A DNA stretch of 39,604 nt from a virus: IMG/VR virus record IMGVR_UViG_3300033149_002950, positions 1-39,604 of that record, one strand, 5' to 3'. Position numbers and translations under genes: made by a program. Under the pieces are notes generated by a model that was not told the DNA's origin, did no database searches, and was given only the letters and a program-made list of their open reading frames with translations. Numbering within the stretch: position 1 is the first letter of the stretch; the number at the start of each line of letters is the position of its first letter. This document shows positions 1-39,604 of the stretch, one piece after another.

Positions 1-114
1 CACCTCCCACCAGAATCATCACAAGTTTTTTGTTCTCTTCAACAAATTGTGCAACCTTGGGAACTATATCAGATAATGCCTTGGCTATCTTTATCAGAAG
101 CGGCAGTATCGCCT
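1..114. repeat. terminal direct repeat, left copy
   Basis: These 114 bases are identical to 39491-39604. The tape-measure reading frame continues without a stop when the copies are superimposed, so this is one locus seen twice. It is either the overlap of a circular or circularly permuted assembly or a true terminal redundancy. The repeat lies inside a coding sequence, which favours an assembly overlap over physical ends. Confidence 0.97.
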
Positions 115-784
115 CTCCAAGTTTCTCCTTGATATCACCCCAAAGATCTGATAATTGTTCTAACTTACCCGCACCTTCTGAAGCTGCGCGAGCTTGTCCC
201 TGGAACTTCTTGTTTATTACACTAATAATAGCTGCTGCGCGTTCCGTGGGATCCACCAATCCCTCTTTAATTGTAATACCATATCTCGATAATGCATTAG
301 TAGAGGAGCCAATTGATTTAGCTACTAAATTTGCGGCAGCTTTAAGGTCCATATCCTGGGCGGCAGCAAGGTCAAGTGTTGCTTCCGTCGCCTTGCGTAA
401 GCTCTCTCCGCTTAATCTACCTAATGATAACATTAGTGCTTGTATATATTCAATCTCCTCATCTCCGTATGTAGTTACTCGTTGTAATGAAGCTGCAAAT
501 TCCTTATATGATTTCAATAATTCATCACTATAAATACCACGCGTCTTCATAGCCTGTGCAAGACGTTGGTCCGCGCGTTCCTGTGTTCGATATGCCTTCA
601 CGAGTGATCGTATAGCGAGTATTTCTCCAGCAAGAGCAAATCCCGCTTTCATACGCATACTGCTTATTCGCGCATTATTCTGCTTGACGAAATTAGTAAA
701 TCGCCCAATGAGCCCTTTGGCCCGATTAAGGCCCCTTTTGAGACCTTCTATTGTTGCACCTATTTTGAGGCTTACTTCAGCCAT
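1..784 (-). CDS. tail tape-measure protein, N-terminal part
   Basis: ATG at 784, read leftwards to base 1 and continued at 39490-38073 across the circular join, giving one 733-aa protein. My translation of this part is stop-free and resembles the N-terminus of prophage tail length tape-measure proteins: a helical stretch with an FAASLQRVTTYGDEE-type segment, then ALMLSLGRLSGESLRKATEA and a KSIGSSTNALSRYGI segment. Tape measures fill the tail tube, set tail length and help DNA ejection. The start overlaps the end of the chaperone T frame by 13 nt, the normal arrangement in siphophages. The split at the window edge comes only from where the circle was opened. Confidence 0.93.
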   Translation of the reverse strand, partial: MAEVSLKIGATIEGLKRGLNRAKGLIGRFTNFVKQNNARISSMRMKAGFALAGEILAIRSLVKAYRTQERADQRLAQAMKTRGIYSDELLKSYKEFAASLQRVTTYGDEEIEYIQALMLSLGRLSGESLRKATEATLDLAAAQDMDLKAAANLVAKSIGSSTNALSRYGITIKEGLVDPTERAAAIISVINKKFQGQARAASEGAGKLEQLSDLWGDIKEKLGEAILPLLIKIAKALSDIVPKVAQFVEENKKLVMILVGG

Positions 785-1535
785 TCAATTTCACCCTCAT
801 CATAATTACTGCGTGGTTCGCCTATGATTTCATCTAAATTTCTGGCAGTGGATTTCATCTCTTTCGCCTCTTCCCTCTCAAGGGCATCCATAAATTTTTG
901 CCAACCTTTATCGGATAGCATACCTGATCGAGCTGCTATTGAACGCTCACGCAAATCCCTCAAATGATCTATACCAATTGCCTTCATACCAAGATAAAAT
1001 TGGCTGAATGTTAATCTCTCTATCGGTATTGACAACTTCCTGCATATCTCACCTAATGCGCTGACAAGTTCCCCGCTTTCTTCTGTATTTTTATCACCCT
1101 TGCCAGCGCATCGGAAAAATTTGTATAAAGTTCCTCGATATCTAACAGATACATCAGCTTGTTGATACATGCAATAAACTGCGCTGGTGTAATATGCTGA
1201 TATATCCATTCAGCTTCAATAGATTCTTCACCATCATTCACCATAGCAATGAAATTGCATATAGGTTTGAATGCTGGTTCAAGCAGTTTGAAATCTGTAA
1301 TTGCGAGCCCACTATCTATCAAACGAGGAATCATTTTATCCAATTCATCAATTTTATTGCTGTATTCCGATACCAGTTCTCCAACAGCGGATTCAAGGAA
1401 ATTGAGTAATTCCCTCATTGACGGTTCACGAAGCATCAGGATTTTCTTTTTCCCCCTGAACCCGATCTCCTGTCTCAATGGATTGTTCTGCATCTTTTCC
1501 AGTTCGTTTCTTTTTCGTCTGAACAGACTTTTCAT
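772..1535 (-). CDS. tail assembly chaperone, frameshift product (gpGT-like)
   Basis: A -1 shift at 1122-1116 joins the first 140 codons of the 1535 frame to 114 codons of the frame ending at 772, giving about 254 aa. The T part (LTFSQFYLGMKAIG onward, then a charged helix) has no good ribosome site of its own; an ATG at 1209 exists but lies deep inside the upstream gene. Conserved frameshifting in tail assembly genes between tube and tape measure is established for dsDNA phages. The T domain is expected to recruit tube subunits to the chaperone-coated tape measure. Confidence 0.75.
1053..1535 (-). CDS. tail assembly chaperone, short form (gpG-like)
   Basis: 160 aa, ATG at 1535 behind GGAGG eight bases upstream. 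Its position just before the tape measure, and its overlap with a second frame in -1, identify it as the G part of a G/GT tail chaperone pair, which coats the tape measure during tail assembly. The sequence is mostly helical, with a REPSMRELLNFLE segment. The first 110 nt overlap the preceding 82-aa gene in another frame, so the true start could be a little downstream. The assignment rests on context and the slippery site rather than strong sequence similarity. Confidence 0.75.
   Translation of the reverse strand: MKSLFRRKRNELEKMQNNPLRQEIGFRGKKKILMLREPSMRELLNFLESAVGELVSEYSNKIDELDKMIPRLIDSGLAITDFKLLEPAFKPICNFIAMVNDGEESIEAEWIYQHITPAQFIACINKLMYLLDIEELYTNFSDALARVIKIQKKAGNLSAH
1116..1122 (-). promoter_or_regulatory. 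programmed -1 frameshift slippery heptamer
   Basis: On the minus strand the heptamer reads A AAT TTT in the frame of the 1535 gene, a perfect X_XXY_YYZ site. A one-base backward slip re-pairs both tRNAs (AAA, TTT) and enters the frame that ends at 772. It lies inside the 157-nt zone where both frames are open, immediately before the tape-measure gene. Confidence 0.8.
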
Positions 1536-1674
1536 CTCGTATTTCCTCCAAATATCCGGTTTTGATCTTCTTCTTTATAATACCAAGCGTAGCATTAGTC
1601 TCTATTATCTGATCAGGCCACAGAGCTTTTCCGAGAAACACGAACATTCTCTTTACCCGAAATTTCTTCTTCAT
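1426..1674 (-). CDS. small hypothetical phage protein
   Basis: 82 aa from the ATG at 1674, chosen because GTGGAGG lies seven bases upstream; longer in-frame starts run into the glycosyltransferase gene. The N-terminal half has a basic beta-rich pattern (KKFRVKRMFVFLGKALWPDQ) ending in a G-x-LEEI motif. This is reminiscent of short phage proteins of the type K-x-F-x(n)-G-x-x-x-x-P-G. The last third is highly charged and overlaps the chaperone start in another frame. Function unknown; it lies between the glycosyltransferase and the tail chaperones. Confidence 0.55.
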   Translation of the reverse strand: MKKKFRVKRMFVFLGKALWPDQIIETNATLGIIKKKIKTGYLEEIRDEKSVQTKKKRTGKDAEQSIETGDRVQGEKENPDAS

Positions 1675-2833
1675 GTTTAACCTCCACATAACGTGGCGTA
1701 ACATCCATATCCGCCACCGATTCCTCATTCAGCACCTTCTTAATATATGTTTCCCAATTGACCCAGCCGACAGCGAGGTCCCAATCGCGCACCATTAATT
1801 CCTGAGACTTATGAACCCGCTCGAACCGCTCAATGGGATCATCTATCAAATGTTCAATGCTTGTTCTCCATTCGTGTATTTCATCAAGGGGATTATCATT
1901 ATTCCAATCAACAAGCATGCAAACACTATCACCCAATTCCTTATACGCCGGTATAGGAGATGCAATACATGCAGCACCCAGATGCGATCCTTCAAGCCAT
2001 TTTATATTCGACTTGCATGCATTGAAACTATCATTCACAAGCGGGATACAAAGGATATCGACCTTGAGCTCCGAGAATTGAGGCATATAAGCTTCCAAGG
2101 TCGTAAAATTAGCCATATGACACCTTGCCCCAAATTCTTCATAGAATGAACGGGGCACAAATCCGAATGATGCCACTTCGACATTATGCCGCTCGCGCAT
2201 AATCATTGTCATTGCATCGTAAAATATATCCTGATCATCAGTATGATTTGCAGCACCTATGAATCCGACTACCGTTTTCTTATTGTGTTTTCTCCATCTC
2301 TGTTCAACTTCATCTGCGGTTACAAGCAACTGTCTATAATTCCACATATCAAAATAATTCGGTATAATCGCCACATTTGTATTATCGCGCTTGATAACCT
2401 GTCGCATTGGTTCGGTTGTACATGACAATGCGTCACAGCATCCGATAATATCGCGTGCAACCTGTTTTTGTTTCTCCGTCATTTTTTGTGCAGGATTCGT
2501 CACTGGAATATTGAATACATCATCATTATAATCAAGCACGAATCGCACATTGTTTATCTTGGCCCAATCAGCTACCGAATAAATCAAGCCCTCTTCATCT
2601 GGAAATCGGCTTATCTGTAATCCCATGATAATATCGCTGAAATAAAGCTGAGATATATCAATACCGGAATTTACTAGAAAACTGAAATTAGTAGAATAAT
2701 GAGCCAATGATTTAATTACCATATCCAGCCTATAACGCACGCATCCATCAACTTGCGCTTGTCGAAGAAATATTATTTGATCGCGATTAGTGGCCTTATA
2801 TTTATTTTCCTTGATAGCATCTCTTATATCCAT
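1613..2833 (-). CDS. glycosyltransferase (GT-B-like) in the tail module
   Basis: 406 aa, ATG at 2833 preceded by GGAG. It has features of GT4/GT1-type GT-B enzymes: an early FLRQAQVDGCVRYR segment, a central VVGFIGAANHTDD strand-loop opening the C-terminal Rossmann fold, an MPQFSELKVDILCIPL segment and a KWLEGSHLGAACIAS donor-site region. Such enzymes move a sugar from a nucleotide sugar to an acceptor. Lying between tail-tube and tail-chaperone genes, it would be expressed late, so virion protein or cell-surface glycosylation are possible targets. The acceptor cannot be read from sequence. The C-terminal 30 residues are charged and probably disordered. Confidence 0.8.
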   Translation of the reverse strand: MDIRDAIKENKYKATNRDQIIFLRQAQVDGCVRYRLDMVIKSLAHYSTNFSFLVNSGIDISQLYFSDIIMGLQISRFPDEEGLIYSVADWAKINNVRFVLDYNDDVFNIPVTNPAQKMTEKQKQVARDIIGCCDALSCTTEPMRQVIKRDNTNVAIIPNYFDMWNYRQLLVTADEVEQRWRKHNKKTVVGFIGAANHTDDQDIFYDAMTMIMRERHNVEVASFGFVPRSFYEEFGARCHMANFTTLEAYMPQFSELKVDILCIPLVNDSFNACKSNIKWLEGSHLGAACIASPIPAYKELGDSVCMLVDWNNDNPLDEIHEWRTSIEHLIDDPIERFERVHKSQELMVRDWDLAVGWVNWETYIKKVLNEESVADMDVTPRYVEVKHEEEISGKENVRVSRKSSVA

Positions 2834-2849
2834 TTTATCAACTCCATAA

Positions 2850-3278
2850 TCATTTTTGAAATGTACTATCTGTTTCTAATCCTTTCTCATGTAATTTTGC
2901 TTGTCTCTTAGCTTCGGTGAGGGCATCCATCAGAAAATTCCTGCACCTTTTCAATTCCGCCGGATCGACCCAATGTGCGCCAGCATGGAATAATTGCTTA
3001 CGTTCCCATAGCTCGGCGGCATTACCCTCAATGCGGAAGATAAATACGATCCTACCGGTTTCCGTTACGCGGCCTATACTAGTCCCCGCGAATCTACCAG
3101 GTTTGTATTCTTTCGTAAATTGCCCGTTCTCCCAGCGTGCTGCATGGCAGAGAAGTGACGCAGCAATAAATATATCTTCACATTCTACATATTTATTGTC
3201 CTTATCCACGCCGAATATATATTCCCTGCCGAATGAAAAACCGGGACCCGGCAAATTTCTTTTACTATATTTTGGCAT
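2850..3278 (-). CDS. hypothetical tail-module protein
   Basis: 142 aa, ATG at 3278 with GGGAG upstream. Not recognised. It has a Gly/Pro-rich N-terminus, then a compact mixed region with Trp and aromatic residues and a helical, charged C-terminus. It sits directly after the tail tube in reading order, where many siphophages place a small tail accessory or chaperone-like protein. No membrane segment or Cys cluster is visible. Confidence 0.7.
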   Translation of the reverse strand: MPKYSKRNLPGPGFSFGREYIFGVDKDNKYVECEDIFIAASLLCHAARWENGQFTKEYKPGRFAGTSIGRVTETGRIVFIFRIEGNAAELWERKQLFHAGAHWVDPAELKRCRNFLMDALTEAKRQAKLHEKGLETDSTFQK

Positions 3279-3299
3279 CTCAAATCTCTCCCTAAAATC

Positions 3300-3803
3300 T
3301 TAGCTCGTCGCGTCAATTAACATTCCAACGCCTGAATCGCTTGTCGAATAGAGACAATGGAATGTAACCGGTGTCTTGCTGATCTCTGAATCAGTCGCCT
3401 TCCATTCACCACCGGGAACAGCAACGGCATTGAAGAACTTCCACGTTCTTGTATAACCACCGGAACCTGGGACATATCCATAGATATGTACCACTCGACC
3501 ACTCGGTTTCGAGTTATCTCCGCCGAATAGAATCTGATTACCACTTGCACCCGTAGACGAAGCATTCTGCCAATCGTATGCAATGGTCAGATTATCCATT
3601 GTCGGTTCCGCCAGAATAGTGCTGACCTCATAAGTTGTCTTGGTATTACGAGCCACAATATCAGTATTAAGGCTCTCGACCTGGACATACAGCATCTCAG
3701 CATTAACAGTCATTGTCACACCATCAGGATACTGAATATATCCAAGATCGCTACCGACCGTTATAGAAGCACCGCCAGCAACTATATTGTTTTCGTCACC
3801 CAT
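3300..3803 (-). CDS. major tail tube protein
   Basis: 167 aa, start at 3803 behind a strong AGGAGG. It is beta-rich with few charged residues and the Gly/Ser/Thr-rich loops usual for tube proteins. It begins with a short polar tail before an ITVGSDLGYIQYPDGVTMTV strand pair and ends in a hydrophobic beta strand. Location between tail terminator and tail chaperones matches the conserved siphophage order. It should stack as rings around the tape measure. Confidence 0.8.
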   Translation of the reverse strand: MGDENNIVAGGASITVGSDLGYIQYPDGVTMTVNAEMLYVQVESLNTDIVARNTKTTYEVSTILAEPTMDNLTIAYDWQNASSTGASGNQILFGGDNSKPSGRVVHIYGYVPGSGGYTRTWKFFNAVAVPGGEWKATDSEISKTPVTFHCLYSTSDSGVGMLIDATS

Positions 3804-3826
3804 ATGTTTTCACCTCCTTTCAAATT

Positions 3827-4936
3827 TTAATCTTCAAATAACTCTGGATTACCAGACTGATCTATTCTAATATATCGCAATATATCCCATTCCTCAGTAC
3901 CAGAGGATGTGATACCATATGCTTGAAATTCATATTCATTACCAGGGTCAGTAGACATAGTTGTATTATCGGTGTGATTTTGATAATAATCCGCAGATAA
4001 TGAGCTATAATTCCATGCATCACTACTATCTTTATTACGCCATCTTGTTTTACCCTTTGTGGCCGGTGAAGTGTCCCACTCAATAATAACTGTCTGAAGC
4101 AGTGGATTCTTGCTCACTTCAAAATTATTGAAGACTATATCTTCCGCATCTGATGTACTAAAACTATAAACCGTTGCCGTTTGTCCATACCACCCCTCTT
4201 TACTTGCACTCCAAGGCTTGAAATAATATGTCGTTCCCGGAGATAATCCAGTAAGGTTTACACTATGAGATGTTTGATATGTAGATGTCTCAGTCGTCTC
4301 ATCTGTCCAATCGGGGGGCCACTGGCCCGTTCCATATTTGACTAGTGAGGTCCCCGGCTTATCCGTATCCCATGTAATAGTACAAGTAGTCGTATTCGGT
4401 GTACTTTGGACATTACTCAGTAATGGTGGAGTAGCCTGTATTTCTACGGCTACAACTTGTTTGAGGCGTGCCTTATAAACAAAACTCCCCATAGCTGCCA
4501 GGAAATTGCCCTGTTCACCCTCGAAATAATCATAATAAAATGACGGTGTATCCCAGCGGATATTTATTTCCTTCACCTGTGCAAGAGATAAAAAATTACC
4601 CTCAAGATGCTGCTGCGCATTCTCCAGAATAGTAACAACACCCTCTTTATTACCAACGCCAGTAAGCGAATCTTCATAATTCACATCCGTTAATATCACG
4701 AAAGCATATATGCGGGCATGATACCATACCCAATAACTACGTTCCGTTTTAGTTCGCGCAGTAGTATCCTCATAAACAATGCAAGGCTCCGCAGGACATA
4801 CAGTAATTTTCGCTTCACCATATCCCTTATATCTTGGCGATGGTTCAAGTGTGACCTTATAATTCGGATATTCCGTAGCAAGATCACTCGCCAGAGTAGT
4901 AAGAAAATCCTTATAGGTTACACTCGGTGCTCCCAT
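3827..4936 (-). CDS. tail terminator-like protein with two FN3-like domains
   Basis: 369 aa, ATG at 4936 overlapping the TAA of the preceding gene. Residues 1 to about 170 look like a tail terminator/completion protein (early TYKDFLTTLASDLATEYPNY helix; central ARIYAFVILTDVNYED strand). After a linker come two Ig/fibronectin-III-like modules: first about 175-270 (ITWDTDKPGTSLVKYGT, NLTGLSPGTTYYFKPW), then about 275-360 (EWDTSPATKGKTRWRN and a GNEYEFQAYG strand). FN3-like modules on phage structural proteins often decorate the surface and may bind carbohydrate. The N-terminal assignment rests mainly on gene order, the FN3 assignment on motifs. Confidence 0.7.
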   Translation of the reverse strand: MGAPSVTYKDFLTTLASDLATEYPNYKVTLEPSPRYKGYGEAKITVCPAEPCIVYEDTTARTKTERSYWVWYHARIYAFVILTDVNYEDSLTGVGNKEGVVTILENAQQHLEGNFLSLAQVKEINIRWDTPSFYYDYFEGEQGNFLAAMGSFVYKARLKQVVAVEIQATPPLLSNVQSTPNTTTCTITWDTDKPGTSLVKYGTGQWPPDWTDETTETSTYQTSHSVNLTGLSPGTTYYFKPWSASKEGWYGQTATVYSFSTSDAEDIVFNNFEVSKNPLLQTVIIEWDTSPATKGKTRWRNKDSSDAWNYSSLSADYYQNHTDNTTMSTDPGNEYEFQAYGITSSGTEEWDILRYIRIDQSGNPELFED

Positions 4937-5496
4937 TATTGCCTCATATATCCTTCCATCAATCTTTCAAGTTCCTCATTGTCCCTTGGAAGCCAAGTAA
5001 TCATTTCACGTTTAGGAACCTTAAATTCTCTTGCTGGCAAGGTCACTTTCGTCCGATATAGAACCGCTCCACCAATATTAAATTTCAGAGCTTTCCCCTT
5101 CTTTGCTTTAATAGTCACCTCGGGACGTATTGTTTTACCGCCCTTCTGATGCTTCACCGCATATGGTACAGTGGTTCCATATTTCATACCCTGGGGTTCT
5201 ATATGAGCACTGAAACTACCTTTCAAACCATGAACGCCATGAATATCCAGCATTCGTTTGGGATTCGCCCCACGTTTGCGCCACTTACGTAATGCAAGCG
5301 TATATTCAGATAACGGGGGCCATTTACCGGGAGGTCTACCAGCATCCCTGAATGTTCTCTGAACAACAGCACCATAATAAATAGCAAATCTCTTAAATGG
5401 CCTTCGCAAATCGGAGGCAAGTTTTCTCTTGCCATCCAATTGCTTGTTGACGGCATTAATATCTTTGAGCGATACTTCAATACTGAATCCAGGCAT
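4936..5496 (-). CDS. virion morphogenesis / tail completion protein (Mu gpG-like)
   Basis: 186 aa; the ATG at 5496 overlaps the TGA of the preceding gene as TGATG, behind GAGGG. The pattern matches phage virion morphogenesis proteins: a helical N-terminus, then FRDAGRPPGKWPPLSEYTL, an HGLKGSFSAHIE strand, VPYAVKHQKGG, and a PAREFKVP segment near the end. In Mu-like heads this small protein helps complete the head-tail connector. Gene order supports this. Confidence 0.85.
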   Translation of the reverse strand: MPGFSIEVSLKDINAVNKQLDGKRKLASDLRRPFKRFAIYYGAVVQRTFRDAGRPPGKWPPLSEYTLALRKWRKRGANPKRMLDIHGVHGLKGSFSAHIEPQGMKYGTTVPYAVKHQKGGKTIRPEVTIKAKKGKALKFNIGGAVLYRTKVTLPAREFKVPKREMITWLPRDNEELERLMEGYMRQ

Positions 5497-5948
5497 CAAT
5501 CCCTCGCATCATCTATATCATCAAGACGATCTTCATCGACCAGATGATATTTCTCATCATCAACATCATGTATCGGGGTATAATCCATAGTATTACTCCA
5601 CAGATTATCATCAGCACTTTTCTCTGCGACCCCTGGGATATCTTGTTTGCCATCTCTGATTTCCTCTAAAATATGTATAATATGATTATAGGTATCTATA
5701 TCACGTTGAGGAATCTCAGAGAAATTACCCGCACGGGCCTGCCCCCAATACCGAGCCATTGATATCGAGAAACTTTCAACAAGCTGCGGTACCGACGCGG
5801 ACGGGAATGGCACGGAATATCGTCTATCTAAATAACTATCAATGATAGAATCACTGATATTGATAGCCTCTTGTATTATTGATGCACTCACCTCACCAGA
5901 GACGCTCCATGCCGATCCCGTAACCGCAGCTATTGTTGTATAAGCCAT
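5496..5948 (-). CDS. head-tail connector (Mu gp36 / DUF1320-like)
   Basis: 150 aa, ATG at 5948 with GAGG upstream. Typical DUF1320 features: a short N-terminal segment, a helix with INISDSIIDSYLDRRY, a conserved PFPSASVPQLVESFSISMAR segment and a YNHIIHILEEIRDGKQDIPG helix-loop. The C-terminus is acidic. This family adapts the portal to the tail in Mu-like phages. Confidence 0.85.
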   Translation of the reverse strand: MAYTTIAAVTGSAWSVSGEVSASIIQEAINISDSIIDSYLDRRYSVPFPSASVPQLVESFSISMARYWGQARAGNFSEIPQRDIDTYNHIIHILEEIRDGKQDIPGVAEKSADDNLWSNTMDYTPIHDVDDEKYHLVDEDRLDDIDDARD

Positions 5949-5951
5949 TTA

Positions 5952-6446
5952 TTACCTCGATACTCTGACTTGTTCCTCAGCTTCCTCGACTTCAAGATCC
6001 CATTCAGCCTGTCTCTTTTCACGCAATGCTTTTATTTCCTCGGGAGTCGATAAAGGTCTACTCGTTTTTTTTACAATGGGACCACATTTGGCTTTGAGAT
6101 TTTCCAGTTTCCTTTTGCCTCCCGGTTGTGACTTGATGAAATCAATTTTATCTTGCTGCGCTTGAGATAATTTCTCGATTTTTTCCTCTGAAATTCCCAT
6201 CTCCCGCAGCTTCTTTCTCATGCCGGCGATATCATCAACGAAAGGTTCTCGCTGTCTTTTGGATAGTTTCTCATATTCCTTCTTGGAAAGCATAATCACT
6301 GCTCCTGGCGGAATATCCTTTTCACTCTTTTTCATATCACCGGCGAGAATGAGTGATTGCAAAACCAAAACCTTAACTCCACCATTTTCTTCTTTACGTG
6401 CTTCCAATAATTCCTCGGTTATTTCCTCTGGATCTCTGTATTTCAT
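5952..6446 (-). CDS. hypothetical charged protein after the capsid gene
   Basis: 164 aa from the ATG at 6446, chosen because TTGGAGG precedes it by nine bases; an upstream in-frame start would lie in the stem-loop after the capsid gene. Very charged and helical (many E/K/R), with no motif I recognise. It occupies the slot between major capsid and gp36-like connector, where related phages keep a small connector or accessory protein. Confidence 0.7.
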   Translation of the reverse strand: MKYRDPEEITEELLEARKEENGGVKVLVLQSLILAGDMKKSEKDIPPGAVIMLSKKEYEKLSKRQREPFVDDIAGMRKKLREMGISEEKIEKLSQAQQDKIDFIKSQPGGKRKLENLKAKCGPIVKKTSRPLSTPEEIKALREKRQAEWDLEVEEAEEQVRVSR

Positions 6447-6470
6447 TTCTGTTTTCCTCCAAGAGTCAAC

Positions 6471-6503
6471 TCGTCGGGCATCGGGTCCCGAACTACCCGA
6501 CGA
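6471..6503 (-). other. stem-loop between major capsid gene and downstream gene
   Basis: Arms 6471-6478 (TCGTCGGG) and 6496-6503 (CCCGACGA) are perfect 8-bp complements. A smaller TCGG/CCGA stem lies inside the loop. The element starts about 16 bases after the capsid stop codon. There is no U-tract, so an RNA-stabilising or processing hairpin, or a weak attenuator that keeps capsid mRNA abundant, is more likely than a full terminator. Confidence 0.65.
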
Positions 6504-6518
6504 ATAAATCCTCAATTG

Positions 6519-7433
6519 TTAATCGGTGACCGCTGTGATCTCTCGCAGCGCATCAGCACCTACTTCCTTAAAATCAATCTGATGCTGGACCTTAATCCAG
6601 AAACCGCCGATCATATCATCACGTTCCTTTACGACCGTGTATCCACTGAGCCGCGGCTGGATCGCCCAAGTGTATCCTCTCGCCTTGTTATCAACATGGA
6701 CAAGGTAAGCATCATTGCCAGTCGTATAGGCAAGTGAGAAGGCAGCACCCAAAGCCGCGCTATTCTTCAGAACATTTGCGACAACTGGCTGCATACCGAA
6801 TACTGGCTTAGATGTGAATGTCTTGGTATCAGTATTCCAAATAGGATAAAAACTCTGATACTTGACATCATTGACGAATGAAGCACCGGCAAGCATCTCT
6901 TCCCATGCATCTATACCCTGTACCCAATGCGTCGGGGTCCGATAGCATGCAGCAAGCATGGCAAGCTTCGCAGATGCAATATCAGCCCTCACAGTCGCAC
7001 TTGCATTATCCCATACAGCAGTGGCCGCTCCTGTACGAGTCGTAGCAGCACGAACTGTTTCCATTCTGATCTCTTGCTGAAGCAATAGATTCCTCGTCAG
7101 GAATACCACCGCATCCTCAAGAGGTTTGATTGGATCAGGGGCCTCTTTGATCTCCTCATCACTGACGAATTTCATGAGGGCACGAGTGATAATCGTACCA
7201 CTTCCCTCAGAAACATCATAATCAAGTATATTCGGTGCTGTCTTATCATGCTTGATATCACTGATATTGGTTTCAGTCACCTCTTTACCGAAATACTTGT
7301 ATTTATAGCTAGAGCTCTTGACATCTTTGTATGGAGCGATAATAGGATGAACAAACGACCCTCTATCATTGAAATCATAGTCAAGAGCAAATCCAGTCAA
7401 ATAAACATCCTGTCGTACATCGGTTTTCCTCAT
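6519..7433 (-). CDS. major capsid protein (HK97 fold expected)
   Basis: 304 aa, ATG at 7433 with GGGAGGTGA upstream. Position after the scaffold/protease and cement genes, and size, fit a Mu gpT-like or E-like capsid subunit. Visible features are an N-terminal arm, a YKYKYFGKEVTETNISD segment where the E-loop would lie, a long helix (AVVFLTRNLLLQQEIRMETV), a central A-domain-like region and a C-terminal FKEVGADALREITAV strand. The strong ribosome site and the stem-loop downstream suit a highly expressed gene. Confidence 0.85.
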   Translation of the reverse strand: MRKTDVRQDVYLTGFALDYDFNDRGSFVHPIIAPYKDVKSSSYKYKYFGKEVTETNISDIKHDKTAPNILDYDVSEGSGTIITRALMKFVSDEEIKEAPDPIKPLEDAVVFLTRNLLLQQEIRMETVRAATTRTGAATAVWDNASATVRADIASAKLAMLAACYRTPTHWVQGIDAWEEMLAGASFVNDVKYQSFYPIWNTDTKTFTSKPVFGMQPVVANVLKNSAALGAAFSLAYTTGNDAYLVHVDNKARGYTWAIQPRLSGYTVVKERDDMIGGFWIKVQHQIDFKEVGADALREITAVTD

Positions 7434-7456
7434 TTTTTGTCACCTCCCTTCAGAGA

Positions 7457-7858
7457 TTATCCCTGCGCACGCTTCACATACGGCTGAACAAGCATAACAA
7501 TCTGATTACCAGCAGTATCGCTTGAAGCCAGAGCGAAACCAACTACATTATATGCACTACCGCTAGCCGTGCCGACTTCCTGAACACGTCCAGAAGCCCC
7601 ATGAATAATCAATTCATCACCATAATCTATGGCCGATGCACCGACTACAACGGGGACTATGGCACCTGGACCGGCAATTTCAACCGCTTGACCGGCAGAA
7701 GCAGCTTCGAGCGCAACGCCGACGAAACCGGTAGCATTCTCAGCAGCAGGAATCTGGACGGTTCCATCGCCCGAGACGGTGACGCATGCATATTTGGTAA
7801 TCGCTTCACCGGCTTCCATCGTGAATGTTTTTCCCTTATAAGAAATAGGCAGCCCCAT
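7457..7858 (-). CDS. capsid cement/decoration protein (DUF2190-like)
   Basis: 133 aa, ATG at 7858 behind TGGGAGGTGA. Composition is Ala/Gly/Val-rich with the repeated beta-strand plan of DUF2190 proteins: FTMEAGEAITKYACVTVSGD near the start, GFVGVALEAASAGQAVEI in the middle, a DELIIHGASGRVQ strand and a C-terminal NQIVMLVQPY strand. These proteins bind the outside of Mu- or lambda-type heads and stabilise them. The order scaffold, cement, capsid is standard. Confidence 0.82.
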   Translation of the reverse strand: MGLPISYKGKTFTMEAGEAITKYACVTVSGDGTVQIPAAENATGFVGVALEAASAGQAVEIAGPGAIVPVVVGASAIDYGDELIIHGASGRVQEVGTASGSAYNVVGFALASSDTAGNQIVMLVQPYVKRAQG

Positions 7859-7893
7859 TTTTCACCTCCCATATATATGCTGAATATTCATCA

Positions 7894-8475
7894 TTACAAA
7901 TATTTTTCTATTTCCTCACGCAATGCCTCGCGGGAACGAACGAGGTTCTCAGCACGCTCCCCCGGTTTATGCGTTGCGAAAACAGTTGCGAATTCATCAA
8001 TGAGGCTCTCATCCTCAGGCATCCTATTACCAGTATTCTTGGCATCAGCCACAAAACTATCTTTGAAGTACTCCTTCTTGACATTCTCCGGCTGATCATC
8101 CATGTTTTGATCTGAAGCTATATCTTCAAGCTCCACGAGATTAGGTGCTTTCTCAAGAGACTCAGCAAGTGAACCCATCATCTCATCAAGATTTTCGGCC
8201 CTCTCCAACTGGTCCTTATACATATCTACTTGCCAAGGCAGAATCTTACCCTTCTCGACGAACTTCTCCGTGAATTCATCGATCTTCTTGCGCTTTTCGG
8301 TACGATCACGCTCGGCAAGTTCCTCGACCTTTTCCTTATACTTAGCCTCCAGCTCATCACGGATTTTAAGAGCCTCCTCGCTCTGAGCCTGAAGAGCCTG
8401 TTCCTGCGCTTCGAGTTTAGCCTTCAGTGCATCACGTTCCGCTCTAAGCTGTTCAACTTCCTTTTCGTTATCCAT
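7894..8475 (-). CDS. scaffold protein from an internal in-frame start
   Basis: Inside the protease gene an ATG at 8475 (Met 236 of the long form) lies just behind GAGGGGGTG at ribosome-site distance, exactly where the protease domain ends and the coiled coil begins. It would give a 193-aa separate scaffold. Nested protease/scaffold genes are known in lambda (C/Nu3) and Mu (I/Z). The internal ribosome site is better than that of the full-length gene, consistent with the excess of scaffold needed. Confidence 0.65.
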   Translation of the reverse strand: MDNEKEVEQLRAERDALKAKLEAQEQALQAQSEEALKIRDELEAKYKEKVEELAERDRTEKRKKIDEFTEKFVEKGKILPWQVDMYKDQLERAENLDEMMGSLAESLEKAPNLVELEDIASDQNMDDQPENVKKEYFKDSFVADAKNTGNRMPEDESLIDEFATVFATHKPGERAENLVRSREALREEIEKYL

Positions 8476-9177
8476 CACTTCACCCCCTCGCTCGGGTATT
8501 ACGGTAATGCTGAATTTCACTGATTCAGAATCTCCAATCTCAACGCCAAACCGTTCCATTTCTGCTGTAGCATCGCTAAACAACATCTTATGGTAGTCGG
8601 CTATTGTATTGACTGCGGGATGTTCAGCACCTAAGAGTACAACTCCCGCGAGCAACCGGTCATATGTTTTGTTCTTGATCGTATCTTTCCAATTCTTGGC
8701 AATTTCAACAGACCACGAATTATAAAGCCCCGCCTTGAATAGTTCATATACCTTCTTGGGCATTCCCTTGATATCAGCCCATAGACGATTTCCTTCAGCC
8801 CTTAAATTATCAAGATAACCAACGCGAGGTTGGCCGGATAATATCTCTGTATTTCCCTCGTGTCCAAGAGCCACATATGGTATGATACGGCCCTTGAGCT
8901 CATTGAACGCCTCAACTAGTTTCTTTATCTGCTCAACGGTATATTTAATCTTACCACCTTTCCATGTACCTGCTTCGAATATAGGAACATTCTTGACTTC
9001 ATATGTTTTTATCTCTGAAAAATTATCTTCTACATTATCTCTTTCGCGCCATTGTGTATAACATATAGCGGCACGTTTTTCCTGATCTGGATATTCGTTT
9101 ACCATCACTTCATCACTCATACAACGCGAGATAAACTCTTTTTCTTCTTCACCTTCTTTTGGTTTTGGTATTGGCAT
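7894..9177 (-). CDS. head maturation protease / scaffold (Mu gpI-like)
   Basis: 427 aa from the ATG at 9177; AAGGAG lies eight bases upstream, whereas the ATG at 9183 is only two bases from it. The N-terminus carries an FISRCMSDE..EYPDQEKRAAICYTQW cassette seen in prophage head proteins. Residues about 50-210 form the protease, with LGHEGNTEILSGQPRVGYLD and an NSWSVEI segment that probably supply the catalytic His and Ser. From about residue 235 a long coiled coil (EVEQLRAERDALKAKLEAQE) is the scaffold. The enzyme should process scaffold, and perhaps the portal fusion, during maturation. Confidence 0.85.
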   Translation of the reverse strand: MPIPKPKEGEEEKEFISRCMSDEVMVNEYPDQEKRAAICYTQWRERDNVEDNFSEIKTYEVKNVPIFEAGTWKGGKIKYTVEQIKKLVEAFNELKGRIIPYVALGHEGNTEILSGQPRVGYLDNLRAEGNRLWADIKGMPKKVYELFKAGLYNSWSVEIAKNWKDTIKNKTYDRLLAGVVLLGAEHPAVNTIADYHKMLFSDATAEMERFGVEIGDSESVKFSITVIPERGGEVMDNEKEVEQLRAERDALKAKLEAQEQALQAQSEEALKIRDELEAKYKEKVEELAERDRTEKRKKIDEFTEKFVEKGKILPWQVDMYKDQLERAENLDEMMGSLAESLEKAPNLVELEDIASDQNMDDQPENVKKEYFKDSFVADAKNTGNRMPEDESLIDEFATVFATHKPGERAENLVRSREALREEIEKYL

Positions 9178-9179
9178 AA

Positions 9180-9260
9180 TCATTTCTCCTTCTTCTTTTC
9201 CTCGACTATTCTTATAAAATCGAGATTCCTATCACCAAATCGTTTAATCCATTGCCTCAT
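9180..9260 (-). CDS. possible 26-aa coupling peptide
   Basis: ATG at 9260 overlaps the portal TGA as ATGA, and its own TGA overlaps the ATG at 9183. The peptide is basic at the start (MRQWIKRFGDR) and ends in EEKKKEK, where the AAGGAG of the protease gene is encoded. It may be only a translational relay that delivers ribosomes to the protease start. No known function, and a chance ORF is possible. Confidence 0.3.
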   Translation of the reverse strand: MRQWIKRFGDRNLDFIRIVEEKKKEK

Positions 9261-12127
9261 ACTGCAACCTCTACTAATTTCATTAGCGTGAAATAGGCTT
9301 TATTTTTGAATCCAGTTTCTTCATGTATATATTCCCCGGTAGCATTCTCTATTATATCGACAACCCTATATTTTCTCCCCTCGCGCATTATTACTTCAGC
9401 TTCCTCGGCCCCAAATATCGGTTCCATATCTACTGCCGTGAATTGTTTTATCTCAAATACAATATTGTTTCCTTCTTCACCATAACTTGCAAATTCATAT
9501 GCAACCTCTGGCTTTTTTGAAGCACTAGACATAGCACGCCACTGAAGCTCTTTTGAATCGACCAATTTGGTATAATCTTCATATGACAAATTATATAGAC
9601 CACGATAAATAGTACCTTGATATTGTCCATCCTTCTCTAATGCACTGATCATACTCTCTGTAATATCCTTTGTTTGTTTATATAATTCCTTTGAATATTT
9701 TTTAATAAATTCATTTTTACTCAATCTTTGGAAATCTCTTATTTTACTATATCCAGAACTCTGCCAATATTTTGCTACCTTTATTTCCTTCGGCGTCAAA
9801 TTCTTCAACCATTCCTCTGGTGCCACTTTTTGTGGCCCAATTACTACCTTAGATATTTTAGTGCTCACCCTCGGCTTTCGACCCCCTGGCCCAAACTGTT
9901 GTTTGGTACCAGGGGGAATCCCATCTATTTCAAACTCCTCGCCACGTACAATCGGAATAACAAGCGTTCGACATTGATAATGCCACGGGGGCCAACCGAA
10001 AGAATCCAACTCCTCTTTCGATAATACTTTCCCATCCATGCTCATACATAAATCTGTCGTATTATCATCAAGAACAGCACTCACCTGATATGCTTCGATA
10101 TAATCAATTACATCAGGATCGATAAAACTTGCTCTACGCCCCTCGTTATATGCTTCCGAAAGATTCGTTCGGACAATATTCTCCACTCTATATGGAGCAC
10201 TCAATTTGCCGTTTCTTATTTCACCAGTCTGTATATATCCATCGAATATGCGCCTTATCTCGGCCTGAGAATATGCAATATCACCTTTCTGTAGACCACG
10301 CAATATGGCCGCTTTCGATTCGGCCAGTATTTTTTCTTTTTCAATACCCGCTATGAGGAATGCTTTATTTCTATAATTTGCTATTTCAGCCGGTTTGATT
10401 CCAATCCCCTTGGACTTGAAATGTTTGATCGCCTCGCGTGGGGGAACCGGCTCAAGCAAAATATCCGCGAAACGATCCACAGCAAATTTATCCGCGAGAG
10501 TGTCCTTCACCTCGCGCCATCCCTCATAGCGGGCATTCAAATATGACGTGACTAATGCATTCACTAATAGTTCTTTTACCTTCGAAACCTTCGGTAGCCT
10601 GAGTTTCCAGATTGCCTTATTGTTTTTCTCCTCTATCCATTTCCGCGCCAGTTTAAGTACCGCATCCCTCTGCAATATCGCAATCTCACTCCATTCATTT
10701 ATCGTCGCTTCTTCCAACGCATCCCATGCATCTACTATTTCAGAGAAATTTACCTTCGCTTCATAATCAGTAAAAGCGCGCATTGTAAAATGATCGGCAT
10801 TTTTTTCTATCTCATTCTGGGGGACCTCAGATCGAGGAATCATAACCTTCTTTTTTGAAGATTCTACCTCAGAACTTTTATACTGCGGAGCATTGAGCAT
10901 CTTATGTACCCATTCCCTTGTCTCATCTGTGGGGACTGTAACCCCCTTCTCGATCGCCGTATAATAACTGGCAAGAATTTCAAGCCTATCTTCCATTGTG
11001 AGAGGCTCAAAATTAAATCTCGGTGCCGAATATTGCGCGCCGAAATTCATGGCAACAAGAGGTTCTATCACTTGTTCACCTATTACACGCTGCAGATCTT
11101 CACCCATCGCACGAAGAACCCAAAGAAAAACATCGAAATGTTTCTTCCCAAGCGCATAACTTCCGGTGGGCTTCGCGCTAATTCCAAGCAGATCAGGAAT
11201 GAGAACAGAACGAGCCATCTTGATATCAAACGAATCAATAGAATCCCTATAAACCGACCCTCCAACGCCATTGCTCTCGAACACACTTATATCAACCGTA
11301 TTGGGTATCATTATTGATGTCTTACCACTTATATGGTCAATAATATCCTTGAGATTGCTCCTTTGCTTATCATCAAGATGTTCATGTTTGGCGACAACAA
11401 ATCCGCCAGCTAAACGCTCCAGAAATATCAACCAGAAACGCAGACCATATTTTTTACCTATATACCACTTATAAGCTTTTGTTATATCAGATTTGCCATA
11501 TGGATTTCCCCATTGAGAGTTGTTCACATAATGAACGAATTTATCACGCGGCAGTTTTTTTCTAAAACTCGATGTCGTAGAATTTATAATTCCATAGGCA
11601 GCGACACGTTTACCTTGATCGAGTTCAAATTCATAATGATGGGGGTTCTGAGGAATGAAATCACAATAAGCATATTTGCCCTTCCATTTCCCAAAGTCGA
11701 TATATTTGAGAACCTTTTCAGACAATGAAAAACCATATGGTAATGCCGAATATGTATGTCTCAAGAAATCTCTGATGCCGGTATAAGGATAATCAAATAA
11801 CGCCCACCGAATAAATTCGGCTATTCTCATATCTTCATTGCTATCAGATACCGGCTCTATAACCGGGGGCGTAGCAAGCCGGGCGTTTATTTTCATGTTT
11901 ATATATGAACCGAGTGCATCATCATTTAGCATTTCATCAATGATATCTAATGTCTTATTATTAATAAGATCGTCAGGGTTGGTAAGGATACCGTCCAATA
12001 TAGCATCATCAGCCCATGCACCCAATGCCATTTCAGTATCGATATGTTGTTTGTCTTTCTCGGCAATGGCAGCACTTCTTGCCGCACCCCCTAATTTCTC
12101 ACGAAATGTTTGTATGATATTAAGCAT
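9257..12127 (-). CDS. portal-MuF fusion with C-terminal ADP-ribosyltransferase-like domain
   Basis: 956 aa, ATG at 12127 overlapping the TerL stop. Residues about 1-480 are a Mu gp29/DUF935-type portal (YKWYIGKKYGLRFWLIFLER; RSVLIPDLLGISAKPTGSYA). Residues about 590-730 are a MuF minor-head domain: VRTNLSEAYNEGRR, then SAVLDDNTTDLC at 683-694 and HYQCRTLVIPI at 716-726. From about 790 the pattern of an ADP-ribosyltransferase follows: R842 in GTIYRG, an MSSASKKPEVAYEFA serine segment at 866-880, and E909-A-E911 in EAEVIMREGRKYRVV as the E-x-E motif. Portal and MuF are usually separate genes. ART tails occur on MuF polymorphic proteins, and T4 Alt is an injected virion ART. No frameshift is visible. 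Confidence 0.87.
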   Translation of the reverse strand: MLNIIQTFREKLGGAARSAAIAEKDKQHIDTEMALGAWADDAILDGILTNPDDLINNKTLDIIDEMLNDDALGSYINMKINARLATPPVIEPVSDSNEDMRIAEFIRWALFDYPYTGIRDFLRHTYSALPYGFSLSEKVLKYIDFGKWKGKYAYCDFIPQNPHHYEFELDQGKRVAAYGIINSTTSSFRKKLPRDKFVHYVNNSQWGNPYGKSDITKAYKWYIGKKYGLRFWLIFLERLAGGFVVAKHEHLDDKQRSNLKDIIDHISGKTSIMIPNTVDISVFESNGVGGSVYRDSIDSFDIKMARSVLIPDLLGISAKPTGSYALGKKHFDVFLWVLRAMGEDLQRVIGEQVIEPLVAMNFGAQYSAPRFNFEPLTMEDRLEILASYYTAIEKGVTVPTDETREWVHKMLNAPQYKSSEVESSKKKVMIPRSEVPQNEIEKNADHFTMRAFTDYEAKVNFSEIVDAWDALEEATINEWSEIAILQRDAVLKLARKWIEEKNNKAIWKLRLPKVSKVKELLVNALVTSYLNARYEGWREVKDTLADKFAVDRFADILLEPVPPREAIKHFKSKGIGIKPAEIANYRNKAFLIAGIEKEKILAESKAAILRGLQKGDIAYSQAEIRRIFDGYIQTGEIRNGKLSAPYRVENIVRTNLSEAYNEGRRASFIDPDVIDYIEAYQVSAVLDDNTTDLCMSMDGKVLSKEELDSFGWPPWHYQCRTLVIPIVRGEEFEIDGIPPGTKQQFGPGGRKPRVSTKISKVVIGPQKVAPEEWLKNLTPKEIKVAKYWQSSGYSKIRDFQRLSKNEFIKKYSKELYKQTKDITESMISALEKDGQYQGTIYRGLYNLSYEDYTKLVDSKELQWRAMSSASKKPEVAYEFASYGEEGNNIVFEIKQFTAVDMEPIFGAEEAEVIMREGRKYRVVDIIENATGEYIHEETGFKNKAYFTLMKLVEVAV

Positions 12128-13706
12128 TTATTACATCCCTCATAAATTCCTCATGCCCGCCAGCTATCTCATCAAGTATGGGATTATCTTCTTGAGCAAT
12201 CATGCTCGATCCAGTATAAACAACATATGTAGCCAGCGATGCATATTGATCTATTACATGACATGCTAGTGCCTGAGATATGGCAACATCAGCATGATGC
12301 TTTTCCTTCCGCGGCACATAATATATCACGCGTCCCGATTCCCCGATTTTCTTCTTGATACTATGAATCTGTAATTGCCTGTCTTTATCATATACGAGTT
12401 TTATTTTTCCATTCTCAAATCTGCGAGCATAATTGTCTAATATTCCTTTTCGACTATAATATTCGAGATTGACCGCAATGATGCGTCCCGGATATCTACG
12501 TTCAAGAGATCGGGCCATCTGCGCACCGGGCCCCCCCTCATCAATCGCCATTATAAGCTGGGGGATCGCTTGCATGATCTTATCAATATATTTCTCCTGG
12601 TCCTCAAGCTCCCTGCGATTGATTGACTCCCTATAAGCTTCTATAGGCATATCCGTTGCTTTATCATACCCGAATATCGTTAGCTCGGAGGTATTGGACC
12701 TGTGCCCTACGTCATAACCCGCAACGAGAGAGAGATGATTGTCGAACGCCCACGGGAGCAGTTCTCTTAAAGAATCGAAAAATGTATGTTCATAATCATC
12801 ACTTGCCCGTAAAATCAGGTCCCAATCAATGAGAGCTGAACCTTCCCGCATTGAATATAATTCATACTCCTGACGAAAATCTTCCAGCGGCATCATGGCA
12901 AATGCAAGTTGTAATCTCTCTGACCCGAAACGTTTCACCCGATCAATCGTCTTCATCTTAGGTGCTTCGACCCGAGCAACCTCGGCTGTTTTCAGTTTTG
13001 TACCCTCCGACCTATTCAGCAACCAGGGAACCTGCCACCAGTACAATTCTTTGAAAACGATATGTTCCTTTAGAAGAGCAGCCTCTTTCTCACCAAAAAC
13101 CTTACCCAAATCAAGATTGAACATATCAAAGAATGGCCCGTGATCACGATGCACCGAACCACCGATAATCACCTTCGAATTACCCTGTACAATATTCGGG
13201 ATCGCAGCATCCAACGTTGCTTGTAAATCCAAAATATGATCTGCCTCATCAATGATAATAATCAAATTTCTGCCAGGCATACCACGAGGATGGAAGGTAG
13301 CTACAATCTCAGAATACTGACTCTTGCTATGTTGAAATGCTATCGTAGTTCGATTGTCCTTACCAGCAACTACAGGCAACCTGGCCTGCGGATGTATCTG
13401 ATAATAAAATTTCTTGCATTCCTCGATCTTCTTGTATGCATCAGCCAGATTCATCGATACGAAATATACCGACATATCAGGCTGCAAATGACATGCAGCA
13501 ACGGCACCACGAGTAAGCGCATGACTCCATCCACAACGCCGGGACTTACGCTTACCATATATCAACGTCTTATCCAAAAAAATATTCACATCCTCTTCCT
13601 GCTCGGGATAAAATCGGGCATCACGAGGATCAAGAACCACACCACGACACCAACCAGCCGGCTTGCGTAATGTCTCCAATATCTTCTTGCTAAGCTTCTG
13701 GCTCAA
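12120..13706 (-). CDS. terminase large subunit (Mu gp28-like)
   Basis: 528 aa, TTG start at 13706 four bases after the previous stop; no better in-frame start lies upstream because a TGA precedes it. The ATPase domain shows a divergent Walker A, RRCGWSHALTRG at about 56-67, and Walker B LIIIIDEADHI with the acidic pair at 153-154. The RNase H-like nuclease has D332 in VAGYDVGHRS, D389 in MAIDEGGPGA and D473 in HADVAIS. It drives ATP-dependent packaging through the portal encoded next. Confidence 0.9.
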   Translation of the reverse strand: MSQKLSKKILETLRKPAGWCRGVVLDPRDARFYPEQEEDVNIFLDKTLIYGKRKSRRCGWSHALTRGAVAACHLQPDMSVYFVSMNLADAYKKIEECKKFYYQIHPQARLPVVAGKDNRTTIAFQHSKSQYSEIVATFHPRGMPGRNLIIIIDEADHILDLQATLDAAIPNIVQGNSKVIIGGSVHRDHGPFFDMFNLDLGKVFGEKEAALLKEHIVFKELYWWQVPWLLNRSEGTKLKTAEVARVEAPKMKTIDRVKRFGSERLQLAFAMMPLEDFRQEYELYSMREGSALIDWDLILRASDDYEHTFFDSLRELLPWAFDNHLSLVAGYDVGHRSNTSELTIFGYDKATDMPIEAYRESINRRELEDQEKYIDKIMQAIPQLIMAIDEGGPGAQMARSLERRYPGRIIAVNLEYYSRKGILDNYARRFENGKIKLVYDKDRQLQIHSIKKKIGESGRVIYYVPRKEKHHADVAISQALACHVIDQYASLATYVVYTGSSMIAQEDNPILDEIAGGHEEFMRDVINA

Positions 13707-13709
13707 TGA

Positions 13710-14456
13710 TCAATCTTTCTTGTACCACGCCCAAAGCTCCACCGTACCAGCAGTCCCGCCATTCGGCACTATACGAACCATAACCGAATCACCAAATACC
13801 ATTGCACCCTGACTGCCTATATCAGCATCAGCCTGAAACGCAATACATAACCGCTCAACCACTGCTCCATCCAAAATGTCAATGGCCTGACTGACCCGCG
13901 TTCCATCCTCCAAAATAAACAGCGGGATCCACCGCCCATCCAATACCGTATTAAAAAACAGCTGCGGACTGCCTCCACTATTCGTCACACCACTGCCACG
14001 CGAGATGAGATGTATATACCCTCCATCACTCTCACCCCATCCAGTCGATATCAATGCCGTATCATTCGCCGTCACCGACTCACCATCATAGACCTTGACC
14101 AGAGACCAAGACGGAATAGCATATCCCCCACTGTACGGAGCAGAACGTACTCCTGGGGGACCCAACTGAACCGTCGCACGTGTCTCAATCGGACGCACAA
14201 TGTTGATCGAATCCACCTCACCCCAATACGGATATGGCTGGCCCCGACGTACCAACACAGAATCCAACCTCACCCCATCCAAATACGTCTGCAACGACGC
14301 ATCCGCATCATGTGCAATTACCATAATCGCAGTACGCGACGGAGATAACGCCTGACCCCACGTGGTCACACCCGCAGGTACATCATACGCCGTCGTCGCC
14401 GCAAACAACCAGCCAAACCAGATAACCAGTATGAAAAATACCAATATACAACGCAT
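13710..14456 (-). CDS. predicted secreted protein between TerS and TerL
   Basis: 248 aa from the ATG at 14456, chosen for GTAGGGAGG just upstream. The longer open frame continues into repeat-rich DNA and is not convincing. A textbook signal peptide (MRCILVFFILVIWFGWLFA, cleavage likely near FAATT) is followed by an all-beta, Gly/Ser/Asp-rich domain with no Cys-rich motif and no membrane anchor. Not recognised. A secreted protein inside the terminase operon is unusual and suggests a cargo gene. By eye it looks more GC-rich than the portal gene, which would fit separate acquisition with the GC-rich block upstream. A host-surface role is speculation. Confidence 0.65.
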   Translation of the reverse strand: MRCILVFFILVIWFGWLFAATTAYDVPAGVTTWGQALSPSRTAIMVIAHDADASLQTYLDGVRLDSVLVRRGQPYPYWGEVDSINIVRPIETRATVQLGPPGVRSAPYSGGYAIPSWSLVKVYDGESVTANDTALISTGWGESDGGYIHLISRGSGVTNSGGSPQLFFNTVLDGRWIPLFILEDGTRVSQAIDILDGAVVERLCIAFQADADIGSQGAMVFGDSVMVRIVPNGGTAGTVELWAWYKKD

Positions 14457-14555
14457 AAACGCCTCCCTACTCCATCGAAATTTGATGAAAAAATATGGGG
14501 GTACTACACGGGCGAAAAGAGGTACCCCCCTCTGTGATTTTCGCGCGTGGGCCTT

Positions 14556-14750
14556 CGATCCCCCGATCCCCGGGGTCCCCGAGCCGCATAATTCATTGAT
14601 ACAATGCGCGTTGCCCGGGCCTTCGGCCCCCGGTGAAGGATGTCGCGATCTGCGATCCCCTGGGGGTCCCGATGTCGCGATCTCGGGTCCACCGGGGCCC
14701 CCAGCCCCCCGAGACGTGCACGCAGCTCGATCCACGATCCCCGATCCCCC
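14556..14750. repeat. CGATCCCC iteron-like array
   Basis: Exact CGATCCCC copies start at 14556, 14564, 14653, 14735 and 14742, with a CGATCCA variant at 14728. Two are back to back and three form a 7-bp tandem. A 13-bp repeat GATGTCGCGATCT occurs at 14639-14651 and 14671-14683. Hairpin-forming GGGCC/GGCCC lies between. Such clustering suggests a multimeric DNA-binding protein; the adjacent TerS candidate with its HTH is the obvious partner. Confidence 0.65.
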
Positions 14751-14847
14751 CACCAGCAATAACTCAATTAACGAGATATGGCTAAAATCCTTACGCGTAC
14801 AAATATGGCGCATAAAATATATTATGTTAACCAGAGCACTTACTACG

Positions 14848-14861
14848 TTGTTATATAACAA
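14848..14861. repeat. 14-bp perfect palindrome in AT-rich spacer
   Basis: TTGTTATATAACAA reads the same on both strands. GTTAAC motifs lie close on both sides (near 14825 and 14862). It sits about 70 bases past the TerS-candidate stop. It could be an operator or part of an unwinding element; nothing in the sequence decides this. Confidence 0.5.
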
Positions 14862-14931
14862 GTTAACCCTAATTCGCCATATCGTATAAAATTGTAACAA
14901 TATCCCGATAATTACGTTATGCCTCGCGCTG

Positions 14932-15516
14932 CTATTCAAGGTCTCCAGCCTCCCCGAGCTCCTCGAACTCTGCATCTACGGCCCCCAGGTCCCGGCTACG
15001 TAGTTGGTCATACAGATCGCGCTGTTGCTTGTACAGTTCCCCGGGGACTGTGACTACCAAACGTTCAGCCTCAGCCAGTTGCTTGACCATCAGCGGTGTA
15101 ACCTGTTGCACGAACCCCCCATGTAGCATTCTATCATACACCATCTCCTTTGCTTTGCCGACTAAGGTAAGTGTTTTCAAAAATGCCTGCTCTATGTTGT
15201 AATCCCGGACCGCCTTCAGCCTCTCCCTCACTTCAGCGACCTGCTCATCTATAGGCTTCGAGGGTACACTATTCCTCCCTGTTTCTCCTATAGTACAATA
15301 CTTGTTTACGGTAGCCCAACATAGACCTAGTTCATTGGCGATAGCTAGTTTATTCCATCCTAGAGCTCTTAATCTAAATATCTCTTGTATTTTCTCTGGA
15401 GATATTTTCTTCCCGGAATTACGGTACTTGGTAAGGCCGTACTTCTTATCGTTTACTTTATCTCTACTCTTATTATTACTAGTATTAGAAGATGATCTAG
15501 TTTCGGTATTACCCAT
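14932..15516 (-). CDS. terminase small subunit candidate (HTH)
   Basis: 194 aa, ATG at 15516; only a distant GGGGG precedes it. A Ser/Asn-rich start is followed by a helix-turn-helix (KIQEIFRLRALGWNKLAIAN then ELGLCWATVNKYC, about 40-73). A long helical region (DEQVAEVRERLKAVRDYNIE..) could oligomerise, and the tail is acidic (EFEELGEAGDLE). That plan, and the location two genes before TerL, fit a small terminase that binds the packaging site and hands DNA to TerL. A transcription regulator is the main alternative. Confidence 0.65.
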   Translation of the reverse strand: MGNTETRSSSNTSNNKSRDKVNDKKYGLTKYRNSGKKISPEKIQEIFRLRALGWNKLAIANELGLCWATVNKYCTIGETGRNSVPSKPIDEQVAEVRERLKAVRDYNIEQAFLKTLTLVGKAKEMVYDRMLHGGFVQQVTPLMVKQLAEAERLVVTVPGELYKQQRDLYDQLRSRDLGAVDAEFEELGEAGDLE

Positions 15517-15526
15517 AGTTTATTAT

Positions 15527-15745
15527 TTACTCAGCCCCCTCTAGTTTACGTATTTTGTAGTTCCCATCCCCGTAATATATCTTGGGTTTATATAGGTTAT
15601 TACGAATCAGGTTATTTTCTGGATATCTCCCGCCTCTATGAATTTCTTGTTCGTATAGGATCCGCAGTTCTTGTTTGAGAGCAATGAATATTTCCCAGCC
15701 TTCATCTCCTTTGAGATTTTTGTTGCTTTTTGCTGTATCATTCAT
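15527..15745 (-). CDS. small hypothetical protein, first gene after the late promoter
   Basis: 72 aa from the ATG at 15745 with AAAGGAG upstream. Not recognised; helical N-terminal half (WEIFIALKQELRILYEQE) and a basic, Tyr-rich C-terminus. Its start is 20 bases after the -10 box of a strong promoter, so it opens the packaging operon. A small regulator or packaging accessory is possible. Confidence 0.65.
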   Translation of the reverse strand: MNDTAKSNKNLKGDEGWEIFIALKQELRILYEQEIHRGGRYPENNLIRNNLYKPKIYYGDGNYKIRKLEGAE

Positions 15746-15764
15746 CACTCTCCTTTCCCCTTAA

Positions 15765-15794
15765 GTTATACCATAGATATCTTAATTTTGTCAA
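15765..15794 (-). promoter_or_regulatory. strong sigma70-type promoter
   Basis: Minus strand: TTGACA (15794-15789), 18-base spacer, TATAAC (15770-15765), with an extended -10 TGG immediately upstream. It lies in the 150-bp gene-free gap before the 72-aa gene and the terminase operon. It is the closest match to consensus I found in the window, suggesting the main promoter for packaging and head genes. Confidence 0.8.
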
Positions 15795-15898
15795 GTGCAA
15801 AGTGGTAATTTATTCCCATTATCGGGGTATGTTTAATTGAAACTGTTTGAGAATAGGCAGGATATGTAGATTTATTTTTTATGAAAATTATATCGGAA

Positions 15899-16033
15899 TT
15901 ATCGTTCTTTATCTTTCATTGGGATTGGTTTTTTATCTTCTTCGAGTGCTTTCTTTTTGATGTCGCTCCATGATGCATAGGTTTGGGTTGTGGTGAGTAA
16001 GATTATCAATAGGCAGATTACTAGTCGCTTCAT
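15899..16033 (-). CDS. 44-aa predicted secreted peptide
   Basis: ATG at 16033 overlaps the upstream TGA as ATGA and is preceded by AAGGGATCAA. The first 20 residues (MKRLVICLLIILLTTTQTYA) are a clear signal peptide with an A-x-A-like cleavage site, followed by a short charged tail (SWSDIKKKALEEDKK). Too short for most gene callers. Function unknown; it is the last gene before the late promoter. A short exported or periplasmic effector is possible. Confidence 0.65.
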   Translation of the reverse strand: MKRLVICLLIILLTTTQTYASWSDIKKKALEEDKKPIPMKDKER

Positions 16034-16218
16034 TTGATCCCTTCACTCCTTTTTATTTCATTGAGTTTGTCATATAGCTCGGTGTTATCATGTAGGGTCA
16101 ATAATAGCTTTACTGGTTTATCAGCTTCTATCTGCAACACATGCTTTTTATCTGGCAGGCTCATCCAATACCGAGTATAATCGCTTGTATAAAATAGAGT
16201 TAATTTTTCGTCGTTCAT
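16030..16218 (-). CDS. small hypothetical protein
   Basis: 62 aa, ATG at 16218 overlapping the preceding stop (ATGA), with a GGAG site. Not recognised. A mixed beta segment (TLFYTSDYTRYWMSL) is followed by a charged helix. Part of a chain of three tiny, translationally coupled genes after the replication gene. Confidence 0.6.
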   Translation of the reverse strand: MNDEKLTLFYTSDYTRYWMSLPDKKHVLQIEADKPVKLLLTLHDNTELYDKLNEIKRSEGIK

Positions 16219-16418
16219 TCGTTTCCACTCCTTTCATTTTTGGCGAGTTCACCATCTAATATTCTGCGATAGAACCCCCGGATAGTTTCCCCATACGATA
16301 TTCCGTGTTCGCCGGCGTTGATTTCTTTCCAGAAGAGTATTTCGAGCATTTTGCCTATTTCTGGTTCGTTTTGTTTTGCGATGTAGATCACTTCAGCCCA
16401 TTCGTCGGGATAGTTCAT
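16215..16418 (-). CDS. small hypothetical protein
   Basis: 67 aa, ATG at 16418 overlapping the TGA of the replication gene (ATGA), with AAAGGAG upstream. Helical, with an acidic N-terminus (YPDEWAEVIYIAKQNEPEIG) and a basic middle. Not recognised. Its tight coupling to the replication gene suggests related expression. Confidence 0.6.
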   Translation of the reverse strand: MNYPDEWAEVIYIAKQNEPEIGKMLEILFWKEINAGEHGISYGETIRGFYRRILDGELAKNERSGNE

Positions 16419-17029
16419 TTCTGCTCCTTTCGTTTTTGCTTCATTCGTTGCAAAATTGCATCTATCCTAAGAAAACCGCGAAGACCGGAACGCCGGAGGC
16501 GTGTAGTTCCGGTCGAGCGGTTGTTTGTTTTCAGCGACTTGCGTGAGTTTTCCACAGAGTTATCCACAATTTCCTTTTCTTCTCTTACTTGTAGGCTACT
16601 AGGTCTGTAAGAAGATATATCTAATCTATTCTTATCTATTCTGCATGTAGAAACTCCGGAGTCACTCCGGACTTTTGCCCTTTGAGTGTCCGGAGTTTTG
16701 GCAATTTTCCGCATGGTATAATCATCGGCGTATTTCCTGAAGTTAGGGCAAGTTATGATGATTTCGTCTCCATTTTCCTCGATTGAGAATTTCATTTTCT
16801 CCGAAATAAAAAATAATATTTTCTGCAGAGTTTTTTGGCGCAAACGCATTATATATTGAATTTGTTTCCAGTTTGTTTTCAAAACTCCCGGGGTTTCTGG
16901 CCGGTATTCATGCCCCATCATTGCCAGAGTACGGAAATAGACCATATATCCACGTGCACCAAATCGTTCAATTAGGTCATGGATGAATGGATCTGACAGT
17001 TCGGAGATCATATGTTTGTACCACCTCAC
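16415..17029 (-). CDS. replication initiator / replisome organiser-like protein
   Basis: 204 aa, GTG at 17029 behind GGGAG. The RWYKH opening and the following helices (DPFIHDLIERFGARGYMVYF) match the N-terminal winged-helix domain of phage replisome organisers (DnaD/DUF4373-like), which start with the same signature. It continues with an LRQKTLQKILFFI helix and an ISEKMKFSIEENGDEIIIT wing. The C-terminal third is basic and probably flexible. Such proteins bind the origin and load helicase. The gene contains DnaA boxes and repeats, as lambda O contains its own origin. Confidence 0.72.
   Translation of the reverse strand: MRWYKHMISELSDPFIHDLIERFGARGYMVYFRTLAMMGHEYRPETPGVLKTNWKQIQYIMRLRQKTLQKILFFISEKMKFSIEENGDEIIITCPNFRKYADDYTMRKIAKTPDTQRAKVRSDSGVSTCRIDKNRLDISSYRPSSLQVREEKEIVDNSVENSRKSLKTNNRSTGTTRLRRSGLRGFLRIDAILQRMKQKRKEQK
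16483..16696. other. candidate replication origin inside the initiator gene
   Basis: In order: a 9-bp inverted repeat (GACCGGAAC 16483-16491, GTTCCGGTC 16506-16514, 14-nt spacer); a DnaA-like box TTTTCCACA (16548-16556); a consensus DnaA box TTATCCACA (16560-16568); and three ACTCCGGA-type elements (ACTCCGGAGT 16653-16662, ACTCCGGAC 16664-16672, inverted GTCCGGAGT 16688-16696). Dyads, iterons and DnaA boxes within an initiator gene are the usual layout of phage and plasmid origins. Confidence 0.65.
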
Positions 17030-17044
17030 CCCAGGATGCTCCCA

Positions 17045-17872
17045 TCATAGTATTGTCACATTTTGGACAATTCCCCATTCGCGCCCCTCGTTCGCCCGGA
17101 GAGCTCTTTCGGCCTTTTTGGCCCGGTAAATCTCCTCATTTCTATTCTTGTCCTCGATTGGGTGATCATTTTTATACGTTGTATAATGCCATAAATGCAG
17201 TGTCAAGATGTAATCCAGTGTTACGATTTGAAATCCATTTCGCTCGATCCTATCTCTCAGCTCGTTATCGTCCCAGGACCAACCATCTTTAAAATCCTCA
17301 TCATATCCCCCTATCTCGATCAGTCGCTCGCGATTGATAGCTGCGAAAAAAGTTACTCGTTCATTTCGGAATTTACTGTGCTGGAGCCATCCGATATCGG
17401 GTGTAGTAGATACTCCCTTATTAAACAAAGGGATATCAAATTCAATCTTTGGGTTCTGAATCAGCATCGCCGTATCTTGTTCCGATATAGAATATGCTCC
17501 ACAGGTGACATATCTATCTAATTCACAATGGAAATATAATCTAGTCAGTATATTTGGTATTACAGGTCTGATCTCGCAACAGGTCAGAAGAACATATTCC
17601 CCTTCAGCCCATTTGATTGCATAATTAAGAGGGATTACGGGATTTTTGGTCCCCTCGTTTATCATAGCCGCCTTTATCCTGAGCTTGTCTCGATGCTTAT
17701 TGATAATATCCGGGAATCTGGTATCTTCGCCATTACTATCATCTATAATGACGAATTCAACCTGGTCCAATTCTGATTGATCATGTGAATATTCGTAAAT
17801 GGATAGAGTATGATCAAGTATTTCGGAGCGTTTGTAATGTGCCATAAGGACACTAATTTTTGTCGTCGCCAT
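17045..17872 (-). CDS. family 2-like glycosyltransferase (GT-A)
   Basis: 275 aa, ATG at 17872 behind AAGGAAG. GT2 features: SVLMAHYKRSEILDHTL N-terminal strand-helix, VEFVIIDDSNGEDTRF with the nucleotide-binding DD, a PLNYAIKWAEGEYVLLTCCE segment where the usual D-x-D is replaced by CCEI, and GGYDEDFKDGWSWDDNEL as the acceptor/catalytic acidic region. It transfers a sugar from a nucleotide donor. It is unrelated to the GT-B-like enzyme at 1613-2833. Lying in the early region before the initiator gene, it may alter the host surface or phage DNA; the target is unknown. Confidence 0.82.
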   Translation of the reverse strand: MATTKISVLMAHYKRSEILDHTLSIYEYSHDQSELDQVEFVIIDDSNGEDTRFPDIINKHRDKLRIKAAMINEGTKNPVIPLNYAIKWAEGEYVLLTCCEIRPVIPNILTRLYFHCELDRYVTCGAYSISEQDTAMLIQNPKIEFDIPLFNKGVSTTPDIGWLQHSKFRNERVTFFAAINRERLIEIGGYDEDFKDGWSWDDNELRDRIERNGFQIVTLDYILTLHLWHYTTYKNDHPIEDKNRNEEIYRAKKAERALRANEGREWGIVQNVTIL

Positions 17873-17963
17873 CAGTAAACTTCCTTATCGTCAAGAGAGC
17901 ACAAGAGAAAAATCCTATTAGAAAGCCTATGCTCGCCATGCCTAAATAAATGATGATCTTCAT
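17853..17963 (-). CDS. 36-aa predicted membrane peptide
   Basis: ATG at 17963 with AGGAG six bases upstream, provided by the end of the HTH gene. One hydrophobic helix (IIIYLGMASIGFLIGFFSCA) is followed by a short basic tail (LLTIRKFTDGDD). It overlaps the glycosyltransferase start by 20 nt. Possibly a small membrane partner of the neighbouring glycosyltransferase, as in three-component seroconversion loci, but this is inference. Confidence 0.6.
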   Translation of the reverse strand: MKIIIYLGMASIGFLIGFFSCALLTIRKFTDGDDKN

Positions 17964-17965
17964 TA

Positions 17966-18625
17966 TCATCTCCTGCCTCTTCGTATACCAATTCTGAAGA
18001 GCCTCAAATATTCTGATGATGGATTCCGTCTTGTCAGATCATATTTGCATTTATTATTTGGCTCGGAACGCTCCACGAGGTCTTTGCAGCATGCATTCGC
18101 CTCAACTTGCGTCTCAAATGGCTTCCCCTCCTGATTAAATCCCATTCCGCATGTAGGGCATTCAAATCTCACGAGACTGATATCCCTGGGTTGAATTTTT
18201 TTCTTTCTCGAATGACTTCCATATCTTTTTTTCCGTTGCTGTTGCTTTGGAATATCTTCTACCATACTCTCATTTTGGTCAAGATAAATTTCTATTTTAC
18301 CCATGTATATATCATATGCCGCATCATATGTTATATCGCATGCTCTAGCAGCTTTGGCTACATTTCTATCTGGGTCATTTTCGATCATAGTTAGAAATTT
18401 TTTTATCAGCTCCAAAGAATACTTATATTTTGAAAATGTTGTGCGTTTTCTTTTGGGGGGTTCATAATTGGGATCGAAGCATTGTTGATTTCGGCCAATC
18501 CTAGAGATTGCAGGTAAACTCAAACCAAATTTTACTGCCAATGTTTTTAGGGATATTTTACTGTTCGAATAGCATGCTCTTATTTCGTCAATTTGAGTTT
18601 TAGTCAATCTAGTTTTGGGAGGCAT
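17966..18625 (-). CDS. HTH DNA-binding protein with C-terminal Cys cluster
   Basis: 219 aa, ATG at 18625 with no good ribosome site. An N-terminal HTH (LTKTQIDEIRACYSNSKISL then KTLAVKFGLSLPAISRIGRN) resembles resolvase/transposase or sigma region 4-type helices. A second HTH-like stretch (NVAKAARACDITYDAAYDIY) follows around 89-108. A basic linker leads to a zinc-ribbon-like end (FECPTCGMGF ... ACCKDL ... CKYDL). This is the best transcription-regulator candidate in the window. An inverted repeat covers its start codon. Confidence 0.65.
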   Translation of the reverse strand: MPPKTRLTKTQIDEIRACYSNSKISLKTLAVKFGLSLPAISRIGRNQQCFDPNYEPPKRKRTTFSKYKYSLELIKKFLTMIENDPDRNVAKAARACDITYDAAYDIYMGKIEIYLDQNESMVEDIPKQQQRKKRYGSHSRKKKIQPRDISLVRFECPTCGMGFNQEGKPFETQVEANACCKDLVERSEPNNKCKYDLTRRNPSSEYLRLFRIGIRRGRR

Positions 18626-18644
18626 AATATTGTTTTAATATTAT
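18624..18644 (-). promoter_or_regulatory. inverted repeat over the start of the HTH gene
   Basis: ATAATATT (18624-18631) and AATATTAT (18637-18644) are perfect complements with a 5-nt spacer. The first arm overlaps the ATG of the HTH gene, and no Shine-Dalgarno is visible. It could hide the start in mRNA or act as an operator for autoregulation. Being AT-only, it is a weak hairpin. Confidence 0.45.
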
Positions 18645-18988
18645 TAAGGTGCTTCCTCAAACTGTTCTAAATCTTCAAGCCATTCCTGTAGTTGTTCATT
18701 AAGTAATTTCGCTGCATTTGCGGGTATTTGTTGAATATCTTCATTGTTTACTATCCTTGGGAGATAATACATAGATAAAGCAATTTTGGTCGAGGGGAGG
18801 AGACATATCAATAATACTAAAACAATGAATATCGGCAAAAAAATCCCCATTATCTTTTTGCCTGTTTTCAAATCAAAATCTTCATTATTTATCATGCCCG
18901 AAATTAAGGGTACAAAACTAATGGCAACACCTAGTCCACTAAGTACAGCAAAAATGCTGAAGACAGTTCTAACCTTGCAAAACTTCAT
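18644..18988 (-). CDS. membrane protein, two predicted helices
   Basis: 114 aa, ATG at 18988 overlapping the preceding TGA (ATGA), with AAAGGAGG upstream. Helices at about 10-30 (FSIFAVLSGLGVAISFVPLI) and 46-65 (IMGIFLPIFIVLVLLICLLP), then an acidic C-terminal tail. Its first codons (MKFCK) and leader are shared with the Cys-rich gene upstream through a 45-bp direct repeat, so the gene may have captured a duplicated start. Function unknown. Confidence 0.7.
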   Translation of the reverse strand: MKFCKVRTVFSIFAVLSGLGVAISFVPLISGMINNEDFDLKTGKKIMGIFLPIFIVLVLLICLLPSTKIALSMYYLPRIVNNEDIQQIPANAAKLLNEQLQEWLEDLEQFEEAP

Positions 18989-19020
18989 GATTTAACCTCC
19001 TTTTCTTTGAACCATCTCGC
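18976..19020. repeat. 45-bp direct repeat, copy 1
   Basis: Identical to 19173-19217, offset 197 bases. Each copy covers the end of one gene (RWFKEKEVKS), the AAAGGAGG site and the first codons of the next (MKF C). It is a cassette boundary likely to promote recombination and gene gain or loss. Confidence 0.9.
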
Positions 19021-19185
19021 TTCAGGCCCGCAGCCTGAACTCCTATAGTAAATTCTCATGCTTTCGCACGTTGGATATTTCCCAGTCACTGGGTCTCTGA
19101 AATCCTCCGCTTCGGGTGCGCAGCAATAACTCTCTGAGCTTGGGTATGTTGGATTGTAAAATACACAATCCCTGCAAAACTTCAT
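18985..19185 (-). CDS. small Cys-rich phage protein
   Basis: 66 aa, ATG at 19185 with AAAAGGAGG. Layout CxxC (FCRDCVFYNP), a central SYCCAPEAEDFRDPVTGKYP, a single TCESMR and a terminal GCGPEARWFKEKE. This matches a common small phage/prophage family ending in CGPEG-x-x-F, probably a zinc-binding protein of unknown role. It is flanked by two copies of a 45-bp repeat that spans its start and its end. Confidence 0.72.
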   Translation of the reverse strand: MKFCRDCVFYNPTYPSSESYCCAPEAEDFRDPVTGKYPTCESMRIYYRSSGCGPEARWFKEKEVKS

Positions 19186-19217
19186 GATTTAACCTCCTTT
19201 TCTTTGAACCATCTCGC
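19173..19217. repeat. 45-bp direct repeat, copy 2
   Basis: Second copy of the repeat at 18976-19020. It joins the truncated Cys-rich remnant to the intact Cys-rich gene. Confidence 0.9.
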
Positions 19218-19277
19218 CTGTGGGCCACACCGTATGTTGAGATCATCCGCAGTTTTATAGCCATCCAATGTCTTTAC
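19182..19277 (-). pseudogene. truncated copy of the small Cys-rich gene (3' end only)
   Basis: This frame ends RCGPQARWFKEKEVKS, identical to the end of the 18985-19185 protein except for one residue. The upstream Cys motifs are missing, and it opens on an unrelated GYKTADDLNI stretch. No ribosome site is visible. It is best read as the remnant left by an unequal exchange between the 45-bp repeats. Confidence 0.6.
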
Positions 19278-19455
19278 TTATTTGTGCGAATTTGTTGGGG
19301 TCTTCATTACGTTTTTTTGAAAGCACCTGAAGAAAATATCTACCTGATTCTCCTTGAAATAATGGATCACCCGCGGGAGAAAATCTGTTCTTTATCAGCA
19401 TATTTCTTAGGCTCATCTCGTCAATTTGCTTTTTCAATTTTGGTGTTAACTTCAC
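19255..19455 (-). CDS. small conserved phage protein (FSPAGDPLFQGESG type)
   Basis: 66 aa, GTG at 19455 behind GGAGGAGG. An MKLTPKLKKQIDEMSLRNML helix, a conserved RFSPAGDPLFQGESGRYF loop and a C-terminal SKDIGW motif match a small protein common in prophages near replication and recombination genes. Its role is not known. Confidence is in family resemblance, not function. Confidence 0.72.
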   Translation of the reverse strand: MKLTPKLKKQIDEMSLRNMLIKNRFSPAGDPLFQGESGRYFLQVLSKKRNEDPNKFAQISKDIGWL

Positions 19456-19585
19456 GGTTCAATCCTCCTCCCTAAATTTCCACCTACCACTTCAAATTTT
19501 TCTCTCTCTGCGTGCTTACCGGATGCGCAGCCCCCGGTTAATGCTCATATAATGGAGTATGAAAGGTACTCCCTGGCATTAGGCA

Positions 19586-19843
19586 TCACCTCCTCTTTGG
19601 CGGGTTCGTGGCGGGTTCCCTATCTTTTCTCTGTCTTGTTTCTACTGCTCGACACCAGCTGCATTCATATATCCACGTTGAGAATGGTTCATGCTTGGTA
19701 CCATCTATCAGTAGAACTGACTCAATTCCAAGGTACTCCCTACTAGGCCAGTGAATCAATTTCCCTTTCAGATGATGCCTGCGTCCGCACCATATACAGG
19801 ATCTATATTTCTCTGGTGGTTCAGGCTTATCAAGTTGAATCAT
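19586..19843 (-). CDS. zinc-ribbon-like small protein
   Basis: 85 aa, ATG at 19843 overlapping the end of the preceding gene. Two CxxC pairs (CIWCGRRHH and CSWCRAVE) about 50 residues apart could bind zinc. The C-terminus is basic. The 130-bp spacer after it holds only a 13-codon ORF behind AGGAGGTG. Function unknown. Confidence 0.65.
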   Translation of the reverse strand: MIQLDKPEPPEKYRSCIWCGRRHHLKGKLIHWPSREYLGIESVLLIDGTKHEPFSTWIYECSWCRAVETRQRKDREPATNPPKRR

Positions 19844-20189
19844 TCTCTTCTGCCTCCAACCTCTCAGCGACCTGACGAATGTATTCGGTCATGGCTTCCG
19901 CGTTTTCGCGTGTTCTATTTTCATCGTATTTTAACCATAGTCCATTGCAGCATAGAATCGTGTCGCAAAAATAATCTATTTGAGGATTGCCTAATGGGCA
20001 GTAGTAGTCAGAGTTAACGATGCTGAATGAGCAGCATTTTCTGCATGCTGGGCACTCTATAGAGTTCCGCTCTTCAAAAATCCCCGCCTCATTCAACTCT
20101 TGATGATGCTCATAGCAAGCCCTGATTGTCTCCGCCCAGGATTTCTTCGACCAGTCGGTTTCCAGGATTCTTTCCCGCGTCCATTTCAT
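19830..20189 (-). CDS. WTRERI/AETIRACYEHH protein, copy 1 of 3
   Basis: 119 aa, ATG at 20189. It begins WTRERILETDWSKKSWAETI and continues ACYEHHQELNEAGIF, ECPACRKC, YYCPLG, CCNGLWLKYD and ENAEAMTEYIRQVAERLEAE. Two further copies lie at 25533-25913 and 25910-26290. Three Cys pairs suggest a zinc ribbon between two helical ends. Family function unknown. This copy lies more than 5 kb from the other two, between small Cys proteins and the methyltransferase. Confidence 0.75.
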   Translation of the reverse strand: MKWTRERILETDWSKKSWAETIRACYEHHQELNEAGIFEERNSIECPACRKCCSFSIVNSDYYCPLGNPQIDYFCDTILCCNGLWLKYDENRTRENAEAMTEYIRQVAERLEAEENDST

Positions 20190-20200
20190 TTCAGTTACTC

Positions 20201-20247
20201 CTGTTGTGTCTCATTTATTAACAGCAATTACTGTTGTGTCTCATTTA
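20201..20247. repeat. 17-bp direct repeat, two copies
   Basis: CTGTTGTGTCTCATTTA at 20201-20217 and 20231-20247, period 30. The second copy contains the stop codon of the methyltransferase gene, so the spacer appears to have grown by a local tandem duplication of the gene end. Confidence 0.8.
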
Positions 20248-20894
20248 AAATTCAATATCTCCTGGCTCAATCTTTTCGCCGCTATCTCACAGTATCTTTC
20301 CTCGATCTCGATGCCGATAGCCCGGCGTCCGAGATTCTTTGCAGCCAATAAAGAAGTGCCCGAACCCATAAAAGGATCAAGGACAAGGTCATTAGGCTCA
20401 GACCAGATTGAACATAAGAATTGCACATGTTTTAATTTACGCGGACACGGATGTTCTGACTGTTTGCCATTAGAGCTTTCGTCATTAATTCTGCCGGGAA
20501 TTACTCGTAATCCGGGGCGTGAAGCTGGTGGGGTCCCAAATAAATATCCAATATCACCAGTCACTAAAAGTCGCCCTTTATAGGCTTTTCGACTTATTTC
20601 AAGTTCTACAACTCTAAAAAATTCGAGACAAGGCGGAACGGTTTTCAGGAAACGGGGATCGGTATCACATCCTAATTGAATGGCAGCCCGGGCCGGAAGT
20701 TTACCCGTCGCAACTAAAGTTGCCCAAAATTGATAAAACATTTTTTCAGGGTCATCCGAACCAAACATTTTAACTGATGTATTAGGCCATACTGGATCGG
20801 TAAGTACCAAGTTTACCTTCGGCATATGCGGCAATATATCCCGGCAGTCCCCGTGATAGATTGTTATGCTTTTATGATCATAGTAAGGTTCCAT
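20241..20894 (-). CDS. DNA methyltransferase (N4-C/N6-A type)
   Basis: 217 aa; ATG at 20894 with GGAGATAT upstream, overlapping the preceding TGA. Motif IV is at 33-37 as DPVWP rather than DPPY/F, and motif I at 173-180 as DPFMGSGT, with IGIEIEERYCEIAAKRL completing the SAM pocket. The order IV before I indicates a beta-type amino-methyltransferase. The target-recognition region between is short. No cognate restriction enzyme is adjacent, so it is an orphan enzyme, likely protecting phage DNA from host restriction or marking it for regulation or packaging. The DPVWP variant belongs to a phage subfamily. Confidence 0.85.
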   Translation of the reverse strand: MEPYYDHKSITIYHGDCRDILPHMPKVNLVLTDPVWPNTSVKMFGSDDPEKMFYQFWATLVATGKLPARAAIQLGCDTDPRFLKTVPPCLEFFRVVELEISRKAYKGRLLVTGDIGYLFGTPPASRPGLRVIPGRINDESSNGKQSEHPCPRKLKHVQFLCSIWSEPNDLVLDPFMGSGTSLLAAKNLGRRAIGIEIEERYCEIAAKRLSQEILNFK

Positions 20895-21526
20895 CAATAT
20901 ATCTCCATCAAAATCCCTATCTCTCCGTATCTCTCCCCGAGCACAGCTAGCTCATGTAACGATGGCCGGGGATCGGAGGTCGCATAACAAGCAAGGTCCG
21001 AGAGATTGATGATGCCGTCTCGGTTGTAATCAACCTTCAAATGACACTCGTATTCCTCTCGATCCTCTGTGATGATGTAGTTCACACTATCACCTGGGGA
21101 GGGGTGAGCGATACTCGTGATCTCTAGTGGCCTTATATAGACATGAGTCGTCTCCGCCGCAAACGCAGGCATGAAAGAGACGATGCGGGCGCTTACACTT
21201 AGGGAATGTTTAGAACAATATCTATGTTGACTACACGCCCGCACCGTCCAATACGTGCGATAAAGATCAGACCCTTGGACGGTGTATGTCGTGTCCAGAG
21301 TCTGGCCTATCATGCTGTCAAATTCGAAAATTTCATAGTATACTTGCTCGGGAATCAAAGCACCCGAGGTATCAGTCGTCACCTCTCCCCAGCCGAGGAG
21401 ATATTCATCCCCTCGGCACTCACAGATGAAGCCGATGATTATCAGGCCACCTATGAGACAAATGATCCCCGTGACGAGGATCGTAAGGAGGCATGAAAGA
21501 ACCGATTTAATCCAGCGCGTTTTCAT
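20894..21526 (-). CDS. membrane-anchored protein with dockerin/EF-hand-like loop
   Basis: 210 aa, ATG at 21526 with AAGGAAGG. A membrane segment or uncleaved signal lies at about 11-34. An extracytoplasmic region contains a conserved-looking YLLGWGEVTTDTSG and a fibronectin-like YWTVRACSQ stretch. Near the C-terminus, residues 166-177 form a perfect Ca-binding loop, D-x-N-x-D-G-x-x-N-x-x-D (DYNRDGIINLSD), as in dockerin repeats. Classical type I dockerins have two such loops; only one is clear here. It may bind calcium or a cohesin-like partner on the host surface. The coupling to the methyltransferase is probably only positional. Confidence 0.65.
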   Translation of the reverse strand: MKTRWIKSVLSCLLTILVTGIICLIGGLIIIGFICECRGDEYLLGWGEVTTDTSGALIPEQVYYEIFEFDSMIGQTLDTTYTVQGSDLYRTYWTVRACSQHRYCSKHSLSVSARIVSFMPAFAAETTHVYIRPLEITSIAHPSPGDSVNYIITEDREEYECHLKVDYNRDGIINLSDLACYATSDPRPSLHELAVLGERYGEIGILMEIY

Positions 21527-21782
21527 GTTTTTCCTTCCTCTTGATTTCTATCCAGTTTCTTACTTTCTCTCGACTCCCCCAACAGGCTGATGGGAGTTCG
21601 TTGTAGACGAACTTACAGATTTCAAAAATCGCTTCCCGGTTTTCTTTATCAGCTTGCGCTGTTGCCCTCATTAAATCATTCTCAAGCACAGCCGTTAAAA
21701 AGCTGCCAGGTTTTATTCCTTCCCGGCAATATTTTATTAATCCTTCTCTAGTATATTCCGGTATTTTGTAATTTATCGTCAT
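21507..21782 (-). CDS. small protein, copy 1 of a duplicated pair
   Basis: 91 aa from the ATG at 21782 behind AGGGAGGGATTGAG. The C-terminal half (EAIFEICKFVYNELPS, REKVRNWIEI) matches the protein at 21929-22141, and the two genes share an almost identical leader of about 30 bases. The N-terminal half (YTREGLIKYCREGIKPGSFL) may be an extra domain, similar in feel to small phage regulators. Function unknown. Confidence 0.65.
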   Translation of the reverse strand: MTINYKIPEYTREGLIKYCREGIKPGSFLTAVLENDLMRATAQADKENREAIFEICKFVYNELPSACWGSREKVRNWIEIKRKEKHENALD

Positions 21783-21838
21783 CTCAATCCCTCCCTTTTT
21801 TTCTTCAACCATCAGTTGCGAATCCAGCGCGTTTTCAT
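21509..21838. repeat. duplicated gene-start fragment (18 bp at both ends)
   Basis: AATCCAGCGCGTTTTCAT at 21509-21526 (start of the dockerin-like gene) recurs exactly at 21821-21838. There it opens an 8-codon ORF (MKTRWIRN) behind AGGAGGG and stops. The second copy is a relic of the same start, left in the gap 21783-21928, which otherwise holds nothing I can name. Confidence 0.7.
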
Positions 21839-21928
21839 TTCGAAAAGAACCCTCCTAGTTGAATCAAGGATATAAAGTAGTAATTATCTCATCCCTATCT
21901 CGCCTTTTCGTCAAAATATTCATGAATT

Positions 21929-22141
21929 TCAATCCCCTTCTACTATATGTCTGGCAACATTAAAGAATTTTAACCATTCATTTACGTCCTCTCTTTTGTC
22001 ATGTTGATGTAGTGGGAGTTCATTGTAGATAGACCTGCATATTCTCAAAAATGCTTCTTTGTCCTTCTTGTTAGCGTACTCCATTTTTCCTAACAGGATT
22101 GATTCTTTTATTTCCTTCGTTATTTTACGGTCTTTGGCCAT
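21929..22141 (-). CDS. small protein, copy 2 of a duplicated pair
   Basis: 70 aa from the ATG at 22141 behind AGGGAGGGATTGAG. EAFLRICRSIYNELPLHQ and REDVNEWLKF align with the copy at 21507-21782; the N-terminal part is shorter. The start overlaps the end of the upstream membrane-protein gene. Function unknown. Confidence 0.62.
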   Translation of the reverse strand: MAKDRKITKEIKESILLGKMEYANKKDKEAFLRICRSIYNELPLHQHDKREDVNEWLKFFNVARHIVEGD

Positions 22142-22287
22142 CTCAATCCCTCCCTTTTTTTCTTCAGCCATTCTTCGATATCCCACATCAGAGTGAAGCA
22201 GACGATCCCGATAGCAGCAGGTAATGCCAACAGAGTACTGATGCCATAGATTAAATAGATTAGGATTGTCCAGATTCTTCGTTTCAT
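22120..22287 (-). CDS. 55-aa membrane protein
   Basis: The ATG at 22287 overlaps the TGA of the upstream gene as ATGA, which decides the start; longer starts would be internal to that gene. Two hydrophobic segments (IWTILIYLIYGISTLLALP and AIGIVCFTLMW) are followed by a basic tail. Likely a partner of the adjacent membrane protein. Function unknown. Confidence 0.6.
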   Translation of the reverse strand: MKRRIWTILIYLIYGISTLLALPAAIGIVCFTLMWDIEEWLKKKREGLRWPKTVK

Positions 22288-22532
22288 GCTCCCATCCATA
22301 TCGCCAAGGCTATCCCTAAACAGTTCGCCAGAATATCTTTCCATGTGTCTATATGTCGGAAGTGATTGTCAAACTTCAGTGCCTGCCAGCATTCCCAGAA
22401 CAGGCCATACATCACGACAATCACAATCGAAGCCCCCATACTGTGAGGATAAATTCGGATCATCAGGCAGTAGCCGAAGAAGCTGCCCGTTAAATGATTC
22501 CAAGTGTCTTCACTGAAAATTAATCTGAACAT
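22284..22532 (-). CDS. small VanZ-like membrane protein
   Basis: 82 aa, ATG at 22532 with AGAGGAG. Three hydrophobic stretches, GLFWECWQ, and a HIDTWKDILANCLGI motif near the end recall the W/D-D-x-x-A-N-x-x-G signature of VanZ-like integral membrane proteins. Small proteins of this type occur in phage genomes without known role. Coupled to the next 55-aa membrane gene. Confidence 0.6.
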   Translation of the reverse strand: MFRLIFSEDTWNHLTGSFFGYCLMIRIYPHSMGASIVIVVMYGLFWECWQALKFDNHFRHIDTWKDILANCLGIALAIWMGA

Positions 22533-22765
22533 TTCTCCTCTTTTATTGTAACATCCGGTTTTACATTCACAATCAATCTATTCGCTACAGCAGCTATATA
22601 CGCATTACCTCCGCACTTATAGTATAGAAGCAATTCATAATTTTTATCATTGGGGTTATCGCTTCCTCTAAGAATATGAAATTTACCACATCTGGGGCAC
22701 AGTATTATTTCTCCCGCATGGACAATAGGTTGTTGTTCGAGAGTATTATTAGAATATCCAATCAT
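22520..22765 (-). CDS. small Cys-containing protein
   Basis: 81 aa. ATG at 22765 overlaps the stop of the nuclease-like gene (ATGA) and has AAAGGATGG upstream; the longer frame starting at 22858 is inside that gene. One CPRCGKFH pair and later single Cys residues (YYKCGGN, EKCSD) could bind zinc. Not recognised. Confidence 0.55.
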   Translation of the reverse strand: MIGYSNNTLEQQPIVHAGEIILCPRCGKFHILRGSDNPNDKNYELLLYYKCGGNAYIAAVANRLIVNVKPDVTIKEEKCSD

Positions 22766-23163
22766 TTCTCGGCCCATCCTTTCTCTCGCATTTTCTCTCT
22801 CCTCATTTCTTTTCTTGCTCCACGTACAAATGCTCCTATATATTCCATCTCTATACATTCACCTTTATGAAAAATAAATACTTTAATTTTATCTCTATCA
22901 GTTTTATACCATATTTCAATATTTAAGTTGGGATTATTAATGCAAAAATGCTTATATTCTTTTTTCTCCTCCTCGCTATCAAACAAATCTCCATAACTAC
23001 ATTTTATACATTTTATTGGTCCACCCGAGAGTACATCTATTGGAACTATTGCAATAAAATCAAAAAGTTTTAATGAATATTCTCCTGCAGTTATTAAATA
23101 ACCTTCATATTCTAATATTTCTTTACATTCTTTTCTCCATTTATCTAGTTTTTGATTATTCAT
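22762..23163 (-). CDS. PD-(D/E)XK-like nuclease paralogue, probably inactive
   Basis: 133 aa, ATG at 23163 overlapping the stop of its paralogue (ATGA). It aligns with the protein encoded just upstream: WRKECKEILEYEGYLI, LFDFIAIVP, IKCIKCSYGDLF, IEIWYKTDRDK. The expected active-site glutamate and glycine-rich loop are changed and ExK reads KCIK, so catalysis is doubtful. It may form a heterodimer with, or regulate, the neighbour. Arose by tandem duplication. Confidence 0.6.
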   Translation of the reverse strand: MNNQKLDKWRKECKEILEYEGYLITAGEYSLKLFDFIAIVPIDVLSGGPIKCIKCSYGDLFDSEEEKKEYKHFCINNPNLNIEIWYKTDRDKIKVFIFHKGECIEMEYIGAFVRGARKEMRREKMREKGWAEK

Positions 23164-23549
23164 TTTTCCCTTCTCCGTTTCTGCCTAAGTTTTGCCCTTA
23201 TTTTTTGTAGATACTTCTCCCAACTTTCATCTCGTTCCCATTCTCCGAATTCACATTTTAAGACCATTGGTGCAGGTTTGCGATCATCTTTGCGCCAAAT
23301 TTCTATAGTTACGTGAGAATATTTATCTTCAAATCGTCTCATTTTTTCTTTTTCTTTGCGACTCTTAAACCATTTATTGCATCGACATTGAATACTACAT
23401 GTTTCAAACCCAATTTTTCCTGGTGCAATCGCAATAAGATCAAATAGGCCCAAAGAACCTCCGGATTTAGTAACTGCAAATCCCATATACTCAAGTATAT
23501 TTCTACATTCCCTTTCCCACCTATCACCTTTTTGCTTGCTCTTATTCAT
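23160..23549 (-). CDS. PD-(D/E)XK-like nuclease / Holliday-junction resolvase-like
   Basis: 129 aa, ATG at 23549. KQKGDRWERECRNILEYMGF, SGGSLGLFDLIAIAPG and SIQCRCNKWF follow the Hjc-like plan: E14, D37, then Q54-x-R56 where E-x-K is usual. The Q-x-K/R variant is met in phage and archaeal members, so activity is possible but unproven. The location after the RecA-like ATPase fits a recombination role. A diverged tandem copy follows. Confidence 0.62.
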   Translation of the reverse strand: MNKSKQKGDRWERECRNILEYMGFAVTKSGGSLGLFDLIAIAPGKIGFETCSIQCRCNKWFKSRKEKEKMRRFEDKYSHVTIEIWRKDDRKPAPMVLKCEFGEWERDESWEKYLQKIRAKLRQKRRREK

Positions 23550-23794
23550 TTCAAATACTCCCTCAATTCACATCCCATTTCATCTATATCTTCAGCCCAG
23601 TCCTCGATTGAATCTGCCATCTTTAACAATGCATCCTGCCAGGCAATGATTTTATCGAATGGAATCTTACTATGCTTAAGATGCGCATTTCGTTCTTCTA
23701 ATTCCGTGAGAAACCAATAACGGTCTCGAATTAGATATTCAATGTTTCTCATTTCTTGCCTGATTTCGGCCCATTTATTTTTTAATCTTCTCAT
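23546..23794 (-). CDS. small coiled-coil protein
   Basis: 82 aa, ATG at 23794 overlapping the end of the ATPase gene; the ribosome site is weak and the ATG at about 23752 is an alternative. Entirely helical and charged (LIRDRYWFLTELEERNAHLK; ADSIEDWAEDIDEMG). It might act with the ATPase or nuclease. Not recognised. Confidence 0.58.
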   Translation of the reverse strand: MRRLKNKWAEIRQEMRNIEYLIRDRYWFLTELEERNAHLKHSKIPFDKIIAWQDALLKMADSIEDWAEDIDEMGCELREYLK

Positions 23795-25199
23795 GGTACC
23801 AATGCCTTAAAAGTTTGAAAACTTCTTCATATTGATCAAGTTTATAAGATAATATTTTAAGCGGATCGTCTTTTAGGGAATAACCTATAACTTCACAAGC
23901 CTCATTAATAGCTTCTTTAATAGATGATTTTCTTACTGGTTTTACCATTGATGACATTGCCGCTCTTGCATATTGTTGTTCTAGTCTAGCCAATATTACC
24001 GAATCGGGGGAGGTACCCTCTGATTTATCACCTTCTACTCGACCCAATTCCTCCCCCGATTCAGTTCCGTGATTTATCCTAGCGTTATTCGCTGCTTTTC
24101 CTGAATGATTGGCATCACCTCCTTCCAATAATAGCTTATATCCATTCTCTAATACTACATAATCCACTCGCTCTGTTATTTCTGTCCAGGAGTAAGTCCC
24201 GAAGCATTCCTGGAGTTTTTCCTTCATGCGCTTTTTATCAGCTTGGCTCCGACCGAATTGAACTTCCAACTCGGTCTTGATCTTCTCAAGCATGATATTA
24301 CGAAGCAATTTTTTCTCCTGCCAATCCTTATCCGCATCGCCGAATATATCGGAGCTGTCTCGCTCTAAATCTAGGCCCTTATGTACTCCACCGATATTTA
24401 GATTGTTCATATACGGAATAATAGCCCGAAAAACAGGATTGTCGGGATTGATCGTCTCACCTTGTTTGGGTTCAAAATCAAATGCTCCGCTAAGGATGTT
24501 TGCTCTGTCTTTTATAATTAACATCCTATATCTATTGACCTTCTTGATCTCACGATAAGTGCTCAATCCTTCTTTCGTTGCCTTTGCGAGATTGAGTATT
24601 TCTGCATCTGTCATAGTATATCTCTGCATTTCCACCGTAAGCGATGGCTCATATTCCGTTGATTTATCACCCGTCATACGGCTCCCTGTTGTTGTCAGAA
24701 TATCCTCACCATCCAGTTTAACCATCTCATATACATCCGAGAGTCTACCACAGATAATTACATGGAGAGGAGCATTGACAATATTGTCCAAGAGGTCTTT
24801 GCGGTATTGGGGTTTAGTAGTCCCAAAATCCCAAATGCGCATCCTCTTCTTGCCTTTACTTTTCAAATATGATTCCACCAAATCCCAAGAGAGATGAGTC
24901 ACATTATCTATTACCACAATATCACAATTTTTCTTGGCCTCACTAAAAAAACTAGGCGAATCAGCAAATCGCCTCGATTTAAGTTCCAGAACTTCTATCC
25001 CATTTGCCTTAAAATGGGGCAGTACATAGGATAAAGCATTCTCCGTATCCCACCAGGCAACGGGCTTTTCCGATTTAATATATTTATGGATACCTATTGC
25101 CCAGCATGCGGCGACAAATGTTTTACCCGAACCGCTCTCACCTCGGATTGCAGCTTTGAAAAATGCATTGTCCAGTTCAGCGGGTTTAAGTAATGTCAT
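23775..25199 (-). CDS. RecA-like AAA ATPase (phage nucleotide-binding, Sak4/AAA_24-like)
   Basis: 474 aa from the ATG at 25199, which overlaps the upstream stop (ATGA) behind AAAGGGATT. Walker A GESGSGKT at 20-27, a WWDTEN acidic strand at about 49-54, Walker B CDIVVIDN at 92-99, and a sensor-like HVIICGR strand. Residues after about 250 (EPKQGETINPD onwards) form a second, mostly helical part with a low-complexity Gly/Glu/Ser linker. Proteins of this type act with single-strand annealing or replisome factors in phage recombination and replication. Nearby nuclease-like genes support that. Confidence 0.8.
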   Translation of the reverse strand: MTLLKPAELDNAFFKAAIRGESGSGKTFVAACWAIGIHKYIKSEKPVAWWDTENALSYVLPHFKANGIEVLELKSRRFADSPSFFSEAKKNCDIVVIDNVTHLSWDLVESYLKSKGKKRMRIWDFGTTKPQYRKDLLDNIVNAPLHVIICGRLSDVYEMVKLDGEDILTTTGSRMTGDKSTEYEPSLTVEMQRYTMTDAEILNLAKATKEGLSTYREIKKVNRYRMLIIKDRANILSGAFDFEPKQGETINPDNPVFRAIIPYMNNLNIGGVHKGLDLERDSSDIFGDADKDWQEKKLLRNIMLEKIKTELEVQFGRSQADKKRMKEKLQECFGTYSWTEITERVDYVVLENGYKLLLEGGDANHSGKAANNARINHGTESGEELGRVEGDKSEGTSPDSVILARLEQQYARAAMSSMVKPVRKSSIKEAINEACEVIGYSLKDDPLKILSYKLDQYEEVFKLLRHWYHEKIKK

Positions 25200-25549
25200 T
25201 TTAATCCCTTTCTCCAATCTATATAAATAATCTCTTCAAGATGAATGGCCATTTTAGCTTCATCTTCATCATCGTAATTTTCTTTAATAAGAATATTCCA
25301 AGCTCTCTTTCTTAATTTTTCATCATCAAATATATTGATAAAAGAAGGTAGAAGATAATTAATTTCCATTGGCATATCAAATCTAAACATATACCAAGAT
25401 AATATTTGAGCCATTGTAAATAATTGTTTATCATCATTCTCATCAAACTTTATATCATCAAATTTAATAAGATTTTCTAACCAACGATCCACAATTTTAC
25501 GCATTTCCTCTGCACTAACTTCCTTTTTAGCCTTATTTATCATTACCAT
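25196..25549 (-). CDS. acidic hypothetical protein upstream of the ATPase
   Basis: 117 aa, ATG at 25549 (or 25543) behind AGAGAGGG, overlapping the preceding gene. Acidic and helical (IKFDDIKFDENDDKQLFTMA; ENYDDEDEAKMAIHLEEI). Translational coupling to the ATPase suggests a related role. Not recognised. Confidence 0.65.
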   Translation of the reverse strand: MVMINKAKKEVSAEEMRKIVDRWLENLIKFDDIKFDENDDKQLFTMAQILSWYMFRFDMPMEINYLLPSFINIFDDEKLRKRAWNILIKENYDDEDEAKMAIHLEEIIYIDWRKGLK

Positions 25550-25913
25550 TTTTGCCCTCTCTTTCTCTTAATTCAAGCCATTTCAAAACCCCTTTTATAT
25601 ATTTAAGCATTGCTTCTGCTGTCTCTCGATTAGGATTATCATCATATTCTAACCATAAGCCATCACAACAATCTATATCGCCCTCCTCACAATTAAAATC
25701 TTTTTCGGGAGATGCAAGGGGGCAATAGGAAGTTTTATTAGTTTTTATAACTTTCAGGCATGCCGGACATTCTTCTCCGGTTCGTCCTTCAAAAATCCCC
25801 ACCTCATTGAGTTCTTTATGATGCTCATAACACGCCATGATCGTCTCGGCCCAGGTCTTCTTCGACCAATCAGTTTCCCGTATTCTCTCCCGCGTCCAAT
25901 ATAAATTTTTCAT
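25533..25913 (-). CDS. WTRERI/AETIRACYEHH protein, copy 2 of 3
   Basis: 126 aa, start at 25913 overlapping copy 3 (ATGA). WTRERIRETDWSKKTWAETI, ACYEHHKELNEVGIF, ECPACLKV, SYCPLAS, CCDGLWLEYDDN, ETAEAMLKYIKGVLKWLELR. The Cys pairs are kept, so all copies may fold as zinc ribbons. It stands in tandem with copy 3 but has diverged in the middle, so the duplication is not recent. Confidence 0.75.
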   Translation of the reverse strand: MKNLYWTRERIRETDWSKKTWAETIMACYEHHKELNEVGIFEGRTGEECPACLKVIKTNKTSYCPLASPEKDFNCEEGDIDCCDGLWLEYDDNPNRETAEAMLKYIKGVLKWLELREREGKNGNDK

Positions 25914-26290
25914 TTTTCCTTTCTTGTTTTCTTGGCGGATTTCATCTCTTCCGCCTCCAGCTTCTCGGCGACCCGGCGGATGTACTCCGTCATGGCTTCC
26001 GCATTTTCAGGAGTGCGGTCGAGATCATACTTTAACCAGAGACCATTGCAGCAAGTTTTTGCATCACATCTGCCACCATTTTCCCCTGATAACGGGCAAT
26101 ATCTGCTATTATTATCATATGGATCGTATGACCAGGCCTTTTGACATGCTGGACTATCGTCTTCAAACCGATCCTCGAATATTCCCGCTTCGTTCAATTC
26201 TTTATCATGCTCATAGCAGGCCCTGATTGTCTCCGCCCAGCTCTTTTCCGACCAGTCAGTTTCCAGGATTCTTTCCCGCGTCCATTTCAT
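25910..26290 (-). CDS. WTRERI/AETIRACYEHH protein, copy 3 of 3
   Basis: 126 aa, ATG at 26290 with AAAGGAG. WTRERILETDWSEKSWAETI, ACYEHDKELNEAGIF, SPACQKAWS (first Cys of one pair lost), RYCPLSGENGG, TCCNGLWLKYD and ENAEAMTEYIRRVAEKLEAE. The ends are closest to copy 1, while the central cysteine region differs. It is the first gene after the paired hairpins at 26311-26443, which may control this operon. Confidence 0.75.
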   Translation of the reverse strand: MKWTRERILETDWSEKSWAETIRACYEHDKELNEAGIFEDRFEDDSPACQKAWSYDPYDNNSRYCPLSGENGGRCDAKTCCNGLWLKYDLDRTPENAEAMTEYIRRVAEKLEAEEMKSAKKTRKEK

Positions 26291-26310
26291 TTTAACTCCT
26301 TTCTAAAATC

Positions 26311-26371
26311 GGGCGGCCAGAGGCAGGAGGAGACTCTTGCATCTGTGGGGAGGTTTGGACTCTGACCGCCC
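26311..26371 (-). ncRNA. long hairpin element H2 in operon leader
   Basis: Arms 26311-26322 and 26360-26371 pair over 12 bp when read as minus-strand RNA (GGGCGGUCAGAG / CUCUGGCCGCCC), including one U-G pair that would be a mismatch on the plus strand. The 37-nt loop is C/U-rich with two CCUCC motifs. GATTTTAG follows, so weak termination or attenuation is possible. It lies just before the AAAGGAG site of the copy-3 gene. Confidence 0.6.
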
Positions 26372-26380
26372 AAAACAACA

Positions 26381-26443
26381 GGGGGATTCCATCAGCCGAG
26401 TAAGGCGCGCATGGTAGGTAGGAAGAGTAGCCAGGAATCCCCC
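26381..26443 (-). ncRNA. long hairpin element H1 in operon leader
   Basis: Arms 26381-26390 and 26434-26443 are perfect 10-bp complements (GGGGGATTCC / GGAATCCCCC) around a 43-nt loop. On the minus strand the loop contains UCCUACCUACC, like the loop of H3 (UCCUACCUCC). H1 is followed after nine bases (UGUUGUUUU) by H2, so the two form a tandem structured leader of about 130 nt. Confidence 0.6.
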
Positions 26444-26457
26444 GTATCTTATCATTG

Positions 26458-26652
26458 TTATTCCCTATTCATTGCTGCCAGTAAGTTCCGGATTCTCAAC
26501 GCCAAAGCATACATGATAGCAGCTTTGTCAATCTCTATCCATGATTGAAAACAGACTGCATGTTCATTGTCTTTACGCATCCTCTGGCCCTCGACCGCGA
26601 GCTCTTCCAAAAATCTTACTAAATCACTTATGTCAACATCCATATTAATCAT
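26458..26652 (-). CDS. small hypothetical protein
   Basis: 64 aa from the ATG at 26652, chosen for CGAGGA six bases upstream; the ATG at 26673 has no site. Helical (DISDLVRFLEELAVEGQRM; DKAAIMYALALRIRNLLAAM). Not recognised. It directly precedes the H1/H2 structured leader. Confidence 0.58.
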   Translation of the reverse strand: MINMDVDISDLVRFLEELAVEGQRMRKDNEHAVCFQSWIEIDKAAIMYALALRIRNLLAAMNRE

Positions 26653-26752
26653 CACATTCCTCGAATTTCCCATTTACTAACTTATATCTTGTGTCGGGTT
26701 TCAGGCCATTCTCCCCTATATAACCTATCGCACGTAGCCCGACATGGGCCAC
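26645..26752 (-). CDS. 35-aa hidden ORF with a good ribosome site
   Basis: GTG at 26752 with TGGAGG six bases upstream. The product begins AHVGLRAIGYIGENGLKPD and ends LVNGKFEECDD, and its stop overlaps the next gene's start region, as in a translated chain. The residues look like real coding (NGLKPDTRYKLVNG), but the gene is very short and overlaps the 33-aa fragment in another frame. Confidence 0.42.
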   Translation of the reverse strand: MAHVGLRAIGYIGENGLKPDTRYKLVNGKFEECDD

Positions 26753-26826
26753 TGGAAACCTCCATGCGATGTCATATCTTTATTGCACGTTCTCAAAACG
26801 AGTATCTCGCTTTTTTTGAGTTTCAT
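26725..26826 (-). pseudogene. 33-aa truncated DUF7666-like fragment
   Basis: ATG at 26826 with TGGAGG. KKSEILVLRTCNKDMTSHGG then FQWPMSGYV matches the opening of a longer phage family (LRTC..DMTSHGGFQWP.SG), but a stop follows at residue 34. Either a decayed gene or a minimal surviving domain. A run of seven A near the start is a possible slippage point. Confidence 0.5.
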
Positions 26827-26851
26827 TGTCTTGCCTCCATGTATCTCTTTC

Positions 26852-27130
26852 TCAGATCACTATCTTATAAAAAATGTAAGCACCACAATGCGGGCACATT
26901 AGATAATTTTTCTCATCCTCTGTTTCCGCAATTTTTCTTGATTCTCCCCAGGGGCTACAGGAGCAACAACCTGGATAACCGCATAACTTTTTCCAAGCGC
27001 GATACATAGCCGCTCTCTCCGCGGGAGTAATTGTGCCTTTTATCCAGGCACGGTGTATTCTTTTCCGCTCCTCCGGTGAATACTTGGTTCGATGCTTAGT
27101 TAAATGAAATTTATTTTCAATTGTATACAT
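26852..27130 (-). CDS. SPEERKRIHRAW Cys protein, copy 1 of 2
   Basis: 92 aa, ATG at 27130, weak ribosome site. KYSPEERKRIHRAWIKGTIT, PAERAAMYRAWKKLCGYPGC then CSCSPWGES and a C-terminal CPHC pair. The central 50 residues match the protein at 29147-29380. The clustered cysteines suggest a metal-binding knuckle. Function unknown. Confidence 0.68.
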   Translation of the reverse strand: MYTIENKFHLTKHRTKYSPEERKRIHRAWIKGTITPAERAAMYRAWKKLCGYPGCCSCSPWGESRKIAETEDEKNYLMCPHCGAYIFYKIVI

Positions 27131-27134
27131 AGCA

Positions 27135-27593
27135 CTACTTAAAGCTCAATCCTGGGAATTGATTGATCGGCGGCCCAGCTTGAGGGAGCTGATGGCACGC
27201 TGGAGGTAGGACTGGACCGCCGAAAAACGAGGAGACGTTTGGCTGGATTCCACACCCAGCACCGGGCAAGTATTGAGCCCTGTTATCACAATCCCGGCAG
27301 AGATTGTTTTTACTCCGTTGCTGCTGCAACACAAACGCCTCCAAACTGTTAGAGGTGCCTGGCCGGATTCTCACCGACACACTAATACCTCCCAACGTTA
27401 CCCCGTTGGCGGGGTTAACATTAATCGCCTTAGATCCACCTTCTCGAACTCGTTGTCCTTGAGAACCAGGGGTTGCGATCCTTTCTGGCTCTTGTAACAA
27501 CGTTCTCTGGATGGAGGCGGCCCTTTCTGGCTCTCGCCATACTTGGGACTTTTCGCGCCCGAGGATTTTGAGCGCAGATGCGTTTTGCCGCAT
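27135..27593 (-). CDS. doubtful ORF over structured DNA
   Basis: 152 aa from the ATG at 27593 (GAGGTG six bases upstream). The same frame is open further upstream through the terminator-pseudoknot, which makes an earlier start unlikely. It contains CRDCDNRAQYLPGAGCG and a Gly/Pro/Gln-rich tail (FFGGPVLPPACHQLPQAGPP). Hairpins are frequent throughout: a 9-bp stem near 27397-27419, GTTGC/GCAAC near 27318, and H3. A second frame (27398-27607, starting MRCLRCGKTH) is also open, so coding status is uncertain. Confidence 0.35.
   Translation of the reverse strand: MRQNASALKILGREKSQVWREPERAASIQRTLLQEPERIATPGSQGQRVREGGSKAINVNPANGVTLGGISVSVRIRPGTSNSLEAFVLQQQRSKNNLCRDCDNRAQYLPGAGCGIQPNVSSFFGGPVLPPACHQLPQAGPPINQFPGLSFK
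27168..27222 (-). ncRNA. long hairpin element H3
   Basis: Arms 27168-27178 and 27212-27222 pair over 11 bp as minus-strand RNA (CGGCGGUCCAG / CUGGGCCGCCG), with a U-G pair at the same place as in H2. The outer pair is C-G here and G-C in H2, and the inner pairs also differ yet remain complementary. The 33-nt loop starts UCCUACCUCC. It lies inside the doubtful ORF. Confidence 0.55.
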
Positions 27594-27607
27594 CGCAGGC
27601 ACCTCAT

Positions 27608-27697
27608 AAAAAAGCACCAGGCGGGAACCGCGACTAGCGTATTTCTCGCTAGATGTAGTAACCTGGTGCTCAAAAACTTTATGTCTTGCGGTTCCCG
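27608..27697 (-). ncRNA. pseudoknotted RNA ending in an intrinsic terminator
   Basis: Minus-strand order: P1 CGGGAACCGC (27697-27688), linker, P2 AGCACCAGG (27670-27662), hairpin P3 CTAGCG/CGCTAG (27652-27647 and 27639-27634), P1' GCGGTTCCCG (27631-27622), P2' CCTGGTGCT (27621-27613), then five more T (27612-27608). P1 (10 bp) and P2 (9 bp) are perfect and interleave as an H-type pseudoknot with P1' and P2' directly abutting. The T-run after P2' makes P2 a terminator stem. A TTGACA at 27759-27754 could start the transcript, though its -10 is poor. Confidence 0.7.
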
Positions 27698-27774
27698 TTC
27701 TCATTCTTTTTTTCTCCAATCTCCAGACATATCGTCCCTACTTATTCATTTCGTGTCAACAGTAAATTTGCGGT

Positions 27775-27909
27775 TCAATGTTCCTTCAGCATATGCCGTG
27801 CCAAAGCATATTTCCGACAGAAGTTAAAAGAACAACCGCGTATTCTTTTAATTATCAACACACATTTGCAGATGGGACATTGAACAGTTGATTTGTAATT
27901 ACTAGCCAT
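27775..27909 (-). CDS. 44-aa C2H2 zinc-finger-like protein
   Basis: ATG at 27909 behind AAGGAG at six bases. VQCPICKCVLIIKRIRGCSF then NFCRKYALARHMLKEH gives C-x2-C followed by H-x4-H, with extra Cys residues, as in a small finger. Too short for usual gene calling. Candidate DNA- or RNA-binding regulator, directly upstream of the pseudoknot RNA. Confidence 0.68.
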   Translation of the reverse strand: MASNYKSTVQCPICKCVLIIKRIRGCSFNFCRKYALARHMLKEH

Positions 27910-27923
27910 CTTTTTCTCCTTTT

Positions 27924-28163
27924 TCATAGCTCGATGACCTTGACCTCGCGGAAGTCGAAGCCCTTGAGAATAGTGTCGAACGCCCAGCTATCGAAACCGA
28001 TTAATACATTCCCTGTGGATGTCTCATAGGCTTCAACATATTCTACCACCTGGAGTAATTTTTCGGCCGTTAAATCGTTTGCTCGAACAGCTATTTCAAT
28101 AAACCGATCCTCGCTCACTTCGACGAGCGTAAACTCCGGACACTCCATGATTCTGTGCTTCAT
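27924..28163 (-). CDS. small hypothetical protein
   Basis: 79 aa, ATG at 28163 with AAAGGAT. Acidic alpha/beta pattern (EFTLVEVSEDRFIEIAVRAN; NVLIGFDSWAFDTILKGFDF). Not recognised; no metal or membrane motif. Confidence 0.65.
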   Translation of the reverse strand: MKHRIMECPEFTLVEVSEDRFIEIAVRANDLTAEKLLQVVEYVEAYETSTGNVLIGFDSWAFDTILKGFDFREVKVIEL

Positions 28164-28176
28164 TACAACTTATCCT

Positions 28177-28353
28177 TTACTTGATCTCGCAATCCTCATA
28201 GTGCTCGGAGTAATGCTGAATCGCTTCAGCGAGTGCCTCACGTACTGGCGCACAACGTATCGCGGCGATCAAGATATTTTCAAATCGCTGGTTACCCTCA
28301 CCGCCAATACTATCCAGCAGTTCCTCAAATGCTCGTTTGGTTTCCCGTCTCAT
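28177..28353 (-). CDS. small helical hypothetical protein
   Basis: 58 aa from the ATG at 28353, which has GGAGGTAG upstream; the longer frame lies inside the preceding gene. Helical throughout (RRETKRAFEELLDSIGGEG; VREALAEAIQHYSEHYEDCE). Not recognised. Confidence 0.6.
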   Translation of the reverse strand: MRRETKRAFEELLDSIGGEGNQRFENILIAAIRCAPVREALAEAIQHYSEHYEDCEIK

Positions 28354-28372
28354 TTTACTACCTCCATTTATC

Positions 28373-28777
28373 TTACTCAAGTAGCGGTGAAAGACCCGCA
28401 CGTTTGCGCGCGAGATCGCATATCTCATTCGCCATTTTCCATTTCCTGTCAGACGCCCATCGATAATGATCGAGGGCATAAACGGTGACCTCGCCGGTGG
28501 GATCGAATCCTCGATGATAGGCCGCCTTCAACTCATCAAGATGATACTCCATATTTTTCCGAGCTTGTGCCTCAGAATCTTTCCATCGACGCAGGTTTCC
28601 CGCAATTAGAATTTTAACTAGCGCGCTGGGGATGCTTACCGCTTCCCCTTCCATATTCAAAAATGGCCCCCAATCGGAGCCATCATGCTCAGAACATACA
28701 GACCAGATTTCTCCTGGCCCATAGACATGTCTACCAGTTCGGGGACTGAATACTACGATATTTTTTTCGTCGCTCAT
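28373..28777 (-). CDS. hypothetical protein
   Basis: 134 aa, ATG at 28777 with GGGGAGGTAG. An N-terminal beta region (NIVVFSPRTGRHVYGPGEIW) is followed by a helical half (AQARKNMEYHLDELKAAYHR; NEICDLARKRAGLSPLLE). Not recognised. Confidence 0.65.
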   Translation of the reverse strand: MSDEKNIVVFSPRTGRHVYGPGEIWSVCSEHDGSDWGPFLNMEGEAVSIPSALVKILIAGNLRRWKDSEAQARKNMEYHLDELKAAYHRGFDPTGEVTVYALDHYRWASDRKWKMANEICDLARKRAGLSPLLE

Positions 28778-28848
28778 TTTTCTACCTCCCCTGTTATTTC
28801 TCTCTCTCGACCTGCCTCGTCAGTACCGGGGCGGTCAACATCCGGTAG

Positions 28849-28868
28849 ACGCTCCCCGAGGGGAGCGT
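28849..28868 (-). other. strong GC hairpin after the 85-aa gene
   Basis: Arms 28849-28857 and 28860-28868 (ACGCTCCCC / GGGGAGCGT) are perfect, with a 2-nt centre. A second stem TACCGG/CCGGTA lies next to it at about 28824-28847. It starts about ten bases past the stop of the 28879-29136 gene. No U-tract, so RNA processing or attenuation rather than a classical terminator. Confidence 0.55.
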
Positions 28869-28878
28869 TTCGGCTGTG

Positions 28879-29136
28879 TCAGCATTGTGAGTCGACGGCC
28901 TCCCGGAAACCACTCCAGTCAACCTCCGCATGGGGTGTGTCCCAGTCAGGCCTCTCGTCCATCGTCGCAGTCGTATAATGCTGTATCCAGGCCGGGGATC
29001 CATCCTCGAAAAACCCACAGATGTATCCGAGGGATGTATCGCTATGATCTACGATTTCTCCGAGGGTTCCAAGGTACTCGAAATCCTCAACTCCTTCACT
29101 CGAACGCCAAACGAGCAATTTGCGCCAGTGTAACAT
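28879..29136 (-). CDS. hypothetical protein
   Basis: 85 aa, ATG at 29136 behind TAGGAGGTAGG. Trp-rich (LHWRKLLVWRSS) with a conserved-looking GYICGFFEDGSPAWIQHY middle. The overlapping frame 28794-29018 lacks a ribosome site and is a shadow. Not recognised. Confidence 0.65.
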   Translation of the reverse strand: MLHWRKLLVWRSSEGVEDFEYLGTLGEIVDHSDTSLGYICGFFEDGSPAWIQHYTTATMDERPDWDTPHAEVDWSGFREAVDSQC

Positions 29137-29146
29137 GTCCTACCTC

Positions 29147-29380
29147 CTAATCGAAATCGACATATCGCCAGTTATTCTCGCTGCGCTCGCCCCATATGTT
29201 GTTGCTGCATCGACAGCCTACGTTTCCACAAAGCTTGCTCCACACCCTATATGCAGCTCGTCTCTCACGCGCGTCGATTTCGCCGGTGTAGTACTCACGA
29301 TGGATACGCACTCTCTCGTCCGGCGAATGCTGCGTGCGGGTCCATGTATTGTGGTATGTGTTTCGTACCATATACGTCAT
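29147..29380 (-). CDS. SPEERKRIHRAW Cys protein, copy 2 of 2
   Basis: 77 aa, ATG at 29380 with AGGAGGTAATG. QHSPDERVRIHREYYTGEID, ARERRAAYRVWSKLCGNVGC then RCSNNIWGE aligns with the protein at 26852-27130 over about 50 residues; the C-terminal CPHC pair of that copy is absent here. Function unknown. Confidence 0.7.
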   Translation of the reverse strand: MTYMVRNTYHNTWTRTQHSPDERVRIHREYYTGEIDARERRAAYRVWSKLCGNVGCRCSNNIWGERSENNWRYVDFD

Positions 29381-29384
29381 GGCA

Positions 29385-29804
29385 TTACCTCCTCATCTGC
29401 GCCTTTAGCACATCCACGGGTTGATCGTTCCGATGGTCGATCCACCAGCTAGCATCTGAGGTATCGCGCATAGCTCTGGCTACGCGCAGTGCCTCCTCAG
29501 CCCGCGGTTGGCCCAGATCAATACCCTGTTGGATTTGAGCCATCATCTCGTCTATCATGGGGATCATCTGAGCTCGGATTGACTCCGCCCATGCTATCTG
29601 CTTAGGGGTACCACCAGTTAGGGGCGGTAATCCCACATCCCGGTTAAACTTGGCGGCGACAGCATTCCGATCATCCAACTGACGCTTCCTGCAGTCATCA
29701 CATACCCACTGCTCCATCGCATATGCACGCGATCTATAGCTGCCATACAGCGATATCCGATGCTCCGCGCCACACTCGCTGCATGTTACCCAGTACTTAG
29801 CCAT
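29385..29804 (-). CDS. zinc-ribbon protein, first gene of the early operon
   Basis: 139 aa from the ATG at 29804, chosen for AGGAGGTAGGC upstream. A zinc ribbon (WVTCSECGAEHRI ... WVCDDCRKR) is followed by LPPLTGGTPKQIAWAESIRA, a signature met in phage early proteins, and a helical C-terminus. It lies just downstream of the operator region, as expected for an early regulator or nucleic-acid-binding protein. Confidence 0.68.
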   Translation of the reverse strand: MAKYWVTCSECGAEHRISLYGSYRSRAYAMEQWVCDDCRKRQLDDRNAVAAKFNRDVGLPPLTGGTPKQIAWAESIRAQMIPMIDEMMAQIQQGIDLGQPRAEEALRVARAMRDTSDASWWIDHRNDQPVDVLKAQMRR

Positions 29805-29895
29805 TTTGCCTACCTCCTGTCTTGCGCCTTCTGCCATCTCTCCTTGCCATCATGCTTATATCACCCTGCATGATCCGTGCCAAAATGTAAGAGCA

Positions 29896-29925
29896 ATAAT
29901 ATCAACAAGTTCCACTATCTCACAA
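29896..29925 (-). promoter_or_regulatory. candidate early promoter
   Basis: Minus strand: TTGTGA (29925-29920), 18-base spacer, TATTAT (29901-29896). It would give a leader of about 85 nt before the 29804 gene. The -35 is imperfect, so activity may depend on an activator; a dyad element (29935-29950) lies just upstream. Confidence 0.45.
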
Positions 29926-29934
29926 AAAATAATC

Positions 29935-30038
29935 GTAAACTTTCATTTACACCAATTGACCCAATTATGGCATAACTAGTGTAACTATAACCGATTAGGA
30001 CAATGTAAACTCTCATTGACATGTAAATAAGAATTGAC
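29935..30038. promoter_or_regulatory. three-copy 16-bp dyad operator array
   Basis: GTAAA-N6-TT(T/G)AC occurs at 29935-29950 (GTAAACTTTCATTTAC), 30005-30020 (GTAAACTCTCATTGAC) and 30023-30038 (GTAAATAAGAATTGAC). The half sites GTAAA/TTTAC are inverted, as for a dimeric repressor. They fill the main gap (29805-30133) between the two transcription blocks. The rest of that gap is AT-rich with no gene. Confidence 0.62.
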
Positions 30039-30133
30039 GGAATTAAAAATTGGAGCAACAATAGGGCAAAAAATTTGATCTAATTTTCAACGCGGGGTAA
30101 ACCATTAATATCAAATATTTCATCAATAACTCG

Positions 30134-30319
30134 TTACTGTAGGGGGGGGGTATCTTGTTCCAGCTCAAATTCGAGGGGTCTCCCGAACCGATATTTCCAG
30201 AGTGGACATTTTCGTATTTCGCATAGTCGGATTTCGAGTCTGGAATCACAGCAACAATCACGGCACTTTGCTCGAATGGCTTTCCATAGATCGGCCTTGC
30301 TAACACGTACTCGTGACAT
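30134..30319 (-). CDS. small Cys-rich phage protein with C9 tract
   Basis: 61 aa, ATG at 30319 with AGGGGGATGG nine bases upstream. KADLWKAIRAKCRDCCCDSR, EIRLCEIRKCPLWKYRFGRP is a widespread small phage family, probably zinc-binding. The last codons include nine consecutive C (30142-30150 on the minus strand); slippage would replace the final three residues with a longer tail from another frame, running to about 30043. Confidence 0.75.
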   Translation of the reverse strand: MSRVRVSKADLWKAIRAKCRDCCCDSRLEIRLCEIRKCPLWKYRFGRPLEFELEQDTPPLQ

Positions 30320-31087
30320 CTATACCATCCCCCTATATTTTTTTACCATCCGTAATAATCTCCTGTTTTGAGATGCTGAAATATCAGCCCGAGCTAATGA
30401 CGCTGCATCCCATGCTATATCTCTGGCCTTTTCACTAGAGAGATCAGTAACAACAATATCAGCACAATCTCTCGTAACTTTTTTAGCAGCTTTCTGCGCA
30501 AAATCCCTAACTGCATCTCTGGCAGCCGCACGATCGAAGGCTCTCATAGTAGCCCTTGCAGTTTCCCAGGCAACATCACTAGACATATCCCCCCATGCTG
30601 CTCTAGCGGCGGCCCATGCAGCTTCTGCCATAGAATCTTTATCCATTTCTTCTATTGCATCATTACATATTATCCCATTTCTGAAATCTGCCATAATGGT
30701 TCTTGATGCTTCAAGAGCTGTTGTTTTGATCTCAATTCGTAATGATTCATTTCCTGTCTGGAGATATTCGATTACTATATTTGGTGCATCCCATAAATGA
30801 ATCACATCTAATGCACACATTCGCGCGAATTTATTGAGTAGCTCGGTGCCATCAATATACCATAGACATTTCATGCGCTCAGCTACAATTTTATCCTTGT
30901 CTTTTATTATTTTACCATCTAATTCGACACGACATATAATGGGACCATTTCCATAATGCAATGCATCTATAATTCTAATTGATGCATGTAATTCCCCGCG
31001 ATTTACCAACCATCGTCCGCGCCGTATCATTCTATTATCACTATGACTCAATCGTTTATTCTCTGGTGCAAAATACCAAGCCCTCAT
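30320..31087 (-). CDS. DUF7666-like protein with Ala-rich repeats
   Basis: 255 aa, ATG at 31087. The N-terminal half shows the family core: AWYFAPENKRLSHSD, LHASIRIIDALHYGNGPIIC, LWYIDGTELLNKFARMCALD and VIHLWDAPNIVIEYLQTGN. Then comes an Ala-rich helical repeat (AWAAARAAW..., DAVRDFAQKAAKK, AWDAASLARADIS) and a basic end (QNRRLLRMVKKYRG). Common in phages, function unknown. The ARAA-type repeats vary in number and are prone to slippage. Confidence 0.78.
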   Translation of the reverse strand: MRAWYFAPENKRLSHSDNRMIRRGRWLVNRGELHASIRIIDALHYGNGPIICRVELDGKIIKDKDKIVAERMKCLWYIDGTELLNKFARMCALDVIHLWDAPNIVIEYLQTGNESLRIEIKTTALEASRTIMADFRNGIICNDAIEEMDKDSMAEAAWAAARAAWGDMSSDVAWETARATMRAFDRAAARDAVRDFAQKAAKKVTRDCADIVVTDLSSEKARDIAWDAASLARADISASQNRRLLRMVKKYRGMV

Positions 31088-31090
31088 GAG

Positions 31091-31924
31091 TTATACCATC
31101 CCCCTGATATCAAATCCATCCTCAAGCACAGTGATTTTGAAAATCACATATCCAAGATCGGTCGGCGGATAACCGGCTAGCTCACTATATGTCGGGGCCT
31201 CAGTGGAACCATGAGTCTTCAAGAATGTCCCCGTATTCGCCACTAATGCTCTCCGCTCTTTCTGTTTATTCCCTATAGGCTCAGTTCTGATAATAGGATA
31301 TACCCATTTTTTATGATCATGGCCATAGATACAAATGTCTGTCCCCGTGTGATTGCGAGCATCGCGGGCATATTTTGTAATGCTCCCTCCGTCAGTTCGC
31401 CCCCCCCCTCCCCAACCGTGATGTCCATATATCAATAATGAACTCGTTCTGCCGGAGGTATGTTTGAAAATGAGGCGATAGTAGAAACAATATCCAAGAT
31501 TCTTGATTCCTAATCTAGCAGCTATCCTGCGCGTTGGGTCGGTGCCGTACCGTTTGGCAATAGTATCATGATGATTTCCCGCGACAATTCCCAAATGTTT
31601 ATCAGTGTCTATGTATTTTTTAAGGTCCTCTACATACCAATTTATTTCCGTGTCGATCCAATCTTCGGCGGGCACTGTACCCTCAAGCAAGGCAGGGTGT
31701 ACAGATGATGGTCTGAACCGCTTATTATCCACTGGGATGATGCATTCACATGCGTCTCCCATGTCGATTAGATAGGTATTTTTTTGTTTCCCATGTCTCC
31801 TGAGCATTTCCCGGAATCGTTCGCGTTCACACGCAGCAGCACCTAGATGAACATCGCCATAAGGAATTAATTTGAATTCGGTGCCTGGTTTGTCATACGG
31901 GATTATGTGCTGATATATTTTCAT
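31091..31924 (-). CDS. calcineurin-like metallophosphoesterase
   Basis: 277 aa, ATG at 31924 overlapping the previous TGA. It has the five metal-binding blocks in order: D24-x-H26 (YGDVHLG), D57 (IDMGDACE), GNHHD at 116-120, YGHHGW at 166-171 and GHDH at 201-204. It should hydrolyse phosphodiesters (nucleic acid or cyclic nucleotide). Nine consecutive G encode the GGGGR loop at about 172-176, a slippage-prone site. It lies in a nucleotide-metabolism block. Confidence 0.85.
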   Translation of the reverse strand: MKIYQHIIPYDKPGTEFKLIPYGDVHLGAAACERERFREMLRRHGKQKNTYLIDMGDACECIIPVDNKRFRPSSVHPALLEGTVPAEDWIDTEINWYVEDLKKYIDTDKHLGIVAGNHHDTIAKRYGTDPTRRIAARLGIKNLGYCFYYRLIFKHTSGRTSSLLIYGHHGWGGGGRTDGGSITKYARDARNHTGTDICIYGHDHKKWVYPIIRTEPIGNKQKERRALVANTGTFLKTHGSTEAPTYSELAGYPPTDLGYVIFKITVLEDGFDIRGMV

Positions 31925-32208
31925 GATTTATAGTAATTTGGATTCGGAACATAACCGGGGCAATCCTCATCCATTATTTCGCCATCCGACCACCATGTTC
32001 GGTAACATTTTATCGGAGCAGCTTTCCATGTTGGGTGATGGCAATAGACGGCACAATCATTAACTCTATGTCCATATTTACATGGTTGATCCCATGCGCA
32101 ATCATCTCCATTTTCATATGCTTGTAATTCAGCGAATGTTAATTCTACAAAATCCATAGTAATAATCTCTCTTCTTATTTCCATCCAATCGGTTCTATGT
32201 TTTACCAT
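31921..32208 (-). CDS. small Cys/Trp-rich protein
   Basis: 95 aa from the ATG at 32208, chosen because GGAGAAG lies eight bases upstream; the ATG at 32229 has none. Six Cys and several His (CAWDQPCKYGHRVNDCAVYC then HHPTW, KCYRTWW, DEDCPGY) suggest metal binding. Coupled to the phosphoesterase (ATGA). Not recognised. Confidence 0.62.
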   Translation of the reverse strand: MVKHRTDWMEIRREIITMDFVELTFAELQAYENGDDCAWDQPCKYGHRVNDCAVYCHHPTWKAAPIKCYRTWWSDGEIMDEDCPGYVPNPNYYKS

Positions 32209-32229
32209 CCGATAATCTTCTCCATTCAT

Positions 32230-32562
32230 CTACTTTGATATTGCCGAAGTATCGACATTTAATTCATTCTGATTATCAAACCACATCAGGAATAATAATG
32301 AACATATAGCATGTGCCAGATGAGGCAATGAAGATTCCCCATCAATTAACTTCCCCCTTCTCCATCTTATCAGATGTCTCATGGCTGCGGCGAAATATCT
32401 ATCTTTAGCATTTGGTACAAACTGCCAATTATTGTCATCATATTTATCAGCTCCATATGTGAGAACTTCGATAACTTGTTCAATCTCTGCAAAGGGCAAT
32501 AAATCCCATCGAAGTTTCAAGTTGTCAAATTTCCGTCCACTTATCGAGTTCTTTTTCGTCAT
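32230..32562 (-). CDS. dATP/dGTP pyrophosphohydrolase-like (MazG fold)
   Basis: 110 aa from the ATG at 32562 (GAGGG upstream), overlapping the deoxyribosyltransferase-like gene by 38 nt. Helices with LRWDLLPFAEIEQVIEVLTY, GADKYDDNNWQ, AAAMRHLIRWRRGK and SLPHLAHAICSLLFLMWF match phage all-alpha dNTP pyrophosphohydrolases. It would trim the dNTP pool. MazZ-type relatives serve 2-aminoadenine genomes, but no PurZ is present here. Confidence 0.75.
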   Translation of the reverse strand: MTKKNSISGRKFDNLKLRWDLLPFAEIEQVIEVLTYGADKYDDNNWQFVPNAKDRYFAAAMRHLIRWRRGKLIDGESSLPHLAHAICSLLFLMWFDNQNELNVDTSAISK

Positions 32563-32878
32563 AGAATATTGGAATCCCTCTTTCCTCTGCCCTTTCAATT
32601 TCTGCCAATGTCCCTTTAGAATTTTCATAACCGGATATTACAAGCATTGCTTCTGATACATCTAACCATGCCATACTATAAGTATAAAAATCCTGAGCGC
32701 AAGCTGTTGCATTTGGGAACTGCAAAAGAAAATGATAGTCTAACCAGGGAACAAATGGGGCATAACCTTTGAAAAACAATCTCGCACCTACAATCATTCC
32801 CCGACCCATATTACGAAATGTATCAATGGTATTATCAGCACTGAATGCCCCAGCGACATATACACGTCTACGAACCAT
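32525..32878 (-). CDS. nucleoside 2-deoxyribosyltransferase-like (DUF4406)
   Basis: 117 aa, ATG at 32878. VYVAGAFSADNTIDTFRNMG, GYAPFVPWLDYHFLLQF, a YSMAWLDVSEAMLVISGYEN core and SKGTLAEIERAEERGIPIFY follow the deoxyribosyltransferase-like Rossmann plan, including the final SxGTxxEI motif. Likely nucleotide binding or salvage. Confidence 0.8.
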   Translation of the reverse strand: MVRRRVYVAGAFSADNTIDTFRNMGRGMIVGARLFFKGYAPFVPWLDYHFLLQFPNATACAQDFYTYSMAWLDVSEAMLVISGYENSKGTLAEIERAEERGIPIFYDEKELDKWTEI

Positions 32879-33185
32879 TCCTCGTAAACTCCCTTATCAA
32901 CATCTCAAAGAAAATGTCGTCTCTCGCACCAATAACAACCGCATTGTCATGATCCCATATCTCGCCATCTTCCAAGAATACCACAATCGGGATTGCCTTA
33001 AATTCCGACAATCCCAATGTCGCAAGCAATTCAACTGAATGATCATCTTCGAGATTATATTTCTCAAGTTCAAATCTCTTACGGTTGTCGGGCCTGGCAT
33101 GCAGTAGATTCAATATATCCCATACATTTTTGCAGTTCTTACAATACTCATATGGCCTGCCAAACATGATAATCTTTTTATCCAT
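32868..33185 (-). CDS. thioredoxin/glutaredoxin-like protein
   Basis: 105 aa; the ATG at 33185 overlaps the preceding TGA and follows AGGGGGG. EYCKNCKNVWDILNLLHARP carries a CxxC redox pair, followed by an FELEKYNLEDDHSVELLATL helix and KAIPIVVFLEDGE with the cis-Pro before the fourth strand. It could supply electrons to a reductase or trim disulfides. The N-terminal extension is short. Confidence 0.7.
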   Translation of the reverse strand: MDKKIIMFGRPYEYCKNCKNVWDILNLLHARPDNRKRFELEKYNLEDDHSVELLATLGLSEFKAIPIVVFLEDGEIWDHDNAVVIGARDDIFFEMLIREFTRNGS

Positions 33186-33484
33186 CAATCCCCCCTAAAG
33201 ATATGCGGATTAGATTTTATAAAGGAATATATTCCCAGTCCAAAACCGTTTATTATATGATGCGGGAGTCTTTCGCCATCTATTTTCATATCAAGTAATG
33301 TAGCAATTGCCTCAGCTATTTCATGGTAGAAAACTTCCGCCTTATTTTCCAGCCCGGAATATATTTTGATCTTCTTAGTTCCATACTGATATTCACCCCA
33401 ATTACCATTTTCGGTTGTTACCTCTGAGGACTCTTCAACAGTATGATCAATATCAAATATTTTGAATTTCTTAGGTACTATCAT
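33185..33484 (-). CDS. zincin-like metallopeptidase fragment-type protein
   Basis: 99 aa, ATG at 33484; no Shine-Dalgarno, while TTGAAA-N16-CATAAT just upstream may be a promoter overlapping the start. A compact beta start, then KAEVFYHEIAEAIATLLDMK with an HExxE motif and a C-terminal FGLGIYSFIKSNPHIFRG match a small phage zincin-like family (usual HExxH). The glutamate in place of the third ligand may alter metal binding. Confidence 0.62.
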   Translation of the reverse strand: MIVPKKFKIFDIDHTVEESSEVTTENGNWGEYQYGTKKIKIYSGLENKAEVFYHEIAEAIATLLDMKIDGERLPHHIINGFGLGIYSFIKSNPHIFRGD

Positions 33485-33508
33485 TATGTCACAAAAACAT
33501 TATGTTTC

Positions 33509-33536
33509 AAGGGGCGACCGTCTCCAGCCGCCCCTT
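33509..33536 (-). terminator. stem-loop ending the late block
   Basis: AAGGGGCG (33509-33516) and CGCCCCTT (33529-33536) are perfect 8-bp arms with a 12-nt loop. It lies 15 bases past the last gene of the lysis block. On the minus strand the stem is followed by GAAACATAATG and only then TTTTTG, so termination may be partial. Confidence 0.5.
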
Positions 33537-33550
33537 CTCGCGTACAGGGA

Positions 33551-33811
33551 TTACTCGACACTTTCCCCCTGTTCATCGCTGTACATTACAGCAGCCTCGA
33601 ATATATCCGCACCAGCTCCGACAAATGCATGGGCGATAGCCTTGGCCCTTTCCTCTTTGGGGATCCCAGCAAAGTCAGCCCCTTCTTTCACAATGCTGAA
33701 CAAGGCAGAGAGGATTTCATCTAGCTGATCTCTGTTGGGTTCATCATCAGTCAGAATCCCACCCATCCTGGCAAGCGCAACTTTGAGCTCATGTACTTCG
33801 TCTCTAATCAT
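33551..33811 (-). CDS. small hypothetical protein after the holin
   Basis: 86 aa from the ATG at 33811, which overlaps the holin TGA (ATGA) and follows AAAGGAG. Helical and acidic (DEVHELKVALARMGGILTDD; AHAFVGAGADIFEAAVMYSD). No membrane segment. Not recognised; last gene of the late block. Confidence 0.65.
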   Translation of the reverse strand: MIRDEVHELKVALARMGGILTDDEPNRDQLDEILSALFSIVKEGADFAGIPKEERAKAIAHAFVGAGADIFEAAVMYSDEQGESVE

Positions 33812-34155
33812 TTCGACTCCTTTCTGTTTTTCCACATCTTCAACAATTCAATCAACAACGAAAGAAACTTACCGATGACCGTGATTATGTCATCTTTACC
33901 CTCGGCCCTCCTTTTATCATCAATCCTTTTTCTACTAGCCGCAGCTACTCCCCCACTCACAGCGGCCCCAAGAGCGGCAATCCAATTGCCTCCGCTTGTA
34001 GCCAATGCAGTGCCACCGACAGCAACAAATCCGAGTATGAAATGTCGTAATGATTGCCAGAAGGGGCGATCAAAAAAACTCGGGCCGTTCATACTCATTA
34101 TCATAGGTGGAATTTCCACTTTATCGGGACAGGGTAATTCGGATTTTTTCGGCAT
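33808..34155 (-). CDS. holin-like membrane protein
   Basis: 115 aa, ATG at 34155 with AGAGG. Hydrophobic segments at about 37-58 (HFILGFVAVGGTALATSG) and 59-72 (WIAALGAAVSGGVAAA) are flanked by a polar N-terminus and a charged, basic C-terminal helix. Two short membrane spans next to a lysozyme are typical of holins that permit endolysin action. Direct sequence recognition is lacking, so the call relies on topology and position. Confidence 0.6.
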   Translation of the reverse strand: MPKKSELPCPDKVEIPPMIMSMNGPSFFDRPFWQSLRHFILGFVAVGGTALATSGGNWIAALGAAVSGGVAAASRKRIDDKRRAEGKDDIITVIGKFLSLLIELLKMWKNRKESK

Positions 34156-34212
34156 CTTATACCTCTCACGAGAGCATTCTCGTCAATCGGTCAATATGTG
34201 TCAAGTGAAAAA

Positions 34213-34665
34213 TCAACCCTTAATCATCATATTTGCCAGTTCGATCGCGCGTTGCCCTACCTGGGTAGCCCACCGAGAATCAAGCATGGCCTGCGCGGCT
34301 CTCACGTAGTCCTCATCTTGGACCGCCTTGCGTAAATCGTAGAATCCAGAAAGGCCCCGGTACCCGAGGTTGAAACACATATCGACAAACACGCGCTGGC
34401 GGACGTCAGTCAGATCGTCGAAATTCGGAAATAGGTCTCGGGTTCTTTCAATGAAATATTCAATATCATTATCAAGTAGATATAGAGCTATCTCTCGGGA
34501 AATTCCTTGAACTTTTAACAAATATAGAATCTCCTTTTTTGATAAACCCTTAGTTTCCAAATTCCGACCAACGCCTATAGTGAGATAACCGGAAGGGCAT
34601 CTATAAGGTTTGAGACGTAATCCCTCATGCCTAATCAATTGTTCCCTTAACTTACTTCTATTCAT
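34213..34665 (-). CDS. endolysin, GH24 lysozyme
   Basis: 150 aa from the ATG at 34665, which overlaps the preceding TGA. T4-type lysozyme signature LIRHEGLRLKPYRCPSGYLT then IGVGRNLE: E14 is the catalytic acid and T29 the usual Thr; the position of T4 Asp20 is Cys23. Phage lysozymes with YRCPxG at this place are common, and T4 D20C is known to keep activity. It cleaves peptidoglycan in the periplasm. No signal peptide, so it depends on the holin. Confidence 0.87.
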   Translation of the reverse strand: MNRSKLREQLIRHEGLRLKPYRCPSGYLTIGVGRNLETKGLSKKEILYLLKVQGISREIALYLLDNDIEYFIERTRDLFPNFDDLTDVRQRVFVDMCFNLGYRGLSGFYDLRKAVQDEDYVRAAQAMLDSRWATQVGQRAIELANMMIKG

Positions 34666-34892
34666 TTCAGAAATGTCCCCAAAGCGGAAAGTATTATAGC
34701 CACCATAATGAACCATTGCCACTTTTTAAGGCTTTTAATCTCCGATCGATTTATATCAACCTGAATCCCCCGGCGATGGCAGAATCCATCGGGGCCGAAA
34801 TATTCATCAAGCCGCTCATCTATTCTGTCAATTTTCTTGATCAGGTATTCGCGCCATTCAGCGATACTCATTTTACCGTTATTTTCATTCAT
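34662..34892 (-). CDS. XhlA-like membrane-anchored lysis accessory
   Basis: 76 aa, ATG at 34892, with a GGGGAA ribosome site. An amphipathic, coiled-coil-like N-terminal part (YLIKKIDRIDERLDEYFGPD) and one C-terminal membrane helix (QWFIMVAIILSALGTFL) match XhlA/hemolysin-type lysis accessories. Coupled to the lysozyme by ATGA. Confidence 0.65.
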   Translation of the reverse strand: MNENNGKMSIAEWREYLIKKIDRIDERLDEYFGPDGFCHRRGIQVDINRSEIKSLKKWQWFIMVAIILSALGTFLK

Positions 34893-34893
34893 A

Positions 34894-37179
34894 TCAATTC
34901 CCCGACCATGCTAGACCCATACCATATAGTACAGCGGGCCAACGCAATTCAGCCCGCAAAATCAGTGTCTTATTCCCAGCAGGTTGACTCGATATATCAA
35001 CATCCGTATTGCTATGAGCGGTGTTATAACTCGGGGTATGGTTCGTCCATGTAGTCCCGCCATCCCTGGATATTTTGAATACTACTCTATCAGGTTCACC
35101 ACTATATGTATATATCTCAAACCATTTGAGTCCCACATGTCCATCATCTACTTCGCTATTCCACATGCGCTCGATCTTAATATATTGCTTCGCTTGTTCA
35201 GAACGATCGACATCCAATGTACCTAATGTCGTCGGAGTATCATCAGTCATACCGGTAATCGTAACTCTCGATTTATCAGTTGACGGTAAAATACTGAATG
35301 TCAGAACAAAATCTGTATAACTGTCGGATACATCAAGAGTCGCGCTTGTACCTTTCACCGTATTAATATATGGATCGAGCGTAAAAGTCCACTCATCAGC
35401 ATCTTTACGAGAGAGTGAGAGACGCACATAATTACCGGAATCGAAATAATTGAATACCAATCGGAAACATTCATCTCCGGCATTTGTGATTGCCACATCA
35501 TTGATACGCAATCCAACTACCTGTGGTACAGACGCATTCTGATGGAAATAATGTCTAGCAGTAGAACTCCCAAGCCCATCGGTGGTTAATTGCTGCGCCC
35601 AATTCTGAGGTGTGAACCACAGGACACCCCGATCAGCATATGGTACATCGGGATTGCCAACCAAATAACCATTAGTCTCATCTATAATGTAACCGCCATC
35701 ATCTTTATATCCCGATCCCACGCCGGCATTATACCAATCCTGCAACACAGAATCATCATTGAAATCATATCTCCCATAATGATCGGCATACCAATATAGA
35801 CGCACACTATCTACAGAACGTCCAGCGGGGATTTCATACGTTTGAAGTATGGCCGCTGTCCCGCTAAACGGGTTGCTATGTTTAGCCAACAATTTCCTTA
35901 CCATTGACTTTATTCGATCACCGAAAGAAATATTCGTTGATTCCTCTTTATCAATATAATCCGTCTCATAATCTTCGCTGAAATTCGTATCCCACACATT
36001 ATATTTACCAGCGGCAAACGCATTTTCATATATATATTGCTTAAATTCATCATATGCGGAATGCTCTATTTTCTTACTGGCAATATTCGCCGCCTCTATC
36101 ATAGCCACTTTATTCTCTATATTAGCAAACAAACTTCCGGGATCGAATGCCGCTTCTCGATCCCCTGCATACAACCTCTGACTAAAACCATCATTACCAA
36201 ATGAATATTCAATACCCTCGATTGTCAATGTGGCAAGTGTATTACAATTCTCATCTAAAACATTGACCTTACCGGTATAATCAAACAATGCCTCAGTAGA
36301 TAGAATTGGTTTGAATGAATATATTGTAACCGGGTCTTTATTAGCAGCAATCAAAGCCTGTCCCCAGGTTATTGCATCATCTGAATCCGAAAATTCCGGT
36401 GCATCGATAACTTTTGTACGTTTCTTATAAGCAGCAATAGATGTATCATCATCTTCATGTAGCGTCAGATTACCGCTCGATACCAGATTACGAGTCCGCA
36501 GGAAATAATCATTACAGAGCTCATCCGCACGTTCAACTATTTCGAGATCAGTAATATTAACTCCCACTTGGAATATACCGCGGTTTGTAGTAATGGAGTC
36601 GATGAAATAAAATATTCCATCCTCATCAACGCCATAATCAACAGAACCCTGAATTTCGGCGAGCTTTTTTATTACATCAGAAGCCTGCTGAAAATATAGC
36701 TCTATATCTCCTATAGCCGCCGAACTTGCGAGAGAGATATTACCTGTTGTATCACAATATGTATTCGCTTTGATATCATTGAAGATATCACCAACCACAT
36801 CAGCAACATCGGTTGTTTCCATATATTTGACTATCGTCTGCCATTTGAACTGTTCCCAAAGTCCCCAAGCCATTATGGTAATCGTTTCAGAAGAATATTT
36901 CTGTTTGATTGATCTTATTACACCCTTATATCTGCGGGAGAATGTATCATCACTATTATCAGTATTATAAATCCATACTTCGATGATGTTGCCGGTTGAT
37001 ACTGTATGTCCCGCCGTTCTCAATCTATCTGCTGTCAACATAAGCTGCTCACAACCACCGATGCGATTATTCCTAAACTTAAGTTTATGAATCGCACATC
37101 CACCGTTAGTAAGATTAGAGAATACAGCACGGACGGTGTTATCGGTCTGATTGAATACTCTTGCTTCAATAATCCACAT
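34894..37179 (-). CDS. tail tip hub / Tal-like protein with C-terminal binding module
   Basis: 761 aa, start at 37179 overlapping the Dit stop (TGATG). Residues 1 to about 360 look like the gp27-like hub of siphophage Tal proteins (YKGVIRSIKQKYSSETITIM; WEQFKWQTIVKYMETTDVAD; AEIQGSVDYGVDEDGIFYFI). After a helical linker (NIENKVAMIEAANIASKKIE), about 440-761 forms beta-rich, Trp/Tyr/Asp-rich domains (FNDDSVLQDWYNAGVG; WTFTLDPYINTV) that resemble jelly-roll or lectin-like folds, a good receptor-binding candidate. Confidence 0.75.
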   Translation of the reverse strand: MWIIEARVFNQTDNTVRAVFSNLTNGGCAIHKLKFRNNRIGGCEQLMLTADRLRTAGHTVSTGNIIEVWIYNTDNSDDTFSRRYKGVIRSIKQKYSSETITIMAWGLWEQFKWQTIVKYMETTDVADVVGDIFNDIKANTYCDTTGNISLASSAAIGDIELYFQQASDVIKKLAEIQGSVDYGVDEDGIFYFIDSITTNRGIFQVGVNITDLEIVERADELCNDYFLRTRNLVSSGNLTLHEDDDTSIAAYKKRTKVIDAPEFSDSDDAITWGQALIAANKDPVTIYSFKPILSTEALFDYTGKVNVLDENCNTLATLTIEGIEYSFGNDGFSQRLYAGDREAAFDPGSLFANIENKVAMIEAANIASKKIEHSAYDEFKQYIYENAFAAGKYNVWDTNFSEDYETDYIDKEESTNISFGDRIKSMVRKLLAKHSNPFSGTAAILQTYEIPAGRSVDSVRLYWYADHYGRYDFNDDSVLQDWYNAGVGSGYKDDGGYIIDETNGYLVGNPDVPYADRGVLWFTPQNWAQQLTTDGLGSSTARHYFHQNASVPQVVGLRINDVAITNAGDECFRLVFNYFDSGNYVRLSLSRKDADEWTFTLDPYINTVKGTSATLDVSDSYTDFVLTFSILPSTDKSRVTITGMTDDTPTTLGTLDVDRSEQAKQYIKIERMWNSEVDDGHVGLKWFEIYTYSGEPDRVVFKISRDGGTTWTNHTPSYNTAHSNTDVDISSQPAGNKTLILRAELRWPAVLYGMGLAWSGN

Positions 37180-38072
37180 CAGTCATCCCAGTCCATCTTT
37201 TTGCGTGCTGATAATGTTAGTTTCAAGGAATTGGAATCCCCGGATGTAATACTCGCTTTGATGATATTCGCCTGGCTTTCGCCCACAAGTGGGAAAAAAC
37301 ATCCGCTGAATGCTGAAACGACATTTGTTTCTACGCCACCAACAATCTGTTTAACCGTACCCGCATGATGATCTACGATCCAGTAATCCCCGGCACCTGT
37401 TATCGAACCGCTTATTGTCCAATATGCGCCAGCGATATTCATTGAACTTGCCGTTGGATTAGTGATAGATGATCCATCCACATTTTCAATCTTTATTGTC
37501 AACCGCTGGGTGGGATAAATATTATTAGCGATAAATGCAGATGCAGAACCCGCGCTTCCGGAGGCTGATGCTGTTGTGAGTGATGGGGAATAGAAATCCG
37601 GATCGGCGGCCAGGAACGTGAATCGGGATTTGGAAGCCGTGTATTGAGTGCCCTCGACCGGGATGAATTTTTGCCTTAGCGGTTTGACGAATAACCATCG
37701 CCTCGTACCAATGGACCCCGTGCCGAACTTTGTTTCAACCTCAATATATAGATCAGTATCACGATATCTATCAAGTGCCTGTACAAGTTCGAGATACCTA
37801 TAAATATGTTTATTGGGATATTGTTCATTATCGCTCTGAACATATCCGGTATAGGTCCCAATAAGGGAAACAGTGCGCGCCTTACGATAACCCTTCCCTC
37901 GAAAAGTCCCACCCTCAGCTTGTGGTATATTCACAGCCTTAAAATTATCGGCACTCTCAAATATGTCCGGGGACCAGAAATAGAAATTATCAACGGTGGC
38001 AGATACACTATTAAGATCGCCATCAACGTTATTTATTCGAAACTGATATTTCCTGCCGGACAACAATGTCAT
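37179..38072 (-). CDS. distal tail protein (Dit-like)
   Basis: 297 aa, ATG at 38072 directly after the tape-measure TAA. Visible Dit traits: a beta-rich N-terminus, a GTFRGKGYRKARTVSLIGTY belt strand, a DTDLYIEVETKFGTGSIGTR hairpin and an ADPDFYSPS segment at the domain border, then a Gly/Ser-rich C-terminal beta domain. It forms the hexameric base of the tail tip between tape measure and Tal. Order tape measure-Dit-Tal is canonical. Confidence 0.83.
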   Translation of the reverse strand: MTLLSGRKYQFRINNVDGDLNSVSATVDNFYFWSPDIFESADNFKAVNIPQAEGGTFRGKGYRKARTVSLIGTYTGYVQSDNEQYPNKHIYRYLELVQALDRYRDTDLYIEVETKFGTGSIGTRRWLFVKPLRQKFIPVEGTQYTASKSRFTFLAADPDFYSPSLTTASASGSAGSASAFIANNIYPTQRLTIKIENVDGSSITNPTASSMNIAGAYWTISGSITGAGDYWIVDHHAGTVKQIVGGVETNVVSAFSGCFFPLVGESQANIIKASITSGDSNSLKLTLSARKKMDWDD

Positions 38073-39604
38073 TTAACTCAACCCCTTTGCCAACCGACGG
38101 GAATATAGATAATCAACAAAACTCTCATTGGCAGCATCCAATTCATCACGATCTATATTGCCATTAATGACCTGCTTAAATGTAATTGCAGCCCCCATAT
38201 TATGCAAACTATCCACCGGGTAAGCCGGATTGAATATATGCTCACCCTCATGGACTAATGCAAGCCCGGTCTCGGGAACAACACCGCCATACTGATATCT
38301 CGGTACATATGCCTCCATACTGGATCGAGCACCCTCAAGAATGCGATTAAGCCCCGCTTTAGCTGCCCCTGCAATCGCTGAACCAATAGCAATTTTTGCT
38401 AGTGCCACAGGATTTGTAAGAGATTCCATTAAAAGTTCCGCTTTAACGCCAATCCATTTCGCAACTATTCGCTTGGTCATTGAATCTATAGCCATTGACA
38501 ATGTACCTATCAATCCCTCCAACATAGCAAGTGCAATATTTTGCGATCCCTTTCGCGTGGAATCAAACAGATTGCTGAATGCTGAATCCCATATATTCTT
38601 CAATGCAAATCCAGCCTCACGCCACATCTTTTGTTTCGCCCGAAGATGTTCCATTTCCTTATCTCTAATAATACCTAATTTCCATAATGCAATGTCAATA
38701 AGGGTATCATAATAATCAGTGGAATCAACTATTTGTTGTTCGCGCTGCTCAGCAAGCCAATCTGTATATTCCTGCATTGTTTCTGGATCAATCCCCAGCA
38801 TTCTCTCCAATGCCACATCATAGGATTCGCCAGTTGATTCAACATCTGGAGGCTTTGACAATGCAGCCATAGCTTCATGCAATTTAGTAGTTGCCTCTTC
38901 TATTAATTTCCTTTTCTCATTGATCATTGCTACTAATCTATCGTAACGAGCCTTCTGATCATCATAATCAATAGCTGTTGGTTCGGGCTTGGGCATTGCC
39001 TTAAACTCAGCCAATAATTTTGCAATTTTCTCTTTAATATTATCAATAAAGTCAGTTAACTTATCTATTTCTGTTTTTATTTGCTCATCACTCAATAATT
39101 CGAACGGCGGTGTTTGGGGCAATTCTTCTCTGCGCTCACCTATAAGTTTCTTGCGTGTTTCTCGTAGTTTATCAAGTTGTTCATTATAGGTAGCGATCAT
39201 ATCATTATATCGCGCAACTTCCCCAATAGTACCAGCGATTGTATCACGTTCCTCTTCAAGAACCGCAATACGATCTCTTACTCTTTTTATTTCCTCATCA
39301 ATTTCCTTTATTGAATTAGGAACGACATTGACAACTTCTCTTGACACCTTAGTCAGATTCTTCATCCATGTAACGAGTGATATAATACCCATAACGGCTA
39401 TACCTATTCCTGCAATCCAACCCGTCACCGGATTTGAAAATATCAATGCGAATTGTGATAAAGCCAGAATTAAACCCGTTCCGCCAACACCACCTCCCAC
39501 CAGAATCATCACAAGTTTTTTGTTCTCTTCAACAAATTGTGCAACCTTGGGAACTATATCAGATAATGCCTTGGCTATCTTTATCAGAAGCGGCAGTATC
39601 GCCT
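38073..39604 (-). CDS. tail tape-measure protein, C-terminal part
   Basis: Continuation of the frame that starts at 784. From the join it contains a hydrophobic stretch (LILALSQFALIFSNP, IAGIGIAVMGIISLVTWM), long coiled coils (KEIDEEIKRVRDRIAVLEEE and others), another hydrophobic segment (PVALAKIAIGSAIAGAAKAG) and a C-terminal GGVVPETGLALVHEGEHIFN motif typical of phage tape measures. Size with the N-terminal part is 733 aa. Confidence 0.93.
   Translation of the reverse strand, partial: AILPLLIKIAKALSDIVPKVAQFVEENKKLVMILVGGGVGGTGLILALSQFALIFSNPVTGWIAGIGIAVMGIISLVTWMKNLTKVSREVVNVVPNSIKEIDEEIKRVRDRIAVLEEERDTIAGTIGEVARYNDMIATYNEQLDKLRETRKKLIGERREELPQTPPFELLSDEQIKTEIDKLTDFIDNIKEKIAKLLAEFKAMPKPEPTAIDYDDQKARYDRLVAMINEKRKLIEEATTKLHEAMAALSKPPDVESTGESYDVALERMLGIDPETMQEYTDWLAEQREQQIVDSTDYYDTLIDIALWKLGIIRDKEMEHLRAKQKMWREAGFALKNIWDSAFSNLFDSTRKGSQNIALAMLEGLIGTLSMAIDSMTKRIVAKWIGVKAELLMESLTNPVALAKIAIGSAIAGAAKAGLNRILEGARSSMEAYVPRYQYGGVVPETGLALVHEGEHIFNPAYPVDSLHNMGAAITFKQVINGNIDRDELDAANESFVDYLYSRRLAKGLS
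39491..39604. repeat. terminal direct repeat, right copy
   Basis: Identical to bases 1-114. Removing it leaves a 39,490-bp circle in which all neighbouring genes join correctly. Confidence 0.97.

Follow-up and report, generated by a model that had tools for sequence, protein, structure and literature searches.

On the minus strand of a small phage genome (IMG/VR record IMGVR_UViG_3300033149_002950), two perfect stems interleave and lead directly into a run of thymines. The question is whether this locus specifies a short RNA closed by its own terminator, as the initial annotation proposed, the beginning of a longer structured RNA, or part of a protein-coding gene. The window, meaning the whole stretch of 39,604 nucleotides that was analysed, carries a 114-bp exact direct repeat at both ends (1-114 and 39491-39604), and this 39.6-kb record is therefore probably a whole phage genome, either circular or with terminal repeats. 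Its identifiable genes, among them a Mu-type portal joined to a head-morphogenesis domain and a terminase with three matches at ~25% identity in the phage collection, all lie on the minus strand, and the locus itself is surrounded by small orphan accessory genes. The following elements make up the knot and its tail:

27697-27688 (-), 5' strand of P1, CGGGAACCGC, 10 bp perfect with 27631-27622
27670-27662 (-), 5' strand of P2, AGCACCAGG, 9 bp perfect with 27621-27613
27652-27647 / 27639-27634 (-), P3 hairpin inside the pseudoknot, CTAGCG / CGCTAG, 6 bp, loop AGAAATA, pair probability 0.96
27631-27622 (-), 3' strand of P1 (P1'), GCGGTTCCCG, adjoining P2'
27621-27613 (-), 3' strand of P2 (P2'), CCTGGTGCT, 9 bp with P2
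27613-27608 (-), T-run (U6), a possible intrinsic terminator tail or linker to the next domain (domain A)

The same three perfect stems described at the outset, of 10, 9 and 6 bp, are found on the minus strand, and their arrangement is as had been claimed: P1 and P2 interleave, P1' ends at 27622 and is directly contiguous with P2', which starts at 27621, and P2' leads straight into six T, the first of which forms the final P2 pair. The earlier judgement that interleaved stems of this length are improbable by chance also holds. When the whole window was dinucleotide-shuffled 100 times, with both strands scanned and the best interleaved perfect pair recorded each time, that pair usually summed to 14-16 bp, and the observed 19 bp (10 + 9) was matched in one shuffle out of the 100, which places it at about the 1% level genome-wide. 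The stem energies are -24.8 for P1 plus P3 and -21.9 for P2 stacking; their simple sum, with a pseudoknot penalty of ~+10 kcal/mol assumed as the usual value, gives a total of ~-37 kcal/mol versus -33.1 for the best nested fold. Because this sum favours the knot, any transcript of the stretch would be likely to adopt it. The three-stem H-type pseudoknot is confirmed as real and unusually clean, and it is present as a single copy, with no tandem repeats of the unit in the window.

Pseudoknots of the H type, usually in tandem repeats, are characteristic of ToxI, the RNA of type III toxin-antitoxin systems. The present locus resembles ToxI in having such a knot followed by a possible terminator, but differs from it in its single copy and in the lack of a neighbouring ToxN-like protein; a PADLOC scan of ten neighbouring ORFs found none, in agreement with what had been noted from the sequence. 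Without a ToxN-family endoribonuclease gene or tandem repeats, the assignment to ToxI is rejected. The covariance search suggested earlier, run with Rfam 15 both across the window (gathering scores) and, with E relaxed to 3, across positions 26800-29000, returned no family at the locus. A known pseudoknot riboswitch is consequently rejected, as are a group I or group II intron (no Rfam match to the intron core or domain V) and membership of the large phage RNA families ROOL and GOLLD (no covariance-model match). A tRNA or tmRNA is rejected likewise, none having been found, and the phage genome has no tRNA genes. Elsewhere, the Rfam search recovered a type II hammerhead ribozyme (RF02276, 48.5 bits versus a gathering score of 37) at 28806-28875 (-), with the core CUGACGA and GAAAC; it lies 1.1 kb upstream of the knot and is flanked by two small genes.

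The sequence that follows the T-run is itself highly structured. Its next 470 bases (27607-27135) contain a perfect long-range helix of 10 bp and further hairpins, which can be resolved into these parts:

27605-27352 (-), domain A, multibranch, closed by the 10-bp helix; z -6.3 to -7.1, with boundaries picked after folding
27605-27596 / 27361-27352 (-), closing helix of domain A, GAGGTGCCTG/CAGGCACCTC, 10 bp perfect, probability 0.98
27539-27528 (-), GNRA hairpin in domain A, TGGC-GAGA-GCCA
27378-27362 (-), T-loop-like hairpin in domain A, GTCGG-TGAGAAT-CCGGC
27342-27231 (-), domain B, 11-bp stem GGAGGCGTTTG/CAAACGTCTCC with four hairpins, probability 0.99, z -5.7, borders likewise set after folding
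27223-27167 (-), domain C, GC-rich 13-bp stem-loop TCGGCGGTCCAGT/GCTGGGCCGCCGA, probability 0.98, z -3.7, borders likewise set after folding
27162-27146 (-), last small hairpin, TCAATTC/GGATTGA, probability 0.56

The first strand of the closing helix, GAGGTGCCTG, begins two bases past the T-run, and its partner CAGGCACCTC lies about 235 nt downstream. Strong structure thus continues right after the T-run, which suggests that the knot is the 5' portion of a longer RNA. For the unit as a whole (27705-27135), the minus strand folds at z -6.8 and the plus strand at -3.0, these values deriving from nested folds that leave P1 out; in 60 tiles of the same length taken from the minus strand, z averages -0.7 (sd 1.5, lowest -4.9), so that the unit lies below all of them, and the part downstream of the T-run reaches -4.9 to -5.5 on its own. 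Within 620 nt there are two perfect helices of 10 bp and one of 9 bp, compared with a chance expectation that we estimate at ~0.1 for helices of at least 10 bp and ~0.5 for those of at least 9 bp. The GC skew is near zero at the locus, as expected for paired RNA, versus clearly strand-biased in most neighbouring genes. The GNRA (GGC-GAGA-GCC) and T-loop-like (GG-TGAGAAT-CC) hairpins resemble known elements of tertiary folds, and in the nested fold no loop-loop tertiary contacts of at least 6 bp are seen. Two hairpins have the string GAATCCRGCC in common and differ in one compensated pair (C-G versus U-A). Domain A also contains a 13-nt exact repeat, AGAGCCAGAAAGG, at 27534-27522 and 27492-27480 (-), 42 nt apart, which extends to 20 nt with three transitions and whose copies pair differently.

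Taken together, these features are best explained by a large structured noncoding phage RNA of ~570 nt, running from about 27705 to 27135 on the minus strand, the pseudoknot forming its 5' domain. With a single sequence in hand it is a candidate, to which we give close to an even chance, and one feature that counts against it is the T-run after P2', which fits a terminator ending the RNA at 27608. In the predicted order, the three-stem H-type pseudoknot would be joined by a short U-rich linker to domain A, followed by domain B and the GC-rich stem-loop. Beyond the stems and the statistics, we infer that a single transcript would cover the whole unit, that it would be transcribed along with the surrounding small accessory genes, and that the pseudoknot would give it a stable cap at the 5' end or a module for folding. 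The T-run may turn P2 into a partial terminator, in which case the whole RNA would be made only in read-through transcripts. During infection the molecule would presumably work as RNA, by itself or together with a protein, by analogy with GOLLD and ROOL.

The ROOL family comprises large phage or prophage RNAs (one example is 659 nt) with a complex fold, several pseudoknots and no known protein partner, whilst GOLLD is a large, ornate phage-encoded RNA, often longer than 800 nt, with a universally conserved 3' region; both are of unknown function, are often found near tRNA islands and assemble into RNA-only cages (PMC12286853). The present candidate, proposed from sequence alone, would be similar to ROOL as a large phage RNA with a complex fold and a pseudoknot, but lacks the tRNA islands often found near ROOL and an Rfam match even at E up to 3. 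It would likewise be comparable to GOLLD as a large ornate phage-encoded RNA, yet it is shorter (~570 nt against often more than 800 nt) and again has neither an Rfam match nor accompanying tRNAs. It may thus work like GOLLD or ROOL whilst not being a member of either family. A possible but doubtful reading is that the ~570-nt unit founds a class of its own among large ornate phage RNAs, one whose 5' domain is a three-stem pseudoknot, which has no sequence relationship to GOLLD, ROOL or OLE and is carried by a phage lineage almost without sequenced kin. To our knowledge, only a few large ornate phage RNAs have been described; if a small phage carried another one, unrelated to these, phages would seem to have turned to such RNAs repeatedly as a strategy, and a short, clonable test example would be available.

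Relatives were sought by several routes. The queries tried with flanking, accessory and portal proteins against 2.9 million viral contigs gave no close kin, and neither the exact P1'-P2'-T string nor the translation of an open frame of 189 codons that spans the unit found anything. With the RNA as blastn query, phages and plasmids gave nothing beyond stretches of 25-35 nt, all with E of 0.5 or worse, a pattern search with the 20-nt internal repeat CRAGAGCCAGAAAGGRYCGC matched unrelated sites only, two samples of ~400 genomes each yielded one 33-nt chance match, and a terminase alignment contributed ten records at ~25% identity, none with the RNA. The unit shows excess folding, and homologues for covariation were not found in the viral, phage and plasmid collections or in the genome sample.

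This outcome bears on one rival, a chance structure without function in an intergenic or decaying stretch. The missing relatives speak for it, and so do other windows of the same genome, inside genes, that reach z of about -5 to -6, because of which folding alone is no proof. Against it, a pseudoknot at the ~1% level genome-wide is joined with the lowest long-range fold z, in a phage otherwise closely packed with ORFs, and we hold chance to be very unlikely. A more serious contender, unlikely all the same, is a short independent RNA of ~115 nt, started from a promoter at TTGACA, folded into the pseudoknot and ended by P2 and the T-run as intrinsic terminator. It would either act as a stable small RNA or terminate the upstream accessory transcript with a knot protecting the 3' end, and if true a neat but ordinary pseudoknotted small RNA. 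The six T immediately after P2' and the compactness and stability of the knot favour it, as does the presence of the hexamer:

27759-27754 (-), TTGACA, a weak candidate for a -35 box, poorly matched by its -10 partner

The hexamer is, however, about 56 bases before P1 and not ~35 as initially stated; 17 bases downstream of it stands GACGAT, which matches a -10 box in only three of six positions and makes the promoter weak, and the promoter scanner did not report the site. The standard terminator scan did not report P2 either, since its loop is ~40 nt long, unusual for a terminator. Strong structure, moreover, starts two bases past the T-run, and the stretch downstream of the run shows its own folding excess. 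Of the compact RNA unit originally proposed, the pseudoknot stands, whereas the independent, terminator-closed transcript is doubtful and the unit probably too short, given the weak promoter and the strong structure right after the T-run. The short RNA is also poorly suited to act as a switch, which would require a mutually exclusive antiterminator: P1 and P2 have no bases in common, and none is seen. Attenuation by a ribosome or a ligand is rejected on the same ground of disjoint strands, and an alternative 8-bp helix touching P2 (TTTTGAGC / GCTCAAAA) is rejected as an attenuator because it lies partly beyond the T-run and cannot act before termination.

The preferred reading of a long noncoding RNA also has to be weighed against two coding explanations, which concern these elements:

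27730-27701 (-), mini-ORF MSGDWRKKE*, 9 codons, taken as the zero frame
27713-27707 (-), A7 run (A AAA AAA), 9 nt before P1 and in frame with the mini-ORF, probably incidental
27704-27135 (-), open frame of 189 codons beginning with ATG, spanning the whole unit, probably not a gene

The long frame could be a real, fast-evolving accessory gene whose initiation is controlled by the pseudoknot in its first codons, P1 starting 7 nt after the A of ATG 27704. Under dinucleotide shuffling, the chance that the sense strand holds so long a frame without a stop is P=0.0027, which counts as evidence for a gene; a good ribosome site, GGAG, lies 9 nt before the ATG, the stop of the mini-ORF overlaps the ATG (ATGA), and two sequence repeats inside the region (offsets 42 and 120) keep the reading frame. 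Against this, the amino-acid composition equals that of random codons (ln ratio -28.4, versus -5 to +12 in 12 neighbouring accessory ORFs), the acidic content is among the lowest of all ORFs listed, and the codon score falls at the 2nd percentile of phage genes and in the mid-range among spurious frames. The codon-position contrast is no better than in random open frames (P=0.13), and no protein relatives appear in Pfam, PHROGs, NCBIfam, PADLOC, PDB, phages or plasmids. AlphaFold does not discriminate, since its model of the frame (mean pLDDT 39.5) is poor, but the control, a neighbouring orphan, fares no better (42.7). On balance the frame is noncoding, in keeping with the doubt first cast on it, and a real gene is decidedly improbable. 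Three-stem -1 frameshift pseudoknots are known from coronavirus frameshift elements, and the same order of P1, P2, P3 hairpin, P1' and P2' is found here, so that a cassette could be imagined in which ribosomes pass from the mini-ORF into the 189-codon frame at A7. The slippery heptamer lies within the usual 5-9 nt of the pseudoknot (9-nt spacer), and phase and stop codon are also in place. Unlike in the coronavirus elements, the zero frame holds no gene of substantial size and the coding signal is absent past the shift; two real overlapping coding frames are therefore not found, the -1 frame is equipped with a start and a ribosome site of its own, and the minus strand holds 15 A7 runs. Programmed frameshifting is ranked low because of the nine-codon zero frame and the signal-free shifted frame, and is highly improbable, the least probable of all these readings.

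Several other observations concern the neighbourhood. Two paralogous small Cys-containing proteins with 49% identity (26852-27130 and 29147-29380, -), with no relatives found elsewhere, flank the ribozyme and the RNA region. A 24-nt inverted repeat, 88% complementary, lies in the portal gene (10339-10362 / 10518-10541), where the window 10321-10574 has a z of ~-5.5. Three 141-nt repeats with 79% identity (20043-20183, 25758-25898 and 26144-26284) come from paralogous accessory genes. Finally, the AT-rich intergenic stretch 29840-30130, upstream of accessory genes, contains several GTTTAC / GTAAA motifs and may be an operator, promoter or origin.
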